From: Methanofollis ethanolicus | GTDB taxonomy: Archaea > Halobacteriota > Methanomicrobia > Methanomicrobiales > Methanofollaceae | Direction: 5' to 3' | Assembly: GCF_001571385.1 (NCBI RefSeq) | Contig: NZ_BCNW01000001.1 | Span: forward strand, 2,046,001-2,110,000 | Length of the DNA: 64,000 bases | Shown: piece after piece, positions 1-64,000 of the stretch | Numbering within the stretch: the first letter of the stretch is position 1 | Layout: every line of letters begins with the position of its first letter | The notes under the pieces: generated by a model | What the model saw: the letters and a program-made list of their open reading frames with translations, nothing else | Database searches by the model: none | What the model was told of the DNA's origin: nothing | Translations under genes and position numbers: made by a program

Positions 1-66
1 ATGCACCGTACCTTTCCGGATGACGCCATCCGCCACAACCCGACGACGAGGCGGGCGGTCACATGA
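1..66 (+). CDS. possible C-terminal tail of a gene entering from the left
   Basis: Reading frame 1 is open from the window edge to a TGA at 64-66 and would encode about 21 residues rich in Arg, Thr and His. Only the end of a gene could be present, so no family can be named. The sequence from 67 to 352 holds no convincing gene on either strand. It appears to be the leader of the symporter gene that follows. Confidence 0.2.
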   Translation: MHRTFPDDAIRHNPTTRRAVT

Positions 67-352
67 CCATTCCCATCGGCCGGTTTTATCCTGCCGGAGG
101 CCCCATCGGAGTGCGGGCACCCCCCTCCATACCCGGATCCTCGGGACCGCAGGGGCCGCGAGGGAGTACCTTTTGTGCGCCAGTCGGCACTCACCTGCCC
201 ATTTACCTCATCATGCCCGATCACTCTTTGCGGGTCTCTCGGCCCCTCTTCTGCCCAAAAAATCCTGATTTTTCTTGCGATTAGAGAAAATCCCTCTCTT
301 GTTCATTCCGAAATTCTCAAAACACCTGAGGAAAACCTATGATAGTTACCAG

Positions 353-1963
353 ATGACCATAGAAGTCCTGATTATTCTGCTGTACCTCGCCTCGATGCTT
401 GCCATCGGCTTTATTGTCCAGCGCCGGGGAGGCGTCGAGACGTCCAAGGGGTACCTGGTCGCCAACAGAAACGTGGGCCCTGTTCTTATCGGGGGGACAC
501 TTTTTGCCACGTTCTGGGGCGGCGGCACCCTCCTCGGGGGTGCCGGTGCGGCCTATGGGGGTCACATGCTTGCCACCATCGCGGACCCGTGGGCCTCGGG
601 CATCACGCTCCTGCTGATGGCGATATTCTTCGTGACGATCCTGCGGAAGATGAAGATCGCGTCCCTCGGTGAGATGTATTACCTGCGGTACGGGTCGAAA
701 GGGGCACTTGTCGCCTCCATCCTCTCCCTTCCCACCCTCATCTTCTGGACCTCGGTGCAGATCCTCGCCATCAGCAAGATCCTCAACGTCCTTGTCGGCA
801 TTCCCGGCGTCGAGAGTGCCATCATCGCGGGGCTGATCGTGATTGTCTATACCTACCTCGGGGGCATGCTCGCCGTCATCATCACCGACAATATCCAGAT
901 GGTCCTCATCCTGCTCGGTCTCGCCGTCCTCATACCGACAGGGATCACGTACGTCGGCGGCTTCGATGTCATCGCCGCCAACACGCCGACGGACTTCTGG
1001 TCGATCCTCCCGAGCGACAACTCCCCGAGCGGGATCGGGTGGACGGTCACCGGTATCATGGCCTGGTTTGCGGCATGGTGCGGCATGGGTCTTGGCAGCC
1101 TTGCGTCCCTGGACATCTCACAGCGTGTCTTCTGTGCCCGTGACGACCAGGCCGCACGGCAGGGCCTTCTCCTCGGCACCGGACTGTACTGGGTCGCCGG
1201 CCTCGGCCCGATCTTCCTCGGCCTTCTTGGCATCGTGATGATCAACACCGGCATGATCGACAGCGCCATCCTTGCCGAAGACCCCGAACTGATCGTGCCC
1301 TTCCTGGCAAAGACCCTCCTCTCCCCCTGGATGATGGCCCTCTTCATCGGTTCCCTGATGGCGGCGATCATGTCAACGGCGAGTTCCGCAATCTTCGCGT
1401 CCGCGGCCGTGATCTCGACCAACTTCGTCCACGGTGCGGTCTCCGACCACATCAGGGACGAAAAGGCGGTGCTGCGCTTCACCCGTTTCCTCGTCGTCGC
1501 CATCGGTATCTTCTGCATCGGGATCAGTTTCTGTGCGCCCGGCCTCTACGACCTGATGATCTTCGGGTTCACCCTGCTCTTCGCCTGCCTCTTCTGGGCC
1601 GTCGTCTGCGGTCTCTTCTGGAAGAGAGCGAACGCACCCGGCGCCATCGCCTCGATGCTTGGCGGCCTTGTCACGACGGTCCTCGGGATCGTCGTCCTCT
1701 CGATACAGCAGGGGGCGCCGACTGTTGTCCCGCCCGACAACGAGTGGACGGTCTTCTTCACCTTCGGGCCAACGGTCGTCGCCGGCATCGCCATGTATGT
1801 CGTATCCATGCTGACGCAGGAGACGTACCCGCCTGTCCCGCTGAAGGACACGGACGGGAATGTTCTCAAGTGGCCTGACCTGGAGACAGGATCCGGAGGA
1901 ATAGTAAAAGAACAGGGGCATCCTGCCGTGCTCGCCTCGCCGGTGAGCACCGAGGACGATTGA
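353..1963 (+). CDS. sodium:solute symporter (SSS family)
   Basis: A protein of about 536 residues with roughly 13 hydrophobic segments, matching the size and profile of sodium:solute symporters, which import small solutes with Na+ across the cytoplasmic membrane. Gly-rich helix segments near residues 45-65 (FWGGGTLLGGAGAA) and the SLASLDISQRVF segment near residue 245 fit the family. The tail of about 35 residues is hydrophilic. I place the start at ATG 353, directly before the first membrane helix (MTIEVLIILLYLA), because longer starts add only an unrelated Lys/Arg-rich segment. The substrate cannot be read from sequence. The gene converges with the propeller gene across a short T-rich gap. 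Confidence 0.85.
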   Translation: MTIEVLIILLYLASMLAIGFIVQRRGGVETSKGYLVANRNVGPVLIGGTLFATFWGGGTLLGGAGAAYGGHMLATIADPWASGITLLLMAIFFVTILRKMKIASLGEMYYLRYGSKGALVASILSLPTLIFWTSVQILAISKILNVLVGIPGVESAIIAGLIVIVYTYLGGMLAVIITDNIQMVLILLGLAVLIPTGITYVGGFDVIAANTPTDFWSILPSDNSPSGIGWTVTGIMAWFAAWCGMGLGSLASLDISQRVFCARDDQAARQGLLLGTGLYWVAGLGPIFLGLLGIVMINTGMIDSAILAEDPELIVPFLAKTLLSPWMMALFIGSLMAAIMSTASSAIFASAAVISTNFVHGAVSDHIRDEKAVLRFTRFLVVAIGIFCIGISFCAPGLYDLMIFGFTLLFACLFWAVVCGLFWKRANAPGAIASMLGGLVTTVLGIVVLSIQQGAPTVVPPDNEWTVFFTFGPTVVAGIAMYVVSMLTQETYPPVPLKDTDGNVLKWPDLETGSGGIVKEQGHPAVLASPVSTEDD

Positions 1964-2002
1964 GGGGGGTTTCCCTCCTTCTTTATCTCTTCTTTTTCTG
2001 CC

Positions 2003-2992
2003 TTACGTCGTCTCGTCCTCCGGACTCTGGTCGAGGAAATAGATGTCGGCCTTCCCGTTCCTGAGGTCAGTCCAGACAATCCGGTCCTCGTATATCGCGG
2101 GCCACAGGTGCTCTGCCGCGTCTGTGGTGGGGCGGTATTCGACCCGGGTCCAGATATCGTACCGGACGATATCTTTTCTTCCCTTGCGGGTCTCCATCCA
2201 GACGATACTCTCGTCCGAGACCGCCGGCCAGGACTGGGGTATGTCGTCCGCGGTGACCTGCCTCTCTTCGCCGGTCAGGAAGTCGTACATGTAGATGTCG
2301 GCGTTCCCGTTCCTCTCGTCTGTCCAGACGACATAGTTCTCATAGATTGCAGGCCCGTACTGCTCGGCCTCCTCGGTGGTGATCTGCCGCTCTTCACCCT
2401 TATCGAGGTCGTACATGTAGATGTCGGCGTTCCCGTTCCTCCTGTCTGTCCAGACGATCCGATCCTCGGAGATGTCAGGGCCGTACTGGTCCTCTTCCTC
2501 GTCGGTGATCTCTCTCCTCTCCGCCGTTTCGAGATCGTAGAAGAATATGTCGGCATTGCCGTTGCCGAGGTCAGTCCAGACGACCCGGTACCCGTCGATT
2601 GCGGGGTCACCCTGCGGTGCGGCGTCATCTGTGACCTGTAACTCTTTCCCGGCCTTGATATTGTAGAGATAGATGTCGGTGTTCCAGTTGTAGTCGTTCC
2701 CGTTCCTGCGGTCTGTCCAGACGACCCTGTTCCCCGAGATCGCAGGGTCGAACTGGTCTGCCGTGTCTTTGGTGATCTGCTTCTCCCTCCCTGTCGTGAG
2801 GTCATAATAGTATATGTCGGCGTTTCCGTTCTGGTAATCTGTCCAGACGATCCCGTCTCCGTCGATATCAGGGAGGATCTGATACTCTCTATCGTCGGTG
2901 ATCCTGACCTCGTCGCCGGCGGCGACGGCAGGGGCGACCATCGCGGCGACGAGGAGCAGCACCAGCAGGTGCGGGGCATAGTCTATCGGCAT
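2003..2992 (-). CDS. secreted seven-repeat beta-propeller protein (TolB/WD-like)
   Basis: About 329 residues with an N-terminal hydrophobic signal segment ending near AVAAG, so probably exported and cell-surface associated. The rest is seven tandem copies of a roughly 42-residue repeat with the core IVWTDxRNGNADIYxYDL, the layout of a seven-bladed TolB-type propeller. The sixth copy is the most divergent (IVWMETRKGRKDI). ATG 2992 is chosen over ATG 2998 because an AAGGAG ribosome site lies 9 bases upstream. Such repeat proteins are common in methanogen surface layers and usually bind partners. No catalytic residues are visible. It has no operon partner. Confidence 0.75.
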   Translation of the reverse strand: MPIDYAPHLLVLLLVAAMVAPAVAAGDEVRITDDREYQILPDIDGDGIVWTDYQNGNADIYYYDLTTGREKQITKDTADQFDPAISGNRVVWTDRRNGNDYNWNTDIYLYNIKAGKELQVTDDAAPQGDPAIDGYRVVWTDLGNGNADIFFYDLETAERREITDEEEDQYGPDISEDRIVWTDRRNGNADIYMYDLDKGEERQITTEEAEQYGPAIYENYVVWTDERNGNADIYMYDFLTGEERQVTADDIPQSWPAVSDESIVWMETRKGRKDIVRYDIWTRVEYRPTTDAAEHLWPAIYEDRIVWTDLRNGKADIYFLDQSPEDETT

Positions 2993-3205
2993 GATCATCT
3001 TCTCCTTGGGTGCGTGACGCGGGTCGGGCCTGTGGATCTGCCGGTGCCGGGAACGATGGCACTCTTATTCGGGCATGCGGCAGATACGATATCTTCTTCA
3101 GTCCGTCCCCCTCACGGATGATGTGCCCTATTGCAGGAGAGTATTATAAATGTATCTTTATGAAAATTAGTGGATGCCGGGGTCTCCTTGCCCGGTGATC
3201 TGCTG

Positions 3206-3733
3206 TCACTCCTTGAGAGAGAAGAGGACCGACGGCAGGGCTTCTGCCCAGCGGGAGAGCTGACTCCAGTCCCGTGCGTCGCCGGGGACGGCGCCGGCCA
3301 TCTTCATGATGTCGAGGTCGGCCCTGCTCATCCCCTCGGGCTCGAATTTCCCGGCGAAGAGGCCTTCGACCTGCGGCCTGACATAGATCCTGACCTCGGT
3401 CATCGAGGCCGACGCCGACCTCCGGATCATGTCTGTCTCGTCCTTCATCGAGTAGCCGACGGCGAAGACGGCGAGCGGTTTCTCATGCAGTTCGACACTG
3501 AACCTCTTGACGAAGTCCACCGCCTCGACGAGCCATTTGCCCATATAGATCGGGCTCCCCGCGACGACCGCCGCATAGGGCGAGAGGTCGGAGACGTCCA
3601 TCACATTCATGCAGTCAACGGTATAGCCCGCCTTTTCGAGTGTCCGCGCCACCGAATCGGCGATCTCCCGGGTCGAGCCGTACCGGCTCGCATAGGCTAC
3701 AAGGATCTTCGTGTTCATGGTCTCCTCTATCAT
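3206..3733 (-). CDS. flavodoxin-domain protein
   Basis: A 175-residue protein with a flavodoxin fold: the FMN phosphate-binding loop ASRYGSTREIA lies near residues 15-25 and the second flavin loop around AGSPIYMGKW. It resembles the flavodoxin/protoporphyrinogen-oxidase-like (HemG-type) group rather than a classical electron-carrier flavodoxin. The start at 3733 overlaps the stop of the upstream gene as ATGA and has a GGAGAGGGG ribosome site, which suggests translational coupling. It is the last gene of the GNAT-DUF2156-flavodoxin operon. A redox role is likely but the partner is unknown. Confidence 0.8.
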   Translation of the reverse strand: MIEETMNTKILVAYASRYGSTREIADSVARTLEKAGYTVDCMNVMDVSDLSPYAAVVAGSPIYMGKWLVEAVDFVKRFSVELHEKPLAVFAVGYSMKDETDMIRRSASASMTEVRIYVRPQVEGLFAGKFEPEGMSRADLDIMKMAGAVPGDARDWSQLSRWAEALPSVLFSLKE

Positions 3734-4656
3734 ATTTCCCCCCTCTCCTGATGTCTCTTTTCCAGGTTGGCCTTCTCCGCCACATGGACCTCTGCCATCT
3801 GGTGGGGGTGGTAGCGGAGTTTTGCCTCTCGCAGGCCCGGCACGCCGACGTCTGACTCGCGGTTGATGTAGGTATGGTCCGTGGCAAGCACGTGGGCTGC
3901 CTCCTGGTTCACGGCCTTGTACACCCCTTCGCAGTCTGGCAGCCCTTTCTCGAAGTGGATGAGGCCCGTGTCGAGGTTGAGGGCGTCGTAGACAGAGATG
4001 GCGGCGATCGCCCCGTTCACCCGGATCATCAGGCCGGCGAGGCCGAGGGCGGAGAAGTGGTCCATGGCATAGAGGACTGCCTCCTTCTCCTCGGCCAGCA
4101 CCGGCGACTCGTCGCAGTGCCGCCACGCACACCATTTTTTCAGGAACTCCCGCACCTCGCCGAGGTTCTCCGGGCCCATCTCGTCGACGACAGGTTCGCA
4201 GTTCCGCCTGAACCGGTTGAGGTGGCCGCGGATGGTGAGGTACTTCTTTCCCGGCAAATCGTCGAGGTCTGAGGCGAGGTAGACATAGTCGGCGAAGTCC
4301 CGGTCAGACCTGAAAGGGAGACCGGGATAGAGTGCCTTCACCCAGGCCAGGGTCTCCTCATCGAAGACATAATAGGGGGCGGCACAGCCCTCCCTGACGG
4401 CGAGGTCGAGGACGTCCTCCAGGGCCGCGGGGCCACGCGGGCCGATCGGCCCCCTGAAGGTCTTCTCCTCTTCGATCACACTCATGATCACGACGCCGTC
4501 CCCGACACGGGCATAGGCGTAGTGGGCATAGTGGTTCCAGCACATCATGGTCACGAAACTCATGTCCGAGTGCTGCTGCGGGTACCTCGCATAGAGATCG
4601 AGGAAGAAGGCCCTGTCCTCCAGGGCCAGAGGTGTGAAGTCATCGAGTGTGAGCAT
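3730..4656 (-). CDS. DUF2156-type protein (LPG synthetase C-terminal-like)
   Basis: 308 residues resembling DUF2156, the GNAT-like domain found at the C-terminus of phosphatidylglycerol lysyltransferases. The N-terminal half carries the typical PQQHSDMSF and IGPRGP segments; the C-terminal half has HFEKGLPDCEGVYKAVNQE near residue 260. Standalone members lack the membrane flippase part, and none is visible here. The substrate is unknown, with aminoacyl transfer the family-based guess. The gene overlaps the GNAT gene by 17 bases upstream and the flavodoxin by 4 bases downstream, so the three are one transcription unit. Confidence 0.75.
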   Translation of the reverse strand: MLTLDDFTPLALEDRAFFLDLYARYPQQHSDMSFVTMMCWNHYAHYAYARVGDGVVIMSVIEEEKTFRGPIGPRGPAALEDVLDLAVREGCAAPYYVFDEETLAWVKALYPGLPFRSDRDFADYVYLASDLDDLPGKKYLTIRGHLNRFRRNCEPVVDEMGPENLGEVREFLKKWCAWRHCDESPVLAEEKEAVLYAMDHFSALGLAGLMIRVNGAIAAISVYDALNLDTGLIHFEKGLPDCEGVYKAVNQEAAHVLATDHTYINRESDVGVPGLREAKLRYHPHQMAEVHVAEKANLEKRHQERGEI

Positions 4657-5068
4657 GGTTCTCTCCGAGGAGCATCGGCACGTGTCCCTTCATCGGGGCG
4701 AAGCCGTGCCTTTCATAGAAAGGTATGGTCCCTGGCTGTGCGACAAGGCCGATCCAGGAGATCCCCTTCTCCCTGCAGAAGGAAACAAGTCTTTCGACGA
4801 TGGCGTCGCCGATCCCCCGGCGCCTGTATGCGGGGAGGACGACGATGTCCTGGAGATAGGCATCCGAGCACCCATCAGAGATCGCCCGGCCCATGCCGAC
4901 GGTGCGGTCGCCGTCCGTGGCGACGACAAAGCAGAAACTCCCGGCGATGAGGGGGGCGATGCCGTCGAGCGACCACTCCTCCTGCCACCACCTGCCGGCA
5001 CGGTACAGGTCGACGATCTCACCGGCGTCCCAGGCGGCGACGACATGGAGGGCGATATCGGGGTCCAT
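4640..5068 (-). CDS. GNAT family N-acetyltransferase
   Basis: 142 residues with the GNAT acetyl-CoA pyrophosphate-binding signature LPAYRRRGIGDAIVERL near residues 78-94, preceded by the beta-4 strand LQDIVV. The C-terminal FYERHGF is typical of the last GNAT helix and strand. The acceptor is not predictable. It is the first gene of a tightly overlapping operon with DUF2156 and flavodoxin genes. Two acyltransferase-fold proteins side by side suggests a shared modification task, but that is inference. Confidence 0.82.
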   Translation of the reverse strand: MDPDIALHVVAAWDAGEIVDLYRAGRWWQEEWSLDGIAPLIAGSFCFVVATDGDRTVGMGRAISDGCSDAYLQDIVVLPAYRRRGIGDAIVERLVSFCREKGISWIGLVAQPGTIPFYERHGFAPMKGHVPMLLGENHAHTR

Positions 5069-5117
5069 GGAGAGGACTGGTCGCCATCCTATAAAGACAC
5101 AACGAAAAAGATGTGGG

Positions 5118-5696
5118 TCAGGACCGCCCGGCCTCGCGGCCGAGGGCGAAGGCCTTGAGGTTGAGGTCCAGGAACTTCTGCGGGACGAGGCGCCGGACCG
5201 CCTCCTCCAGGCTCTCCACCTTGAGGGGGAGGTGGGGGGCGGCGGCGCCGAGCATGACGACGTTCTGGACGATGAGGTTGCCCGCCTCCGCGGCGAGGCC
5301 CGCGGCGTCGACGATGGTCGTCGGGTGGCCTTCGAGGGCGGCGACGAGGTCGTCGCGTGCGGGCATCGGGAGTTTCTGCATGAAGACCGAGGTCGGGACG
5401 ACGGTGTGGTCGTTCGCGATGATCCTGCCCTCGGGCTTGAGGTAGTGGCGGTACCGCACCGCTTCCATGAGGTCGAGGGCGATCATCAGGTCGGCCCCGC
5501 CCGGCGAGATCAGGGGGCCGAAAGTGCCCCCGATACGCACGTGGCTCTCGACGGAACCGCCGCGCTGGGCCATGCCGTGGGTCTCGACGCCCTTGATCGG
5601 GACGCCTTCGATGAGGCAGGCCTCGCCGATGATGTTCGAGGCGAGGATCGTGCCCTGCCCGCCGATACCGACGATCAGAAGGTCGTAACTGCTCAT
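5118..5696 (-). CDS. iorB: indolepyruvate:ferredoxin oxidoreductase, beta subunit
   Basis: 192 residues matching the gamma-type domain of 2-oxoacid:ferredoxin oxidoreductases: an N-terminal VGIGGQGTILASNIIGEA motif, then GVETHGMAQRGGSVESHVRIG. With IorA it oxidatively decarboxylates aryl pyruvates such as indolepyruvate to aryl-acyl-CoA and reduces ferredoxin. In methanogens it can also run in reverse for aromatic amino acid synthesis from aryl acids. The ATG overlaps the iorA stop as ATGA, indicating coupled translation. Cytoplasmic. Confidence 0.92.
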   Translation of the reverse strand: MSSYDLLIVGIGGQGTILASNIIGEACLIEGVPIKGVETHGMAQRGGSVESHVRIGGTFGPLISPGGADLMIALDLMEAVRYRHYLKPEGRIIANDHTVVPTSVFMQKLPMPARDDLVAALEGHPTTIVDAAGLAAEAGNLIVQNVVMLGAAAPHLPLKVESLEEAVRRLVPQKFLDLNLKAFALGREAGRS

Positions 5697-7465
5697 TTTC
5701 TCCCCTCCTTCACGATGGCCCCGGCAGGACAGATCTCGGCGCAGACCCCGCAGCCTGAGCAGAGTTCGTTGATCTCGGCCTTCCCGTCCGCATCTTTCCC
5801 AATGGCCGGACAGCCGAAGCGGAGGCAGGCGCCGCAGGCGGTGCAGGTCTCAGGGTCGACCCTGTAGTGCGCCCGCCGCACGCCGGCACGCCGCGCCGTG
5901 ATCACGCAGGCCTGCCTGGCGATGATCACCTTCGTGCCCGCACGGGCCTTTGCCGCCTTCAGTGCTTCGAGGGTGGCGGTCAGGTCGTACGGGTCGATGG
6001 TCTCGACAAAGGACGCCCCGCAGGCCCGGCAGATCGCTTCGAGGGATATGGGGACGCTTGCCTCGCCCATCGCGGTCTCTCCGGTGTTGGGGTTTGGCTG
6101 GTGGCCGGTCATGGCGGTGATCCTGTTGTCCAGGATAACGAGGGTCATGTCCGCACCGTTGTAGACGGCGTTGAGGAGGCCCTGGATGCCGGTGTGGAGG
6201 AAGGTCGAGTCGCCGATGGTGGCAACGACCGGCCTCTTCTCGCCCGAGTTTGCGATGCCGCTCCCGATCGTCACCGAGGCGCCCATGCAGATGGTGGTGT
6301 CCACGGTGCCGAGCTGGAGGCCGAGGGTGTAGCAGCCGATGTCAGAGGGGAAGATCCCGTCGGGGAAGACCCTCTTCATCGCGTAGAACGTCGCCCGATG
6401 TCCGCACCCGGCGCAGAGGATGGGGGGACGCGGCGGGAGGCCCCCGGCGGGGACGGGGATCGGGAAGGGGTTCTCCGTCAGGATGCCGGCCTTCACCATC
6501 GAGGCGGCGACGGCCGCGGGGGAGAGTTCGCCCTCTTTCTGGACGAAGCCGTTCATCTGGCCGAAGACCTCGACGCCGCAGGCGAGTTGCCTGAGACGTT
6601 CCTCGACGATCGGCGCACCTTCCTCGACGACGAGCACTTTCTTATGCTGCTGGACGAATGCCTCCATCCATGCGCCGTCGATGGGGAAGCACCCGACCTT
6701 CATGAAGGAGACGCCCTCGGGGATGACCTCCTGCACGTACGAGGCGGCGATGCCGCTCGCGACGACGGCGGTCTCGCCCCGCAGCTCCGCGGTATTGTAG
6801 CCGAGGTCCATGACGGCCTTCCTGACCATGGGCTGTTTCTCGTTCAGCTTCTTGTGGAGGACTCTGGTGTGGGCCGGGATGACCACGTACTGCTTCGGGT
6901 CCTTCTCGAAGACGCCGGTCCGGTGCTCCTCCGAGACCTCGCCGAGGTCGACGTCGCCCTTGGAGTGGCAGATGCGGGTGGTGGGGCGGAAGAGGACGGG
7001 GAGGCCGACCTGCTCGGAGAGGGCGAAGGCGTCCTTCATCATGTCGTGCGCCTCCTGCACGCTCGACGGGTTCATGCAGGGGAGTCTGGCGAAGTGGGCG
7101 TACCTCCTCGTGTCCTGTTCATTCTGGGAGGAGTGGGCATAGGGGTCGTCGGCGGAGAGGACGACGAAACCGCCTTTCGCCCCGGTGTACGCACTCGTCA
7201 GCAGGGGGTCGGCGGCGACGTTGAGGCCGACGTGCTTCATCGTGACCATCGACCGCTGGCCGCACCAGGAGGCGGCGAGGGCATTCTCGAACGCGACCTT
7301 CTCGTTCACCGACCACTCGATATAGAACTCACGCTTTTTCTGCGCCCGCAGGGTGTCGATCACCTCGGACGATGGGGTTCCTGGATAGCCGCTCGCGAAG
7401 TCGAGGCCTGCCTCGATGCAGGCGTGCGCGATGGCTTCGTTTCCAAGGAGGTATTGTTTAGCCAT
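5693..7465 (-). CDS. iorA: indolepyruvate:ferredoxin oxidoreductase, alpha subunit
   Basis: 590 residues, the usual IorA length. The N-terminal pyrimidine-binding domain (GNEAIAHACIEAGLDFASGYPGTP) is followed by a TPP-binding domain with CAGCGHRATF and the GDSTFLHTGI...VILDN metal/TPP motif near residues 410-440. The C-terminus holds two [4Fe-4S] cluster motifs, CxxCxxCxxxxC (CTACGACLRFGC) and CxxCxxCxxxC (CSGCGVCAEIC). Electrons from the TPP intermediate pass through these clusters to ferredoxin. It is the first gene of the iorAB operon. Confidence 0.95.
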   Translation of the reverse strand: MAKQYLLGNEAIAHACIEAGLDFASGYPGTPSSEVIDTLRAQKKREFYIEWSVNEKVAFENALAASWCGQRSMVTMKHVGLNVAADPLLTSAYTGAKGGFVVLSADDPYAHSSQNEQDTRRYAHFARLPCMNPSSVQEAHDMMKDAFALSEQVGLPVLFRPTTRICHSKGDVDLGEVSEEHRTGVFEKDPKQYVVIPAHTRVLHKKLNEKQPMVRKAVMDLGYNTAELRGETAVVASGIAASYVQEVIPEGVSFMKVGCFPIDGAWMEAFVQQHKKVLVVEEGAPIVEERLRQLACGVEVFGQMNGFVQKEGELSPAAVAASMVKAGILTENPFPIPVPAGGLPPRPPILCAGCGHRATFYAMKRVFPDGIFPSDIGCYTLGLQLGTVDTTICMGASVTIGSGIANSGEKRPVVATIGDSTFLHTGIQGLLNAVYNGADMTLVILDNRITAMTGHQPNPNTGETAMGEASVPISLEAICRACGASFVETIDPYDLTATLEALKAAKARAGTKVIIARQACVITARRAGVRRAHYRVDPETCTACGACLRFGCPAIGKDADGKAEINELCSGCGVCAEICPAGAIVKEGRK

Positions 7466-7550
7466 GGATCTCGTCCCAGTGCTATTACTCCTGCGTGTTC
7501 TTTAATGATGTCGTTCTCGGGCGGCCCTGGAGCGGGGTTCTGGCGCAACC

Positions 7551-7557
7551 TTTAAAT
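7551..7557 (+). promoter_or_regulatory. box-A promoter element for tRNA-Ile
   Basis: TTTAAAT lies 44-50 bases before the mature tRNA 5' end. An archaeal transcript would start about 25 bases downstream, giving a 5' leader of roughly 20 bases to be trimmed by RNase P. Confidence 0.45.
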
Positions 7558-7600
7558 CGGAGGTGGTACAACATTTACAGGCACTAATACGAGTGTATTA

Positions 7601-7673
7601 GGGCCCGTAGCATAGTCGGTGGTGCACCCGGCTGATAACCGGGAGGTCATGAGTTCGAGCCTCATCGGGCCCA
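7601..7673 (+). tRNA. tRNA-Ile (GAU anticodon)
   Basis: A complete cloverleaf. The acceptor stem GGGCCCG pairs with CGGGCCC, the anticodon stem CCCGG/CCGGG encloses the loop CTGATAA with anticodon GAT at 7634-7636, and the T arm is ATGAG-TTCGAGC-CTCAT. The discriminator is A at 7673. CCA is not encoded and no intron is present. The tRNA borders a low-GC accessory patch on its 3' side. Confidence 0.95.
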
Positions 7674-8047
7674 CTTCCTTTTTGTGTGATTATAAGAATT
7701 GTGAGTTCTCGTTCTGTTTTTGCCGTCATGAAAAATTTCTGACAGACATTTGTGTGCTTCCTCTGAGATTGTAGTGTCCAATTTTTTTTCTTCCATTCGT
7801 AGATAGTTTCTTTCGCCATTTTTCTTTTCCCCCAATTTTTTTTCTCTTCGGTTGTTCACACAGTCGCAGATCGCACTGACATCTCATTGCGTGAAGGGAT
7901 GATAAAGAGGGGGTAACAAAAGTGCGGCTGGTGGCCGGTGCGATCACACATCGAAAGAGCGGCGACGAACAAATCGAAAGCGATATTGTCGGATCTAAAC
8001 ACTCTATTGGTGGCATTATCGATTCAGCATAATCTGGTGATGATTCA
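7674..8047. other. low-GC intergenic region, no gene seen
   Basis: About 370 bases, clearly richer in A/T than the flanks, with long T runs on the + strand. No reading frame has a plausible start plus coding character. No copy of the tRNA-Ile 3' end was found downstream by eye. It marks the left edge of the accessory patch ending near 9.6 kb. Confidence 0.5.
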
Positions 8048-8578
8048 ATGGATATCGAGGATTGGATTGTTGTAATAGGCTTATTTATGGGGCTACCACT
8101 TGCTGTTGGGTTATATGGAAAATATCGTCGTAAATGGGAAATAGATGATACAATTCGATATGCCGCCGTAACGATGATGGATTGTCTCCTTATAATTCTG
8201 ACCTATATCTGTCTCTTTGAGGAAACGATCCCTCAAGATGTAGTAAATAAATACACAATATTAAGTATAAATTTCGCAATTGGAGCGCTTATAACAACTT
8301 ATTATGCACAAATAAGTCAGAAGCGAACAGTAACTGATCTTCACCACGATATAGATAAAGTCTGCGACAATACTCGCGATATTATGCAGGATGACCTCGA
8401 TATTATGCGGGGCATCCTAAACCTCACCACACACATAAAGCAGTTAGAGGAGTCACAACAGGCATTGGCAGACCAGATCCAGTCACTGAAGGACAGTATC
8501 CCCCAAGCCAAACCCTCAGATGAGCCACACGATGATGAAGATCTAACAGGCAGTCTCACAGACAAAAGGGATTATTAA
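8048..8578 (+). CDS. membrane protein with C-terminal coiled coil, function unknown
   Basis: 176 residues. Three hydrophobic segments (about residues 4-22, 38-58 and 70-92) precede a hydrophilic C-terminal half with heptad-like Leu/Ile spacing (residues about 95-150), consistent with a cytoplasmic coiled coil. The ATG is preceded by GGTGAT. Base composition is much more AT-rich than neighbouring core genes, which suggests recent acquisition. I do not recognise a family. It is followed by a HEPN-like broken gene in the same orientation, so both may derive from one mobile or defence cargo. Confidence 0.6.
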   Translation: MDIEDWIVVIGLFMGLPLAVGLYGKYRRKWEIDDTIRYAAVTMMDCLLIILTYICLFEETIPQDVVNKYTILSINFAIGALITTYYAQISQKRTVTDLHHDIDKVCDNTRDIMQDDLDIMRGILNLTTHIKQLEESQQALADQIQSLKDSIPQAKPSDEPHDDEDLTGSLTDKRDY

Positions 8579-8650
8579 AAGAGACAGAAAAAAATAGTAA
8601 AAATTAAAATTACCTCTCTCTGAAATTACAGGTAGTGAGATCTGAGTATC

Positions 8651-9322
8651 ATGCCTAGTGGAGTTGAGGAGATCCTTAAAAAAATAGACTTCGTCCTTAA
8701 TGAATGTCGGAAATATGACTCTCGGGGTTTCTTTAGCCAAGCGGAAAATAGGCACGTGGAAATATTCGCTCTTCTTAATTCGACTATAGATCAATTTGCT
8801 CCCAATAACTCTAGTTATTCTAACATCAAAGCACAGATCTTAAAATCAGGCGTTCCTTTTTCCATTTCAATGGATCTATATCTTATAAACTAACAACTCA
8901 TAGAAGTTTTGAAAGCCTTACGTTTAGCGTATAGAAATAATCTTCTAACGTCTGTGCAAGAATTAATTCATGCTGATCTTTTTGACGATTTCCTTGAAAT
9001 GAGCAAATATCTACTAAGTGAAGGCTATAAGGATGCTGCCGCTGTCACAGTTGGCGGGGTTCTGGAAGGCCATTTGAGGAAACTATGTTTGAAACACGGC
9101 ATTGAGGTAGCGAAGAGTGACGGTAAACCAGTAAAAGCGGCTCAAATGAATTCTGATCTCTATACCACAAAAGTTTACAATAATGGGGATAATAAGAGTG
9201 TTACTGCTTGGCTAGATCTAAGAAATAATGCAGCACACGGAAAATACAATGAGTATACTCAGGAACAGGTAGAACTGATGCTTATGAGTGTCCGTGATTT
9301 CATTAATCGCTATCCTGCCTGA
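8651..9322 (+). pseudogene. HEPN-like gene interrupted by an in-frame TAA
   Basis: One open frame of 224 codons is broken by a single TAA at 8891-8893, with reading in the same frame continuing immediately afterwards (QLIEVLKALRLAYRN). The 80-residue upstream part and the downstream part (from TTG 8909, about 137 residues) together make one protein. The C-terminal part ends in RNNAAHG, fitting the Rx4-6H signature of HEPN ribonucleases, within the helical segment SVTAWLDLRNNAAH. HEPN proteins often act in defence or toxin-antitoxin systems. Composition is AT-rich like the gene before it. Either a nonsense mutation killed it, or the downstream part is still made from TTG. Confidence 0.6.
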
Positions 9323-9381
9323 TTATAACGGCAGTACGATGGCCCCGCAGTCGAAAGCTGTGGTGGGATTAATAATTCTAG

Positions 9382-9568
9382 GGCTCTGTTGAAAACCTTT
9401 TTTTGGTGTGCCTGCACCGGGGGACTACGCCCCCAGACCCCCGTTCAAGATTGGCAGGGATACGGCAATCTCCTTCATCTGGTCCCGTTTGCTCTTCCCA
9501 GAGCTAATCCTAATTGCGGGGGTCCGGGGGCAACGAGAAGACCGAAGGTCTTCGAGGTAGTCCCCCGG
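9382..9568. repeat. partial MITE-like element with GC-rich hairpin modules
   Basis: The left end GGCTCTGTTGAAAACC (9382) matches the terminal inverted repeat of the family seen at 22512, 37304, 53690 and 58814. Inside are the GC hairpin (CCGGGGGACTACGCCCCC, 9417-9434) and an inverted copy ending GTAGTCCCCCGG at 9568. No matching right terminal repeat or target duplication was found, so this copy appears truncated. The rest of the gap to 9662 shows no gene. Confidence 0.6.
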
Positions 9569-9662
9569 CGATCAGTATGGGGAACCATTGCGTTTTTGCC
9601 AGACCTCACGAGATGGTGACGCACAGATCCATTGCGAACACATGAGGGACCCCGTACTCTCC

Positions 9663-10331
9663 TCACCCCTTCCCCGCCCTCCTGATCGCCCTCTTATAGA
9701 ACAGCGGATGGACGAAGAAAAAGACCGTCACGGCGATGTACACGGCGACCGCCACCAGGGGCACGAAGAGGGCGAGCAGCACGCCGACGCCGCAGGAGAC
9801 GACGCCCGACCGCCGCCGTCGCACCATCTCCCTGAGGTTCTCTTCGGCGAGACCGTCGACGAGCAATTCCGGGCGCCAGGCGAGGTAACGCATGATCGCG
9901 CTCAGTATCACCGAGGCGACGAAGAGGTCCAGCCCGTACAGGAACACGGCGAGATGCGAACCAGCCCCGGTGAGGTGCCCGGCCATCATGCTCGTCGTGA
10001 AAGGCAGCAGGGAGACGAAGAAGAGCATCAGGAGGGTCAGGCGGAAGGTGACCTCGTCCTCCTCTTCGGTCAACTGCGTGATGGACGAGTGCGTCATCCA
10101 GATCCCGCCGATGAAGACGAAACTGACGACATAGGCGAGAAAATCCGGCCACTCTGCCAGGAGCGCCAGGAAGAGGTCGTCGGCCCCCTCGGGAACAGGC
10201 AGTTCGAGGACGAGCAGGGTGATGACGATCGCGAACACCCCGTCGGCAAAGGCGTTCAACCTGTCCGGCGGGAGAAAGTCGGGGAGGCGGCTCAGGTCGG
10301 ACCCCTCATCATCCCCGCTGCCAGCCGCCAC
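9663..10331 (-). CDS. TMEM175-type potassium channel (DUF1211)
   Basis: 222 residues with about six membrane segments and the TMEM175 signature RLNAFADGVFAIVITLLVLEL near residues 26-46, where the FSDGVFAI-type motif lines the pore. Prokaryotic TMEM175 proteins form tetrameric K+-leak channels. The last segment is followed by a short basic tail. The start is GTG 10331, preceded by GGAGGTGA with six-base spacing. It is transcribed away from serS and has no operon partner. Confidence 0.82.
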   Translation of the reverse strand: MAAGSGDDEGSDLSRLPDFLPPDRLNAFADGVFAIVITLLVLELPVPEGADDLFLALLAEWPDFLAYVVSFVFIGGIWMTHSSITQLTEEEDEVTFRLTLLMLFFVSLLPFTTSMMAGHLTGAGSHLAVFLYGLDLFVASVILSAIMRYLAWRPELLVDGLAEENLREMVRRRRSGVVSCGVGVLLALFVPLVAVAVYIAVTVFFFVHPLFYKRAIRRAGKG

Positions 10332-10390
10332 CCTTCACCTCCACGCCGTCCGATGGAACGGGGAGGTGAAAAGAGTTTGCCCGCTCAAAC

Positions 10391-11668
10391 TCACAGCGTC
10401 TCAAGCCCGTACATGTAGGGCCTGAGCACCTCGGGGATCACGACAGAACCGTCCTCCTGCTGGTAGTTCTCCAGGATCGCCCTGATCGCCCGCGAGGTGG
10501 CGATCGCGGTGCTGTTGAGGGTGTGAACGAACTCCTTCTCCTTGAAGTCTGTCGGGCTGCGCATCCTGATATTCAGCCTCGTCGCCTGGTACGAAGTGCA
10601 GTTCGAGCAGGAGACCGCCTCGCGGTACATGTTCTCGCGCGGCATCCAGACCTCGATATCGTACTTCTTCGCTGCCACCGTGCCGATATCGCCGGTGCAG
10701 ATGTTGACCACATGGTACGGGAGGCCGAGGCCCTGGAAGACCGCCTCGGCATTTGCCAGCAGTTCCTCGTGGAAAGTCCAGGAGTCTTCGGGCCTGCAGA
10801 AGACGAACTGCTCGATCTTGTTGAACTGGTGGACGCGGAAAAGCCCCTTCGTGTCGATGCCGTGGGACCCGATCTCGCGCCTGAAGCACGGACTTATCCC
10901 GGCGAACTTGATCGGTAGGGCGTTTGCCTCGAAGATCTCGTCCTTGAACATCGCCGCCATCGGGTGCTCGGCGGTCGCGATGAGAAACGCGTCCTCGCCG
11001 TCGATCTTGTACATCACGTTCTCGAAGTCGGCAAGGTCGGTGACGCCCTCGTATGCCGCCCTGTTCATCATGTACGGCGGGGATATGGGGGTGTAGCCGC
11101 GCTCCACCAGCAGGTCGAGGGCATAGCGCTGGAGGGCCATATCGAGGAGGACAAGCCTCCCCTTCAGGTAGTAGAAACCCGCGCCGGCGACCTTCGTGGC
11201 GCGCTCGAAGTCGGCCCAGTCGTGCTCCACCGCCAGTTCGCCGTGGTTCTTCAGTTCGAAGGCCGGAACCTTCGGCTCGCCCCACCTCTTCACCTCGACA
11301 TTCTCCGTGTCGTCCTTGCCCACGGGCACGCTCTCATGGAGGATGTTGGGGATGCGCATCTGGTAGAAGTGGACTCTCTCCCTGATCTCCTCAAGCTCGG
11401 CCTCGGCACCCTTGATCTCGCCGGGAATGGCCGCCGCTTCGTCGAGGAGAGCGGCGGCGTCCCCGCCCGCCTTTCTGGTCGCGTTGATCTCGCGGCCGAT
11501 CACGTTGCGCCGGTTCCTCAGCCTGTCGACCTCGATCTGGAGTTCCCTGCTCCTTCTGTCCTTCTCCAGCAGGTCGTCTATCCAGGCCATTTTCTCGGTG
11601 TCCCCCCTCTTCTCCAGGTCTGCCCTGACGATCTCGGGGTGGACGCGAATGAACTTCAATTCAAGCAT
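10391..11668 (-). CDS. serS: seryl-tRNA synthetase, bacterial/eukaryal type
   Basis: 425 residues, a normal SerRS length. The N-terminal antiparallel coiled coil that grips tRNA (about residues 30-100) is followed by class II catalytic motifs: the TAEHP serine-binding motif, motif 2 FRREIGSHGIDTKGLFRVHQF, and motif 3 with LNSTAIATSRAIRAILENYQ near the C-terminus. This is the common SerRS type, not the divergent zinc-dependent SerRS found in some methanogens such as Methanocaldococcus and Methanosarcina. Confidence 0.96.
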   Translation of the reverse strand: MLELKFIRVHPEIVRADLEKRGDTEKMAWIDDLLEKDRRSRELQIEVDRLRNRRNVIGREINATRKAGGDAAALLDEAAAIPGEIKGAEAELEEIRERVHFYQMRIPNILHESVPVGKDDTENVEVKRWGEPKVPAFELKNHGELAVEHDWADFERATKVAGAGFYYLKGRLVLLDMALQRYALDLLVERGYTPISPPYMMNRAAYEGVTDLADFENVMYKIDGEDAFLIATAEHPMAAMFKDEIFEANALPIKFAGISPCFRREIGSHGIDTKGLFRVHQFNKIEQFVFCRPEDSWTFHEELLANAEAVFQGLGLPYHVVNICTGDIGTVAAKKYDIEVWMPRENMYREAVSCSNCTSYQATRLNIRMRSPTDFKEKEFVHTLNSTAIATSRAIRAILENYQQEDGSVVIPEVLRPYMYGLETL

Positions 11669-11875
11669 GTATTTTCCACCATCTCTCGTCTGTTGCGGCG
11701 TCGATCAGGGCCGGAGATCCGGCCCTGTACCGTAACGATCAATCCCTGAGATATTAGTCCTCATCTACAATATTATCTGCTGTGGTGCAGATGGCTGCAC
11801 AATCGATGATATTCTTTTCAAATCAGGCTGCGGGAGTCCATCGACATGGTGAGGGAAAAATGTGGAGGTGTCATA

Positions 11876-12046
11876 ATGAGTTTACGTCTGAAGAGGGGTA
11901 CGGACCGTGGTGGCGGCACCGGGCATACCCGAGCATACGAAGGCGTCGGATATGGAAGGTATCATTGCTTCATGTCCTCCGGACGGCGAATAATCTGTTA
12001 TGAAGAAGGTGGCGCTGCGGAGAGCATGTCTTCACCTCTTATATGA
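11876..12046 (+). CDS. possible small basic glycine-rich protein
   Basis: A 56-codon frame (MSLRLKRGTDRGGGTG...) starts 7 bases after a GGAGG site (11864-11868), the only positive evidence. The product is basic, Gly/Arg-rich and has two cysteines; no family is recognised. The gap from 11669 to 12066 between serS and the next gene contains nothing else convincing. A TATA-like CTTATATGA at 12037-12045 probably belongs to the gene at 12067. Confidence 0.25.
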   Translation: MSLRLKRGTDRGGGTGHTRAYEGVGYGRYHCFMSSGRRIICYEEGGAAESMSSPLI

Positions 12047-12066
12047 TGTGAGAGAGACTCCATAGT

Positions 12067-12519
12067 ATGGATAAGGTCCCGGTTCTCATCCTTGTCGCCG
12101 GTGTGGTCATCGGCCTCGTTCTCGCCGTCGCCGAGAACATCTTCATGGGGGTCTCGATCTTCGTCGTCCTCCTGACAGTTGCGATGTGCCTGCAGATCAT
12201 GACCGAGACGAAGAACCTCCCTGCAGTCACCTGCCAGCTCTCCGACGATGCAAAGTCGGTCGTGGTCGTCAACGGCGGCAACGCCCCGGCAGAGGCGATC
12301 CATATCGCCCTCGTCCCCATGAACCTTGAGTTCGACGTGACAGGCCTCGGCGTCGACGCGGAGTACGCCTATGCCCTGCCCGCGATGGCCGAAGAAATAA
12401 AGGCTGTCGTCACCTACAAAAACAACGAAGGCCGGGAGTTCGGCCGTTCGTTCAAGCTCTCATCCCTGGAGGAGAACGACCCCCTCAGGCCGGCTTTCCC
12501 GATGTTCTCCTGGAAGTAA
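12067..12519 (+). CDS. membrane-anchored protein of unknown function
   Basis: 150 residues. Two adjacent hydrophobic segments (about residues 4-24 and 27-46) form a hairpin anchor, followed by a soluble domain of about 100 residues rich in Val/Ala that could be a beta-sandwich. A TATA-like CTTATATGA lies about 22-30 bases before the ATG and no Shine-Dalgarno site is evident, so the mRNA may be nearly leaderless. I do not recognise the family. It converges with the next gene. Confidence 0.55.
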   Translation: MDKVPVLILVAGVVIGLVLAVAENIFMGVSIFVVLLTVAMCLQIMTETKNLPAVTCQLSDDAKSVVVVNGGNAPAEAIHIALVPMNLEFDVTGLGVDAEYAYALPAMAEEIKAVVTYKNNEGREFGRSFKLSSLEENDPLRPAFPMFSWK

Positions 12520-12550
12520 GAAAAAATATGCGGCGGCGACCGTCGCCGCG

Positions 12551-13084
12551 TCATTCCTTTTTTTCGTTCCTGAGGAACTCGACGGCCGTACCGAGCGCCG
12601 CCACAAGTTCCTCCTCCCCTTTCAGGTATTCCCTGAGCGCCCGGTAGAGCATGAGCATGGCCTCGTAGCCATAGATCCCGAAGGCGTCCTCGGGGCCGAG
12701 GGGGCAGGCGTACGAGTCGATGGTCTGGCCGTCCGAGGAGTACATCAACTCGACGAACTCCCCCTTCTCGTTGAGGGCGCAGAACTGGTCGTCCACCTTC
12801 TTTGTCGGGTCGTCAGGCCTGTACGGCATCGGTTCTGTCTTGCCGAGGACGATCATCCGCTCGCGGTAATACTCGGCGTTGAAGATCTCCCCCTTCTGGT
12901 CCTGCCGCCCCTTCTTCAGGAGGTTCATGCCGATCTGCCCGACAAGGGGCGCCGCCATCCCGGCCATCCTGGCAAGGAGCACACCCTCCTGCCCGGCAAG
13001 TTCCCCGACAAACTTTTCCTTCTCCTTCTGCGCCTCACCGATCGTCCTGATGAGCGCGGCATACCCTGCTTCGATCTCGTCCAT
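12551..13084 (-). CDS. conserved-looking protein of unknown function
   Basis: 177 residues, mostly helical and charged at both ends. A small hydrophobic patch (LLARMAGMAAPLVGQIGMNLL, roughly residues 34-54) might associate with membrane, but no clear transmembrane segment exists. Starting one base after the stop of the methylthiotransferase gene, it is almost certainly co-transcribed with it. No motif points to a reaction. Confidence 0.6.
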   Translation of the reverse strand: MDEIEAGYAALIRTIGEAQKEKEKFVGELAGQEGVLLARMAGMAAPLVGQIGMNLLKKGRQDQKGEIFNAEYYRERMIVLGKTEPMPYRPDDPTKKVDDQFCALNEKGEFVELMYSSDGQTIDSYACPLGPEDAFGIYGYEAMLMLYRALREYLKGEEELVAALGTAVEFLRNEKKE

Positions 13085-13085
13085 G

Positions 13086-14354
13086 CTATCTCTTCCTTAC
13101 AATCTGGTTGTCGGCACCCGTATATGATGGTGTGGACCTGTCTTTCGGCACCCCTGTCAGGTAGACAGTCCTGTTCCCGGTGATCTCGACGGAAAGCCAT
13201 TCGCCGGGCCTGAAGTCGCCGGGTACGACGACCTCACGGTACGCCCGGTCCCGCGCCACCCATGACCCTCCCTTCTTCCGTGCAGTGACCACCGCCTCGA
13301 CGGTCGTCCCGACGAGGCCAGCATTCTGTTCGGCATAGATCGCCTTTGTGGCGGCGTCGAGGAGACGCGACCTCTCTTTTGCGATCCTCTCCGGCTGCGC
13401 CTTCAGGGCCGCCGCCGCCGTGCCGGGCCGCGGGGAGTAGCGCGTCACATTCACCTTCTCCGGCCGGACCCTCCGGAGGAGGGCGAAGGTCGCGGCAAAG
13501 TCCTCCTCGGTCTCGGTCGGGTAGCCGACGATAAAGTCGGTGCAGATCCTGACATCCGGGCAGACCTCCCTGAATGTGGCGACCATACCCTCGTATTCGG
13601 CCACGGTGTAGCCGCGCGCCATTCCCGCCAGCACGGCGTCCGACCCCGACTGGACAGGGAGATGGAGAAAGGAGAAGACCTTCCCGTCCCGGCACGCCTC
13701 CGCGAGGGGGACAAGGATGCGCCTCACCGTTGCCGGATTCATCATGCCCAGGCGGACCCTGAAATTTCCCGGCACTGCACTGGCGGCGCGGACCAGATCC
13801 GGGAGCGCCTCGTCGATGTCCATCCCCCAGGCACTCACGTCCTGCGCGGTGAACTGGACCTCACAGGCCCCCTCCTCTGCGAGGGCCCCGACCTCCCGGC
13901 AGATCTCTTCCATCGAACGACTTCTCAGGGGCCCGCGCGCAAATCTCGTGATGCAGTACGCGCACCTCCCCACGCACCCGGCCGCCACCTGTACGATCCC
14001 GATGCCATCTTTCCCCTTCGTACACCTGCCGGAAAAGCGCCGCTCGATCTCGTCGGGGAGGATGACCCGCGCCTCCGGGGCAGCGGCCAGGATCTCCTCC
14101 CTCTGGACCACGGGCATGCACCCGGTGACATAGAGGGTGCGCCCGGAGCACGCCCGTATCCTCCTGAGCATGTGCCTCTCCGTCCAGCCGATGACAGTGC
14201 AGGTATTGATGACGACGGTGTCCGCCTCATCAGGATCGTCGACGAGAGTACAACCCTGACCTTTCAGTATATCCATCAATTTCAGGGTGTCCCCGTGGTT
14301 GTAGGTGCACCCATAGGTCTCGATGTACACCCGCTGATCAGTGAGGCGATCCAT
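13086..14354 (-). CDS. MiaB-like tRNA methylthiotransferase (archaeal t6A type)
   Basis: 422 residues with the three domains of methylthiotransferases. An N-terminal UPF0004 domain supplies cysteines in YGCTYN, NTCTV and TGCMP for one [4Fe-4S] cluster. The radical-SAM core has CVGRCAYC (Cx3Cx2C) for the second cluster. A C-terminal TRAM-like RNA-binding domain covers the last 60 or so residues. The overall pattern fits the archaeal/eukaryotic enzyme that adds a methylthio group to t6A37 in ANN-decoding tRNAs (CDKAL1-like). Assignment to that subgroup rather than MiaB or RimO is from family resemblance. Confidence 0.85.
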   Translation of the reverse strand: MDRLTDQRVYIETYGCTYNHGDTLKLMDILKGQGCTLVDDPDEADTVVINTCTVIGWTERHMLRRIRACSGRTLYVTGCMPVVQREEILAAAPEARVILPDEIERRFSGRCTKGKDGIGIVQVAAGCVGRCAYCITRFARGPLRSRSMEEICREVGALAEEGACEVQFTAQDVSAWGMDIDEALPDLVRAASAVPGNFRVRLGMMNPATVRRILVPLAEACRDGKVFSFLHLPVQSGSDAVLAGMARGYTVAEYEGMVATFREVCPDVRICTDFIVGYPTETEEDFAATFALLRRVRPEKVNVTRYSPRPGTAAAALKAQPERIAKERSRLLDAATKAIYAEQNAGLVGTTVEAVVTARKKGGSWVARDRAYREVVVPGDFRPGEWLSVEITGNRTVYLTGVPKDRSTPSYTGADNQIVRKR

Positions 14355-14489
14355 TGGTACGGTACTTGTGCGTCAGACCTTATCATTCTGCAGACAAAGG
14401 CCCCTATTCTGTCACGTTATGGCGTCATCGGGAGGGCCACCATGGGTTTCATCACAATGCTTAACCCTGCTTCTGCCTATCATATATGA

Positions 14490-15248
14490 ATGCTCACGAT
14501 AGGCCTGCTGGGGTGCGGCAATATCGCAAATATAATAGTCAAAAATCATGTAGGAGTCGATATTGTCGCCCTGTATGACCAGATGCCCGAGCGTGCGGAG
14601 GACCTGGGACGCCTCTGTAATGCCAGGATATTCCGGGATATCGACGAGTTCCTCAGTGCAGATTTTGACATCGTCGTGGAAGCGGCCTCGGTCGCCGCCG
14701 CCCAGGCGCATGCCGCCGCGGTCCTTGAACATGGCAAGGACCTTGTGGTGATGAGCGTCGGTGCCTTTGCCGAGAAACCGTTCCGGGACGCCGTCAATGA
14801 CCTCGCCCGGTCTCTCGGCAGGAAGATCTACATCCCGAGCGGAGCGATCTTCGGGTTAGACAACCTCAAGATCGGGCAGGTCTCCGGGATCCACCGTCTT
14901 CTTCTGCGGACGACGAAGAACCCCCGCTCCCTCAATATGGAGTGCGACGAGCGCACACTCCTCTTCTCGGGAGCGGCAAACGAGTGCATCAAGCACTACC
15001 CGAAGAACACCAATGTCTCTGTCGCCCTCGAACTCGCCGCCGGCCGCACGGTAGACGTGGAACTCTGGGCCGACCCTGCCGTGGACAGGAACGTGCACGA
15101 GATCGTCATTGAGGGGGACTTCGGGGACGCGACGATCACGGTGCGGAACCTGCCGAGCCCTGACAACCCGGCGACCAGTTATCTTGCCGCTCTCTCGATC
15201 GTGACCCTGCTCAAGAACCTCGACGAGCCGATGAGGATAGGGACATGA
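14490..15248 (+). CDS. nadX: L-aspartate dehydrogenase
   Basis: 252 residues with an N-terminal Rossmann motif GLLGCGNIANII and the C-terminal segment VHEIVIEGDFGDATITVRN typical of NadX. The enzyme oxidises L-aspartate to iminoaspartate with NAD(P)+, replacing the flavoprotein aspartate oxidase NadB, which suits an anaerobe. It is the first gene of nadX-nadA-nadC; its stop overlaps the nadA start as ATGA. The gene is divergent from the methylthiotransferase, so the promoter lies in the 135-base gap. Confidence 0.9.
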   Translation: MLTIGLLGCGNIANIIVKNHVGVDIVALYDQMPERAEDLGRLCNARIFRDIDEFLSADFDIVVEAASVAAAQAHAAAVLEHGKDLVVMSVGAFAEKPFRDAVNDLARSLGRKIYIPSGAIFGLDNLKIGQVSGIHRLLLRTTKNPRSLNMECDERTLLFSGAANECIKHYPKNTNVSVALELAAGRTVDVELWADPAVDRNVHEIVIEGDFGDATITVRNLPSPDNPATSYLAALSIVTLLKNLDEPMRIGT

Positions 15249-16138
15249 TAGCAGACGAGATCCGCAGGCTGAAGGAGGAGAGGAATGCGGTTGTCCTCGC
15301 CCACAACTACCAGGTGCCTGCGGTGCAGGACGTCGCCGATTTCGTCGGAGACAGTCTCGAACTTGCGATCCGGGCGAAAGAAACCGATGCCGACGTGATC
15401 GTCCTCTGCGGCGTCGACTTCATGGCCGAGACCGCCCAGATCCTGAACCCGACAAAGACCGTCCTCCTCCCGGCCAGGGAGGCGACCTGTCCCCTGGCGC
15501 AGGCGCTGACGCCCGACATGATCCGGGAGGTGAGGGCTGGCCACCCCGGCGCTGCCGTGGTGGTGTACGTCAATTCGACGGCCGAGTGCAAGGCGGAGGC
15601 CGATATCACCTGCACCTCGGCGAATGCCGTCGATGTGGTCAGGTCCCTCGACGAGGACGTGGTCTTCGTCGGTCCCGACGCAAACCTTGCTTCCTATGTG
15701 AGAGGGCAGGTGCCTGAGAAGACTGTCCTGCCCCTGCCTGCGGATGGCCACTGCCCGGTGCACCTGCGGTTCACCCTTGCCGACGTCGAGGCCGGACGGG
15801 CGCGGGGCGACGCGGTCGTCTGCCACCCCGAGTGCAGTCCAGAGGTGCAGGCGGCATCCGACCTTGTCGCCTCCACAGGCGGGATGGTGAGACAGGCCCA
15901 CCTCCACCCGCAGTGGACGGTGCTCACCGAGGAGGCGATGACCTACCGTCTCGGCCGGGTCTTCCCGGACGCCGCCTTCCACGCGATCGAGGGCACGGAA
16001 TGCGCCGATATGAAGATGACGACGGTCGAGGACGTGCTCGTGGCCCTGAAGGCCGGGAAGCACCGCGTGGCGGTGGACGAGACCGTCGCCGCCGGGGCGC
16101 GCCGGGCCATCGAGAGGATGATCGCACTCAAGAGGTAG
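15245..16138 (+). CDS. nadA: quinolinate synthase
   Basis: 297 residues, the usual length. It condenses iminoaspartate with dihydroxyacetone phosphate to quinolinate. The three cysteines for the catalytic [4Fe-4S] cluster are visible in VLCGVDFMAE, ITCTSANA and GTECADMK, and AHNYQVPAVQDVADFVGDS forms the N-terminal substrate site. The cluster makes the enzyme oxygen-sensitive, consistent with an anaerobic host. It overlaps nadX upstream and is separated from nadC by five bases. Confidence 0.96.
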   Translation: MIADEIRRLKEERNAVVLAHNYQVPAVQDVADFVGDSLELAIRAKETDADVIVLCGVDFMAETAQILNPTKTVLLPAREATCPLAQALTPDMIREVRAGHPGAAVVVYVNSTAECKAEADITCTSANAVDVVRSLDEDVVFVGPDANLASYVRGQVPEKTVLPLPADGHCPVHLRFTLADVEAGRARGDAVVCHPECSPEVQAASDLVASTGGMVRQAHLHPQWTVLTEEAMTYRLGRVFPDAAFHAIEGTECADMKMTTVEDVLVALKAGKHRVAVDETVAAGARRAIERMIALKR

Positions 16139-16143
16139 ATCAG

Positions 16144-16986
16144 ATGATGGACCCCGGCACGATGCTCTCCTTTCTCAAGGAGGATATGCCCTTTGGAGAC
16201 CTCACCTCCGAAGCGGTCATCCCCGCGGACCTCACAGCTTCGGCCGTGATCAGGGCGAAGGAGGCCTGTGTCATCGCCGGACTCGAGGAGGCGGCGTTCC
16301 TCTTTGACCATCTTGGCGCCGGTGTCGTCACACCTGTGAAGGACGGCGACGCGGTCGCCGCGGGGACGATCGTCATGGAGATCAGGGGTCCGGCCCGCGC
16401 CGTCCTCGCTGCCGAGAGGACTGCCCTCAATATCATCGGGCGGATGAGCGGGATCGCGACCGCGGCCCGCGAGGCGGTGGACGCGGTGCGGGCGGTCGAC
16501 CCTGTCGTGCGGGTCGCCTCCACCAGGAAGACCTGCCCCGGCCTCAGGACACTTGACAAGAAGGCTGCGATGCTCGGCGGCGCCGTGTCGCACCGCTTCT
16601 CCCTCTCCGACATGGTCATGATCAAGGACAACCACCTCGCCCTGGTGGGCCTGGAGGAGGCGGTGCGGCGGGCGAAGGCGCACTCCCCCTACCACAAGGT
16701 GGAGGTCGAGGTGGAGTCGGCAAAAGACGCCGTCAGGGCGGCGGAGTACGGCGCCGACATCGTCCTCCTGGACAACATGACGCCCGAGGGTGTCAGGGAG
16801 GCAGTGGCCGCCCTCATGGCCGCGGGCCAGAGAGATAACGTCGTCGTCGAAATATCGGGCGGCGTCTCCCGCGCCACCCTTCCCCTCTATGCCGGGGCCG
16901 GGGCCGACATCATCAGCATGGGCGCCCTCACCCACTCTGTCAGGAACGTCGACGTCGGGTTGGACGTCGTGCCTGATGGCGAGTGA
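16144..16986 (+). CDS. nadC: nicotinate-nucleotide pyrophosphorylase (carboxylating)
   Basis: 280 residues. It converts quinolinate and PRPP to nicotinate mononucleotide with CO2 release, completing the de novo branch begun by NadX and NadA. Signatures include GRMSGIATAAR, the STRKTCPGLR active-site loop and SHRFSLSDMVMIKDNHL near residues 140-160. ATG 16144 (or the adjacent ATG 16147) is taken because it follows the nadA stop directly; the longer open frame upstream only overlaps nadA. Last gene of the operon. Confidence 0.96.
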   Translation: MMDPGTMLSFLKEDMPFGDLTSEAVIPADLTASAVIRAKEACVIAGLEEAAFLFDHLGAGVVTPVKDGDAVAAGTIVMEIRGPARAVLAAERTALNIIGRMSGIATAAREAVDAVRAVDPVVRVASTRKTCPGLRTLDKKAAMLGGAVSHRFSLSDMVMIKDNHLALVGLEEAVRRAKAHSPYHKVEVEVESAKDAVRAAEYGADIVLLDNMTPEGVREAVAALMAAGQRDNVVVEISGGVSRATLPLYAGAGADIISMGALTHSVRNVDVGLDVVPDGE

Positions 16987-17095
16987 AGAGTCTTTTTTTG
17001 GGGAGGGTGATCCCTCCTTTCTGCTATAGTTAGTCCATCGTGATGCGACATTCGTGAATTAATGGCGGTAACCAACCGCCTTCCCAAAAACACAG

Positions 17096-17227
17096 GCCGG
17101 GGGACTACGCCCCCTGACCCCCGCTCAGGATAGGACGGGGGAAGTAAGATCAAAATATTTTGAGGATGGAGAAAACCATCCCCCTCCCATCCTAATGTGG
17201 GGGGATCGGGGGGTGAAACCCCCCGGA
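17096..17227. repeat. GC-rich hairpin repeat pair
   Basis: Starts with CCGGGGGACTACGCCCCCTG and ends with a related inverted module GGGGTGAAACCCCCCGG. It shares the CCCCCGCTCAGGAT and ATCCTAATG inner blocks with the copies at 9.4, 22.5, 37.3, 42.6, 52.8 and 53.7 kb. The terminal GGCTCTGT repeat is not present here, so this may be a decayed element or an independent hairpin unit. The gap 16987-17447 contains no gene; a segment at 17290-17310 (CTTCTCAAACTCACTATCAC) resembles one near 42.53 kb. Confidence 0.6.
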
Positions 17228-17447
17228 GGAGGACATCCGTACACTGCCTATCCTATACTGCCCCCCTGTGTTTCTCTCAAAGACCTCGATCTTCTCAAAC
17301 TCACTATCACTCGTTGTCCGTAGACCCCTGATCTGGATGGTCCTGGGTAGACAGAATGGAAAGTCGCGAAGTGGGAGAGAACGACCCTCCTCATACAAAA
17401 TATCTGGAAAGAATTCCAGGACGACCCTCCCTAAGCCAAAAAAAAGA

Positions 17448-18485
17448 TTAGAAGTCGGGCTTCGACTTCAGGGCCTCGACCAAGAGGGCAATGCCTCCCT
17501 CGATGTCCTTCATGTCGAGCACCTCGACAGGGGAGTGGATATAGCGGGTCGGGATGCTCAGAGTCGTCGAGGGGATGCCGCCGCGCTCCAGGTGGATGGA
17601 GGTGGCGTCGGTCGTGCCGCCCTTCCCGACCTCGAGCTGCACCTTGATCTCCTTTCCGGCCGCGGCCTTCCGCAACCAGGCGACGACCTTCTTGTTGGCG
17701 ATGAGGCCCCGGCCATTGCTGTCGACGATGGTAATGACCGGTCCTTCGCCCATCTGGAGGGAGGCGTCCTTCTTCTCGATGCCCGGGTGGTCGCCCGGGA
17801 TGGTGGTGTCGGTGGCGATGGCGCAGTCGGGGTTGAGGGAGTAGGCGACGGTCTTCGCGCCCTTCAGCCCGACCTCTTCCTGCACCGTGAAGACGCCGTA
17901 GATGGTGTGCGGCGACTGCACCGTCCGGAGGGCCTTGATCAGCATCACGCAGCCGGCCCTGTTGTCGAAGGCCTTGCCCGTCACCCTGCCGTTCGCAAGT
18001 TCGGCGAACTCGCGGTCGACGGTGACCGGTGTCCCGACCTCGATGCCGAGCTTCTCCGCGTCCTCGGCCGAGGCTGCGCCGACGTCGATGAACATGTCGT
18101 CCACCTTCAGGGGCTTCTTCCGGTCCTCCTCCTTCATCACATGGGGGGGCTTGCCGCCGACGACGCCGTACACCGGCCCCTTCGTCCCGTGGAGGATCAC
18201 GCGCTGGGCATAGAGCGTCGGGTCGAACCAGCCGCCGATGGTGACGAACCTGACAAAGCCCTTCTCGTCGACGTACTTGACCATCAGCCCGATCTCGTCC
18301 ATATGGGCTGCGAGCAGGACCGAGAAGTCGTCGCCCTTCTTCACCGCGATGAGGTTCCCCATCGTGTCCTCCCTGATCTCGTCGACGTACGGGGCGACCT
18401 CTTCCCTGATCACCGCCGCGACGCTCCCCTCGCTCCCGGAAATCCCGTGAGCGTTGGATAATTTCCTCAGCAACTCCTTTACCAT
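17448..18485 (-). CDS. M42 family metalloaminopeptidase
   Basis: 345 residues, typical of TET-type M42 peptidases, which assemble into large dodecameric aminopeptidases digesting peptides from proteasomes. Metal ligands and catalytic residues appear in order: AAHMDEIG, FDNRAGC, VQEEVGLKGA, ATDTTIPGDHPG and the C-terminal THYIHSP-like TRYIHSPVE. An AGGTGATC ribosome site precedes the ATG. It is the last gene of a likely hxlB-aminotransferase-peptidase cluster, with 27 bases to the aminotransferase. Confidence 0.92.
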   Translation of the reverse strand: MVKELLRKLSNAHGISGSEGSVAAVIREEVAPYVDEIREDTMGNLIAVKKGDDFSVLLAAHMDEIGLMVKYVDEKGFVRFVTIGGWFDPTLYAQRVILHGTKGPVYGVVGGKPPHVMKEEDRKKPLKVDDMFIDVGAASAEDAEKLGIEVGTPVTVDREFAELANGRVTGKAFDNRAGCVMLIKALRTVQSPHTIYGVFTVQEEVGLKGAKTVAYSLNPDCAIATDTTIPGDHPGIEKKDASLQMGEGPVITIVDSNGRGLIANKKVVAWLRKAAAGKEIKVQLEVGKGGTTDATSIHLERGGIPSTTLSIPTRYIHSPVEVLDMKDIEGGIALLVEALKSKPDF

Positions 18486-18512
18486 ACGATCACCTGTTTG
18501 TTCGGGATTATG

Positions 18513-19625
18513 TTAAGCTTCATCGACCGCTTCCCGGATCCGGCCGAGAGCACGCCGCAGATCGTCCTGCGAGGCGGCATAACTGAGACGGGCATAGCCG
18601 GGTGCGCGCGTGCCGAAGGCCGTGCCCGGCACGATGATCACGCCTTTCGCGATGATCCGGGCGAAGAGGTCCGCTTCCATCGGCACGAAGGCATAGAACG
18701 CGCCTTCGGGCGTGGGGAAGGAGAGGCCGAGGTCGGCGAGGCCGTCGCAGACGAGGTCGCGACGACGCCGATACTCCTCCCGCATCGCCGGGACCAGTGT
18801 CTGGTCGCCGGTCAGGGCCGCAAGGGCGGCGTACTGCGAGATCGAGGTGGCGCAGGCCTGGCAGTACTGGTGGACCTTGATGCACTCCTCGATCACCGCC
18901 TTCGGTGCGGCCATGTAGCCGAGGCGCCACCCGGTCATGGAGTAGGTCTTCGAGGTCGCATTGATCGTGATAACATCCTCGCCAAAGCGGGCCGCGCTCA
19001 CATGGGGTTTCCCGTATGTGAAGTGCTCGTAGACCTCGTCGGAGATGACGGTCACGCCCGCATCGGCGGCGTACTCCACCAGCGCCCTGATCGACTCCTC
19101 GCTCTCCACCATGCCTGTCGGGTTCGTCGGGGTGTTCAGCACGAAGAGGCGCGCGCCGTCCATCTGCTTCTTTGCCGCCTCCACATCGATATGGAGGGTG
19201 GCGTCGAGAGGGACGCCCTCCGGCCTCCCGCCTGCAAGGGTTGCAAGGGCCGCATAGGATACAAAGCCGGGATCGGTCATCAGGACGCGGTCCCCCTTCT
19301 CCACCAGGGCCTGCATCACGATGTGCATGGCCTCGCTTGCGCCCGCGGTGACGATCACCTGGTCGGGCGCGTACTGCAGGCCGTTCTCGCGGCCGAACTT
19401 CCCTGAGATCGCCTCTCTCAATTCGGGGACGCCGGAGTTCATCGTATACCCGGTCATCCCGTCGCGGATCGCCCTGATCCCCGCCTCACGAACGTGCGCC
19501 GGAGTCGGGAAGTCGGGTTGGCCGAGGCCGAGGTTGATGGCGTCCTTCCCCGCCCCCTCGAACATCCGCCTGATCCCCGAGATCTCGATCCCGCGGACCC
19601 TTTCTGCAAACCTATACCCAGTCAT
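18513..19625 (-). CDS. PLP-dependent aminotransferase, aspartate/aromatic class I
   Basis: About 370 residues of fold type I. The PLP lysine is in TSKTYSMTGWRLGYM; the substrate-carboxylate arginine is in the C-terminal YARLSYA. NLGLGQPDFPTPAHV and NTPTNPTG are family hallmarks. Amino donor specificity (Asp, Ala or aromatic) is unresolved. I choose ATG 19625 because it starts the conserved TGYRFAERV segment and avoids overlapping hxlB; ATG 19673 would add 16 residues and a 41-base overlap. Confidence 0.88.
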   Translation of the reverse strand: MTGYRFAERVRGIEISGIRRMFEGAGKDAINLGLGQPDFPTPAHVREAGIRAIRDGMTGYTMNSGVPELREAISGKFGRENGLQYAPDQVIVTAGASEAMHIVMQALVEKGDRVLMTDPGFVSYAALATLAGGRPEGVPLDATLHIDVEAAKKQMDGARLFVLNTPTNPTGMVESEESIRALVEYAADAGVTVISDEVYEHFTYGKPHVSAARFGEDVITINATSKTYSMTGWRLGYMAAPKAVIEECIKVHQYCQACATSISQYAALAALTGDQTLVPAMREEYRRRRDLVCDGLADLGLSFPTPEGAFYAFVPMEADLFARIIAKGVIIVPGTAFGTRAPGYARLSYAASQDDLRRALGRIREAVDEA

Positions 19626-19632
19626 ATGCCGG

Positions 19633-20232
19633 TCACTCGATATTGGCGTGCCTGCATTTGAGTGCTTCGACATCTGTCTCCGTGATCTCCATCAGGCGGG
19701 AGACAATCGCATCGGAGAAGACCATGCATGCCGTCTCGAAGATCGTGCCCAGCGGGGCAAAAGACTTGTGTTCGCCCATCATCTGCCGGATCTCAAACTC
19801 CACGGAGTCGTCCTTCACCTCGTCGCGGTGACTCTCGATCTCGACCATGCAATCGGCGATCTTCCCGATCCGGGAGTCCCGGTTGGAGGTGATCAGGCAG
19901 ACCCGGCCGCCGATCTCTTTCGAGGTCTCGGCAAGTTCGGCAACGGTCTTTGTCTTCCCTGACCCGGAAAAGACGACGAGCACGTCCCCGGCCTGCATGG
20001 CCGGCGTGATCGTCTCGCCGACGACAAAGGACTGCAGGCCGAGATGCATCAGCCGCATTGCAAATGCCTTTGCCACAAGGCCCGAGCGGCCTGCCCCGAG
20101 GACGTAGATCCTCTTTGCACAGAGGAGTTCCTGCAAAAGGGATTCCACCTCTGTGTCAGCGATCCTGTCGGCGATAGAACTGATTTTTGATGCCATCAGG
20201 CGCATCATATCCTGAACGTCGTGGTTCTCCAT
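19633..20232 (-). CDS. hxlB: 6-phospho-3-hexuloisomerase (SIS domain)
   Basis: 199 residues forming a single SIS domain: GAGRSGLVAKAFAMRLMHLG near residue 48, VFSGSGKT near 90, and an HRDEVKDDSVEFEIRQM segment. It interconverts arabino-3-hexulose 6-phosphate and fructose 6-phosphate. In archaea, together with hexulose-phosphate synthase, it runs the ribulose monophosphate route for pentose synthesis or formaldehyde handling. The synthase gene is not in this window. Confidence 0.85.
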   Translation of the reverse strand: MENHDVQDMMRLMASKISSIADRIADTEVESLLQELLCAKRIYVLGAGRSGLVAKAFAMRLMHLGLQSFVVGETITPAMQAGDVLVVFSGSGKTKTVAELAETSKEIGGRVCLITSNRDSRIGKIADCMVEIESHRDEVKDDSVEFEIRQMMGEHKSFAPLGTIFETACMVFSDAIVSRLMEITETDVEALKCRHANIE

Positions 20233-20327
20233 GATCCTTCAATAGGGGTGGTCGTGCCAACTAGATGAGAATATCGCGGATGTCCGGTTTCAGATGGGAA
20301 ATGTCATCTTTCAGGAGGGCAATGTCT

Positions 20328-21137
20328 ATGCAGACCGGTGGCATGATGCAACCCTATTACTCCTGCGACGGCGTGACTCTCTACCATGGCGATTCTGTCG
20401 AGTGCATGAATGCCATGCCTGCGGGCTCCGTCGACCTCATTTTTGCGGACCCGCCGTACAACCTCTCGAACGGCGGTTTCACCTGCCAGAGCGGGAGGAG
20501 GGCGCCCGTCGACAAGGGGGCGTGGGACCGGAGCGGCGGGATCAGGGAGGACTTTGACTTTCATTGCCGCTGGATAGAGGCCTGCAGCCGCCTTCTCAGG
20601 GACGGCGGGACGATCTGGATCAGCGGCACCTATCACTCGATCTATGCCTGCGGCTATGCCCTCCAGAGCCTCGGCTTCCATATCCTCAACGACATCTGCT
20701 GGTTCAAGCCGAACGCCCCCCCCAACCTGAGCACGCGCGTCTTCACGGCGAGTCATGAGACCCTGATATGGGCGCGGAAAGGGGAGGGCCGCCATACCTT
20801 CAACTATGACGAGATGAAGCACGGGGGGTGGGACTACGACGTCCTGAAACGTCCGGGAAAACAGATGCGCTCTGTCTGGTCTGTCCCGACACCGAAACGC
20901 TCGGAAAAAAAGGAGGGGAAACACCCGACCCAGAAACCCCTCGCCCTCCTTCAGCGCGTGATCCTGGCGAGTTCCTATGAGGACGACCTGGTGCTCGACC
21001 CCTTTGCCGGGAGTTCGACGACCGGGATCGCCGCATGTCTCCTCGGCCGCCGTTTTATCGGGATCGAGAAGGAGCAGACCTACCTCGACCTGTCGGTCAG
21101 GCGTTTCCGGGCGCTCCTCGGTGAGGACGACGAGTGA
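20328..21137 (+). CDS. orphan DNA methyltransferase, DpnA-like (N6-adenine)
   Basis: About 269 residues. The catalytic motif IV DPPYNLS (residues 41-47) comes before the SAM-binding motif FAGSSTTG near residue 230, the beta-type order. DPPY is usual for N6-adenine transfer. Segments GTIWISGTYHSIYACGYALQ and WFKPNAPPNLSTRVFTASHETL resemble M.DpnA-type GATC methylases, so GATC is a guess for the target. ATG 20328 has GGAGG nine bases upstream; ATG 20322 is the alternative. No restriction nuclease lies nearby, so it seems solitary. Confidence 0.82.
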   Translation: MQTGGMMQPYYSCDGVTLYHGDSVECMNAMPAGSVDLIFADPPYNLSNGGFTCQSGRRAPVDKGAWDRSGGIREDFDFHCRWIEACSRLLRDGGTIWISGTYHSIYACGYALQSLGFHILNDICWFKPNAPPNLSTRVFTASHETLIWARKGEGRHTFNYDEMKHGGWDYDVLKRPGKQMRSVWSVPTPKRSEKKEGKHPTQKPLALLQRVILASSYEDDLVLDPFAGSSTTGIAACLLGRRFIGIEKEQTYLDLSVRRFRALLGEDDE

Positions 21138-21143
21138 CGCTCC

Positions 21144-21638
21144 TCAGATGAAACGCTCGAAACGATCTTTTCCCGCCTTGCAGATCGGGCAGATCTCAGG
21201 TGGGTTCTCCCGGGCGCAGAGGTAGCCGCAGACCCTGCAGCGCCAGACCGGGAGAGGGAGAGACCCGGCGACCCTGCCTGATGGGCGTGCCTCTCCTTTT
21301 TTCGGCCCGCCCGGCGGGCGGCGTTCGGGAACGGGTTTCGCCTCCGCCTTCCCGGACGCGACCTCCGCGGAGACATAGAGGGCACAGTAGCAGGCCCCGT
21401 GATCGGTGAGGTCGGGGTCGCGGTAGTCACAGGGGCAGATGATGTCGAGGTCCGTCTCCCTTTCCCCGGTGGCGAGGCGGCAGGGGCATGCCGGGTAGCC
21501 GTACCTTTCCGTGTTGGTCAGGAGGCCCCGCACAAGTCCCGCGACGAACTCCCGGTCCGGGTTGAGGCGGTACCCCCCGGCCTCGGCCTCTTTTTTCAGG
21601 CGGAGATATTCTTTCTCGACCTGCTCGTCCGGGATCAT
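21144..21638 (-). CDS. ferredoxin:thioredoxin reductase catalytic subunit fused to rubredoxin-like domain
   Basis: 164 residues. Residues 20-95 form the FTR catalytic fold with CPC (51-53), CPC (68-70) and CYC (83-85), which hold the [4Fe-4S] cluster and the redox-active disulfide that passes electrons from ferredoxin to thioredoxin. After a Pro/Lys-rich linker (about 98-128), residues 131-160 carry CxxC...CxxC (C134, C137, C150, C153), a rubredoxin-type iron site. Its stop overlaps the start side of the upstream glutaredoxin-like gene by four bases, so that protein is the likely redox partner. Confidence 0.88.
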   Translation of the reverse strand: MIPDEQVEKEYLRLKKEAEAGGYRLNPDREFVAGLVRGLLTNTERYGYPACPCRLATGERETDLDIICPCDYRDPDLTDHGACYCALYVSAEVASGKAEAKPVPERRPPGGPKKGEARPSGRVAGSLPLPVWRCRVCGYLCARENPPEICPICKAGKDRFERFI

Positions 21639-21916
21639 TCCGCGAGGGCCTCCCTGATCTCGTTCTCCTGGTAACCGATGATCGCCTTCCCATTGATCAC
21701 AAGTGTCGGAAACGAACCGAGGGGGTTGTAGAGTTGCAACATCTCAGAATAGGTCTGTTCCATCTCGTCCTTCGGGAGCTGGTCGACAAAGACGTAGTCG
21801 AAGGCGACGCCGAGCGAGGAGAGGAATTCTTTCGTCTTTGCACACCACCCGCAGGTGCTCAGGGCATAGAGGTAGATCGGGCCCCGGTCTTTTCCGTCCA
21901 CATGTATCATATCCAT
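21635..21916 (-). CDS. glutaredoxin/NrdH-like disulfide protein
   Basis: 93 residues with a thioredoxin fold and active site CGWC (C22-C25) after the first strand, a cis-proline FPTLV near residue 71, and GYQENEIREAL at the end. It is shorter than thioredoxin and close to glutaredoxin or NrdH in layout. Co-translated (ATGA overlap) with the FTR-rubredoxin gene, it is probably reduced by that enzyme. Targets are unknown. Confidence 0.85.
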   Translation of the reverse strand: MDMIHVDGKDRGPIYLYALSTCGWCAKTKEFLSSLGVAFDYVFVDQLPKDEMEQTYSEMLQLYNPLGSFPTLVINGKAIIGYQENEIREALAE

Positions 21917-22013
21917 AGTATCTCAATGCGAGGATGAACCGGCCTTCTCATAAGGATTTCGGAGTGATGCGGATCAGAAGATTGATGCTGCCGCATCGCC
22001 TCCGGTGGCGTGC

Positions 22014-22337
22014 ATGCTGCCCCTCGAGGTCTACGACGCGGCCGCCAATGCCTTCAGACTCATCGGGGCCATCATCATCATCTACGGCGGGATCAAGGCG
22101 GCTGCGGAGACGCTGGGGAAGGAGGTGCTCGGGCGGCCCCTCGGGTACGGTGAGATCAGGCGGGATTTCACCATAAAAATCGTTTTCGGCCTGGACTTCC
22201 TCATCGCCGCCGACATCCTCCAGACACTCGTCACGCCCTCACAGGAGGAGATCCTCTTCCTCGGCAGCATCGTCATCATCAGGACGGTCCTCGGGTACTT
22301 CCTCACCAAAGAGGCGACCGAGTTCAATCTGGACTGA
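22014..22337 (+). CDS. DUF1622 membrane protein
   Basis: 107 residues with three hydrophobic segments (about residues 15-28, 50-65 and 78-95) and the LGRPLGYGEIRRDFTIKIVFGLDFLIAADIL pattern of DUF1622, a family of small inner-membrane proteins without known function. ATG 22014 is chosen; GTG 22005 would add three residues. It stands alone, followed by the composite repeat. Confidence 0.75.
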   Translation: MLPLEVYDAAANAFRLIGAIIIIYGGIKAAAETLGKEVLGRPLGYGEIRRDFTIKIVFGLDFLIAADILQTLVTPSQEEILFLGSIVIIRTVLGYFLTKEATEFNLD

Positions 22338-22355
22338 GAAGATTTTCGCTTCAAG

Positions 22356-22511
22356 GGCTCTGTAGAATTCCTCTTCCATAGGTTGATAGCGCATGCTGAT
22401 CCTCTGCCTTCCCCTCCCCCTTCGCCAGGGGACTTTTGCCCCAGGCCACTCAAAAACCTACGGTCCGTGGCACATCGAAGATGTGCACGCACAGGAAAAT
22501 CTTCGATTTTC
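22356..22511. repeat. left part of an older MITE-like element
   Basis: Begins GGCTCTGTAGAATTCC, then the subterminal block GGTTGATAGCGCATGCTGATCC also seen in the 53.7 and 58.8 kb copies, a GC hairpin and an AT hairpin (GAAAATC-TTC-GATTTTC, 22494-22510). It is interrupted after 22511 by a second complete element. Its remaining part resumes at 22755. No right terminal repeat was found. Confidence 0.65.
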
Positions 22512-22746
22512 GGCTCTGTAGAAACCCTCACCTTTTCCGTGTATGAACGTGACCCAACCGCCTTCCTCCATCTTTGCACCGGGGGACTTTTGCCCCCGGA
22601 CCCCCGCGCGAGGATTGGACCTCAAAAGGGCAAACGTGCATCTTGAAGAGGGGACTGCCCTCCACCCCCCTATCCTCATGGCGAGGGGGGCCAGGGGGTG
22701 GCAGCCCCCCGGACGAGACACTCCAGAATAGGATTTCTACAGAGCC
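22512..22746. mobile_element. complete MITE-like element nested in another copy
   Basis: 235 bp bounded by GGCTCTGTAGAAA on the left and TTTCTACAGAGCC on the right (13-bp perfect inverted repeats). The 8-mer CGATTTTC occurs immediately before (22504-22511) and after (22747-22754), a clean target duplication. The interior holds GC-rich hairpin modules (CCGGGGGAC-TTTT-GCCCCCGG near 22588) and no coding capacity. It must be moved in trans by a transposase encoded elsewhere; the end sequence and 8-bp duplication are like those of the IS6 family. Confidence 0.85.
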
Positions 22747-22754
22747 CGATTTTC

Positions 22755-22888
22755 CGTATTCTCGACTCCCTTCGGTCGTCCCCGCTCAGGATTAGACCGG
22801 GGAAGACAGAACAGATAACCCTGAAAGGGGGATTGCTGTCTACCCCACTATCCTAATGGAGGGGGGAACGGGGGGCTTTGCCCCCCGG
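22755..22888. repeat. right part of the interrupted MITE-like element
   Basis: Continues the older element after the nested insertion with a CCCCGCTCAGGATTAGACCG block and ends in CGGGGGGCTTTGCCCCCCGG. It matches the right half of the 17.1 kb repeat. The following 110 bases to 22998 contain no gene. Confidence 0.55.
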
Positions 22889-22998
22889 AGGAGAGCGCAG
22901 ATCCACCACCTTCCCTTCAATCTAGATCCGGAGTTTCACCCCCCACAGCGAAGACTTCGTCTGCTTTCCCCCTTGCCGGATTTCCGGTTGTCTGAGTT

Positions 22999-23682
22999 TC
23001 AGATCCCCAGGATCCCGATGATGTCCCTGATGTCGTGGAGAACGAAGTCCGGCCTGCAGAGGGGGGCCGGGCCGTCGCTCCTGTCGCCGTACAGGGCGTA
23101 GGCCGTCTTCATGCCGAGACCCTGCGCCGGTTCGATCTCGCGCCTGATGCTGTCGCCGACGACCATCGCCTCCGCGGCGTTGGCAGGGAGGGCCCTGAGG
23201 GCGTAGAGGAAGGACGCAGGGTCTGGCTTTCTCTGCCCCGAGATATCGGGGGTGACGATACAGGAGAAGTACTCGCTGAGCCTGGCCTTCTCAAGCCTCC
23301 TCTTTGCCTGGGAGGAGTGGGCGTCGGTGACGATTGCAAGGGGAATACCCGCGTCAGAAAGAGAGGAAAGGGTCTCGGCCGCCCCCTCGTACGGAGAGAT
23401 GGCGGCGAGTTTCGTCTTCTCGTAGACGGTGCAGCACCGAGGAAATGACGCGGCAGGGGCGTTGATGTCCCTGATATAGTCGAGGATGTTTCCCGGGTCC
23501 TCGAAACCGACCCCCGGCCTCCGGAAGTACTGGTAGAGATCTTCGCCGTCGCCCACTTTGAGAAAGTCCACGACGGCATGGCATGCCGCCTGCTTTGCGG
23601 TGACGAAGTCCCAGAGCGTGTTGTCCATGTCGAAGAGGAGGGCCTTTACCTCTCTATTCCGAGGGCCAGAAGATGTCTGCAT
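22999..23682 (-). CDS. HAD superfamily hydrolase
   Basis: 227 residues with all HAD motifs: I DMDNTLWDF (nucleophile Asp, residues about 18-26), II VTDAHSS, III lysine in GQRKPDPASF, and IV GDSIRREIEPAQ. The cap insertion after motif I is helical, giving a phosphatase/haloacid-dehalogenase subfamily I enzyme. The substrate is unpredictable. The start overlaps the PIN-domain gene by 37 bases and no later in-frame start precedes motif I, so the two are very probably co-translated. Confidence 0.85.
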   Translation of the reverse strand: MQTSSGPRNREVKALLFDMDNTLWDFVTAKQAACHAVVDFLKVGDGEDLYQYFRRPGVGFEDPGNILDYIRDINAPAASFPRCCTVYEKTKLAAISPYEGAAETLSSLSDAGIPLAIVTDAHSSQAKRRLEKARLSEYFSCIVTPDISGQRKPDPASFLYALRALPANAAEAMVVGDSIRREIEPAQGLGMKTAYALYGDRSDGPAPLCRPDFVLHDIRDIIGILGI

Positions 23683-24662
23683 GCGTCCACGTCCAGTGCA
23701 AACTCTGTATGCAGATGCTCATCTATGAATGTTAGTTTGAAGGCATCGGCGTTGTTGCCCTTGCCGCCGTACTCGCTGAAGATGCAGGTCCCCTCCATCT
23801 CCACGACCCCGAAGGTCACGGCAAGGTCGGCGATGAAACCGAGGAGCGCTTCCGGGGAGACCGTCCGCGGCCGTGCATGGTACGGCACCCTGAAGAGGAA
23901 GTACTCGAGACCGTCGGCGTCGCAGAGGTCGGCCATCGCGGCGTCGGCGGTGAGGAGGACGGGGAGGCTGAAGCGCTCCTCCTCGAACCGCCTGAGCGCC
24001 CTGACGATGAACTGGTCGTTCTCCCGCGTGGCATGGGTGGCCTTCTGGCCCGATTCGAGGAGGATGGCGCGGTCGCGGAGCGCCCTGTACTCGGCCATCG
24101 CACGGTATGCCGCTTTTCTCGACTTCTTCTTCCGCCTGTTCTCGAACTCCGCGATGATCCATTCTTTTTCCGGGGCGCCTGCAATGAGTTCGCCGATCAG
24201 GCGGGCCGAGTACTTGTGGTTCATGACGTACTCGATCTCCTGCCTGACCACGTCGACTAATATCGTCTCTTCGGGTTGGAGGGCGCCAGTGACGGTGACG
24301 AACCGGTGGTACAGGAGGTTGGTGTCGATGCCGTAGTACACGTCCTTCCGGAGGCCCCTGTACAGGTCGGCCCGCGTCACGAACTCGTCGAGGTTCTCGT
24401 AGGCGGTGATCCCGCTCGCAAGGAGGCATTCCTCGAAGTCGGTGAAGAGGGGCATCTCCTGCGCGTGCTCCCCGAATTGTTCGGCACCGTCGAAAAAGTC
24501 CTCGTACCGGCAGAGGACTGTGATCGCATACCCGTCACCGGCAGGACGGGCGGAGAGCAGGTCGGTCCCGTAGACCGGATACGAGAGGGTGAAGCCGTCG
24601 GCAAAGAGGTTTGCAAGGACGACCAGTTCCCTGCCCTCGACCACCTCGCTGGCGCCCGGCAT
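23646..24662 (-). CDS. PIN-domain protein with long N-terminal extension
   Basis: 338 residues. The C-terminal two thirds has PIN nuclease features: GIDTNLLY (D113), QEIEYVMNHK (E142), ENDQFIVRAL (D216) and LTADAAMADLC (D240), the four-acid arrangement for Mg2+-dependent RNA cleavage. Residues 1-105 form an unrecognised domain and residues 255-338 a second extension, both much larger than in VapC toxins (about 130 residues). The start at 24662 overlaps the stop of the CARF-like gene (TGATG); upstream in-frame starts lie in that gene. An RNase controlled by the neighbouring sensor is the natural inference. Confidence 0.7.
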   Translation of the reverse strand: MPGASEVVEGRELVVLANLFADGFTLSYPVYGTDLLSARPAGDGYAITVLCRYEDFFDGAEQFGEHAQEMPLFTDFEECLLASGITAYENLDEFVTRADLYRGLRKDVYYGIDTNLLYHRFVTVTGALQPEETILVDVVRQEIEYVMNHKYSARLIGELIAGAPEKEWIIAEFENRRKKKSRKAAYRAMAEYRALRDRAILLESGQKATHATRENDQFIVRALRRFEEERFSLPVLLTADAAMADLCDADGLEYFLFRVPYHARPRTVSPEALLGFIADLAVTFGVVEMEGTCIFSEYGGKGNNADAFKLTFIDEHLHTEFALDVDACRHLLALGIER

Positions 24663-25156
24663 CAGGCCCCTCCTGCAAGGTCGTGGAGGGTCTGGAGGTG
24701 GAACGGGATCATCGGGTGCGGCAGGGGGAGGGGGCCGCCGCCATGCAAGCCGAGGTAGAAGATGTGCGCCGGGGCGATGCCGGCGTCGGCCAGGGCCAGG
24801 CAGGCCGCAACGATGAGGGCCTTCCTCCCTGGCGTGATGTCGAGGGCGATCTCGTACCCCTCCGCGACGCGGCCGCGGGCAAGGTCGAGCACCGTCCCGG
24901 CGGCTCCGGCAAAGTCGCCGCACGGCACCGCGGTCACCGAGACGACAGGCGAGGTCACGTACCTCCGCGAGATGATCCCGATCCCTTCGACGGTCGTGGC
25001 CGTGCCGGGCATGTACGGTGTCTCCGAGACGATATGAACCTCGTCGGGGAGGCAGCGCCCCTCCCGCAGGACGGCGTGGTAGGTGTTGAGGAGCGCCCAG
25101 ACTGACCGTCCGGCAAAAGTGATGTATGTTGTCCTGCCCCGGGTCCCTGATCCCAT
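24662..25156 (-). CDS. CARF-like ligand-binding domain protein
   Basis: 164 residues. The N-terminus YITFAGRSVWALLNTYHAVL and the later ALDITPGRKALIVAACLALADAG (D106 to K112 is DITPGRK) look like the first-strand loop and the DxTxGxK-type motif of CARF domains, the Rossmann-like sensors of cyclic oligoadenylate in type III CRISPR systems. No effector domain is fused; the overlapping downstream gene encodes a PIN protein. No cas gene or CRISPR array lies in the window. The fold assignment rests on motif resemblance only. Confidence 0.5.
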   Translation of the reverse strand: MGSGTRGRTTYITFAGRSVWALLNTYHAVLREGRCLPDEVHIVSETPYMPGTATTVEGIGIISRRYVTSPVVSVTAVPCGDFAGAAGTVLDLARGRVAEGYEIALDITPGRKALIVAACLALADAGIAPAHIFYLGLHGGGPLPLPHPMIPFHLQTLHDLAGGA

Positions 25157-25343
25157 GATGGGGAGTCGGGGGCGAGGGTTAAAAAAAGCTCTGCTGAAGG
25201 CGGCGGGGTAGAGAGATCTCCTCTTCTCCGGGGTGCTGCCCCCAAGACTTCTTCTCTCCTTCTTCTGCGACAGACGATGACTTCCCCCATCCGTTCAGGG
25301 ATCTGCGGAAGGGGTACATTTTTCCGATCAGATGTATATTTTT

Positions 25344-25368
25344 GTGAATACTTATAGCAAAAATTCAC
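25344..25368. promoter_or_regulatory. candidate operator (GTGAAT-N13-ATTCAC)
   Basis: A 6-bp perfect inverted repeat in the AT-rich 303-bp gap upstream of the ABC importer, about 35 bases before the TATA box. Its position would suit a metal-responsive activator or repressor. Short and unverified. Confidence 0.25.
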
Positions 25369-25404
25369 CACACTTTTAATCTGGTATGTGTTCCTCATTA
25401 CATA

Positions 25405-25414
25405 CTTTAAAATA
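25405..25414 (+). promoter_or_regulatory. TATA box of the ABC importer operon
   Basis: CTTTAAAATA lies 46 bases before the ATG at 25460. Transcription would begin near 25438, leaving a short leader with GGAG at 25445-25448. Confidence 0.5.
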
Positions 25415-25459
25415 GGTGCGCTTAAGTAGTATTTTTGTATCAATGGAGTTGGCAAATAT

Positions 25460-26623
25460 ATGATAAGTATTAATAATAGTATTATTGTGGCGGCATTCTT
25501 TGTCGCCATGATCGCCGTGGCCGGATGCACGGGAAGTTCATCAACCGTCCAGGAGACTCCTGCGGTCACCCCCGCGCCGTCCGCCGAGAACGCCCTCACC
25601 GACGGCTTCGGCCGCACCGTCACCGTCCCGTCTCCGCCCGAGAGCGTCGTCTGTTCCGGGTCGGGATGTCTCCGCTACCTCGTGTACCTGCAGAGTCAGG
25701 ACCTGACCATCGGTGTCGACAGCATCGAGAAGAAAGATCAGGAGATCGAAGGGCGCCCCTATGCCCTTGCCTATGGGTCGCAGTTCAAGGGTCTCCCCCT
25801 GATCGGCGAGTTCAGGGGCAAGGACGACCCGGAGAAGATCCTTGCGATCTCCCCGCAACTCGTCTTCAAGACCGGTTCAACCGGCACGGCGTACGGGACG
25901 AGCGCCGCCGAGGCCGACAAACTACAGGAGAAGACGGGCATCCCGGTCGTGGCGTTCCCGTACGGCTCCCTGCGGAACGACGCCGAGAAGGCCGAGATGT
26001 ACGGCGGTCTCCGGACTATGGGCCAGGTAATCGGGAAGCAGGACCGTGCCGAAGAGGTGATCACCTATATCGATGCAACGATCGCCGACCTTGAGCGCCG
26101 GACAGGCGACATCCCTGAAGCCGAACAGAAGACCGTCTATATCGGCGGGGTCTCGTCGGCAGGCGCCCACGGCATCATCTCCACCGAACCGGCCTACCCG
26201 CCGTTCCTCTGGGTGCACGCAAAGAACGTCGCCTCGGGCATGGGCACGGCCCACGTCGATGTGGCGAAAGAGGCACTCGTCGACTGGGACCCCGAGTATA
26301 TCTTCGTCGACGTCGGCACCATCCAGATGGACAGTGACGGGGCGATTGGTGAGTTGAAGACCGACGCCTCACTGCAGGGCCTCTCCGCATCGAAGGGCGG
26401 TAAAGTCTACGGCGTCCTCCCGTACAACTTCTACAACACGAACTACGAGACCGTGCTTGCCGACGCGTACTTCATCGGCAAGACGTTGTATCCCGACCGT
26501 TTCGCCGACGTCGATCCGGTCCAGAAGGCGGACGAGATCTACACCTTCTTCATCGGCAAATCGAACTTTGGCGACCTGAACGGCCAGTACAGGGACCTCG
26601 GCTTCGCGCAGATTTCGGTGTGA
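25460..26623 (+). CDS. ABC transporter substrate-binding lipoprotein (FepB/BtuF-like)
   Basis: 387 residues. A signal peptide ends in a lipobox (AVAGC), so the protein is lipid-anchored outside the membrane. The TDGFGRTVTVPSPPESVVC start and two-lobed layout match periplasmic-type binding proteins for iron-siderophores, cobalamin or related chelates. ISPQLVFKTG and the long interlobe helix support this. It is the first gene of a three-gene importer. The ligand is not determinable from sequence. Confidence 0.88.
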   Translation: MISINNSIIVAAFFVAMIAVAGCTGSSSTVQETPAVTPAPSAENALTDGFGRTVTVPSPPESVVCSGSGCLRYLVYLQSQDLTIGVDSIEKKDQEIEGRPYALAYGSQFKGLPLIGEFRGKDDPEKILAISPQLVFKTGSTGTAYGTSAAEADKLQEKTGIPVVAFPYGSLRNDAEKAEMYGGLRTMGQVIGKQDRAEEVITYIDATIADLERRTGDIPEAEQKTVYIGGVSSAGAHGIISTEPAYPPFLWVHAKNVASGMGTAHVDVAKEALVDWDPEYIFVDVGTIQMDSDGAIGELKTDASLQGLSASKGGKVYGVLPYNFYNTNYETVLADAYFIGKTLYPDRFADVDPVQKADEIYTFFIGKSNFGDLNGQYRDLGFAQISV

Positions 26624-26666
26624 TCCATGACCCGGGGCACGAGATCGCAAAGGAGGATGTAGAGAC

Positions 26667-27782
26667 GTGCACTTTGCAGACGGGACCATCCCCATGGATT
26701 ACATGGGGTACGTGCGGCGCAAGTACCTCTGGATTCTGGGGGGTATTGCCCTCCTTTTTCTCCTCCTGATCCTATCCATCTCTGTCGGTGCGGTCAGCAT
26801 CCCCCCGTACGACGTCTTTCTCTCCCTCGTGAACGGCATCATCGACCGGATCAATGCACTGCTTCACCCCGGCGTATCCACGGGCGTGCCCGGCAACTGG
26901 GACCTGATCATCTGGAACATCCGCCTCCCGCAGGCACTCGCCGCGATCGTCGCCGGTGCCGGCCTCTCAGTGGCAGGGGTCGCGATGCAGTCGATCCTCA
27001 GGAACCCGCTCGGTTCGCCGATCACCCTCGGCATCACGCATGCCGGCGCCTTCGGGGCGGCCTTCTCGGTCATCGTCCTCGGCACCGGGCAGATGCAGTC
27101 GACGGTCGCCAGTGCCGTCACCCTCAACAACCCCTACCTGACGACGATAGTGGCATTCGCGTTCTGCCTCCTTGCCACCATCGTGATCCTCCTCATCTCC
27201 CGGATACGCGGGGCGTCTCCCGAGGTGATGATCCTCACCGGCGTCGCCCTCTCCTCCCTCTTCACGGCCGGGACGATGTTCCTCCAGTACTTCGCCGACG
27301 ACACACAGCTCGCCGCCGTCGTCTTCTGGACCTTCGGCGACGTCGGCCGGATCACCTGGCAGGAACTCTGGGTCATGGCCTTCGTCGTCGTGGCAGCCTG
27401 CGTCTTCTTTATCGCGAACCGCTGGAACTACAACTCCATCGATGCCGGCGACGAGACCGCACGAGGGCTCGGCGTCAATGTCGAGAGGGTGCGGAATGTC
27501 GGAATGGTCGTCGCGACGCTCGTCTCCGCTGTGATCGTCTCGTTCCTCGGGGTGATCGGCTTTGTGGGGCTGGTCTGCCCGCACATGGTCAGAAGGATCA
27601 TCGGCGACGACCAGCGTTACCTGATCCCGGGGTCGTGCGTGATGGGCGGCATCCTCCTCCTCGCCTCCGACACCGTCGCCAGACTTATCATAGCGCCGTA
27701 TGTCCTTCCTGTTGCCGTCCTGACGGCGTTCATGGGTGCGCCGGTCTTCATCTATCTGCTCCTGCGGGGGTATCGGCGATGA
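26667..27782 (+). CDS. FecCD-type ABC transporter permease
   Basis: 371 residues, about ten membrane helices. LPQALAAIVAGAGLSVAGVAMQSILRNPLGSPITLGITHAGAFGAA and FVGLVCPHMVRRIIGDDQRYLIPGS are signature segments of BtuC/FecCD permeases. The GTG at 26667 follows GGAGG by ten bases and is used as start; ATG 26694 is an alternative. Its stop overlaps the ATPase start as ATGA. It forms the homodimeric channel of the importer. Confidence 0.92.
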   Translation: MHFADGTIPMDYMGYVRRKYLWILGGIALLFLLLILSISVGAVSIPPYDVFLSLVNGIIDRINALLHPGVSTGVPGNWDLIIWNIRLPQALAAIVAGAGLSVAGVAMQSILRNPLGSPITLGITHAGAFGAAFSVIVLGTGQMQSTVASAVTLNNPYLTTIVAFAFCLLATIVILLISRIRGASPEVMILTGVALSSLFTAGTMFLQYFADDTQLAAVVFWTFGDVGRITWQELWVMAFVVVAACVFFIANRWNYNSIDAGDETARGLGVNVERVRNVGMVVATLVSAVIVSFLGVIGFVGLVCPHMVRRIIGDDQRYLIPGSCVMGGILLLASDTVARLIIAPYVLPVAVLTAFMGAPVFIYLLLRGYRR

Positions 27783-28597
27783 TCCTCTCGGTCGAAGAAC
27801 TCTGTTTCCTCTACAAGAACCGGGAGGTGCTCAGCACGATCGCCTTCTCGATCGATGCCGGCGAGGTCGTTGCGATCCTCGGTCCGAACGGTGTCGGGAA
27901 GACAACCCTCCTGAAGTGTCTCAACCGTATCCTCCGCCCGAAAGGGGGCGTCGTCAACCTCGACGGCGAAGACCTCTGCCGCCTCGACCAGATGGATATC
28001 GCCAGAAGAGTAGGGTATGTCCCCCAGAGAGTGGAGACCGGGCGGTTGACCGCGTTCGACGCGGTCCTCCTCGGCCGGCGCCCTCATATCGGGTGGGACG
28101 TCACCGAGCATGACCTCAGGATCGTCGATGCCATCTTCCACCGCCTCTCGATGGACCGCCTCCGCCTCTCCTATATCGACGAGATGAGCGGCGGCGAACT
28201 CCAGAAGATCGCGATCGCGCGGGCCCTCGTGCAGGAACCGAAGATCCTCCTCCTCGACGAACCGACGAGCAGTCTGGACCTCAAGAACCAGGTGGAGATC
28301 CTCTCCATCATCGTGCAGGTCGTCCGCCAGCACGACATTGCGGCGGTGATGACGATGCACGACCTCAACCAGGCGCTCAGGTACGCGGACCGCTTTATCT
28401 TCCTGAAAGACGGGCGGATCTACGTCCACGGCGACCGCGAAGTCGTCACGGCCGACGTGATCGAGGAGGTCTACGGGCTGCCCGTGATCATCGGCGAGAT
28501 CGCCGGCGTCCAGTGCGTCATCCCTGACGGAGGAGCGGATGTCCCGGAGATACACGTCCCGGTTATGAAACAGGAGAAAAGTCGGGCAGAGATATGA
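27779..28597 (+). CDS. ABC transporter ATP-binding protein (FecE/BtuD-like)
   Basis: 272 residues. Walker A GPNGVGKTTL, Q-loop VPQRVE, signature MSGGELQKIAIARAL, Walker B ILLLDEPTSSLDL and the switch histidine in TMHDLNQAL are all present. It powers the importer formed with the preceding permease and binding protein. The true start ATG 27779 overlaps the permease stop; upstream sequence in this frame is not coding. The C-terminal 50 residues (after VYGLPVIIGEI) are typical for this group. Confidence 0.94.
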   Translation: MILSVEELCFLYKNREVLSTIAFSIDAGEVVAILGPNGVGKTTLLKCLNRILRPKGGVVNLDGEDLCRLDQMDIARRVGYVPQRVETGRLTAFDAVLLGRRPHIGWDVTEHDLRIVDAIFHRLSMDRLRLSYIDEMSGGELQKIAIARALVQEPKILLLDEPTSSLDLKNQVEILSIIVQVVRQHDIAAVMTMHDLNQALRYADRFIFLKDGRIYVHGDREVVTADVIEEVYGLPVIIGEIAGVQCVIPDGGADVPEIHVPVMKQEKSRAEI

Positions 28598-28620
28598 AGA
28601 GGGGAACAAAGGTCCCTTCT

Positions 28621-28983
28621 TCAGGCTTTTTCAATGGATATCACCTTCACCGGCGTCCCCCACTGCTGGATGGTGACGACATCCACTTTCTCGACGGTGA
28701 ACGTCACGGAAAGGTTGTCCTGCTCGAACGCGGGGTCGAGGTCCATGGGCAGGTACCGCATGCCGTCGTCGGCGACGATCCCGTAGAAACCGCCTTCGAG
28801 GTCAATGTAGGTCACGGTGCCGGTGCCGGTGATCGCGGCGGTCGGCGTTTCATTCATCGTTCTGTCGGGTGTCTCATTCAACTCTTTATTGCTGTCTGTG
28901 CCGGTGCACCCTCCGATGAGCACCGCACCGCAGAGGAGTGCGATGAGTACCAGGGCGGTCATCCATGGTCTGCCACGCATCAT
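28621..28983 (-). CDS. short secreted lipoprotein of unknown function
   Basis: About 120 residues. A hydrophobic signal segment ends in the lipobox LIGGC, followed by a Thr/Asn-rich linker and a domain of about 75 residues predicted to be beta-rich (GTVTYIDLEGGFYGIVADDG). This could be an OB-like barrel, as in other short methanogen surface lipoproteins. Start 28983 is preferred because GGTGAT lies just upstream; several in-frame ATGs up to 29016 are possible. It converges with the ABC ATPase gene. Confidence 0.6.
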   Translation of the reverse strand: MMRGRPWMTALVLIALLCGAVLIGGCTGTDSNKELNETPDRTMNETPTAAITGTGTVTYIDLEGGFYGIVADDGMRYLPMDLDPAFEQDNLSVTFTVEKVDVVTIQQWGTPVKVISIEKA

Positions 28984-29231
28984 TTCCATCACCATGTGGT
29001 TGCCCTGGTGGGACATAGTGCTTTTTAAGACTGCGAATATTTTCGTAGTCTCATTACGGGATGAGCAGATCCCGGAACTCCGGGACGTTCTCTTCCTCAC
29101 TCAGAGATCGGACCGAAGCAGATCCACCGATCCAGCAGATTTCTCCAGAAACGACGGGCGGAACAATCCCGGTGAAGAAAGCATATATCATACCATACCA
29201 AAGACTTTCTGTACAATTCTGGTGAAATTCG

Positions 29232-29543
29232 ATGATCATTACGACCAATGAATCCATCCCCGGCCACGAATTCGAAGTGCTCGGTCTCGTCGTGGGCAAC
29301 ACTGTACAGGCAAAGAATATCGGGCGCGACATCCTGAGCGGTTTGAAGGGCATGGTCGGTGGGGAGATCACGGCCTACACCGAGATGCTCTCCGAGGCAC
29401 GGAAGATCGCACTGGAGAGGATGCAGAAAGAGGCCGAAAAGCTCGGTGCCGACGCCGTCATCGCCCTCAGGTTCTCGACCGCGGAGACAATGCCCGGCGC
29501 CGCCGAACTTATGGCCTATGGGACTGCAGTCAAACTGCGGTAA
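29232..29543 (+). CDS. YbjQ family (UPF0145) protein
   Basis: 103 residues matching the YbjQ/UPF0145 family: ITTNESIPGHEFEVLGLVVGNTV at the start, then the ARKIALERMQKEAEKLGADAVIALRF helix-strand and a C-terminal AYGTAVKL strand. Members form pentameric rings of unknown function. It is transcribed alone between a lipoprotein and the rhodanese gene. Confidence 0.85.
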   Translation: MIITTNESIPGHEFEVLGLVVGNTVQAKNIGRDILSGLKGMVGGEITAYTEMLSEARKIALERMQKEAEKLGADAVIALRFSTAETMPGAAELMAYGTAVKLR

Positions 29544-29581
29544 ACCCCTCCCTTTTTTCTGCACCCCCTGCACCGGGCAGG

Positions 29582-29589
29582 TTTATATA
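29582..29589 (+). promoter_or_regulatory. TATA box of the MBL-rhodanese gene
   Basis: TTTATATA lies 31-38 bases upstream of ATG 29620, which puts the predicted transcript start about 10 bases before the start codon. Confidence 0.55.
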
Positions 29590-29619
29590 GAGAGATCGAT
29601 ACCCCCTCATCGAGGGAAC

Positions 29620-30993
29620 ATGATCATCGAAAGAATCGTCTCGGATGGACTGGCGCACAACTCCTATCTGATCGGGGCAGGGGGCGAGGCGGCCGTCATC
29701 GACCCGCGGCGCGACACCGGCGTCTACCTGGACCTCGCCGAACAGCACGGCCTTGCGATCACGCACATCTTCGAGACTCACAGAAACGAGGACTACTGTG
29801 TCGGGTCTCTCGAACTGGCAGAGAAGACCGGGGCGCAGGTCCTGCACGGTGCGCAGATGGACTTCACATACGGCGTCCCCGTCCGTGACGGCGACGAGTT
29901 CTCCGTCGGCCCTCTCCGCCTCCGCGTCCTGGAGACGCCCGGCCACACGGACGAGAGCATATCGCTCGTGCTGACCGACACGAGGGTCTCCCGCGACCCC
30001 TTCCTCGTTTTCACCGGCGACGCCCTCTTTGCCGGCGACGTCGGCAGGACCGACTTTTTCCCTGACCGCCTGGGCGAGATGGCCGGGAAACTCCACGACT
30101 CTCTCTGGAAAAAGATCCTTCCCCTTGGCGACGGCGTCATCGTCTGCCCGGCCCATGGGGCGGGGTCTGTATGCGGCGGAGGGATAGCCGACAGGCCCCT
30201 CACGACGATCGGGTACGAAAAGAGGACGAACCCCGCCCTCGATATGGACCGGGACACCTTCATCCGCTTCAAGGTTGCAGAGCGCCACTATTATCCGCCG
30301 TACTTTGCCGTGATGGAACGGTACAACCGGGCAGGCCCTCCCCCGATTCCTGCCAGGACGCCCCGCCCCTTCTCGCCCGACGAGGTCGCCGGTGCGGCCG
30401 CGAAGGGCGCCCTGGTCGTCGACATCAGGGGACCATCGGCCTTTGCAGCCGGCCACATCCCGGGCAGCCTGAGCATCTGGCAGAGGGGCATCTCCTCCTT
30501 CCTTGGCTACTATGCCGACTACACGCACCCGATCATCTTTGTCGACGAGTTCGACTGCGGCGTCACGGATGCGGTGGTGCAGGCCCGGCGTATTGGCTAT
30601 GACCTGATCTCTGGATATTGTGCCGGCGGGATGACGGCATGGGCGAGGAGCGGCCGACTCATCGGGAGGTGCGGCACCTGCACCGTCCATGAGGTCGATG
30701 CAACTCGGTACATCCTCGACGTCAGGGATATCGACGTCAGAAAGAAGACCGGCCATATCCCGGGATCGGCCCACATCTATGCCGGCCAGATCGAGGGACA
30801 CATCGACGAGGTGCCGCGGGATCGGGACGTCTATGTCATCTGCGACAGCGGTTTCAAGGCAAGCCTCGCCGTTTCCATCCTGCTCAGACACGGCTACACG
30901 CGGCTGACAACCGTTCTCGGCGGGATGACGGCATGGATGAATGCCGGCCTGCCGCTGGAAAAAGAGGTGGCCCCCCTTATGGGGGCAGCATAA
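29620..30993 (+). CDS. metallo-beta-lactamase-fold protein with two rhodanese domains
   Basis: 457 residues: an MBL domain (about 1-245) related to persulfide dioxygenases (ETHE1-like), then two rhodanese domains (about 255-350 and 360-450). The second rhodanese has an active-site-like CDSGFKAS; the first has only one Cys (FDCGVT) in the equivalent loop. In the MBL domain the usual THxHxDH motif reads THRNEDY (H54, N56, D58, Y59), while PGHTD (H109), GDALFAGD (D134) and PAHGAG are kept. A role in sulfane sulfur handling is inferred from the family. Confidence 0.82.
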   Translation: MIIERIVSDGLAHNSYLIGAGGEAAVIDPRRDTGVYLDLAEQHGLAITHIFETHRNEDYCVGSLELAEKTGAQVLHGAQMDFTYGVPVRDGDEFSVGPLRLRVLETPGHTDESISLVLTDTRVSRDPFLVFTGDALFAGDVGRTDFFPDRLGEMAGKLHDSLWKKILPLGDGVIVCPAHGAGSVCGGGIADRPLTTIGYEKRTNPALDMDRDTFIRFKVAERHYYPPYFAVMERYNRAGPPPIPARTPRPFSPDEVAGAAAKGALVVDIRGPSAFAAGHIPGSLSIWQRGISSFLGYYADYTHPIIFVDEFDCGVTDAVVQARRIGYDLISGYCAGGMTAWARSGRLIGRCGTCTVHEVDATRYILDVRDIDVRKKTGHIPGSAHIYAGQIEGHIDEVPRDRDVYVICDSGFKASLAVSILLRHGYTRLTTVLGGMTAWMNAGLPLEKEVAPLMGAA

Positions 30994-31621
30994 CGGTGTC
31001 GATGACATGGATGACACCGTTTTTCGCCTGGATGTCGGCGGTCACGACGGTGGCGCCGTCCACTTTCACCCCCCCGTCTGTGGAGACGGTGAGGTTTGCG
31101 CCTGACAGGGTCGTCAGGTTATCGGTTCCGGCGAGATCGGCGGCGGTGTAGGTGCCCGGCACCACGTGGTAGGTCAGCACCCGGGTGAGTTCAGTCTCGT
31201 TCGAGAACACGGCGTCGAGCGTCCCTGCCGGGATTCCGGCGAAGGCCTCGTCAGGCGGAGCGAATACGGTGAACGGTCCGTCCTCCTTCAGGGTTTCGGT
31301 AAGGCCTGCGGTTTCGATCGCCGTCAGCAGCGTGGTAAATGTCCCTGCTTCTGTCGCCGTTTCGATGATGTCCTTCTCCGCGGCCGATCCGGTCGTATTG
31401 ACGGCCGCCGTCTCCGTTGTCGCCGCAGTCGTTTCTGTTGCTGTGGTTTCCGTTGCCGTTATCGTTTCATTCCCCATAACAGGGACTGTCGTTTCCGTTG
31501 TCGGTACAGTCGTCAGCGGCGTCGGCGTCGGCGTGACTCCCGGCTGCTGTCCGGTACATCCGCAGATCATGACGGCAACGACGAGCACGACACATGCTAT
31601 CCCCCCATAGATCGTGTTCAC
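30977..31621 (-). CDS. fasciclin-domain lipoprotein
   Basis: 214 residues. A signal segment and lipobox (MICGC) lead to a Thr/Pro/Glu-rich linker of about 60 residues, then one FAS1 domain: TFTTLLTAIETAGL, GPFTVFAPPDEAFA, YHVVPGTY and the final VIHVIDTVMLP. FAS1 domains mediate adhesion at the cell surface. The start is GTG 31621 because GGAGGAGGGG precedes it at suitable spacing. It overlaps the rhodanese gene tail-to-tail by 17 bases. A second FAS1 protein lies at 53242. Confidence 0.85.
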   Translation of the reverse strand: MNTIYGGIACVVLVVAVMICGCTGQQPGVTPTPTPLTTVPTTETTVPVMGNETITATETTATETTAATTETAAVNTTGSAAEKDIIETATEAGTFTTLLTAIETAGLTETLKEDGPFTVFAPPDEAFAGIPAGTLDAVFSNETELTRVLTYHVVPGTYTAADLAGTDNLTTLSGANLTVSTDGGVKVDGATVVTADIQAKNGVIHVIDTVMLPP

Positions 31622-31640
31622 ATTCTTCCCCTCCTCCGGG

Positions 31641-33779
31641 TCAACGCATACCCTGGGCATATGCCATATAATATTTTCCCGCGTGACTGTCCACGCTGAG
31701 CAGTTCTTTCAGGGCAGCGGCGTCCTGCACCGGTTGTTCACAGAGCCGCTCCCGGCAGAGATACGCGGTCGTGCCTCCCCTGATAGGTGTGAGACGGGCA
31801 GTATGAGGGGCGATAACGGCAAGCACGCCGGCGTTCTCATCGTCCCTGAGGACGAGGGTGAGGTTCGGGATGTAGAATCCGCGCACGACGTCGAGCATCG
31901 CCCCTGTCACCATATCCTCTCGTTCTCCGGCGATGACGACCTCGTAGGAAGGCGTGACCGCAGAGAGAAGCGCCGCCAGGTACCCTATCGACGCGGACGT
32001 GTTTTTTGCGGCTCTGCCCGAGAACGCGCTGAAGCCTTCGGCCACGGCCTCTTCGTACCTGCTCTCCCCGGTCATCCGCGAGAGGACAAGGAGGTTCAGG
32101 AGCGCCACCGCGTTGCCCGACGGCATCGCCCCGTCGTACGCGTCTTTCTGCCTGAAGAGGAGTTCCTCGCCGCTTTCATGTGCGAAGAAAAATCCTCCCC
32201 CTGCGGTGTCGGCGAACCCGGCGATCATCCTGTCGGCGACTTCGCAGGCCTCCTTCAGGACTGTGGAGTCGGATGTCGTCTGGTAGACCTCGTTCAGGGC
32301 CCAGAGCAGGAAGGCGTGATCGTCGAGCATGGCAGGAATGGCCGTCTCGCCGCCGCTGTAACTGTGGAAGAGTCGCCCGTCCGCGTCGCGGAGGTGCGCC
32401 CGGAGAAATGCCAGGGCACGCAGGGCGGCGCCGGTGTACCTCTCCTCTCCAAAGACCCTCCCGGCCCGGACAAGGGCGGCGACCATCAGGGCATTCCAGT
32501 CGAGGAGGATCTTTTCGTCCCTGTGCGGCCGTATCCGCCCGGCCCGCGCCGATAAAAGTTCCTTTCGCACCTTTTCAAGTCGCCCGGCACACTCCTCCTC
32601 CGTGATGCCGGCGTGCCGCGCGATCTCTGCGGTCGTCCCTGCCCTGTGCGGGACATTCATCCCGACCTGCGGCACCCGGGCCGGAGCTCTCTCACCGAGA
32701 GCATAGGCCGCGGCAAAGAGGTCGCCGTCGTCCGACCCTGCAACCTCGCGCACCTCAGGTGCCGTCCAGAGATAGAACCTCCCCTCGGCACCCTCGCTCT
32801 CTGCGTCCTCGGCCGTATAGAATGCACCGTCGGGCGCGGCAAGGTCGCGGAGCACATAGGTGATGACCTCGTCTGCCGTCCGCCGGCACGCCGGGTTGCG
32901 CGTCGCCTCGAAGGCCTCCGTGCAGGCAAGGACCAGCATCGCCTGGTCGTAGAGCATCTTCTCGAAATGCGGGAGCGCCCATGCATCGTCGGTGGCATAG
33001 CGGTGGACACCGAAACCGATCTGGTCGAAGACACCCCCCCTGCGGACCTCAGTCAGGGTCTTTACCGCCGTTTCAAGGGCCATCTTCTCCCCTGTCGCCT
33101 GCCAGTACCTGATGAGGAAGATGAGGACATGAGGGGAGGGAAACTTCGGGGCATGGCCAAAACCGCCGTGGTCCCGGTCGTACTCCCGCTCCAGGTTCCT
33201 GAAGGCGCGGTGGACGAGTGCCATGCCGGGTTTTTCCCCGCCGGAACTCTCCTGCAGCGCGGTCTTCAGGGCGACGGCGACCTCTTCGGCAGAAGACCTG
33301 ACCTCCTCCCTCCGTTCTGTCCAGAGGTCCCTGACCTTCGGGACGAGGTCGAGCATCCCGGTCATGTCGAAGCGTGACATCTTCGGGATATAGGTTGCCG
33401 CAAAGAAGGGGAGTTTTTCGGGGGTCATGATGATGGAGAGGGGCCAGCCCCCCTGTCCGGTGAGGGCGAGGCATGCCTGCATGTACACGGCGTCGATGTC
33501 TGGTCTCTCCTCCCTGTCCACCTTGATGGAGACGAAGGTCTCGTTCATCAGTCTGGCGACCTCGGGGTCTTCGAAGGACTCACGGGCCATCACATGGCAC
33601 CAGTGACAGGTGGAATAGCCTATCGAGAGAAATATCGGTTTATTCTCCTGCTTCGCCCTCTCGAACGCCTCCTCTCCCCAGGGATACCAGTCCACCGGGT
33701 TGTAGGCGTGCTGCAGCAGGTACGGACTTTTCTCCCGGACCAGTCTGTTTGCTTTCAGGTGCGCTCTCTCCTCGGCCAT
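31641..33779 (-). CDS. DUF255 thioredoxin-domain protein (YyaL/SPATA20-like)
   Basis: 712 residues. The N-terminal 130 residues are a thioredoxin-like DUF255 domain with [22 protein letters not shown] and the redox site CHWC ([16 protein letters not shown]). The rest is an alpha/alpha toroid similar to glycoside hydrolase barrels (HYxxDxxW-type repeats, for example [14 protein letters not shown]). The family is widespread but its reaction is not known. No signal peptide, so cytoplasmic. Single gene. Confidence 0.9.
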
Positions 33780-33886
33780 GGGACATCACCCCTTCAGCGG
33801 CATCACCCTTTATATCACTTTCCGGTGAGTGTGCGACAGGGTTAATCCCGATCTTGGAGAAAACTGAGAGAGGAGATACGGATCCT

Positions 33887-35200
33887 ATGACAGAAAATGT
33901 GTTGGAACGCTATTTCAGGCTCAAAGAGCATGGAACAACTGTACGCCAGGAGGTCGTCGGCGGCCTCGTCACCTTCATGACGATGGCGTACATCATCGTG
34001 GTGAACCCGGCCATTCTCGAAGCCGCCGGCATGCCCTTCGGCCCTGCGATGGTCGCCACGATCCTCTCGGCCATCTTCGGCACCGCGATCATGGGCATCT
34101 ATGCGAACCGTCCCTTTGCGATCGCCCCCTATATGGGCGAGAACGCCTTTGTCGCTTACACCGTCGTCGGCGTCCTCGGTTACTCCTGGCAGACCGCCCT
34201 CGGCGCCGTCTTCATCTCGGGCGTGCTCCTGACCCTGCTCACCCTGACGAAGTGGCGGTCGGTCATGACCGAAGCCGTCCCCAATAACCTCAAGATCAGT
34301 TTTGCCGTCGGCATCGGCTTTTTCATCACCTTCATCGGCCTCGTGAACTCCGGGATCGTCGTCCTCGGCACCGAGGATGCGCCCGTCCATGTCGGTGCGC
34401 TCAACACCGCGCCCGTCGCCCTTGCGGTCTTCGGCGTCCTCCTGATCGCCATCCTCATGATCCGGAAGGTAAAGGGCGCCATCCTCTTCGGCATCCTGGC
34501 AACCGCCGTCATCGCCTTCCTCACCGGCATCGCCGCGCCCCCCGAGGCCATCTACAGCATGCCGCCCGACGTCTCGGCGGTCTTCCTCCAACTCGACATC
34601 TTCGGCGCCCTGACCTGGGGATTCTTTGCGGTCATCCTCACGATGTTCACGATGGACTTCCTGGACACGATGGGGACGCTCATCGGCGCCTCGGCAAAGG
34701 CCGGTTTCCTTGACGAGAACGGGAACCTCCCGGAGATCGAGAAGCCCTTCCTTGCCGACTCACTGGCGACAGTCTTTGGCGCCGTCGCCGGCACGACCAC
34801 GACCGGCACCTTCGTCGAGTCCGCGGCCGGTATCGAGGCGGGCGGCAGGACCGGCCTGACCGCCCTTGTGGTGGCGGCCCTCTTCGGTCTCGGCCTCTTC
34901 TTCTCTCCGCTTTTCGGGGCGATCCCCGCGGCGGCGACAGGGCCGGCACTCATCATCGTCGGCCTCCTGATGATGGCGCCGATCAAGGGCCTGGACTTCC
35001 AGGACTATGCTGAGAGCATCCCGGCCTTTGCGGTCATCGTCCTGATGAGTTTCACCTACAACCTGGGGGTCGGGCTCTGTGCGGGTTTTGTCCTCTTCCC
35101 GCTCTTCAAAATCGTTCAGGGAAAAATGGAGGACGTCAAGCCCGCGGCATGGATGCTCTTCGTCCTCTGTCTGCTTTTCTTTATCTTCTACCCCTACTAA
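33887..35200 (+). CDS. NCS2 family purine/xanthine permease (AzgA-like)
   Basis: 437 residues, about 12-14 membrane segments. VVGGLVTFMTMAYIIVVNPAIL, IAPYMGENAFVAYTVV, and DFLDTMGTLIGASAKAGFLDENG are diagnostic of the AzgA/GhxP guanine-hypoxanthine-adenine permeases. GAVAGTTTTGTFVESAAGIEAGGRTGL forms the substrate-site helix. ATG 33887 is chosen with AGGAGA upstream; it starts the conserved N-terminal helix RYFRLKEHGTT. Purine salvage is the likely role. Confidence 0.92.
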   Translation: MTENVLERYFRLKEHGTTVRQEVVGGLVTFMTMAYIIVVNPAILEAAGMPFGPAMVATILSAIFGTAIMGIYANRPFAIAPYMGENAFVAYTVVGVLGYSWQTALGAVFISGVLLTLLTLTKWRSVMTEAVPNNLKISFAVGIGFFITFIGLVNSGIVVLGTEDAPVHVGALNTAPVALAVFGVLLIAILMIRKVKGAILFGILATAVIAFLTGIAAPPEAIYSMPPDVSAVFLQLDIFGALTWGFFAVILTMFTMDFLDTMGTLIGASAKAGFLDENGNLPEIEKPFLADSLATVFGAVAGTTTTGTFVESAAGIEAGGRTGLTALVVAALFGLGLFFSPLFGAIPAAATGPALIIVGLLMMAPIKGLDFQDYAESIPAFAVIVLMSFTYNLGVGLCAGFVLFPLFKIVQGKMEDVKPAAWMLFVLCLLFFIFYPY

Positions 35201-35206
35201 TTTTTT

Positions 35207-35683
35207 TCACCGGCCGTACAGGACGTAGGTCTCCCCGTACTGCGTGAGATGTCCTTTCATCGCCTCTTGAAGCGATTTTTTGTCGGCACCTGCCGGGAGG
35301 TCGAGCATGGAGTCAAGGCCGTAGACCCTGACGTCGTACCTGTGCTGTTCGCCCCGCGGTGGGCACGGGCCGTTGTACCCGATCTTCCCAAAGGAGTTCG
35401 TCCCCTGGCGGGCCTCGAACGGGAAGGAGACCTCGGCATCCTTCGGGATCGCCTCAGGGATGATCCGCACCGGTTCGATGTTCCAGATCGCCCAGTGCGT
35501 GAAGTCCCCGCCGTGCGGCGCGTCCGGGTCGTTGACGATCAGGGCAAGGGATTTTGTCTTCTCCACGTCGACCCCGCCGATGGTGATGGCGGGCGAATGG
35601 TCGAGGCCGTCGCAGGTGTAGTTGTACGGCAGTTTCAGGACGCTGATCTCGACGCTCAGTTTTCCGATCTGTTCTCCGATCAT
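35207..35683 (-). CDS. YbhB/YbcL-type PEBP (Raf kinase inhibitor-like) protein
   Basis: About 158 residues. NYTCDGLDHSPAITI, DPDAPHGGDFTHWAIWNI and the GYNGPCPPRGEQHRYDVRVYGLD segment are the ligand-pocket motifs of phosphatidylethanolamine-binding proteins. Prokaryotic members have no established function. The ATG at 35683 begins the conserved region; ATG 35704 would add seven residues. It converges with the permease gene. Confidence 0.88.
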   Translation of the reverse strand: MIGEQIGKLSVEISVLKLPYNYTCDGLDHSPAITIGGVDVEKTKSLALIVNDPDAPHGGDFTHWAIWNIEPVRIIPEAIPKDAEVSFPFEARQGTNSFGKIGYNGPCPPRGEQHRYDVRVYGLDSMLDLPAGADKKSLQEAMKGHLTQYGETYVLYGR

Positions 35684-35819
35684 CCGGGTTCCCCCACTCT
35701 CCATCCCCGCCTTCCTCTATATAATGGTGTCCGCCATGCCCTCCTGACACCCTCCCGGGAGAAGGATAAAGAGAGCAGAGATCAGATAAAAATAGATATT
35801 CCGTGAGTCTGGTGATTCC

Positions 35820-37235
35820 TTGAAGAGCCCATTTGATGTCGGAGATCCGCGGTATCATCTCTCTGTCACCGCCCTTCTGAGTGCGGTCGTTGCCATGGTC
35901 ATGTTCACCGAGGCGATGCTGGCGCCGGCCCTCCCGGCCATCCAGAACGAGTTCGCCATCTCGGGCGTCCTGAACTCGTGGATCCTGACGATCCCCCTCC
36001 TTGTTGCCGCCATCATCTCGCCGGTCATCGGGAAATGTGGCGACCTCTACGGCAAGAAGAGGATGGTCCTCTTCTCTGTCATCGTCTATGCGGCGGGCGT
36101 CTTCGCGAGCGGGTGGGCCCCGGACATCTGGGTCCTCATCCTGTGTCGGGCAATGCAGGGGGTGGGCCTTGGCGTCCTGCCCCTCGGATACGCCCTGATC
36201 AGGGAGCAGTTCCCGCAGGAAAAGGTCCCTGTCGCCATCGGGACGATCGCCGCGATGTTCGGTGCCGGTGCCTTCCTCGGCATCTTCATCGGTTCCTGGA
36301 TCATCGAGCACTTCGGCTGGAGGATGACCTATCATGTGGCGGCGCCCGTGGTCTTCCTCCTCGTCCTTGCAGCGGTACTTGTCATCGTCCCGTCGCCCCG
36401 CGTCCGGGGTGCGGCGATCGACAGGCCCGGCGTGGTCACCCTCACCCTCTTCCTCCTCTCTGTCGTGCTGGCCCTCACCCTCGGCGGACAGGAAGGGTGG
36501 ACGTCGACGGCGGTCATCGTCTGTGCCGTGCTCGCCGTCCTCTTTGCCGTCCTCTTTGCCCGTGTCGAGAGGCGGTCGCCCGACCCGATGATCGACCCGG
36601 CCATGCTCAGGAAGGCTCCAGTGGTCATCGCGATGACCATCGGGTTTCTCATCTCCATGCTCACCTTCATGGTCATCCAGACTCTCCCCTATCTCATCGA
36701 GAGTCCGACAGGTCTTGGCCTCTCCCACTTTGCTGTTGGTCTGGTGATGATGCCCGGCGCCATCGCCGACATGATCTGCGGCCCCCTCACCGGCGTCTTC
36801 ATCGGGCGGCGAGGAACGCGTGCCGCCATGCTCATCGGGTCTGTACTCTTCGCCGCGGGGGCCGTCTGCTATCTCCTCCTCGACCCCTCGATGGTGACTC
36901 TCGTCCTTGCGGGTATCCTCTTCAATGCCGGGATGTCGGTCACCCTCACCGGCAACACGATCATCGTCGTCAGGTCGGTGCGGCCAGAGGAGACCGGCAT
37001 CGGGACTGCGGTCTACCATACCGCCCAGAACATGGGTGGGATGATCGGTCCGGTGATTGCGGGGATATTCATCTCTCTCCATGTAGTGTCGGTGCCGGGA
37101 TGGGACGCCGCCGTACCCACAGGCGAGGCTTTCACCTCGATATTCGGCCTGATCGTCCTTCTCGCCCTCTTCGTCATCCTCCTTGCCCGGCAGATCCGGG
37201 ACAGCGAGGTGACGGCCGCGGTCCCGGGGAAGTGA
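35820..37235 (+). CDS. MFS transporter, multidrug-efflux type
   Basis: 471 residues, about 14 membrane segments, as in the DHA2 group. Motif A GKCGDLYGKKRMVLFS between helices 2 and 3 and the conserved ALLSAVVAMVMFTEAMLAPALP in helix 1 are clear. The start appears to be TTG 35820, six bases after GGTGAT; no ATG precedes the first helix. Substrate unknown. It stands alone, followed by a MITE-like element. Confidence 0.85.
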   Translation: MKSPFDVGDPRYHLSVTALLSAVVAMVMFTEAMLAPALPAIQNEFAISGVLNSWILTIPLLVAAIISPVIGKCGDLYGKKRMVLFSVIVYAAGVFASGWAPDIWVLILCRAMQGVGLGVLPLGYALIREQFPQEKVPVAIGTIAAMFGAGAFLGIFIGSWIIEHFGWRMTYHVAAPVVFLLVLAAVLVIVPSPRVRGAAIDRPGVVTLTLFLLSVVLALTLGGQEGWTSTAVIVCAVLAVLFAVLFARVERRSPDPMIDPAMLRKAPVVIAMTIGFLISMLTFMVIQTLPYLIESPTGLGLSHFAVGLVMMPGAIADMICGPLTGVFIGRRGTRAAMLIGSVLFAAGAVCYLLLDPSMVTLVLAGILFNAGMSVTLTGNTIIVVRSVRPEETGIGTAVYHTAQNMGGMIGPVIAGIFISLHVVSVPGWDAAVPTGEAFTSIFGLIVLLALFVILLARQIRDSEVTAAVPGK

Positions 37236-37303
37236 TCCGCTGGCCGGGTGAAAGCCTCGCTGAGAGTGTTTGTGAGAGAGGTCATGGATTTCTCTGCTCT
37301 GAG

Positions 37304-37595
37304 GGCTCTGTAGCAATTCGGTTTTAGCGTACCTGTGCCAGGGGGCTGCCGCCCCCCAGCCCCTCGAAAACCTCCGGTTTTCTCATGCTCACTTCGTTCG
37401 CACCCTGCCATCAGGATAGGGGGGTGGAGGGCAATCTCCCTCTTTTGGATATCCGGTCCGTCTTCCCCGGTCCAATCCTGAGCGGGGGTCCGGGGGCAAA
37501 AGTCCCCCGGTGAACAGTACGGGCAGGGGATCCGCGCGTCCCTCCCTGCGATCGCGGGGAGACATCACTCCCGGCATGAGGATTTCAACAGAACC
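37304..37595. mobile_element. MITE-like element (292 bp)
   Basis: Left end GGCTCTGTAGCAATTC and right end GGATTTCAACAGAACC are imperfect inverted copies of the family termini. The interior has the AT hairpin (GAAAACC-TCC-GGTTTTC, 37367-37383) and inverted GC hairpins ending CGGGGGCAAAAGTCCCCCGG. Flanking 8-mers (GCTCTGAG and AAAAAAGT) do not match, so this copy has drifted or recombined. No gene in the gap 37236-37628. Confidence 0.75.
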
Positions 37596-37628
37596 AAAAA
37601 AGTGGGGTCAGGTCGGGCCGCACTCTCC

Positions 37629-38087
37629 CTACCAGGCCTCGACGAAGGCCATCTCTGTATAGAGGTCTTCGAGACGCGCCTTATGCCCCCTTTCCATCTT
37701 CGCCAGTTCGGCGAAGACCCGCTTCTGGGCCGGGTCGGTGCTGAGTTCGGCAAATTGGTCGTACATCTCCATGGCGTCTTCTTCCCTCTTGATGGCATAT
37801 TTCAGGCCGTCAAGGGGCTTCATGTCGGTCGTCGGTTGCGGGCGCTCGAAGGTGGACGAAACCTTGTAGTCCTTCGACTCGTCGAAGTGGAGTTCACCGG
37901 TCTTTCCCGAGAGATAGCCCTCCAGGAGTTTCCTGTGCTGCTTCTCCTCATCCGCAAGTTCCCCAAAGAGCGCCTTCAGGTTTGTGTCTTTCACCTTCTC
38001 CTGGACCGATTCGTAAAAGACATATGCCTCGACTTCTTTGTCGATCGCCTGGGACAGGATTTCCCTGTACATATCAAGTTTCAGCAT
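37629..38087 (-). CDS. ferritin-like / rubrerythrin-type diiron protein
   Basis: About 152 residues of four-helix bundle. The two ExxH-type iron ligand sets are visible: AIDKEVEAYVFYE with ELADEEKQHRKLLEGY, and AIKREEDAMEMYDQFAE with ELAKMERGHKARLEDLY. No rubredoxin domain is present. Such proteins store iron or reduce peroxide in anaerobes. ATG 38087 is chosen because GGGGGG is eight bases upstream. Confidence 0.85.
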   Translation of the reverse strand: MLKLDMYREILSQAIDKEVEAYVFYESVQEKVKDTNLKALFGELADEEKQHRKLLEGYLSGKTGELHFDESKDYKVSSTFERPQPTTDMKPLDGLKYAIKREEDAMEMYDQFAELSTDPAQKRVFAELAKMERGHKARLEDLYTEMAFVEAW

Positions 38088-38210
38088 GGTCATTCCCCCC
38101 TGCACGGGAGACCAGATGACCTCCTGCCATATAGAGTGTTCCCCCGGGAGTGTGCGAGGCCCTTCGCCGCCACCTCAACCTTTTTTTCGGCATAAAACCC
38201 TGACTATAGC

Positions 38211-39104
38211 GTGTCTGCCAGAGGTACGGAATTTTCAGAGGAGCACGCGGCGCTGGTCGGGAAGTTCGAGAGGGCCCTGACCGGAGAGGAGTCGGGTCGG
38301 GCGGCCTGCCTCGCCCTCCGCAGGGTGATCTGCCACTATTACCGGCACCAGGGGCGGAAGATGGCATGGAGGGAGACGACCGACCCGTACAGGATCGTCG
38401 TCTCGGAGGTGATGCTGCAGCAGACAGGGGTGGAGCGGGTCAGGCAGAAATACGCGGAGTTCATCGAGAAATTTCCGGATTTCCCTGCACTCGCCGCGGC
38501 CAAGCAGCGAGACGTCCTTGCTGCCTGGCAGGGTCTCGGCTACAACAGGCGGGCGATCGCCCTCCACCGTTCGGCACGGATCGTCATGGAGACATTCGGC
38601 GGCGCCCTCCCCCGGACGGTCGGGGACCTCGAGTCCCTCCCGGGCATCGGTCAGGCGACGGCCTCGTCGATCGCGGCATTCGCCTTCAATGCCCCGACCG
38701 TCTTCATCGAGACCAACGTCCGCCGCGTCTTCATCCACTTCTTCTTCAGAGGGAAGGAAGGGGTCGCCGATGCCGAGATCCTCCCCCTTGTCGCCGAAAC
38801 TCTCGACCCTGAGCACCCGCGGGAGTTCTACTGGGGGGTGATGGACTACGGCACGATGCTCAAGAAACGGTACCCCAACCCGAACCGGCGAAGCGCCGCC
38901 TATGCCCGCCAGAGTCGGTTCGAAGGGTCTGACCGGCAGGTCAGGGGCCGTGTTCTCAAGGTGCTTCTCAGTGAGGGGCCCATGAATACGGCCGACCTCC
39001 TCGCGGGTCTGGAGGTGGACCGGGAAAAAGGAGAGATCATTCTTCAAAAAATGGTGGCTGAGGGATTTGTAGCGGAAGAGTCGGGAAAGTACCGTCTTCG
39101 GTAG
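38211..39104 (+). CDS. mutY: MutY-type adenine DNA glycosylase without Fe-S cluster
   Basis: 297 residues from GTG 38211. The HhH-GPD core has the catalytic E66 (VSEVMLQQTG) and LPGIGQATASSIAAFAF. Where MutY usually has the catalytic Asp (DGNV), this protein has E167 (FIETNVRRV). The four-cysteine [4Fe-4S] loop after MDYGTMLKK is absent (PNPNRRSAAYARQS instead). The C-terminal 60 residues resemble a winged helix, not the MutT-like domain that reads 8-oxoG. It probably removes A opposite 8-oxoG, but this is a divergent subtype. Confidence 0.8.
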   Translation: MSARGTEFSEEHAALVGKFERALTGEESGRAACLALRRVICHYYRHQGRKMAWRETTDPYRIVVSEVMLQQTGVERVRQKYAEFIEKFPDFPALAAAKQRDVLAAWQGLGYNRRAIALHRSARIVMETFGGALPRTVGDLESLPGIGQATASSIAAFAFNAPTVFIETNVRRVFIHFFFRGKEGVADAEILPLVAETLDPEHPREFYWGVMDYGTMLKKRYPNPNRRSAAYARQSRFEGSDRQVRGRVLKVLLSEGPMNTADLLAGLEVDREKGEIILQKMVAEGFVAEESGKYRLR

Positions 39105-40617
39105 TGTCGTTCCCGACTTTCTCGTCTGCCACTGTTTCGTTTCCGCCGCCATCGTTCTCGGCGGGCACGTCCCCGGTTGCGTTGTCATGCCCTTCACGCC
39201 AGAAGAGGTCGGGCAGGGGCATTTCCTCCTCTCCCACCGGTTCCGTGCCGTTCTCCTCTCCTTCTGCCATCATCCCGTACTTCGTGACAGGGTAGGGGGA
39301 GTATCCCTCGAAGACCAGGCGGTCCTCGGGGTCGTAGCCGATAAACTCTGTCTTCATCACCTCGGCCCTGAGGGGGAACTGATTGATGGCGTCGGGAGCG
39401 ACGGTAACGAGGCGTATGTTCCCGCTGCCGCCGTGGTCCTCGGCCCATTCTTTTTCGACGGTCATCCTGACGGCGACCTGCGGACCGGTGCCCGCGTCCT
39501 GCCTCACGATGCCGGCGATGGCGACGCCGTCGAACTCGTGGGCGATCTCGGGCACATAGTCCTCTCGGTCGAGCAGGAAGGACCTGAGGAGGTAGGGGTC
39601 CTTGTTCTGGCCCGGTTGTTCAGCCGCTGCTATGCTCTTCATCTCCTGGGGTGCCGACATGTTTTCAGGGGCGGGTTCTTCCGGTGTGACGGGTTTGTCC
39701 GCCCCGCGGAGCAGGACCGCTCCTTCTCCGCCTGTCCCTGTCCCGACGGCGATCTCTGTCCCGTCAGGGGTGATCGCTGTCCCGAAGACCGGGTGGCCGA
39801 TGTCATAGGTCCGGACGACCTCGCCGCCACGGGTGAAGAGAGTGACGGTGTGGCCCGAGGACGCCGCGACATATGCCCCGTCAGAGGAAACGGCGACGCC
39901 ATAGACCCTCTCCTGTGTGTTATACTTCCAGAGCGCCGTGCCGTTCCTGTCGAAGAGATACACGAAGTAGTTCAACGACCCGGCGGCGACATAGTCCCCT
40001 TCAGGTGACACGGAGAGACTGGTTACCGCTTTCCCGGTGTCGAAGGTCCAGAGAGGGGTGCCCTGGTTGTCGAAGACAGAAATCAGTGCGTCCTTCCCTC
40101 CCGCGGCGATGACCGACCCGTCGAACGAGAGTGCAAGGGCCTTCGGGTCACCCTCCAGGACCTGTGTCCACCGCCTCTTCCCGTCCGCGGTCAGGAGCAC
40201 GACCTGGTTGTTGTCGTAACCGGCCGCGACATATTTCCCGTCTCCGGAAATGGCCGCACCGAATGCGTAGTAGTCGTCCTCGAACTGGCTTACGATCTTG
40301 CCGTTCCTGTTGAGGACTCTAACCTTGTCCGAGGCGACGGCGATGAGATTCCCGTCATGGGACGCAGACACCTGAAAGACAGGACACCCCGTGGGATAGG
40401 TCCAGAGGTCTTTCCCCGTGCTGTCAAGAAGCACGACCCCCCCGCTCTCCTGAGTCCCCGCGGCAACCAGGCCCCCGTCAGGCGTGATCGATGTGGAGAC
40501 GACCCTGCTTCCGAGTGCTGTTTCCCAGACCGGTTTACCGGTCTCCTCCGCCACGGCGAGAGAGGGGCAGAAGAGGAGGACGATACATGCGAGTGCAATT
40601 GCTTTTTTTTCCAACAT
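39037..40617 (-). CDS. secreted WD40/PQQ-like beta-propeller protein
   Basis: 526 residues. A signal peptide (ALACIVLLFCPSLAVA) precedes at least seven propeller repeats with the core ITPDGxxVAAGT / LFDRNGTxLWKY (residues about 30-300). A C-terminal half of about 220 residues follows with no recognised fold, and the Glu/Asn-rich tail is low complexity. It overlaps the 3' end of mutY by 68 bases tail-to-tail. Probably surface-exposed and binding; no catalytic site seen. Confidence 0.72.
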   Translation of the reverse strand: MLEKKAIALACIVLLFCPSLAVAEETGKPVWETALGSRVVSTSITPDGGLVAAGTQESGGVVLLDSTGKDLWTYPTGCPVFQVSASHDGNLIAVASDKVRVLNRNGKIVSQFEDDYYAFGAAISGDGKYVAAGYDNNQVVLLTADGKRRWTQVLEGDPKALALSFDGSVIAAGGKDALISVFDNQGTPLWTFDTGKAVTSLSVSPEGDYVAAGSLNYFVYLFDRNGTALWKYNTQERVYGVAVSSDGAYVAASSGHTVTLFTRGGEVVRTYDIGHPVFGTAITPDGTEIAVGTGTGGEGAVLLRGADKPVTPEEPAPENMSAPQEMKSIAAAEQPGQNKDPYLLRSFLLDREDYVPEIAHEFDGVAIAGIVRQDAGTGPQVAVRMTVEKEWAEDHGGSGNIRLVTVAPDAINQFPLRAEVMKTEFIGYDPEDRLVFEGYSPYPVTKYGMMAEGEENGTEPVGEEEMPLPDLFWREGHDNATGDVPAENDGGGNETVADEKVGNDTTEDGTFPTLPLQIPQPPFFEE

Positions 40618-40737
40618 ATTCCCCCCGATACTTCACTGTATACCTGAAATAGCAGGATAGATCCTTTCAATTGATATGTAATTAATATTATTATTCTGTC
40701 AAAAGGATGCAGGGAAGAAAAAAGGGGTTTTTCCGCA

Positions 40738-41370
40738 TTATGTTAGCGCAGCAAGCCCGCCATAATTGATAGAATTTGCGAATGCGTACAGGTCGTCTTT
40801 CGAACCTCCGTCAATGTTGACAAGGACGATGATCCTGTCTTTAATCCCGACATAGAGGGCAGATCCGTCAGAAGTCTTGTCGATGTACTCCCATGCCGGG
40901 TTGCCCATCATGGTGATCGATTTCCAGGAGAAATCGCTTGTATCAATGACCGTCGCCATGTCCCACATCTCCCAGTATCCTTCCCTCATGCCGGCCGTGT
41001 CCTGGATGTAGACAGACGCGGTGATGTCGGAGTTGTCCGTCCGGGAGTAGGTGGCCCATGCCGAACTCCAGTCCTCACCATCTGCAGTATAGGTCACGCC
41101 ACTCTTGTCGTCGAGCTGCCAGCCTCCGGGTGCTGCCGGAAGGAATTTCTGGAGTTCTGTGTAGGAGACGGCGGGTACCGATGAGGAGGGGGAGGAGGAA
41201 GAGGGCGACGATGACGCACTGCCGGCATCGCCAGAGGTGGTCTGGGGTGCGGCGGGAGTCTGCTTCTCCGACGCACCGGTACATCCGGCTGCGGATGCCA
41301 TGATAACCATCATCAGAACAATAGAGCTCAATAGCAGAGCCTTTGCATGATTTAGCTGTTCTACGCGCAT
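40738..41370 (-). CDS. secreted lipoprotein of unknown function
   Basis: 210 residues with a signal peptide and lipobox (SAAGC), a Ser-rich linker (about residues 35-65), then a soluble domain of about 140 residues: SYTELQKFLPAAPGGWQLDD... ending NSINYGGLAALT. The architecture is common among methanogen surface lipoproteins. No motif indicates an enzyme. The nearest TATA-like elements lie in the 110-base AT-rich gap upstream. Confidence 0.6.
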   Translation of the reverse strand: MRVEQLNHAKALLLSSIVLMMVIMASAAGCTGASEKQTPAAPQTTSGDAGSASSSPSSSSPSSSVPAVSYTELQKFLPAAPGGWQLDDKSGVTYTADGEDWSSAWATYSRTDNSDITASVYIQDTAGMREGYWEMWDMATVIDTSDFSWKSITMMGNPAWEYIDKTSDGSALYVGIKDRIIVLVNIDGGSKDDLYAFANSINYGGLAALT

Positions 41371-41483
41371 AGTATCACGTTCGCAGCGATATATCCGATC
41401 ATAATATTTATCTGTTGCGCAATGACTTTAGTACGAGGGGGAAATGATTATGCTGGAGAAGATCAAGCACAGCAGGAAGAGAG

Positions 41484-41768
41484 ATGGCCCGGGCAGAGGG
41501 GAAGGGGAAGATCCTTGCCGAGAGCGATCATGTGAGGATGGTCGAGGGGAATGTGTACTTCCCTCCGGATTCGGTCAGGCGCGAGTGCCTGCAGGAGTCG
41601 TCCACCTGGAGCATATGCCCCTGGAAGGGTAAGGCGCACTATTACACGGTCGTCGTGGACGAGGAGGAGAACCCTGACGCCGCCTGGTATTACCCAGAAC
41701 CCAGGCCTGCAGCGAAGCAGATCTGCAATTATGTCGCGTTCTGGAAAGGAGTGAAGGTCGCGGACTGA
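41484..41768 (+). CDS. DUF427 family protein
   Basis: 94 residues matching DUF427: an N-terminal AEGNVYFPPDSV-type strand, then TSTWSICPWKGKAHYY-like SSTWSICPWKGKAHYYTV and the C-terminal VAFWKGVKV. Members are small cytosolic beta-rich proteins of unknown function. The start ATG follows GGAAGAGAG. It lies upstream of the flavin-barrel gene in the same direction, 56 bases apart. Confidence 0.88.
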   Translation: MARAEGKGKILAESDHVRMVEGNVYFPPDSVRRECLQESSTWSICPWKGKAHYYTVVVDEEENPDAAWYYPEPRPAAKQICNYVAFWKGVKVAD

Positions 41769-41824
41769 ATGACAAAAAGAAACTTTTTTATCTGGTGCAA
41801 TGGAGACGCCACTGTGGAGAGAGC

Positions 41825-42301
41825 ATGGAGATTGTAAAGATACCCCGGATGGAGAAAGAAGAGTACGACCAGCTCATTGCCGACGGGTTCATCGCCAGGA
41901 TCGCCTTCCAGGGGGAGAAGTACCCCTATATCGCACCATTCCTCTACATCTTCGACGGCACGTTCCTCTACTTCCTCTCGACAAAGTACGGGCGGAAGAA
42001 CGACCTCTTCAGGAAAAGTCCGTATGTCTCGGTCGAGGTGGAGAAGTTCACCAGAGACCTCTCCTGCTATACCTTTGTGACGATGCAGGGGTACCTCAGG
42101 CAGGAGGAAGACACGATCCAGAAGAAGATCGTCAGGAATGAGTTTGTCAGGATGATCAAGGAGCGGAAACTCTCGACGAATATCCTTGCGGCACTCGGCC
42201 ACCTGCCCGGGGACCCCATCGAGTCTATCGCCTCGGAGGAGCGATCGAACATCTGGAAGCTGACCGGCGTCGTCGATATCGTCGCCCTGAAAAATCTTTG
42301 A
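41825..42301 (+). CDS. FMN-binding split-barrel (pyridoxamine phosphate oxidase-like) protein
   Basis: 158 residues. The N-terminal strand FIARIAFQGEKYPYIAPFLYIFDG and the following YFLSTKYGRKNDLFRKSPYVSVEV match the split-barrel fold that binds FMN or F420/heme; YTFVTMQGYL forms the next strand. Substrate unknown. ATG 41825 is chosen since translation from GTG 41795 would add a non-homologous decapeptide. Confidence 0.82.
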   Translation: MEIVKIPRMEKEEYDQLIADGFIARIAFQGEKYPYIAPFLYIFDGTFLYFLSTKYGRKNDLFRKSPYVSVEVEKFTRDLSCYTFVTMQGYLRQEEDTIQKKIVRNEFVRMIKERKLSTNILAALGHLPGDPIESIASEERSNIWKLTGVVDIVALKNL

Positions 42302-42624
42302 ATGTCAGCGGTCCCTCTCTGAAGGTTCGCTTGGCAGAGGGAGACCTGACACTCTTTTTCTCAAAAATTCTTCCAAGATTTATTTCATGAACAGCGTGAA
42401 CTCATGGGGCATTCTGTGATTTTCGAGTTTATCCCCTCCCATCTCGCATAGATATTTTCCAATTTAATGCTTCGAGGGCGCTATCCCCATATCCGGAGCC
42501 GTGAGCATGCCGAAAATCAAAGATTTTCTCGAACTCGCTATCGCTCGCAGCCCCGGGATCCCAATATCGGGATCGGTGCGGGATGGCGTATGGGAGGATC
42601 GGATCACTTTTATCCAACATCTCT

Positions 42625-42659
42625 ATCCTGAGCGGGGGTCCGGGGGCGTAGTCCCCCGG
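42625..42659. repeat. single GC-rich hairpin repeat unit
   Basis: ATCCTGAGCGGGGGTCCGGG then GGCGTAGTCCCCCGG, the same inverted end module as in the 9.4, 37.3, 52.8 and 53.7 kb elements but without terminal repeats. A hairpin GAAAATC-AAA-GATTTTC (42511-42527) and a CTCGAACTCGCTATCGCTCG block precede it, as in other copies, so the gap from 42302 probably holds a decayed element. Confidence 0.55.
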
Positions 42660-42810
42660 CACTTTACACTCTAATAGACGATTAATGGAGAGAGAATCTC
42701 ATTTACCAACAAAAATTAGCCAGAATCCTATCTCAAAAAATAATTATTCAGAATATTGGGTGTAGAATGCAATATTGCCACATCACAAAATATTGGGGCA
42801 CCTCAATATC

Positions 42811-42830
42811 CTATATAATTAATATATAAT
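42811..42830 (+). promoter_or_regulatory. strong AT-rich promoter with upstream palindromes
   Basis: Overlapping TATA-type boxes (TATATAATTAATATATAAT) sit just downstream of two dyads: GCAATATTGC at 42769-42778 and ATATTGGGGCACCTCAATAT at about 42790-42809. A start near 42840-42852 would transcribe the structured region described next. No conventional gene lies directly downstream. Confidence 0.4.
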
Positions 42831-42844
42831 CAGACCATTATAGT

Positions 42845-43095
42845 ACGGTATACCAGTTACAGCAACCAACGGTCTCAAAAATAACAAGTTACTCCATCTG
42901 GAGCAACAAACTTCGGACTAAATAAGTGACATTGTATAGTCCCTCGCTCCAGATATAACCCTATTGATCACTCCCATCTTCGCTATCGTAACTGTGAAGT
43001 TAAAGGGAGGTGATGCCATAATAAAAGTTATCGAGGCCGGATTTGTTGTCGGAGCGAGCATTGTTCTTATAATATTTATCATAACTCACTTCTAA
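42845..43095 (+). ncRNA. candidate structured RNA or leader with nested stem-loop
   Basis: Two nested perfect stems: ATCTGGAGC (42896-42904) with GCTCCAGAT (42946-42954), enclosing GGACTA (42915-42920) with TAGTCC (42937-42942) and a 16-base loop. The 5' boundary is set only by the promoter at 42811-42830, the 3' boundary only by the end of a small frame. It may be a regulatory RNA or the leader of the small membrane peptide. Confidence 0.3.
42994..43095 (+). CDS. possible 33-residue membrane peptide
   Basis: From GTG 42994 the frame encodes about 33 residues ending in one hydrophobic helix (GFVVGASIVLIIFIITHF). A full GGAGGTGAT site (43006-43014) sits inside the frame, three bases before in-frame ATA codons, so initiation at a non-standard ATA (43018) is conceivable. 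It overlaps the end of the opposing gene by 17 bases. Support is a good ribosome site plus a transmembrane helix only. Confidence 0.3.
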   Translation: MKLKGGDAIIKVIEAGFVVGASIVLIIFIITHF

Positions 43096-43675
43096 CTCTT
43101 TTTTTCCTCTGCCACCTCTTCGCCACGAACGCCCCCATCGCAACGACAAAGATCCCGCCGAGCACCGCCCTGACGACCGGTGCCGTGGTGTCGGTGCCGA
43201 TGAGGAGTGCGTGGACGATGCCCATGACCAGGGCGGCGTACATGAGCATGTGGACGGGCCGCAAGTATGCAGGGACCCGCTGCCTGAGGGCGGCGGCAAG
43301 GACGGCGACGAGGATGAGAACGAGGGCCGGCCGCCCTGCATAGGTCCAGAACTCCACCCCTGTCCAGGTCGAGGGGAGGAGGACCGCAAGGCTCCCGGCC
43401 AGCAGGGCGTAGGAGAGGGGGTGGAGGAAGACGGCGGCAAGGCCGAAGGCGGCGAGGGTGTGGTGGACCGCGAGGAACGGCCTGCCGAAGATCTCCCTGA
43501 TCTCGCGGAGGAAGGGCGACATCGAGGCGGCGATGGCGAGGGCAAGGTAGCCGTTGAGGGCCAGGAGGCGGACGAGAAGAGAGAGGGGGTCGCCGCCGGC
43601 CAGAAGAACGGACGCGCTGACGATGCAGAAGAGCGCCGCTATTCCCCCGGCGAGCACCACGCCCAGCCTCTCCAT
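43079..43675 (-). CDS. ferric reductase-like transmembrane protein
   Basis: 198 residues with about six membrane helices. The order of histidines (AVHHTLAAFGL, VFLHPLSY, RPVHMLMYAALVMGIVHALL) resembles the heme-binding core of ferric-reductase-like or MsrQ/YedZ proteins. No flavin or NAD domain is fused, so an external electron donor is needed. ATG 43675 follows GGGGAGGG; the longer open frame upstream is a shadow of the glycosylase gene. Confidence 0.75.
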   Translation of the reverse strand: MERLGVVLAGGIAALFCIVSASVLLAGGDPLSLLVRLLALNGYLALAIAASMSPFLREIREIFGRPFLAVHHTLAAFGLAAVFLHPLSYALLAGSLAVLLPSTWTGVEFWTYAGRPALVLILVAVLAAALRQRVPAYLRPVHMLMYAALVMGIVHALLIGTDTTAPVVRAVLGGIFVVAMGAFVAKRWQRKKRVRSEL

Positions 43676-43700
43676 GCCCTCCCCTTGCCGCGGTGCTATA

Positions 43701-44189
43701 TCAGGGTTTGCCGGCGGCCGCCAGCCAGAGGGCGACCTTCTCCTCCACCGTGAGGCGAGCATTCGCCGGACTGGTAGAAGGGAGGGAGAGGACGACGATG
43801 CCCGGCATTGCCCATACCTCCGGGTGGACGCGCCTGAGCCACTGCTCCGCCGCCCGGCCGTTGAGGACGACCGTCCGCACCGTCGGGTGGTCGCGGAGAA
43901 ATCCCGGGATGTCGTTGGCCCGTGCGTCCCTGATCGAGGCGTCGCTGCTCCCCTCCCGCCTGCACCCGGCAAGGACGTCCCAGAGGGCGACGCCCTTCTC
44001 CGCAAGCAAAACGATGCGTTCCTCATAGGGGAGGTCTGCCGGTACGCCGAAGGCCCTCTCCATCACCTGCCAGAAGGCGTTCCGCGGGTTCGCGTAGTAC
44101 TCGCCGGCCTGCAGGGAGGCGACGCTCGGGAAACTGCCCAGGATCAGGACACGGGGGTCGCGTCCCGCGGCAGGGAGAAGGCCGCTCAT
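43701..44189 (-). CDS. UDG-superfamily DNA glycosylase (hypoxanthine-DNA glycosylase type)
   Basis: 162 residues. LILGSFPSVASLQAGEYYANPRNAFWQVM matches the family 6 (HDG) active site, with N in NPRNAFW, and the C-terminal LSLPSTSPAN gives the second motif. Such enzymes excise hypoxanthine (from adenine deamination) from DNA. The start overlaps the Tex stop as ATGA. Together with uvrABC on the other strand it makes this a repair-rich neighbourhood. Confidence 0.85.
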   Translation of the reverse strand: MSGLLPAAGRDPRVLILGSFPSVASLQAGEYYANPRNAFWQVMERAFGVPADLPYEERIVLLAEKGVALWDVLAGCRREGSSDASIRDARANDIPGFLRDHPTVRTVVLNGRAAEQWLRRVHPEVWAMPGIVVLSLPSTSPANARLTVEEKVALWLAAAGKP

Positions 44190-46333
44190 CCCCGCCGACT
44201 CTCCCGCATCGAGAGGGCGATCCGCTGCCTCGTCAGGTCCACCGAGAGGACGGTGACAGAGACCCGGTCGTGCACCCCGACGACGTCGAGGGGGTGGGCG
44301 ACATAGGAGTCGGCGAGTTCGCTCACGTGGACCAGGCCGTCTATCCCGACCCCGATGTCCACGAAGGCGCCGAATGCCGTCACATTGGTCACCGTCCCGG
44401 AGAGGGACATGCCCGGTGCCAGGTCGTCGACCGAGGCCGGTGCACTCTCATAGACGCTCAGGTCGAAGGGCGGCCGCGGGTCCCGTCCCGGCGCGGCGAG
44501 TTCGGCGCAGATGTCCTGCACGGTCGGGAGGCCGACTTCACCGTGCACATAACGTTCGGGCTCGATCTTCCCGAGGAGGGAGGGGTTGCCGACAAGGTCA
44601 CTGACCCCGACGCCCAGGTCGTCGGCCATCGCCCTGACGACCGAAGCGTGCATCGGGTGGACGGCGGTGGCGTCCAGGGGGTCTGCCCCGCCGACGACCC
44701 GCAGAAATCCTGCCGCCTGCTCGAAGGTCTTCGGCCCGATGCCGGGCACGTCCAGGAGGGCCCGGCGCGACCCGAAGGGGCCGTGCTCCTCCCTGAAGGC
44801 GACGATCCGTTCGGCCTGCGCCGGCCCGATCCCGGAGACCCTGGCGAGGAGGGAGGCGCTCGCCGTGTTCATCTCCACCCCGACGGCATTGACCGCGCTG
44901 ACGACCACGTCGTCGAGGGCCGCGGCCAGAAGTCTCCCTTCCACGTCGTGCTGGTACTGCCCGACGCCGAGCGCCTGCGGGTCGATCTTCACCAGTTCGG
45001 CGAGCGGGTCCTGGAGGCGCCTGCCGATGGAGACCGCGCTCCTGAGGGTGAGATCGAGGTCGGGGAACTCACGGCGGGCCTCTGCCGAGGCCGAGTAGAC
45101 CGAGGCCCCGCACTCGCTCACCGTGATCGCCGGGACGTCCAGGTCGAGAGTCTGGAGAAAGACCCGCGCCTCCCGGCCGCCGTGCCCGTTCCCGACGGCG
45201 ATCACCTCGACGCCGTACCGCCGGCAGAGGTCGGCGAGCACCGCCCCGGCCTTCGCCTCCTGCCGGTGCGGCGGGAGGGGGCGGACGACCGTTGCATCGA
45301 GGAGTTTTCCCTGCCCGTCCAGGCAGGCGACCTTGCACCCGGCCGCGAAACCGGGGTCGACGGCAAGCACGACTTTTCTCCCCAGAGCAGGGGCCAGCAG
45401 GAGACGCCTGAGGTTTGCGGCAAAGACCCGCACCGCCTCCAGGTCGGCCCGCTCCTTCGCGGCCGCGAGCGTCTCGCGCTCCATCGCCGGGGCAAGGAGG
45501 CGGCGGTAGCCGTCCTGCACCGCGGCGGCCACGATCTCTGCCGCCGGCCCACGGCCCCGCTCCCCCAGCAGGGCGAGGGCCCGTCTCTCCGGCGGCGCGA
45601 CCGTGAGGGAGAGCAGGCCCTCCCGCGCCCCCCGCAGCACCGCGTGGACGCGGTGGGCCGGCATCGCCCTGACCGTCCCGGTGTATCCTGCATATTCGGC
45701 GTACGGCGTGGCGGCAAGGTCCTTCCCGCGTGCCGCCCTGACCGTGATCACCCCGGCCTCCGCGAAGAGGCGGCGCATCGCCGCCCTGACGTCGGCGTCC
45801 TCGGAGACGGTTGCGGCGATGATGTCCTTCGCACCGGCAAGCGCCTCTGCACTATCGGCAGGGCCGCCAGGGCACACATATCTCCGCGCCTCGGCCTCCG
45901 GGTCGGTGCACTCCCCCCTGAGCAACGCCTCTGCCAGGGGTGCGAGCCCCTGCTCCCGCGCCGCCGAGGCGCGGGTCCGGCGTCCCGGCCTGAAGGGGAG
46001 ATAGAGGTCTTCGAGGGCGGCGGGAGTCTCAGCCCCCATCACATCGACCATGAGGGCGGGAGTGAGCACGCCCTGCTCCCGCAGCGACGCCAGCACCGTC
46101 TCCCGCCGGTCTTCGAGCCTCTGCATCGCGGCAAGGCGGTCCCTGACCGCGGCGACGGCCACCTCGTCCAGGCACCCGGTCGCCTCCTTCCTGTACCTCG
46201 CAATGAAGGGGACAGTCGCACCGCCCGCAAGGAGGGCCGCGGTCCCCTCCACCTGCTCCCTCCTGATCCCGAGGGCGGCCGCGATGCCGGCGACGATCCG
46301 GCCCGAGCGCTCCCCGGTCGCTTCAGCCTCCAT
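44186..46333 (-). CDS. tex: Tex-family RNA-binding protein with S1 domain
   Basis: 715 residues. Domain order is that of Tex/YqgF proteins: N-terminal helix-rich domain with GATVPFIARYRKEATGCLDE, a YqgF/RNase H-like domain (VLAVDPGFAAGCKVACLDGQGK), tandem helix-hairpin-helix segments (GIGPAQAERIVAFREEHGPF) and a C-terminal S1 domain (GTVTNVTAFGAFVDIGVGIDGLVH). Tex is linked to transcription and RNA metabolism in bacteria. ATG 46333 is preferred to TTG 46342. The gene is co-transcribed with the downstream glycosylase. Confidence 0.92.
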   Translation of the reverse strand: MEAEATGERSGRIVAGIAAALGIRREQVEGTAALLAGGATVPFIARYRKEATGCLDEVAVAAVRDRLAAMQRLEDRRETVLASLREQGVLTPALMVDVMGAETPAALEDLYLPFRPGRRTRASAAREQGLAPLAEALLRGECTDPEAEARRYVCPGGPADSAEALAGAKDIIAATVSEDADVRAAMRRLFAEAGVITVRAARGKDLAATPYAEYAGYTGTVRAMPAHRVHAVLRGAREGLLSLTVAPPERRALALLGERGRGPAAEIVAAAVQDGYRRLLAPAMERETLAAAKERADLEAVRVFAANLRRLLLAPALGRKVVLAVDPGFAAGCKVACLDGQGKLLDATVVRPLPPHRQEAKAGAVLADLCRRYGVEVIAVGNGHGGREARVFLQTLDLDVPAITVSECGASVYSASAEARREFPDLDLTLRSAVSIGRRLQDPLAELVKIDPQALGVGQYQHDVEGRLLAAALDDVVVSAVNAVGVEMNTASASLLARVSGIGPAQAERIVAFREEHGPFGSRRALLDVPGIGPKTFEQAAGFLRVVGGADPLDATAVHPMHASVVRAMADDLGVGVSDLVGNPSLLGKIEPERYVHGEVGLPTVQDICAELAAPGRDPRPPFDLSVYESAPASVDDLAPGMSLSGTVTNVTAFGAFVDIGVGIDGLVHVSELADSYVAHPLDVVGVHDRVSVTVLSVDLTRQRIALSMRESRRG

Positions 46334-46439
46334 TCTTCCCAACTCTCTGGGCCCTCTCCTGATAAAGACACGCCGGCCCGTTCACTTTCACTGCCCGCGC
46401 CTGTACCTCTATGAGGCGTGAGGACAGAGTATTCGCGTG

Positions 46440-49237
<2,798 letters not shown>

Positions 49238-49241
<4 letters not shown>

Positions 49242-50788
49242 TCGACCTCTCCGCCGTCCCCGAGGAACCGGGGTGCTACCTGTATCTGGACGCCGCGGGG
49301 ACCGTGATCTACGTCGGCAAGGCGAAGAACCTGAAGAGACGGGTCTCCAGTTACTTCCAGAAGCACGGCCACGACGCCAAGACGCAGAAACTCGTCGAGC
49401 ACATCGCCTCGGCCGACTTCATCGTCACCGGGAACGAGGTCGAGGCCCTGATCCTGGAGAACACCCTGATCAAGAGGCACCAGCCGAAGTACAACATCGA
49501 CCTGAAGGACGCCAAGAACTATGCCTACATCCACCTTTCCGGTGATGCCTTCCCGCGGATCGGGATCGCACGCCGGGCAGGGGGCGACGGCGAGTACTTC
49601 GGCCCCTTCGTCTCGGCGCGGGAACGGGACTACGTGCTTTCGGTCGTGAAGAAGGCCTTCGGCCTGCGGTCGTGCCGGCGCCTCCCGAAGAGGCCCTGCC
49701 TCAGGTACCACATCGGCACCTGCCTGGCCCCCTGCATCAGGACGGTGACGGAGGAGGAGTACGCCGCACGGATCGACCGTGCGCGGGCAGTGCTCCGCGG
49801 CCAGGGGAAGGACCTCGTCGCCGCCATGGAGGCGGAGATGGCGGAAAGGTCGAAGGACCTCGCGTTCGAGCGGGCCCTTGAACTGCGGGACGAGATCGCG
49901 GCGGTCAGGCACCTCGCCGGGCGGCAGAGGGTGGAGCGCCGGAGAGACCACGACGAGGACATCATCACCTACCTGGAGAAGGACGGAAACCTCTACCTCC
50001 TCCTCTTCCATGTCGAGATGGGCACCCTCACCGGCAAGCAGGAATACGTCTTCGAGGACTCGGACGACGCCGTCGAGGAGTTCCTGGTCCAGTACTACGG
50101 CGAGCACGCCCCGCCGAAGGAGGTGGTCCTCCCCGCAGGCATCGGCGAACCTCTCGCCGACTACCTGGCGGGCCGCCGGGGCTCGAAGGTCGAGGTCACG
50201 GTGCCGCAGAAGGGTGACAAGAAGAAACTCCTCGACCTTGCGGAGAAGAACCTTGAGATCGCCTTCTTCGGCGACGCCATGAAAGTGGAGGCCCTCCAGA
50301 AGGCCCTGCACCTTCCAGACCCGCCGAATGTCATCGAGTGCTTCGACATCTCCCACCTGGCCGGCACGGCGATGGTCGGGTCGATGGTGCAGTTCCGGGG
50401 CGGGCGGCCCGACAAGAGGAACTACCGGCGCTTCAGGATCAGGACGGTCGAGGGGATCGACGACTTCGCTTCCATTGCCGAGGTGGTCGGCCGCCGGTAC
50501 GCCCGCATCCGCAACGAGGGCGGGGAGTTCCCCGACCTGGTGATCGTCGACGGCGGGAAGGGGCAACTCGCCGCGGCCCTCGACGTGCTGAAGCGCCTCG
50601 GCACGCGCCTGCCGGTGATCGCGATCGCCAAACGTGAAGAGGAGATCTATGTGCCCGGTTTCCCCCACCCCCTGCCGATCCGGAAGGACGAGAAGGCCTC
50701 CCTCTTCGTGCAGGAGATCAGGGACGAGGCCCACCGCTTCGCGATCACCTACAACCGCCTGTTGCGGAGGAAGGAGATGAAAGGATGA
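49238..50788 (+). CDS. uvrC: excinuclease ABC subunit C, lacking C-terminal HhH
   Basis: 516 residues. The GIY-YIG nuclease ([31 protein letters not shown]) makes the 3' incision; a UVR interaction segment follows near residue 205; the RNase H-like domain ([51 protein letters not shown]) makes the 5' incision. The protein ends there, without the tandem helix-hairpin-helix region found in E. coli UvrC (about 610 residues). Overlaps uvrA and uvrB by four bases each. Confidence 0.95.
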
Positions 50789-52716
50789 CCGAATTCAAAC
50801 TGCACGCAGATTTTCAACCGGCAGGGTCGCAGCCCGATGCGATCCGGGGACTGACAGACGGACTTGCGGCGAGAGAACGCTTCCAGACCCTCCTCGGCGT
50901 CACCGGGTCGGGGAAGACCTTTACGGTCGCGAACGTCATCGAGGAGGCGCAGAAACCGACCCTGGTCATCGCCCACAACAAAACCCTGGCGGCGCAACTG
51001 TACCACGAGTTCTCGGGATTTTTCCCGGAGAACAGGGTGGAGTACTTCGTCTCGTACTACGACTACTACCAGCCGGAGTCGTACCTCCCGGCAAAGGACC
51101 AGTATATCGAGAAGGACGCCTCCATCAACCCGAAGATCGAGCAGATGCGCCTTGCCGCCACGGCCTCCGTGCTCTCGCGGCCAGACACCATCATCGTCGC
51201 CTCGGTCTCCTGCATCTACGGCCTCGGCAACCCGGCGAACTTCCAGGGCATGGGGTTCGAACTGAAGCGGGGGGAGAGGATGCGGCGGGCCGACCTTCTG
51301 GAGAGACTTGTCGACATCCTGTACGAGAGGAACGACCTCGAACTCGCCCCGGGGCGGTTCAGGGCGAAGGGCGACGTGATCGATATCGTCCCCGGCTATT
51401 TCAACGACATCATCAGGGTCGAACTCTTCGGCGACGAGGTCGACCGGATCTCTGAGATCGACCGGACGACCGGGCGGCGGAAGGAGACGATGGAGTATTT
51501 CTATGTCTATCCTGCCCGCCACTTCGTCGCCACCGAGGAGGAGAGGGAGAGGGCGGTCGTCTCCATCGCGGAGGAACTCGACGAGACTCTCCCCTCCCTC
51601 GACATGATCGAGGCACATCGCCTGAAGCAGCGGACTCTCTTCGACATCGAGATGATCAGGGAGACCGGGAGTTGCAAGGGGATAGAGAACTACTCCCGCC
51701 ACTTCGACGGGAGGGAGGAGGGCGAGAAACCGTACTGCCTCCTGGACTACTTCCCTGACGACTTCCTGATGGTCATCGACGAGTCCCACCAGACGGTGCC
51801 GCAGGTGCGGGGGATGTACCGCGGCGACCGCTCGCGGAAGGAGACCCTGGTGAAGTACGGGTTCCGCCTCCCCTCTGCCTTCGACAACCGCCCCCTCAGG
51901 TTCGCGGAGTTCGAGGGCTATATGAAGAACGTCATCTTCGTCTCGGCGACGCCGGGCGAGTACGAACTGAAGCACTCGGCAGGGGTCGTCGAGCAGATCA
52001 TCAGGCCGACGGGCCTTGTGGACCCGGTCGTGGAGGTGCGGCCGCTCGAGGGGCAGGTGGAGGACGTGATGGAGGAGATCAGGCGGACGATCGAGAGGGG
52101 CGACAGGGTGCTCGTCACCACCCTCACGAAGCGCCTTGCCGAGGAACTGACCGACTATCTTGCCGAACAGGGGATCAGGACGCGCTACCTCCACTCCGAG
52201 ATCAACGCCCTGGAGAGGACGGAGATCATCAGGCAGCTCCGCCTCGGCACATTCGACGTCCTCGTCGGGATCAACCTCCTCCGCGAGGGCCTCGACATCC
52301 CGGAGGTCGGTTTTGTCGGCATCCTGGACGCGGACAAGGAGGGCTTCCTCAGGGACGCACGGAGCCTCATCCAGACCATCGGCAGGGCGGCGAGGAACGT
52401 GAACGCCCGCGTGGTGCTGTACGCCGACCGAACCACCGACTCGATTCGCACCGCCCTTGCCGAGACAGACAGGCGGCGGCAGATGCAGGTCGTCTACAAC
52501 GAGGCGCACGGCATCGTCCCGCAGACGATCACAAAACCTGTCCCGGCAAAGGAGATCGACCTCACCGACACGAAGCACCTCCCGAAGTCGGAGATCCCGA
52601 ACCTCGTCATCGAACTGGAGGCCCAGATGTACCGGGCCGCGGAGGACCTCGACTTCGAGAGGGCGATCCTCCTCCGCGACCGGGTGAAGGAACTGCGGGC
52701 CGGGATGGAGAGGTGA
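50785..52716 (+). CDS. uvrB: excinuclease ABC subunit B
   Basis: 643 residues. The helicase motifs (GVTGSGKTFTVAN, Walker A; VIDESHQTV, DESH box; IQTIGRAARN, motif VI) and the beta-hairpin YYDYYQPESYLP are intact. The C-terminal UVR motif MYRAAEDLDFERAILLRDRVKEL binds UvrC. UvrB verifies damage and recruits UvrC. It ends the uvrACB operon. Confidence 0.97.
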   Translation: MTEFKLHADFQPAGSQPDAIRGLTDGLAARERFQTLLGVTGSGKTFTVANVIEEAQKPTLVIAHNKTLAAQLYHEFSGFFPENRVEYFVSYYDYYQPESYLPAKDQYIEKDASINPKIEQMRLAATASVLSRPDTIIVASVSCIYGLGNPANFQGMGFELKRGERMRRADLLERLVDILYERNDLELAPGRFRAKGDVIDIVPGYFNDIIRVELFGDEVDRISEIDRTTGRRKETMEYFYVYPARHFVATEEERERAVVSIAEELDETLPSLDMIEAHRLKQRTLFDIEMIRETGSCKGIENYSRHFDGREEGEKPYCLLDYFPDDFLMVIDESHQTVPQVRGMYRGDRSRKETLVKYGFRLPSAFDNRPLRFAEFEGYMKNVIFVSATPGEYELKHSAGVVEQIIRPTGLVDPVVEVRPLEGQVEDVMEEIRRTIERGDRVLVTTLTKRLAEELTDYLAEQGIRTRYLHSEINALERTEIIRQLRLGTFDVLVGINLLREGLDIPEVGFVGILDADKEGFLRDARSLIQTIGRAARNVNARVVLYADRTTDSIRTALAETDRRRQMQVVYNEAHGIVPQTITKPVPAKEIDLTDTKHLPKSEIPNLVIELEAQMYRAAEDLDFERAILLRDRVKELRAGMER

Positions 52717-52836
52717 GGGGGGTTTCCCCTCGTCGTGGCTTCGTGTTCGGTTCTGCCGGGGGCGGTTCTCACTCGGGATCTGGGGCGTTAGTCTTCCGGT
52801 TCAGATTGTGAGGACGGCAGTGGATCGGCATCTTGT

Positions 52837-52961
52837 CCGGGGGGTTTCACCCCCCGGCCCCCATCATTGCAATAGGGGGTGGATGGCAATCTCCTTCATC
52901 AGGATCTCTCTCTTCCCCGACCCCATCCTGTTTCGGGGGTCCGGGGGCGTCAGTCCCCCGG
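52837..52961. repeat. GC-rich hairpin repeat pair
   Basis: Starts CCGGGGGGTTTCACCCCCCGG and ends with GGGGGCGTCAGTCCCCCGG in inverted orientation, with ATCCTGTTTCGGGGGTCC inside. It lacks the GGCTCTGT termini. It forms one unit of the dispersed family in the 525-bp gap between uvrB and the fasciclin gene, which holds no gene. Confidence 0.55.
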
Positions 52962-53156
52962 CAGAGACCTGGGGGACGGCGGTGGTTTCGCACGATTCTT
53001 CAGGGAATTCAGGAAGATATCGACCCGATCATGATATTCTCTCCCGATCCCTGCATGCAGAGATGGGGGGGAGTAAACGAGAGTTTTGGGATATATTAAT
53101 GTGCATAAATTATTATATGCCAATTTTACGCTCTTTCTTTGTTGATCACTATAATC

Positions 53157-53175
53157 TAATTGTAAAACACAATTA
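53157..53175. promoter_or_regulatory. candidate operator (TAATTGT-N5-ACAATTA)
   Basis: A perfect 7-bp dyad with a 5-bp spacer, 18 bases upstream of a TATA-like ATTAAATATT (53193-53202) that precedes the fasciclin gene. The placement is right for a transcription factor of the archaeal promoter, but nothing identifies the regulator. Confidence 0.35.
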
Positions 53176-53241
53176 TTGATCCTGCAGAATATGATTAAAT
53201 ATTGTAAGTCTCCATAGGGGGTTCTGTAGGAGAGTGGAAAT

Positions 53242-53667
53242 ATGCAACAGGAAAGCGTGCAGATCCAGAAAAATATCGTCGAGACAGCGGTCGCATCGGG
53301 AGAGTTCAACACTCTCGTTGCGGCGGTGAAGGCCGCTGGCCTTGTCGAGACATTGAGCAGTCCGGGGCCGTACACAGTCTTTGCCCCGAACGACGCAGCG
53401 TTTGCAAAGGTCTCGAAGGAGACCCTTGACAGCCTCATGCAGGATAAAGCGAAACTCGCCGACATCCTGAAGTACCACGTGATCTCGGGGAAGCACATGG
53501 CCGCCGACGTCTCGAAGATGAGTTCTCTCAAAACACTGCAGGGCTCCGACCTCTCGGTCGACACGAGCAGGGGCGTGCGGATCAACGACGTCAGCGTGAT
53601 CAAGGCCGACATCGTCTGCTCGAACGGCGTCTGTCATGTCATCGACTCGGTGCTGATACCAAAGTAA
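53242..53667 (+). CDS. single FAS1-domain protein without signal peptide
   Basis: 141 residues, almost entirely one fasciclin domain: EFNTLVAAVKAAGLVETL, GPYTVFAPNDAAFAKVS, YHVISGKHMAADV and the terminal VCHVIDSVLIPK. Unlike the FAS1 lipoprotein at 30977 it has no signal peptide, lipobox or linker, so it seems cytoplasmic. The gene has an AT-rich upstream region with a dyad. Its role is not known. Confidence 0.85.
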   Translation: MQQESVQIQKNIVETAVASGEFNTLVAAVKAAGLVETLSSPGPYTVFAPNDAAFAKVSKETLDSLMQDKAKLADILKYHVISGKHMAADVSKMSSLKTLQGSDLSVDTSRGVRINDVSVIKADIVCSNGVCHVIDSVLIPK

Positions 53668-53689
53668 CACCTTTTTTTGCCGTTCGTCC

Positions 53690-53994
53690 GGCTCTGTAGA
53701 AACCCTTGCGGGAAAGTACTTCCTGACGTGATGGGAAAAATTCTGTTCAGAAGTGCCTGGTCCGGGGGGGCTGCCGCTCGAAAAACTACGTTTTTCTCGA
53801 TTCCCGTCGGTCGCCCTCCCATACCCCCTGCCATTACGATAGGGGGAGGGATGGCCGCCGCCTCCAGGACTCCGACCCTTTCTTCCCGGGACCAATCCTC
53901 GCGCGGGGGTCCGGGGGCAAAAGTCCCCCGGCGAACGGGAAGGCAGAGGATCAGCACGCACTATCAACCGATGGAGGAGGATTTCTACAAAGCC
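53690..53994. mobile_element. MITE-like element (305 bp) with 8-bp target duplication
   Basis: Left end GGCTCTGTAGAAACCC, right end GGATTTCTACAAAGCC. GTTCGTCC flanks both sides exactly (53682-53689 and 53995-54002). The interior contains an AT hairpin (GAAAAAC-TAC-GTTTTTC), inverted GC hairpins and a subterminal GATCAGCACGCACTATCAACC block that is the reverse of that in the 58.8 kb copy. No coding capacity. Confidence 0.85.
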
Positions 53995-54091
53995 GTTCGT
54001 CCCGAACAAAAGATATCACGGAGAACGGCAGGCGCGGATCTCAGGGGAGATCTGGACAAAGGGGATGGTCCGGCGGAGAGGCACCGCCCCT

Positions 54092-55378
54092 TTATCCCCG
54101 CGTGATCGACGAAATGTACGCGATCCCCAGGTGGGCCCTGAGGATCCTGGTCCCGTCGAGGAGATGGCGCATGTCCACGAACTCACCCTCTGCAAGGCAC
54201 CGGTCGATGCCTTTCTCGAGGGGGGTCTGGAGGTCCCAGGGCACCTTCCTGAAGACGACGCCGTGGGTGTGGAGGATGAGACCGTTATCTCCCTCACCGC
54301 GGGGATGGCCGGAGAGAGAGGCGATAGCCCCGGCGTCGCAGGAGGAGAGATCTGCCGAAGGGTCCAGGCCGATGCCGAAGGCGACGATGCTATCTCCCGC
54401 GTATTTCGGTTCTTCAGAGGCCTCGATCCAGTCGCCGACATTCTCAGGGTCAAAGATCGAACCGCCCCGTGCCGGTGCGTCCCGTGCGAGCGGGGCCTTC
54501 CTGATCCCTGAACCCAGGACACCTCCCGTCACGCCCCAGAGAGCGACGGCCACGACGCCCGCCCCGACCTTCCGCTCTCGTGCATGGGCGAAGACGGCAC
54601 GGTACAGTGCCTCGAGGGTGATCCCCTCCTCCGCCTCGACGGTGGCGAACTCGTTGAACTGTCCGTCAAGGGCTACATTGAAGGCGGTGTAGGCCCTCAC
54701 CTCCCCGCCGACCCGTGCAGGCACGAAGAAGTCGGGGGTGTTGTGGCCGTCCGACGGGAGCCAGGTCATCGAGCCCTGGAGGGTGACCATCTCCCCGAGG
54801 AATGGCATCGCGTCGAGGAGGCTGCTGCCGAGAGCGCCAAGGCCGAGGGAATATCTGATATCGGAGAATGTCTCGGCACTAACGCCCTCTTCCCTGATGC
54901 GGGCATGGAGGAGGTCGTCGATGCTGCCCTTCACCCGCAGAGACGCAGGTGTCCAGGACCCGGGCTCGAACCTGAACTTCGCCCCCTCATACTCGACCGG
55001 AGGGGCTGCAAGGTCGGCGATGAGGGAGAGAGAGTCCTCCCGGCGGAAAGACGCCGCAAGGGCAGCGGCCCGCGAGGGGAAGAGGGTGAAGACCCGGTCG
55101 AAACCGGCCATGGCAAGGACCTGCAGGGGGTACTCCCCTACATTGCAGATCGCAAGGCCCCCTCCCCGCACCTTCAGTTCCTTCTGCAGGCCGAGAAAGA
55201 CCCTGATCCCGGCGCTGCTCAGGTACGCGAGGCCGGCAAGGTCGATGACGACCGAGCGGTCGTCGTCCCTGAGGGAGGTGGCAATCCCTCTCTTAACCTC
55301 TTCGGCCGCATAGCCGTCGAGCCTCCCCCCCACCTCGATGATGAGGATACCGTCACATCTCTCTGCAGTCATCTCCAT
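54092..55378 (-). CDS. STAS domain fused to an unrecognised C-terminal domain
   Basis: 428 residues. Residues about 1-108 are a STAS domain of the anti-sigma-antagonist type, with the helix-leading serines in DLAGLAYLSSAGIRVFLGLQ as candidate phosphorylation sites. Residues 110-428 form a large domain I cannot assign: WTPASLRVKGSIDDLLHARI and AGVVAVALWGVTGGVLGSGI are its most distinctive parts. ATG 55378 is selected because AAGGAG precedes it by nine bases. As the last gene of the partner-switching operon it may be the output protein. Confidence 0.7.
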   Translation of the reverse strand: MEMTAERCDGILIIEVGGRLDGYAAEEVKRGIATSLRDDDRSVVIDLAGLAYLSSAGIRVFLGLQKELKVRGGGLAICNVGEYPLQVLAMAGFDRVFTLFPSRAAALAASFRREDSLSLIADLAAPPVEYEGAKFRFEPGSWTPASLRVKGSIDDLLHARIREEGVSAETFSDIRYSLGLGALGSSLLDAMPFLGEMVTLQGSMTWLPSDGHNTPDFFVPARVGGEVRAYTAFNVALDGQFNEFATVEAEEGITLEALYRAVFAHARERKVGAGVVAVALWGVTGGVLGSGIRKAPLARDAPARGGSIFDPENVGDWIEASEEPKYAGDSIVAFGIGLDPSADLSSCDAGAIASLSGHPRGEGDNGLILHTHGVVFRKVPWDLQTPLEKGIDRCLAEGEFVDMRHLLDGTRILRAHLGIAYISSITRG

Positions 55379-55391
55379 AATTTCCGTCTCC

Positions 55392-55805
55392 TTATCTCTC
55401 AAAATGTTTCACCAGGCGAAGAACATTCTCACCTTCCCTGTGTTCGTACAGGACGGCGTCGGTCATCTTCCGCATCAGGTGGATGCCGAGGCCCCCGATC
55501 GGACGTTCATCGGCCCCGCCCTCCAGATTGGGTGCGGATGCCGCCGTCGGGTCGAAGGCCGGGGCCGCGTCCCTGATCTCGACGACCACCCCCTTTTCCG
55601 TCTTTTCGCAGGAGAGGGAGATCCGCCCTCCTGCATCCCCATATCCGTAGAGGATGATGTTCGTCACCGCCTCGTCGACGGCGAGTTCGACCTCCTGAAC
55701 AGCCTTTGCGGGAGCACCCAGGCGCTGGAGGGCGGCGGCGACGCGGTCGAGGGCGCCGGGGAGGGACGCAAGACCGGCGGTGATAGTCCATTCCTCCACC
55801 CTCAC
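55392..55805 (-). CDS. RsbW-like anti-sigma-type serine kinase (HATPase)
   Basis: 137 residues. GHKL ATPase boxes are present: N box ELAVDEAVTNIILYGYGD, G1 VVEIRDAAPAFDP and G2 PIGGLGIHLMRKMTD. The compact size fits RsbW/SpoIIAB-type kinases that phosphorylate STAS partners. The start is GTG 55805, overlapping the SpoIIE gene stop (GTGA). It probably phosphorylates one or both STAS proteins in this operon. Confidence 0.88.
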   Translation of the reverse strand: MRVEEWTITAGLASLPGALDRVAAALQRLGAPAKAVQEVELAVDEAVTNIILYGYGDAGGRISLSCEKTEKGVVVEIRDAAPAFDPTAASAPNLEGGADERPIGGLGIHLMRKMTDAVLYEHREGENVLRLVKHFER

Positions 55806-57163
55806 ACCCCCTTCAGCACCATCAGTGTGATGTCGTCGAACTGCGGTTCTTCACCGGCGAAGCCGAGGACCGCGTCCCTGACACCGCGGATGACCTCGTG
55901 GGCAGGCCTGTCCCGCAGGCCAAGGGCCGTCTCCTTCAGCCGCGTCTCGCCGAACTCCTCTGTCCCGGCATTGATCGCCTCGGTCACCCCGTCGGTGTAC
56001 AGGACGAGCATGTCGCCGGGGCCGATTCCGACCGTCTCCTCCCCGTATTCCATCTCGTCGACGGCCCCGAGGGCGATGCCGGTCGGCATCAGCCTGACGA
56101 ACTCATCCGAACCTGCCCTGAGGAGGAGTGGGGGGTTGTGCCCGGCATTTGCATAGGTGAGCATGCGTTTCTCCTCGTCGAGAACACCGTAAAAGAGGGT
56201 GACGAACATCCCCGAGTCTGACTGGGAGAGGATCATCGCGTTCGTATCGGCAAGGGTACGCGAGACGCGGGGGTGCCACCCGGCCATCGCCCTGATGATC
56301 GTCCGGGAGAGTGCCATGTACAGCGCCGCGGGGACGCTCTTGCCCGAGACATCCGCGATCACAAGGCCGGTCGTCCCGTTCTGCAGGCGGATGGCGTCGT
56401 AGAAGTCGCCGCCCACCTCCCGCGCAGGGCAACTCACAGCCGCAAGGTCGAACCCTTTTAGTGGCGGGATGGCCTTCGGCAGGAAGGTGTGCTGGATATC
56501 GGCGGCGATCTGCATCTCGGCCTTCTTCCTTTCGAGTTCGCCATGGTAGGCATCCCTCTCGGCCTTTGTCCGCCTTTCCGTGACGAGGTTCGAGACCAGG
56601 AGCGCGAAGATGAACATGCCGGCAGCGTTCGCCAGGATCATCGGGATACACACCTGCCTCACCACCTCCCATGCGGTGGCGAAGGGTGTGCAGAGGAGGA
56701 GGACAAGGCCCATGTGGAAGATTTCCATGCCGACGGCAAAGGCGACGGCGGTCCTGACCGGGACAGGGCCGTTGCGGTGGACCCACCAGATGGCGCCCCC
56801 GAAGAAACCGGCGAGGACGGTGGCGATCGCACAGGGGAGAGCGGTAAACCCGCCCATCTGCAACCTGAAGAGGCCGCCGATGATCCCGGCGCCGAGGCCG
56901 ACCACAGGGCCGCAGAAGAGGCCGGCGACCATCGGCCCGAGGTCGCGGACATTGATCGGGGAGCCGAGGACTGCAACGCCGCTGAGAGTGCCGTACACCG
57001 AGAGCGCACCGAAGAAGAGGACGAGGAGGAGGGTGCTCCGCGGAGAGAGACGACGCTCCAGCGCCTCGGTGAATGGTTCACGCCTGGTGATGAAGTATGC
57101 TGCGACGACGATGACGCAGATCATCTGGAAGAGGACGATGAAGTCCGCCACCGCCGGCATCAT
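55802..57163 (-). CDS. membrane-bound SpoIIE/RsbU-type PP2C phosphatase
   Basis: 453 residues. Residues 1-200 have about six membrane segments resembling the 5TMR-LYT domain (LGSPINVRDLGPMVAGLFCGPVVGLGAGIIGG), probably a sensor. A linker helix (about 205-235) leads to a PP2C/SpoIIE domain with VGGDFYD, IADVSGKS, AGHNPP and LYTDGVTEA metal motifs. It would dephosphorylate STAS-domain partners. It overlaps the first STAS gene by one base and the kinase gene by four. Confidence 0.88.
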   Translation of the reverse strand: MMPAVADFIVLFQMICVIVVAAYFITRREPFTEALERRLSPRSTLLLVLFFGALSVYGTLSGVAVLGSPINVRDLGPMVAGLFCGPVVGLGAGIIGGLFRLQMGGFTALPCAIATVLAGFFGGAIWWVHRNGPVPVRTAVAFAVGMEIFHMGLVLLLCTPFATAWEVVRQVCIPMILANAAGMFIFALLVSNLVTERRTKAERDAYHGELERKKAEMQIAADIQHTFLPKAIPPLKGFDLAAVSCPAREVGGDFYDAIRLQNGTTGLVIADVSGKSVPAALYMALSRTIIRAMAGWHPRVSRTLADTNAMILSQSDSGMFVTLFYGVLDEEKRMLTYANAGHNPPLLLRAGSDEFVRLMPTGIALGAVDEMEYGEETVGIGPGDMLVLYTDGVTEAINAGTEEFGETRLKETALGLRDRPAHEVIRGVRDAVLGFAGEEPQFDDITLMVLKGV

Positions 57164-57522
57164 CAGTCACGTCCCTGCCGGTTCAGGGCGTCCTCCACGC
57201 TGTCATATGCGGGGAATATCCGTAAAAATCCCGATATTTCAAATATCTCCCGGACAAACGGACAGAGTCCCGCGATCGAGAAAACTCCGTCCATCTTCTT
57301 CACCTGTTTGTACGCTGTCAGGAGCACCCGGAGGCCTGAACTGCTGGTGTACGTGAGGTCGGTCATATCGACGATGATGCTTCTCTCCCCCTGCTCGACA
57401 AGATGGGAAAGGGTCGATTCCAGACCCCCGCAGGAGGATGCGTCGATCCTTCCTGCTACCGAAACGACTGCACACCCGGCCATCACACGGACGCCGGTAT
57501 TTGAGGAACTTTCCATTGTCAT
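57163..57522 (-). CDS. STAS-domain anti-sigma-factor-antagonist-like protein
   Basis: About 119 residues, one STAS domain (VISVAGRIDASS-type start near residue 20) with the conserved phosphorylatable serine region DMTDLTYTSSSGLRVLLTAY. ATG 57522 is chosen because AGGAGA stands about seven bases upstream; ATG 57543 is longer. First gene of the operon STAS-SpoIIE-HATPase-STAS-X. Confidence 0.88.
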   Translation of the reverse strand: MTMESSSNTGVRVMAGCAVVSVAGRIDASSCGGLESTLSHLVEQGERSIIVDMTDLTYTSSSGLRVLLTAYKQVKKMDGVFSIAGLCPFVREIFEISGFLRIFPAYDSVEDALNRQGRD

Positions 57523-57602
57523 TGGCGTCTCTCCTGATAGCATAAGTAGATTGTTTTTTTGCGTGTCTGTCCAGGTTAGAGAAATGCAGGAAAACAGGAG
57601 AT

Positions 57603-58232
57603 CTATCCCTGCTTTTCAAAGACCGCAACGACCTCGGCACGCGGGAGGTCCTTGCCCCTCACTCTCAGGGGCCATGTGCAGGTCTCCAGCGCACAGGGGT
57701 GCAGCGCCGAGAAGAGAGTGCAGGCTTCGGACTCCGAAAAATAGTGGGTGAGGATCCCTTCGCCGCGGAGGAAGGTGCCGGCCTCGACCCCGGTCCCCTT
57801 CCCGCACCGCATGTCCCGCTCTGAGAAGTCCCGGAAATAGAGTTTACCGCCGCCTTTCAGCACCCGTGCAATCTCGCCGGCGACATCCTCCCGACCTGCC
57901 GCTTTCAGGTGTCCGGCCACATGGAAGGCACAGACCGCGTCGAATATCTGGTCCCTGAAGGGGAGGGCACGGGCGTCGGCGATAAGAAGGGGCGCTCCCT
58001 CCCCGGAAGCACGGCGGCAGAGCGCGACAGCCGAGGGGGAGATGTCGAGACCGACGACGGAGACACCTTTCCCCGAGAGGGAGGTATAGGTCTTCCCGTT
58101 GCCGCACCCGATTTCGAGGACGCGTGAACAGGGGGGAATTGCGGGGAGGTCGCAGGCCGCGCCTCCCCAGATGCGTCCCCTCTGGAGATAGTCCCTCTCC
58201 CACGCGCCGGGGTCACGGAATGAGGCGGTCAT
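57603..58232 (-). CDS. class I SAM-dependent methyltransferase
   Basis: 209 residues. Motif I RVLEIGCGNGKTY (about residue 36), motif II VVGLDISPSAV, and LPFRDQIFDAVCAFHVAGHL define the Rossmann SAM fold. Acceptor unknown; the closest general resemblance is to Methyltransf_11/25 small-molecule enzymes. Its start overlaps the FKBP stop by four bases, so these two are one operon, 60 bases upstream of the STAS operon. Confidence 0.88.
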   Translation of the reverse strand: MTASFRDPGAWERDYLQRGRIWGGAACDLPAIPPCSRVLEIGCGNGKTYTSLSGKGVSVVGLDISPSAVALCRRASGEGAPLLIADARALPFRDQIFDAVCAFHVAGHLKAAGREDVAGEIARVLKGGGKLYFRDFSERDMRCGKGTGVEAGTFLRGEGILTHYFSESEACTLFSALHPCALETCTWPLRVRGKDLPRAEVVAVFEKQG

Positions 58233-58747
58233 GCCGCAGCGGCTTTCTGCAGGGAGAGGAGCGTGATCGAGAACCTGAGGTCGTTGCCGGCAAGGGGATG
58301 GTTCCCGTCGAGCATGAGAGTGGTCTCGTTCACGGCAGTAACTGTGTAAACATGTTTACTGTCGATATTCGGGAAGACGAACCTCTGGCCCATGCCTGTA
58401 TCGGCCGGAAGACTTTCCCGGGGCACGATAATGACAAGCGTAGAGTTGTACTCACCATACGCCTCTTCCACCGGGATTGTCACGTTCACCGACTCGTTCA
58501 CGGCAAGGCCGGTGACGGCCTTATCGAAACCGGCGATCACCTTCCCTTTCCCGAGGGTGAAGGTGAGGGGGGCGCGGCCGACCGAGGATTCATAGACCGT
58601 CCCGTTCAGGAATGAAACCGTATAGTCGACAGAGACGTTGTCGCCCGGAGCGGCCCTCGGCTTTTCGGCCGTACCCGTGCATCCCGCGACCAGCATCAGG
58701 GCCGCAAGGAGAAGACAGGCTGCCGGAATGATCATCTTCGATCTCAT
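58229..58747 (-). CDS. FKBP-type peptidyl-prolyl isomerase lipoprotein
   Basis: 172 residues. A signal peptide with lipobox (LVAGC) anchors an FKBP domain: VSVDYTVSFLNGTVYESS, PLTFTLGKGKVIAGFDKAVTGL and VNVTIPVEEAYGEYN, with an inserted flap as in SlyD, then DGNHPLAGNDLRFSITLL. It probably assists folding of exported proteins at the outer membrane face. It is the first gene of a two-gene unit with the methyltransferase. Confidence 0.9.
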   Translation of the reverse strand: MRSKMIIPAACLLLAALMLVAGCTGTAEKPRAAPGDNVSVDYTVSFLNGTVYESSVGRAPLTFTLGKGKVIAGFDKAVTGLAVNESVNVTIPVEEAYGEYNSTLVIIVPRESLPADTGMGQRFVFPNIDSKHVYTVTAVNETTLMLDGNHPLAGNDLRFSITLLSLQKAAAA

Positions 58748-58813
58748 CCCCCTTCTGTTGGCGCCGAAGGATTATGAGGCCATCCCCGGTCCGGGAAAAA
58801 ATTATAAAAAAAG

Positions 58814-58930
58814 GGCTCTGTAGAAAACCTCCTGCAGAGGTTGATGGTGCGTGCTGATCCTCTGCCTTCCCGTTCGCCGGGGGCATAGTCCCCCGGCGCA
58901 GGCACACCAGAAAAGGTTTTCAACAGAGCC
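58814..58930. mobile_element. short MITE-like element (117 bp)
   Basis: The smallest complete copy: left GGCTCTGTAGAAAACC and right GGTTTTCAACAGAGCC (one mismatch in 16). Flanks are AAAAAAAG (58806-58813) and TAAAAAAG (58931-58938), a near-perfect 8-bp duplication. It keeps one GC hairpin (GCCGGGGGCATAGTCCCCCGGC) and the subterminal GTGCGTGCTGATCCTC block. Confidence 0.8.
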
Positions 58931-58946
58931 TAAAAAAGGGATCCGA

Positions 58947-60539
58947 TTACCAGGATTTCCTTTCCGCGGGTTTCAGTTCGACGGGGCATCCCCGGATGGT
59001 CTTGCCCTTCATCCCTTCGATGACTGCAGCTGCTGCGTCCTCGGGCACCTCGACAAAGGAGTATGTGCCGTAGATACTGATCGCTCCGATCGACCGGCCG
59101 GGTATGCCGGTTTCGCCGGCGAGTGCACCGACAATATCCTTCGGCCGGATCTCCTGATCTCTCCCCAGGTTCAGATAGAGGCGGACCATGCCGGGTTCGG
59201 CACCGGTGTTTGCCGGGGTGAGGTCGGGAGCTTTCTCGGGTTCGGCACCGGTGTCAAGTCTGAGTTTCAGGAGGGCCGCGGCGATGTCCATGGAGGTGTA
59301 GTCGTCCACCATGATCCGCTCGACCATTCCGATGTACTTCTCCATCTCGCCGTTGTCGACGGTCTGCTTGATTTTCTCGACGATATTTCTCATCCGTGTC
59401 TCCTCGACGTCGCTCTCTGTCGGGAGGGGTATGCGGGCGATCGTGATCTTGGCATATTTCTGGATCGTCCTGAGTTTGTAGATCTCCTTCGGGCCGACAA
59501 AGGTTATGGCCCGTCCGGCCCGTCCGGCCCGTGCGGTCCTGCCGATGCGGTGCACATAGTATTCCACGTCCTGGGGAACGTCGAAGTTGATGACCATGTC
59601 GACGTCCTCGACATCGATCCCCCGTGCAGCGACGTCGGTGGCGATGAGCACGTCGATAGTGCCGCTCCTGAACTTTGCCATCACGCGGTCACGCTGGACC
59701 TGTTTCAGGTCGCCGTGAAGGCCTTCGGCAAAGTAGCCCCTCGCCTGAAGCTGGCTGTTCAGTTCGTCGACGCTCTTTTTCGTGTTGCAGAAGACAAGGG
59801 TGAGTTCAGGGTCGTAGATGTCAAGGAGCCTGCAGAGGATCTCGAGTTTTTCCCTGCTGCGCACCTCAAGGTACAACTGCTCGATCTGCGGGACGGTCAG
59901 TTCGCGGTGGGGGACACTGATGAACTGGGGATTCTTCTGGAAACGCTTCGAGATCTCCAGGATCGGTTTCGGGAGGGTCGCGGAGAAGAGGACCGTCTGG
60001 CGGTTCTGCGGAGTCTCGCCAAGGATTGTCTCGATGTCCTCCCTGAAGCCCATGTCGAGCATCTGGTCGGCCTCGTCGAGGATGACCATCTTCACGCCAC
60101 CGAGTTTGAGCGTGCCGCGGTCAAGGTGGTCGAGCACGCGCCCGGGCGTGCCGACGACGATCTGTACCCCGGACTTCAGTGCCCGGAACTGCCTCTCGAT
60201 GGGCTGGCCGCCATAGACAGGTATCACGGTGATACTCCCGTGATATTTTGCAAGGCGCGAAAATTCTTCGGCTGTCTGGATGGCAAGCTCCCGGGTCGGC
60301 GAAAGGACGAGCACCTGTGTCTCCCTGCTTGCAGGGTCGATCTTCTCGATGGCCGGGATGCCGAATGCCGCTGTCTTTCCTGTGCCGGTCTGGGCCTGGC
60401 CGGTCACGTCTCCTCCGACCAGGATCTTGGGTATGGCAAGGACCTGGATCGGAGTGGGCTCTTCAAAGCCCATATCTTCTATTGCCTTGAGAATATTCGA
60501 GGATAGATGAAATGTTGAAAAGCTGATGGTATCTTCCAT
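58947..60539 (-). CDS. DEAD-box ATP-dependent RNA helicase
   Basis: 530 residues. All motifs are visible: Q motif, AQTGTGKTAAF, PTRELA, DEADQMLDMGF, SATLP, RGIDVEDVD and HRIGRTARAG. The C-terminal 80 residues (RLYLNLGRDQEIRPKDIVGALAGE ... IRGCPVELKPAERK) form a DbpA-type RNA-binding domain. Likely roles are RNA unwinding, ribosome assembly or cold adaptation. A 200-base gap upstream contains nothing else obvious. Confidence 0.94.
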   Translation of the reverse strand: MEDTISFSTFHLSSNILKAIEDMGFEEPTPIQVLAIPKILVGGDVTGQAQTGTGKTAAFGIPAIEKIDPASRETQVLVLSPTRELAIQTAEEFSRLAKYHGSITVIPVYGGQPIERQFRALKSGVQIVVGTPGRVLDHLDRGTLKLGGVKMVILDEADQMLDMGFREDIETILGETPQNRQTVLFSATLPKPILEISKRFQKNPQFISVPHRELTVPQIEQLYLEVRSREKLEILCRLLDIYDPELTLVFCNTKKSVDELNSQLQARGYFAEGLHGDLKQVQRDRVMAKFRSGTIDVLIATDVAARGIDVEDVDMVINFDVPQDVEYYVHRIGRTARAGRAGRAITFVGPKEIYKLRTIQKYAKITIARIPLPTESDVEETRMRNIVEKIKQTVDNGEMEKYIGMVERIMVDDYTSMDIAAALLKLRLDTGAEPEKAPDLTPANTGAEPGMVRLYLNLGRDQEIRPKDIVGALAGETGIPGRSIGAISIYGTYSFVEVPEDAAAAVIEGMKGKTIRGCPVELKPAERKSW

Positions 60540-60740
60540 TCTATTGTCATGGGTGTTCGTCCCTCATTATATATTGTATTGTGGAGGGGAAAAATCAGAC
60601 ACGGCCCGGACGATATGAGCAGGGATTTACAGGGCATAAAAGAGACAGATCCAGAAAATAATTGAGGAGGTACGTTTATTTGGAGAGATCGGGTGCGACC
60701 GCCATAGACAGGCTGCGCGGGGACCGGGGGTGCGGGACAG

Positions 60741-61052
60741 TTATCCCGCGTTCCCGAGATCTGTACGTATTTTTTCGATGTCATCGGGTGTGGCGTCCAT
60801 CTCCATGACGGCGGTGCCGAAACAGGGCTTCGTGAAAGGGAAGAGGACTTTCCGTTTCTTCTCCTTCACTCCGACGATCAGGGGGGATTTGCCAAGGATG
60901 ATGACGTCCCGGATGGCATAGTCGGGCGGCATCTCATAGTTCTCCTTTGCATGCCGCCGGATGTACTCGTTTGCCTCGTCCATGGAGATGTCCTTGATGA
61001 GGATCCGTGCCGGAAGGCGGTTGACGCAGTGCGGCTTGCCCAGATCTGCCAT
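60741..61052 (-). CDS. conserved small protein of unknown function
   Basis: About 103 residues. CVNRLPARILIKDISMDEANEYIRRH and DYAIRDVIILGKSPLIVGVKEKKRKVLFPFTKPCFGTAV suggest a compact alpha/beta domain; no motif points to an activity. ATG 61052 has GGAGTGA upstream; longer in-frame starts add a hydrophilic 15-residue segment. It stands alone. Confidence 0.6.
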   Translation of the reverse strand: MADLGKPHCVNRLPARILIKDISMDEANEYIRRHAKENYEMPPDYAIRDVIILGKSPLIVGVKEKKRKVLFPFTKPCFGTAVMEMDATPDDIEKIRTDLGNAG

Positions 61053-61373
61053 TGTGGTCTCACTCCGTATGAGGGTACTACTGTATTTCTCCCTCATTTA
61101 AGGTTCTCCCGCAGGCAGGAACGGCGGGATACATCGATGCACGATGATGAAGAAGGATGCCCGCGCTCGGCTCGCCAGATCGCTTGATGCCCTTCTCCGG
61201 TTTCAAGGGCCTCAGAACGACCGGATGCGACAACGGGTCCGCATACCATCAGACCCTGCAGGTCTGGCCTGACCAGATGATAGGAGCACATCGGCCATGG
61301 CCGCGCAATCTGCACAGACCGCCAGAAATGATAAAATAACAGATGAAACGAGGGATTCGAACAAAAGAAAGAG

Positions 61374-61445
61374 AGCCCCAGGCGAGAGTTGAACTCGCGA
61401 CCTGCTGATTACAAGTCAGCCGCTATGCCACTAAGCCACTGGGGC
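61374..61445 (-). tRNA. tRNA-Thr (UGU anticodon)
   Basis: Reading the minus strand from 61445: acceptor GCCCCAG pairs with CTGGGGC, anticodon arm GCTGA-CTTGTAA-TCAGC with anticodon TGT (complement ACA at 61411-61413), and T arm GCGAG-TTCAACT-CTCGC. The discriminator is U and CCA is not encoded. A box-A-like TTTTTTATC lies about 35 bases upstream (61477-61485). The rest of the 61098-61517 gap holds no gene. Confidence 0.95.
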
Positions 61446-61517
61446 GCGGATGCACTATACGTTGATCATGCCTGATAAAAAAGATGGCGATGCCACGACC
61501 CTCCCCTGCCCCCCTGA

Positions 61518-62309
61518 TCAGGCACGCCTGACCTTCCCGGCCCTGTGGGATGCCACGCCATAATCCCCACAGGAGGCCGTCGTCTCCTCGAATGCCCCCC
61601 GACAGTAGACACGCACCGGCACCGGCGCCCCCTTCCTGAATAAGGCCATCTGCCGGTCATAGACCTTCTGGATATGCCGCAGGTCGTTAGCGGCGAAGTA
61701 GTCCCGAAGGCACCTGAGAAACGCCACTTCCTGATCGAGGTACGCCTCTTCATAGGCCCTTACTTCACAGGCGATCTTGCGCGCCTCATCCTCTCCGATC
61801 GAGGCATAGTACTCACCGTGCTGGTTGAGTCCGCTAATCTGCCGCCAGTCCACGGTGCCGTCCTCCCCCTCCTCGCGGTGGAGCATGTAGGGGTATACCC
61901 TGCAGATGGCCATCCGGCGGTCATAGATGGTGCACCGTCTCTCCTCAGAGAGAAAGACGCATGTCCCGTCGTCCCGTGTCCGCAACGCATAGCCGGAGAC
62001 ATAAAAAATCCCGTTCTGATCACAGAACTCGAAGTACGGCGCGGGCATCAGGACAGAAGGATCGATCGTCCTCACCTGCTCGGTATCGCCATCGAGGAGA
62101 AACACATGGTCGTTAAGCTCCCGCGTGCAGCACCTGCCACAGCAGGTGCAGGAGAACCCGACCTCCCTGATGATGCGGACGAGGTCTGCATCAGGGTAGC
62201 CGAGGAGCGCATCGGTCTCAGCCTCGATGTCGGCGATCATCCGGCCAAACCGGTCTGTCGGGGCGAGAGTTTTCTGGTGAAGATCCATCCCTATGAGATT
62301 GCAGGCCAT
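61518..62309 (-). CDS. YkgJ-family cysteine-cluster protein
   Basis: 263 residues. GFSCTCCGRCCTREL followed by CTIYDRRMAICRVYPY is the YkgJ (zinc/iron-chelating) signature, with Cys at about 54-62, 125 and 135. The C-terminal 100 residues are helical (EAYLDQEVAFLRCLRDYF). The family may bind Fe-S or zinc; no reaction is known. ATG 62309 is used, ATG 62288 is possible. A palindrome GTACCTG-GGCT-CAGGTAC (62360-62377) lies upstream. Confidence 0.82.
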   Translation of the reverse strand: MACNLIGMDLHQKTLAPTDRFGRMIADIEAETDALLGYPDADLVRIIREVGFSCTCCGRCCTRELNDHVFLLDGDTEQVRTIDPSVLMPAPYFEFCDQNGIFYVSGYALRTRDDGTCVFLSEERRCTIYDRRMAICRVYPYMLHREEGEDGTVDWRQISGLNQHGEYYASIGEDEARKIACEVRAYEEAYLDQEVAFLRCLRDYFAANDLRHIQKVYDRQMALFRKGAPVPVRVYCRGAFEETTASCGDYGVASHRAGKVRRA

Positions 62310-62397
62310 GGGAGATGCTCTTTACGGCCGGGGATCACGTCGGCAGAGGTGAGTCGCACGTACCTGGGCTCAGGTACATATCCCGATATTCTTGCCG

Positions 62398-62623
62398 GGA
62401 GACCTCGGCGCAGCCAGCGCCGCGATCTTCGGGACGCCCACGCGCGTTGGGAATATGTGGGGGCAGATGAGGCGGTTTCTCGATGCGACCCACGGGATCG
62501 GGAAAAGAGACTTTCTCGTCGGCAAGGTAGGGCTCCCCTCCCTTTGCCGATCAGAGACCTCTCGAAAAGGTCACCGACTGCTCGCAGTACGGGAGTATCC
62601 TCGCCGGCGATACCGTCACATAG
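62398..62623 (+). pseudogene. wrbA: wrbA remnant (NAD(P)H:quinone oxidoreductase)
   Basis: One frame reads DLGAASAAIFGTPTRVGNMW then GQMRRFLDATHGIGKRDFLVGKVG, clearly the WrbA flavodoxin segment around the FGTPTRFGNM loop. About 60 codons further on in intact WrbA comes the GGSPYGASTxAG motif; here a similar DCSQYGSILAGD appears only 12 codons later in a different frame, ending with TAG 62621. So the gene has lost its N-terminus and suffered an internal deletion with frameshift. Intact WrbA is about 200 residues. Confidence 0.6.
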
Positions 62624-63017
62624 CCGGGCAAGAAAGAAAGGGCGGGCAGATGTTTTCAGAGCAGCCTGGATCGGCATGTTGCCGCGGTCGCCCTCCGACC
62701 CGTCCCCTCTCCCGAGAGAGCACTCGTGCCGTCACAAGAAGCCGGGACAGGAAAATAAGGCCGTTTTCATCCCTGAACTCACATTTCATGACAGAACTCC
62801 GGAAATATCCCCGCTTTTCCGGATGAATCCAGAAATCGGAGAACACCGGGACGAGAAGCCCCCAAGTCAGAGGAGGAAAGATATAAATATCGAATCTCCT
62901 ATTAGAGTCCTTCACGAGAGAGCACATCGGTGCGATCCCGGGGGGGACCGAGGGACATTGACAATTTTACCAAATGACGCGTACGTACGCCCGGAATACG
63001 ATCCAATAACAACTCAT
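62624..63017. other. intergenic region with TATA box, no intact gene
   Basis: The region between the wrbA remnant and the glycosyltransferase shows no coding frame worth reporting. GATATAAATATC at about 62879-62890 is a strong box-A element pointing right and would give a leader of roughly 100 bases before ATG 63018. Confidence 0.4.
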
Positions 63018-64000
63018 ATGAGTTCGCCTCTGGCCGAGATCGTACGGCCGGATCTGGAAAAAAACCGTATCAGCGGGGCCAGATCTTTCGAGACGGTCAT
63101 ATACCGCCCCGCACAAACGCCCAGAACAAGGAAGTCACTTGCAGCCATTCCCTGCTACAACGAGGCCGTTACCATCGGTTCCGTTGTCCTGCAGACGCGG
63201 AAATATGTCGATGAAGTCCTGGTCATCGACGACGGATCGACAGACGACACCAGGGTCATCGCCCTTGAAGCGGGAGCAAAGGTCATTACCCATGCCGTGA
63301 ACAGCGGCAAAGGAAGTGCGGTCAGGACGGCATTGAAATACGCGCAGGACGGTGCATTCGACTTCATCGTCCTCCTTGACGGCGACGGCCAGCACGACCC
63401 GCGCGAGATCCCGGCGCTGGTGGAGCCGGTGGAAGAAGGAACCGCCGACCTTGTCATAGGGTCACGTTTCCTCAGCAGCAAGAACAAGATACCGAAATAC
63501 CGTCAGCTCGGCCAGATGGTCCTCACGACCATGACGAACTTCAACGCCCGGCATACGACGACCGACTCCCAGTCAGGCTTCAGGGTGCTCAGCCGGTCCG
63601 CGATCAAACGCTTCACCATGGAGTCGAAGGACTATAATGTCGAATCGGACATGATCACCAGCCTCTCGGCACAGGGGATCGTCATCAAAGAGGTGCCCAT
63701 CTCGGTGACGTACGACGTACCCAACAAGCACAAGAAAAATCCGATCACCCATGGTTTCGGTGTCTTACGGAGCATCGTCGGGACGATGGAGTACAGCAAC
63801 CCTTTCCTGACCTTCGGCATCATCGGCATCGCAGCCCTGGTGGGGGGGATAGCCTTCGGTGTCACCGCCCTCTCGGCCTATGCGGCCACAGCAGTCCTGC
63901 CCTTCTGGACATCGCTGCTGGGAGGCACATTCACGCTGCTCGGCGTCCTCTTTTTGATGGCAGGGATCACCCTCAGGTATGTTGCCATGACGGTCAGGAG
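63018..64000 (+). CDS. family 2 glycosyltransferase with membrane segments (C-terminus cut off)
   Basis: The first 327 codons. A GT-A domain begins at residue 40 with AAIPCYNEAVTIGSVV; the metal-binding DGDGQHDP (near residue 120) and GSRFL follow, as in polyprenol-phosphate mannose/glucose transferases. Two hydrophobic helices start near residue 262 (FGIIGIAALVGGIAFGVTAL), indicating a membrane-bound enzyme. It likely loads sugar on a polyprenyl lipid for surface glycans. The start ATG 63018 lies after a stop in the same frame; the 3' end is outside the window. Confidence 0.88.
   Translation, partial: MSSPLAEIVRPDLEKNRISGARSFETVIYRPAQTPRTRKSLAAIPCYNEAVTIGSVVLQTRKYVDEVLVIDDGSTDDTRVIALEAGAKVITHAVNSGKGSAVRTALKYAQDGAFDFIVLLDGDGQHDPREIPALVEPVEEGTADLVIGSRFLSSKNKIPKYRQLGQMVLTTMTNFNARHTTTDSQSGFRVLSRSAIKRFTMESKDYNVESDMITSLSAQGIVIKEVPISVTYDVPNKHKKNPITHGFGVLRSIVGTMEYSNPFLTFGIIGIAALVGGIAFGVTALSAYAATAVLPFWTSLLGGTFTLLGVLFLMAGITLRYVAMTVR

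Follow-up and report, generated by a model that had tools for sequence, protein, structure and literature searches.

A MITE family of Methanofollis ethanolicus shares its ends with an IS5-family insertion sequence

In Haloquadratum walsbyi, the MITE HqIRS39 pairs with the broken transposon HqIRS12 (PMC3119063). Archaeal members of the IS6 family have been reported to produce 8-bp target duplications and to have ends beginning with GG, and IS6-type MITEs exist in haloarchaea (PMC6807381). Moreover, studies on insertions of ISs into REP sequences described transposases that favour intergenic palindromic repeats (Tobes and Pareja 2006, PMC1525189). Our literature search retrieved no paper joining Methanofollis, genome sequence and transposase, nor a relevant one on MITE and Methanoculleus.

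Here we analysed a 64,000-nucleotide stretch of the M. ethanolicus genome (2.71 Mb in three contigs), hereafter the window, which corresponds to C1:2046001-2110000. Two convergent genes in it are separated by a spacer of about 660 bp, in which a 235-bp element is embedded in older repeats. The features of the spacer, from left to right in window positions, are as follows.

ends at 22337, plus strand: 110-codon frame, left neighbour of the spacer (from the ORF list)
22356-22445, plus strand: roughly 90 bp from the left end of a subfamily-B MITE, comprising TIR GGCTCTGTAGAAT and body; about 20 other copies share 81-90% identity with it at their ends
22446-22503, no strand assigned: left part of the hairpin module, with GGCACATC-GAA-GATGTGC and GAAAATC-TTC-GATTTTC (the latter runs through 22511); 88% identical to the uninterrupted paralogue C1:434849-434906
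22504-22511, no strand assigned: left copy of the target duplication, CGATTTTC, 8/8 identical to the right copy
22512-22746, no strand assigned: inner MITE of subfamily A, 235 bp, with ends GGCTCTGTAGAAACCCTCAC / GGCTCTGTAGAAATCCTATT and a GC-rich hairpin body without coding potential
22512-22524, plus strand: left terminal inverted repeat GGCTCTGTAGAAA, 13/13 with no mismatch
22734-22746, minus strand: right terminal inverted repeat GGCTCTGTAGAAA, 13/13 with no mismatch
22747-22754, no strand assigned: right copy of the target duplication, CGATTTTC, 8/8 identical to the left copy
22755-22779, no strand assigned: rest of the hairpin module, with tail CTCGACTCCCTTCGGTCGT
22780-22894, no strand assigned: right outer part, a GC hairpin like those of MITE bodies and resembling their distal half, without a right TIR
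ends at 22999, minus strand: right neighbour of the spacer (from the ORF list), which we take to be HAD-like from reading its sequence, not by search

The preliminary description of this locus had proposed a MITE-like insertion with perfect 13-bp ends and a perfect 8-bp duplication, and the coordinates of the element, both of its ends and both copies of the duplication proved exact. The open reading frames of the 235-bp element are chance frames only, none of them a transposase gene, and its body folds with a z score of -4.3 against shuffled sequences. Altogether, the element combines terminal inverted repeats, a duplication of constant length, shortness without a transposase, near-identical copies and ends shared with an IS, all of which are hallmarks of a MITE. 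The segment 22512-22746 is a genuine, well-supported MITE insertion of an ordinary kind.

A genome-wide search for further copies, which the preliminary description had recommended and whose failure would have spoken against its proposal, revealed that the 235-bp DNA matches 76 places in its own genome. Six of the other matches have at least 94% identity or are near full length, five of them at 94-97%. Matches were found in 11 of the 12 genomes of the genus and in none of the 49 genomes from other genera of the same order; the plasmid records gave no match to the element. The genome contains 146 occurrences (73 in each orientation) of the 12-mer GGCTCTGTAGAA with at most one mismatch, compared to 10 for a reversed control. 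Within about 266 kb of DNA around the matches, to which the census was confined and outside which elements with strongly decayed ends may be missed, 43 inward-facing pairs of ends have matching 8-bp flanks (31 perfect, nine with one mismatch and three with two), although some of the weaker members may have arisen by chance. When 33 end pairs lying 150-320 bp apart were chosen blind to their flanks, the flanks were identical over exactly 8 bp in 14 of them, and over every other length between 4 and 12 bp in one at most. The excess of GGCTCTGTAGAA ends and the identity of the 8-bp flanks are far above chance. The duplicated 8-mers follow the consensus G-A-(A/T)5-C and are 72% AT, compared to 50% in the flanks and 40% in the fetched DNA. 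Most members measure 117-550 bp, and longer ones, up to 954 bp, hold other repeats or the broken IS. The window itself contains a 305-bp member with the perfect duplication GTTCGTCC (53690-53994) and a short 117-bp member flanked by AAAAAAAG/TAAAAAAG (58814-58930). In addition, the degenerate inward ends GGCTCTGTAGCAA / GGTTCTGTTGAAA at 37304-37595, 292 bp apart and without a clear duplication, probably mark an old family member.

We further searched for empty sites by joining the two flanks of the element with a single CGATTTTC. One uninterrupted relative with a single CGATTTTC lies at C1:434849-434906 (88% over 58 bp), and further uninterrupted relatives lie at C1:186109-186196 (79% over 89 bp) and C1:1865772-1865819 (83% over 48 bp). 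The two nearest sister species (G009 and G010) keep the genes on either side in synteny, at 89-94% DNA identity, and the 235-bp element is absent from their orthologous spacers, which are too diverged around the site to display the exact empty 8-mer. Thus, the empty site that the preliminary description had suggested looking for exists as a paralogue, and the sister spacers lack the element, but the exact orthologous 8-mer is not preserved. The element-free spacers and the uninterrupted paralogues are direct evidence of insertion.

As to the source of the transposase, the preliminary description had pointed to the IS6 family. In favour of an IS6/IS26-type enzyme acting on these ends, the 8-bp duplication and the GG-starting ends are likewise reported for archaeal IS6 members, and haloarchaea have IS6-type MITEs (PMC6807381); the duplication length, however, is common to other families and thus not diagnostic. 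A profile search for PF13610 (DDE_Tnp_IS240) gave no match in the genome, compared to positive results in five of 14 control genomes, and the same ends bracket IS5-family transposase genes, here and in congeners, that have duplications of their own. An IS6 origin is therefore very unlikely. The IS1595 family also makes duplications that fit a length of 8 bp, but a search for its transposase (PF12762) found no match in the genome; this source was ruled out as practically negligible.

The genome has a single PF01609 (DDE_Tnp_1) match, within a 954-bp element (C1:1588915-1589868) that is bounded by the ends GGCTCTGTAGAAACCC.../GGCTCTGTAGAATTCC... and the perfect 8-bp duplication CGAAAATC. Its transposase matches the NCBIfam IS5 model NF033579 (transpos_IS5_2) in two pieces, with 57 and 111 bits. 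Superposition against a 1008-bp element of the congener G006 showed 88% identity over the aligned bases; since 1, 1 and 52 bases are missing relative to the latter, the frame of the transposase is broken. The G006 element has an open frame of 301 codons that scores 237.3 bits with NF033579, whose cutoff is 140, and it has the ends GGCTCTGTAGAA/GGCCCTGTAGAA and the duplication GAACAATC. Two elements of another congener, G004, encode the same type of transposase between GGCTTTGTTGAA ends with 8-bp duplications, and the G004 relative scores 231.8 bits against the same cutoff. These congener relatives thus exceed the curated cutoff of the IS5 model, and their ends and duplication length are those of the MITE. 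Similar ends and 8-bp duplications also accompany same-type elements in one Methanoregula and in one metagenome-assembled genome of the Methanomicrobiaceae; in the Methanoregula copy, the 12-bp GGCTCTGTAGAA ends are perfect, the duplication is TGCCGAAT and the transposase frame is interrupted. Judging by the relatives of the transposase, the kin of the source genome belong to the order that includes Methanoregula, Methanoculleus and Methanogenium.

Using the G006 transposase as a protein query, we found that G006 and G004 hold intact copies, that the nearest sisters G009 and G010 have remnants at best, and that the own genome has no copy besides the broken 954-bp one. The intact frames (L091:1444-2346, L110:1435-2361 and L116:1141-2067) extend up to the very last codon of their elements with no internal stop, and the translation stop therefore comes from the flanking target DNA. 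A further stretch in the congener G007 (L105:1545-2939, 1395 bp) has related ends and the perfect 8-bp duplication GACAAAAA, and contains a DJ-1/PfpI-type frame, possibly a passenger gene, beside a transposase remnant; we did not count it among the ISs of this family, as only a remnant of the transposase is left. One subgroup of IS5, ISH1, is characterised by an 8-bp duplication, and the source IS may belong to it, as the duplication length fits, though it is not diagnostic.

The ends, the duplication, the copy number, the empty paralogous sites, and a dead IS together with an open-frame relative having the same ends, all observed directly, argue that this MITE family was moved in trans by an IS5-family transposase whose ends it shares with an IS of about 1.0 kb, a reading to which we assign a probability of roughly 0.9. 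We propose that the MITE is a short DNA segment, internally deleted or captured, that carries the terminal recognition sequences of this IS. The transposase would bind its 13-18 bp ends in trans, and the MITE would be excised, presumably by cut-and-paste chemistry, or copied, and then inserted where AT-rich DNA is cut with a stagger of 8 bp. Repair by the host would leave CGATTTTC on each side. The site hit would have been the AT-rich arm of a hairpin repeat within an older truncated MITE-like repeat between the two convergent genes. Comparison of the MITE bodies against the IS showed that they share only the terminal 17-21 bp; descent of the MITEs by internal deletion of this particular IS is therefore not demonstrated. 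As the only detectable transposase gene of its kind is frameshifted, the family is probably immobile in this genome now, apparently orphaned unless an intact IS arrives.

A more complex version has at least two IS5-type transposases at work, the 1.0-kb one acting on ACCCT/ATCCT ends and another on the GGCTCTGTAGAATCGGGCAT ends of members of about 500-550 bp. The last 53 bp of a 550-bp member of the own genome are 94% identical to the end of a 1488-bp G006 element with GGCYYTGTAGAAT ends and a different IS5-type transposase (NF033580-like, in a split frame), and end types are mixed within many elements. However, the first 12 bp are common to all end types, and the 1488-bp element has a split frame and may be a MITE broken by an unrelated IS rather than a source. 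It is possible, though rather unlikely, that some members had a second IS5-type source.

The outer layer is less regular than the inner element. Its left end, 22356-22368, matches the TIR at 12 of 13 positions, and the alignment with subfamily-B members begins exactly at this TIR. No right TIR was found up to 23000, nor an outer target duplication, and 22888, given as the right limit in the preliminary description, is therefore not a demonstrated element boundary. G009 and G010 have the distal right part (22869-22915) at the orthologous site but not the left end; thus, the right outer part predates the 235-bp insertion at this site. The missing right TIR and this sharing mark the outer repeat as a copy that is either decayed or composite and whose own insertion is not demonstrated. 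The proposal of an older host from the same family holds for the left end, which comes from a subfamily-B MITE, but not for a complete older member, as only the left TIR is present and the immediate target is another repeat. Likewise, two rounds of transposition are reasonable for the family, in which 11 of the 43 elements sit in sequence found uninterrupted elsewhere and nesting is thus common, but they are not demonstrated at this locus, where the outer piece lacks a right end and a duplication. It is conceivable, and a serious if tentative alternative, that no MITE was inserted into a MITE at all: the inner element would have hit a separate intergenic array of hairpin repeats, and the 22356-22445 fragment would have arrived or been truncated independently. 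The TIR-less right part that is ancestral in sister species without the left end, and the different repeat module that forms the immediate target, agree with such a history; by contrast, the outer left and right parts align in order with both halves of subfamily-B copies, as a single decayed copy would.

The module hit by the inner element (22446-22779 without the element) is distinct from MITE sequence. In this module, CGATTTTC forms one arm of the hairpin GAAAATC-TTC-GATTTTC, which is followed by the tail CTCGACTCCCTTCGGTCG. A strict version of the tail has 46 matches in the genome, compared to none for the reversed pattern. The hairpin upstream of the tail usually has a stem of 6-7 bp or more, and its arms co-vary, as seen from the paired variants GAAAATC/GATTTTC, GAAAACC/GGTTTTC, GAAAGCC/GGCTTTC and GAAGGGC/GCCCTTC. 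The hairpin-plus-tail repeat of about 40 bp, which also occurs at window 42494-42546, often tips larger GC hairpins. Sometimes its copies follow each other in tandem at a distance of about 40 bp, and two tail types then alternate. A search of the GC hairpins against known RNA families gave nothing close to a gathering score.

By eye, about seven of the 43 elements lie in or beside this module (positions 601317, 1267166, 1588915, 1808034, 1865232, 2068512 and 2568289). The expected number is 0.05 genome-wide and about 0.4 for intergenic DNA only, assuming a footprint of 70 copies of 45 bp and an intergenic fraction of 13%. Since this footprint is assumed and the arms of the module obey the AT-rich target rule seen in general, we regard the hot spot as a lead and not as a result. 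The broken IS (C1:1588915) and a 550-bp MITE (C1:1808034) hit the same 8-mer in two copies of one repeat. The idea that the IS5-type transposase recognises or favours extruded AT-rich hairpins, and that the module is an undescribed modular repeat with paired stem substitutions that tips larger GC hairpins, seems unlikely on present evidence. Nevertheless, the apparent hot spot and the hairpin-plus-tail repeat are the least ordinary aspects of the locus, and a target preference for the module would deserve somewhat broader attention, should it prove to go beyond a liking for AT-rich DNA.

The 235-bp insertion is a further case of an already known phenomenon, with the mobilising family revised from IS6 to IS5. 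The revision replaces a guess with a testable pair: a MITE family found across a genus of methanogens, and an IS5-family transposase whose frame is open in congeners and broken here. This is a natural example in which MITEs have outlived their transposase. In addition, the family accounts for much of the intergenic repeat content of the genus and offers ready markers for comparing strains.

Compared to known systems, the locus resembles the IS6/IS26 family in its 8-bp duplication and ends starting with GG, but differs in that the genome lacks an IS6 transposase and the ends belong to an IS5-type element. The IS5 family (NF033579) supplies the transposase of the partner element; this element, about 1.0 kb long, has its ends and 8-bp duplication in common with the MITE, which itself has no transposase; placement in an IS5 subgroup is provisional. 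The insertions of ISs into REP sequences share the preference for intergenic palindromic repeats (PMC1525189), but they concern bacterial ISs and REPs, whereas here the MITEs are archaeal and meet a hairpin-plus-tail module; their preference may amount to nothing beyond the AT-rich rule. The nearest published parallel is the Haloquadratum MITEs beside broken source transposases, which are likewise noncoding, shorter than 500 bp, share only terminal repeats and duplication length with the IS, and outnumber it; all copies of the source transposase are broken there despite recent mobility, and mobile elements are often inserted into each other (PMC3119063). The present family differs from them in archaeal class and in its ends and bodies, with a GC-rich hairpin body and a hairpin module as the insertion site.

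Follow-up and report, generated by a model that had tools for sequence, protein, structure and literature searches.

The window analyzed here is a stretch of 64,000 nucleotides from the genome of Methanofollis ethanolicus (2,713,913 bases, referred to as G000); two relatives within the genus, G010 and G006, serve for comparison below. A pyridoxamine-oxidase-like gene (41795-42301, plus strand) and a convergent gene for an MsrQ/ferric-reductase-like membrane protein (43079-43676, minus strand) flank an element carrying a very short open reading frame (ORF) for one hydrophobic helix at 43018-43095 on the plus strand. The convergent gene is a neighbour outside the element and overlaps the end of this micro-ORF; its product matches Ferric_reduct with an E-value of 0.0028 and MsrQ with 8.9e-5, both below cut-off. 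Upstream of the element an intergenic repeat, CCGAAAATCAAAGATTTTCTCGAACTCGCTATCGCTCG..., is present at 42510-42555; in locus L003 it likewise lies upstream of the element, where it was seen twice.

The micro-ORF is preceded by a perfect Shine-Dalgarno (SD) sequence, GGAGGTGAT (43006-43014, plus strand), after which two consecutive ATA codons come next. Counted from the first ATA (43018-43020) the ORF has 25 codons and from the second (43021-43023), which aligns with an ATG in G010, it has 24; the stop codon TAA is located at 43093-43095. An ATG that overlaps the SD (43013-43015) encodes just Met-Pro-stop. The stop is followed by a T-rich stretch on the same strand (43096-43105), a putative terminator, that reads CTCTTTTTTTCC in G000 and G010 and CTTTTTTCTCC in G006. 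A survey of the genome for an SD followed by ATR revealed 13 places, eight with ATG and five with ATA. Four of the five SD-ATA places lie inside open stretches of 332-778 codons; the micro-ORF is the sole exception.

Two inverted repeats are located further upstream and are operator candidates. The first (42753-42775) has the halves ATATTG (42753-42758) and CAATAT (42770-42775) separated by 11 nucleotides; in the second (42790-42809) the same halves (42790-42795 and 42804-42809) are separated by eight. ATATTG and CAATAT at a distance of 6-14 nucleotides occur at exactly two sites in the whole genome, both upstream of the micro-ORF, and the number of inverted repeats in 42721-42850 exceeds that of base shuffles (P 0.004; P 0.014 for two repeats with a common half-site). 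The repeats were not found upstream of the homologues in G010 or G006, and an AT-rich operator as a conserved regulator was therefore rejected. An AT-rich TATA region (42812-42834, plus strand), a putative archaeal promoter, has TATA-like boxes at comparable positions in both relatives, and transcription probably starts near 42845. This would yield a 5′ leader of about 170 nucleotides (42845-43017, plus strand) that can be aligned in the three genomes and is free of ATG up to the SD.

The leader contains a nested hairpin (42896-42954, plus strand) with a conserved internal loop of 10 nucleotides. Its outer stem of 9 bp is formed by ATCTGGAGC (42896-42904) and GCTCCAGAT (42946-42954), and its inner stem of 6 bp by GGACTA (42915-42920) and TAGTCC (42937-42942), with four further pairs at the tip (AUAA, 42922-42925, with UUGU, 42932-42935). 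The 81-nucleotide stretch with the hairpin has a folding energy of −21.9 kcal/mol (z −4.83), and none of 200 shuffled sequences was as stable. The earlier note on this region had described two ATATTG palindromes and a TATA region, nested stems of 9 and 6 bp and a hydrophobic frame behind GGAGGTGAT with ATA as its nearest useful initiator, all of which we found in the sequence as described; the 33 codons given there for the frame correspond to a count from the GTG at 42994.

The comparison covered 12 genomes of Methanofollis, the only genus of the family in the set. A DNA search of these genomes found the match in G010, and a search with a looser threshold returned a 22-base match in G006, where inspection revealed a whole homologue in the same place. 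Altogether, three of the 12 genomes (G000, G010 and G006) carry the element, always in the same position, next to where the convergent gene ends. This gene was found in 11 of the 12 genomes, and inspection showed no element next to it in G001, G002, G003, G004, G005, G007 and G011; the contig of G008 ends at the convergent gene, and G009 gave no neighbour match. In the close relative G005 the element is missing between flanks that match the window at 95% and 89% identity. The presence in only three of 12 genomes and the lack of the element between these flanks show that it is dispensable, which counts against the reading favoured below. At the place of the element, G003 (L017, approximately 1390-1475) and G001 (L018, approximately 1380-1470) have a different intergenic stretch, and the two stretches look alike by eye. 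A covariance model of the part with SD and ORF, built from G000, G010 and G006 themselves, recovered these with E-values of 1.7e-29, 5.7e-30 and 2.5e-25, respectively, and no other match among 199 genomes of the order. Around the SD and ATAATAAAA, 21 of 22 bases agree between G000 and G006, and GGAGGTGATRCCATAATAAAAG is common to both, despite an identity of only 59% between the neighbouring proteins. Viral contigs scanned for exact patterns gave no match, and a viral origin was rejected on this basis.

From the aligned start the ORF has 24 codons, is free of stops and ends at the identical stop position in G000, G010 and G006. The GRAVY values of the three peptides are 2.03, 2.67 and 2.44, respectively. 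In the same order, T occupies the second codon position in 14, 15 and 16 of 23 codons and the first position in three, three and four. Only fractions of 0.0002, 0.00001 and 0.00003 of base shuffles gave a stop-free and equally hydrophobic frame, and in neutral-substitution simulations with the target composition the fractions were 0.00025-0.009 (0.0001-0.006 in an earlier version of the simulation). The other two frames of this strand contain stops or are not hydrophobic. Thus, a short, stop-free and hydrophobic ORF is conserved between species, and the bias of T among the codon positions together with the preserved hydrophobicity points to a constraint on the peptide. Judged by these comparisons, the ORF is under selection; its product is predicted to be a single-span membrane protein, which would be inserted into the membrane.

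The aligned start codon is ATA in G000, ATG in G010 and ATA in G006, and no other initiator position behind the SD is conserved. Neither G010 nor G006 has an in-frame ATG, GTG or TTG upstream; G000 alone has a TTG (42964) and a GTG (42994) in frame. Since the aligned codon in G010 is ATG and an upstream start common to the genomes is lacking, initiation at AUA in G000 and G006 is the simplest reading of the alignment. Translation of the same membrane protein from another start, with the ATA codons being internal, would use TTG or GTG in G000 and CTG or a similar codon in G006. The frame is indeed open upstream in all three genomes, the TTG gives 43 codons in G000, and G006 has an in-frame CTG at a comparable place. 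However, the TTG is not in frame in G010 owing to a one-base difference, all these codons precede the conserved SD, and the ATG of G010 is located exactly at the aligned ATA; we therefore consider another start unlikely.

A rare non-AUG start that holds output low is known from infC of E. coli, which starts with AUU; that gene is bacterial, codes for an unrelated protein and uses AUU instead of AUA. A study on start codon switches counts AUG, GUG, UUG, CUG and AUU, and AUA does not appear in its main text (PMC5622118). As stated in the same text, non-AUG starts tend toward stronger SDs, and the combination of a strong SD with a weak ATA start fits this link (PMC5622118). For Methanosarcina mazei the main text of a study on small proteins gives ATG as the start of 83% of the annotated and 56% of the unannotated small ORFs (sORFs) and does not contain the term ATA (PMC11456600). 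In the open-access literature we found no case of an AUA start in archaea and nothing relevant on small RNAs of Methanofollis.

The hairpin is the best conserved part of the comparison between G000 and G010, with 56 of 60 positions identical; the values are 38/59 for the 5′ leader, 46/58 for the SD leader and 42/75 for the ORF (Fisher P 6e-7 for hairpin against ORF). All ten pairs of the inner helix hold in both genomes, including one in which both bases have changed (A-U to U-A); of the outer helix, G010 has lost three of nine pairs. As many both-side changes were seen in 260 of 500 shuffles and are thus not significant, because two sequences are too few. A scan of genome contigs with a 20-mer of the hairpin gave a match in the G010 contig only, and a hairpin model searched against the 199 genomes found G000 and G010 plus three weak matches (E 0.19-0.65). 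No Rfam family reached its gathering score; the best match was SNORD90 on the opposite strand (E 3.5, 17.6 bits against a required 41). The leader is thus constrained in one lineage. The higher identity of the hairpin compared with the ORF and its stable fold might mean that the element is a non-coding or dual-function regulatory RNA with the hairpin as its working part and the ORF being secondary. Since G006 lacks the hairpin yet keeps SD and ORF, and since codon-position bias and preserved hydrophobicity reflect a constraint on the peptide, we regard this as rather unlikely. That the leader might hold an archaeal H/ACA guide RNA was likewise considered, as a single hairpin with an internal loop is directly followed by AUA, resembling an ANA box. 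H/ACA guide RNAs have a GA/GA kink-turn in the upper stem, and as this motif is lacking at the hairpin tip when read off the sequence, the candidate was rejected; with three outer-stem pairs lost in G010 and no match in Rfam, such a guide is extremely improbable.

Between hairpin and ORF, a segment extending from GATCAC to the SD (42966-43014, plus strand) would be able to pair with the SD according to sequence and predicted folds. TGATCAC and GGAGGTGA, the latter at the SD, are invariant in G000, G010 and G006, and each of the three folds has the SD base-paired, with differing partners. The occlusion does not exceed that of shuffled leaders, of which 65, 30 and 44 of 200, respectively, were at or below the observed value. 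A translational switch that sequesters the SD was therefore rejected as a proven switch. The same result weakens the case for a type I toxin-like gene, in which a hydrophobic peptide would be silenced by the fold of the leader, by inefficient initiation and possibly also by an antisense RNA. The size and hydrophobicity of the peptide, the structured ATG-free leader and the patchy presence would agree with such a gene. TisB, DinQ and Ibs are bacterial type I toxins, short hydrophobic peptides encoded by mRNAs with structured leaders; the micro-ORF resembles them in both features and differs in being archaeal and in its probable AUA start. We know of no archaeal precedent and consider a toxin-like function quite doubtful.

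The peptides of G000 and G010 contain a GxxxG motif at residues 7-11 and have a hydrophobic pattern like the single-span Mtr subunits MtrF and MtrB. Alignment of the G000 peptide with its own MtrF scored 34, which was reached by none of 77 control helices and by 24 of 5000 shuffles; the G010 peptide scored 44 with MtrB of G000 (0/77 control helices as high) and 35 with MtrF (1/77). The G006 peptide is unlike them, showing no similarity to the Mtr single-span helices. Scores of the G010 peptide against the MtrF family are below the curated cut-offs (11.6 against 22 bits in Pfam, 13 against 64 in NCBIfam), and membership was thus rejected; the window peptide matched nothing in Pfam or NCBIfam and the G006 peptide nothing in Pfam. 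Because this lead arose post hoc from the sub-threshold G010 match and GxxxG is also present in 17 of the 77 control helices, we treat the resemblance as a lead only. Two further observations concern these subunits. In the mtr locus of G000 (L057), mtrF is flanked by two near-identical mtrA-like genes of 247 and 252 codons, the second of which ends in an MtrG-like helix and therefore looks like an MtrA-MtrG fusion. In G005, G008 and G009, three of the 12 Methanofollis genomes, a search for MtrF gave nothing at E ≤ 0.001, possibly due to assembly collapse of the surrounding mtrA repeats.

In M. mazei, the Mtr complex is the target of two small proteins, MtrI and MtrR (PMC12774963, PMC13370731). 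The element has in common with them that it would be a stand-alone small gene in a methanogen with a possible Mtr partner; MtrI has 68 residues (PMC12774963) compared with 24-25 here, and the Mtr link of the micro-peptide is a weak resemblance between helices, seen for two of the three homologues. Small membrane proteins of M. mazei such as sORF_05 are likewise unannotated short hydrophobic helices encoded by stand-alone sORFs in a methanogen (PMC11456600), a likeness by description. That the element combines a kept AUA start and a new conserved leader RNA with a micro-peptide that mimics MtrF/MtrB and tunes the energy-conserving methyltransferase of methanogenesis is very unlikely.

The earlier note had left open whether the region holds a regulatory RNA, a leader or a small membrane protein missed by annotation, and the comparison supports the last two together. 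It had also named a lack of conservation of both stems and frame as refuting. In this check the frame is kept in all three genomes, and the stems are kept in G010, with three of nine outer pairs lost, and are absent from G006. At the level of sequence, ORF, hydrophobicity, SD and stop position are conserved, as is the hairpin in one relative. Altogether, we favour, with a probability of about 0.6, a real stand-alone gene for a micro-membrane-protein of 24-25 residues, which has ATA as a weak start and is preceded by a structured leader. Transcription of this gene would probably begin near 42845 and end in the run of T residues that follows 43095. Its leader, with a possible role in regulation, would contain the conserved nested hairpin and then the segment that may pair with the SD. 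Ribosomes would attach at the perfect SD and begin translation at the AUA of 43018 or of 43021; since AUA is an inefficient codon, little peptide would probably be made. The product would insert in the membrane and might act there by packing its helix against a partner.

What is surprising about this finding is the conservation of a non-standard start. Genes of 24 codons with ATA starts are invisible to ordinary gene callers. The leader is kept better than the peptide, which points to a regulatory RNA without an Rfam family. With ATA kept across species and ATG present in a sister species, AUA initiation in archaea would be directly testable at this locus.
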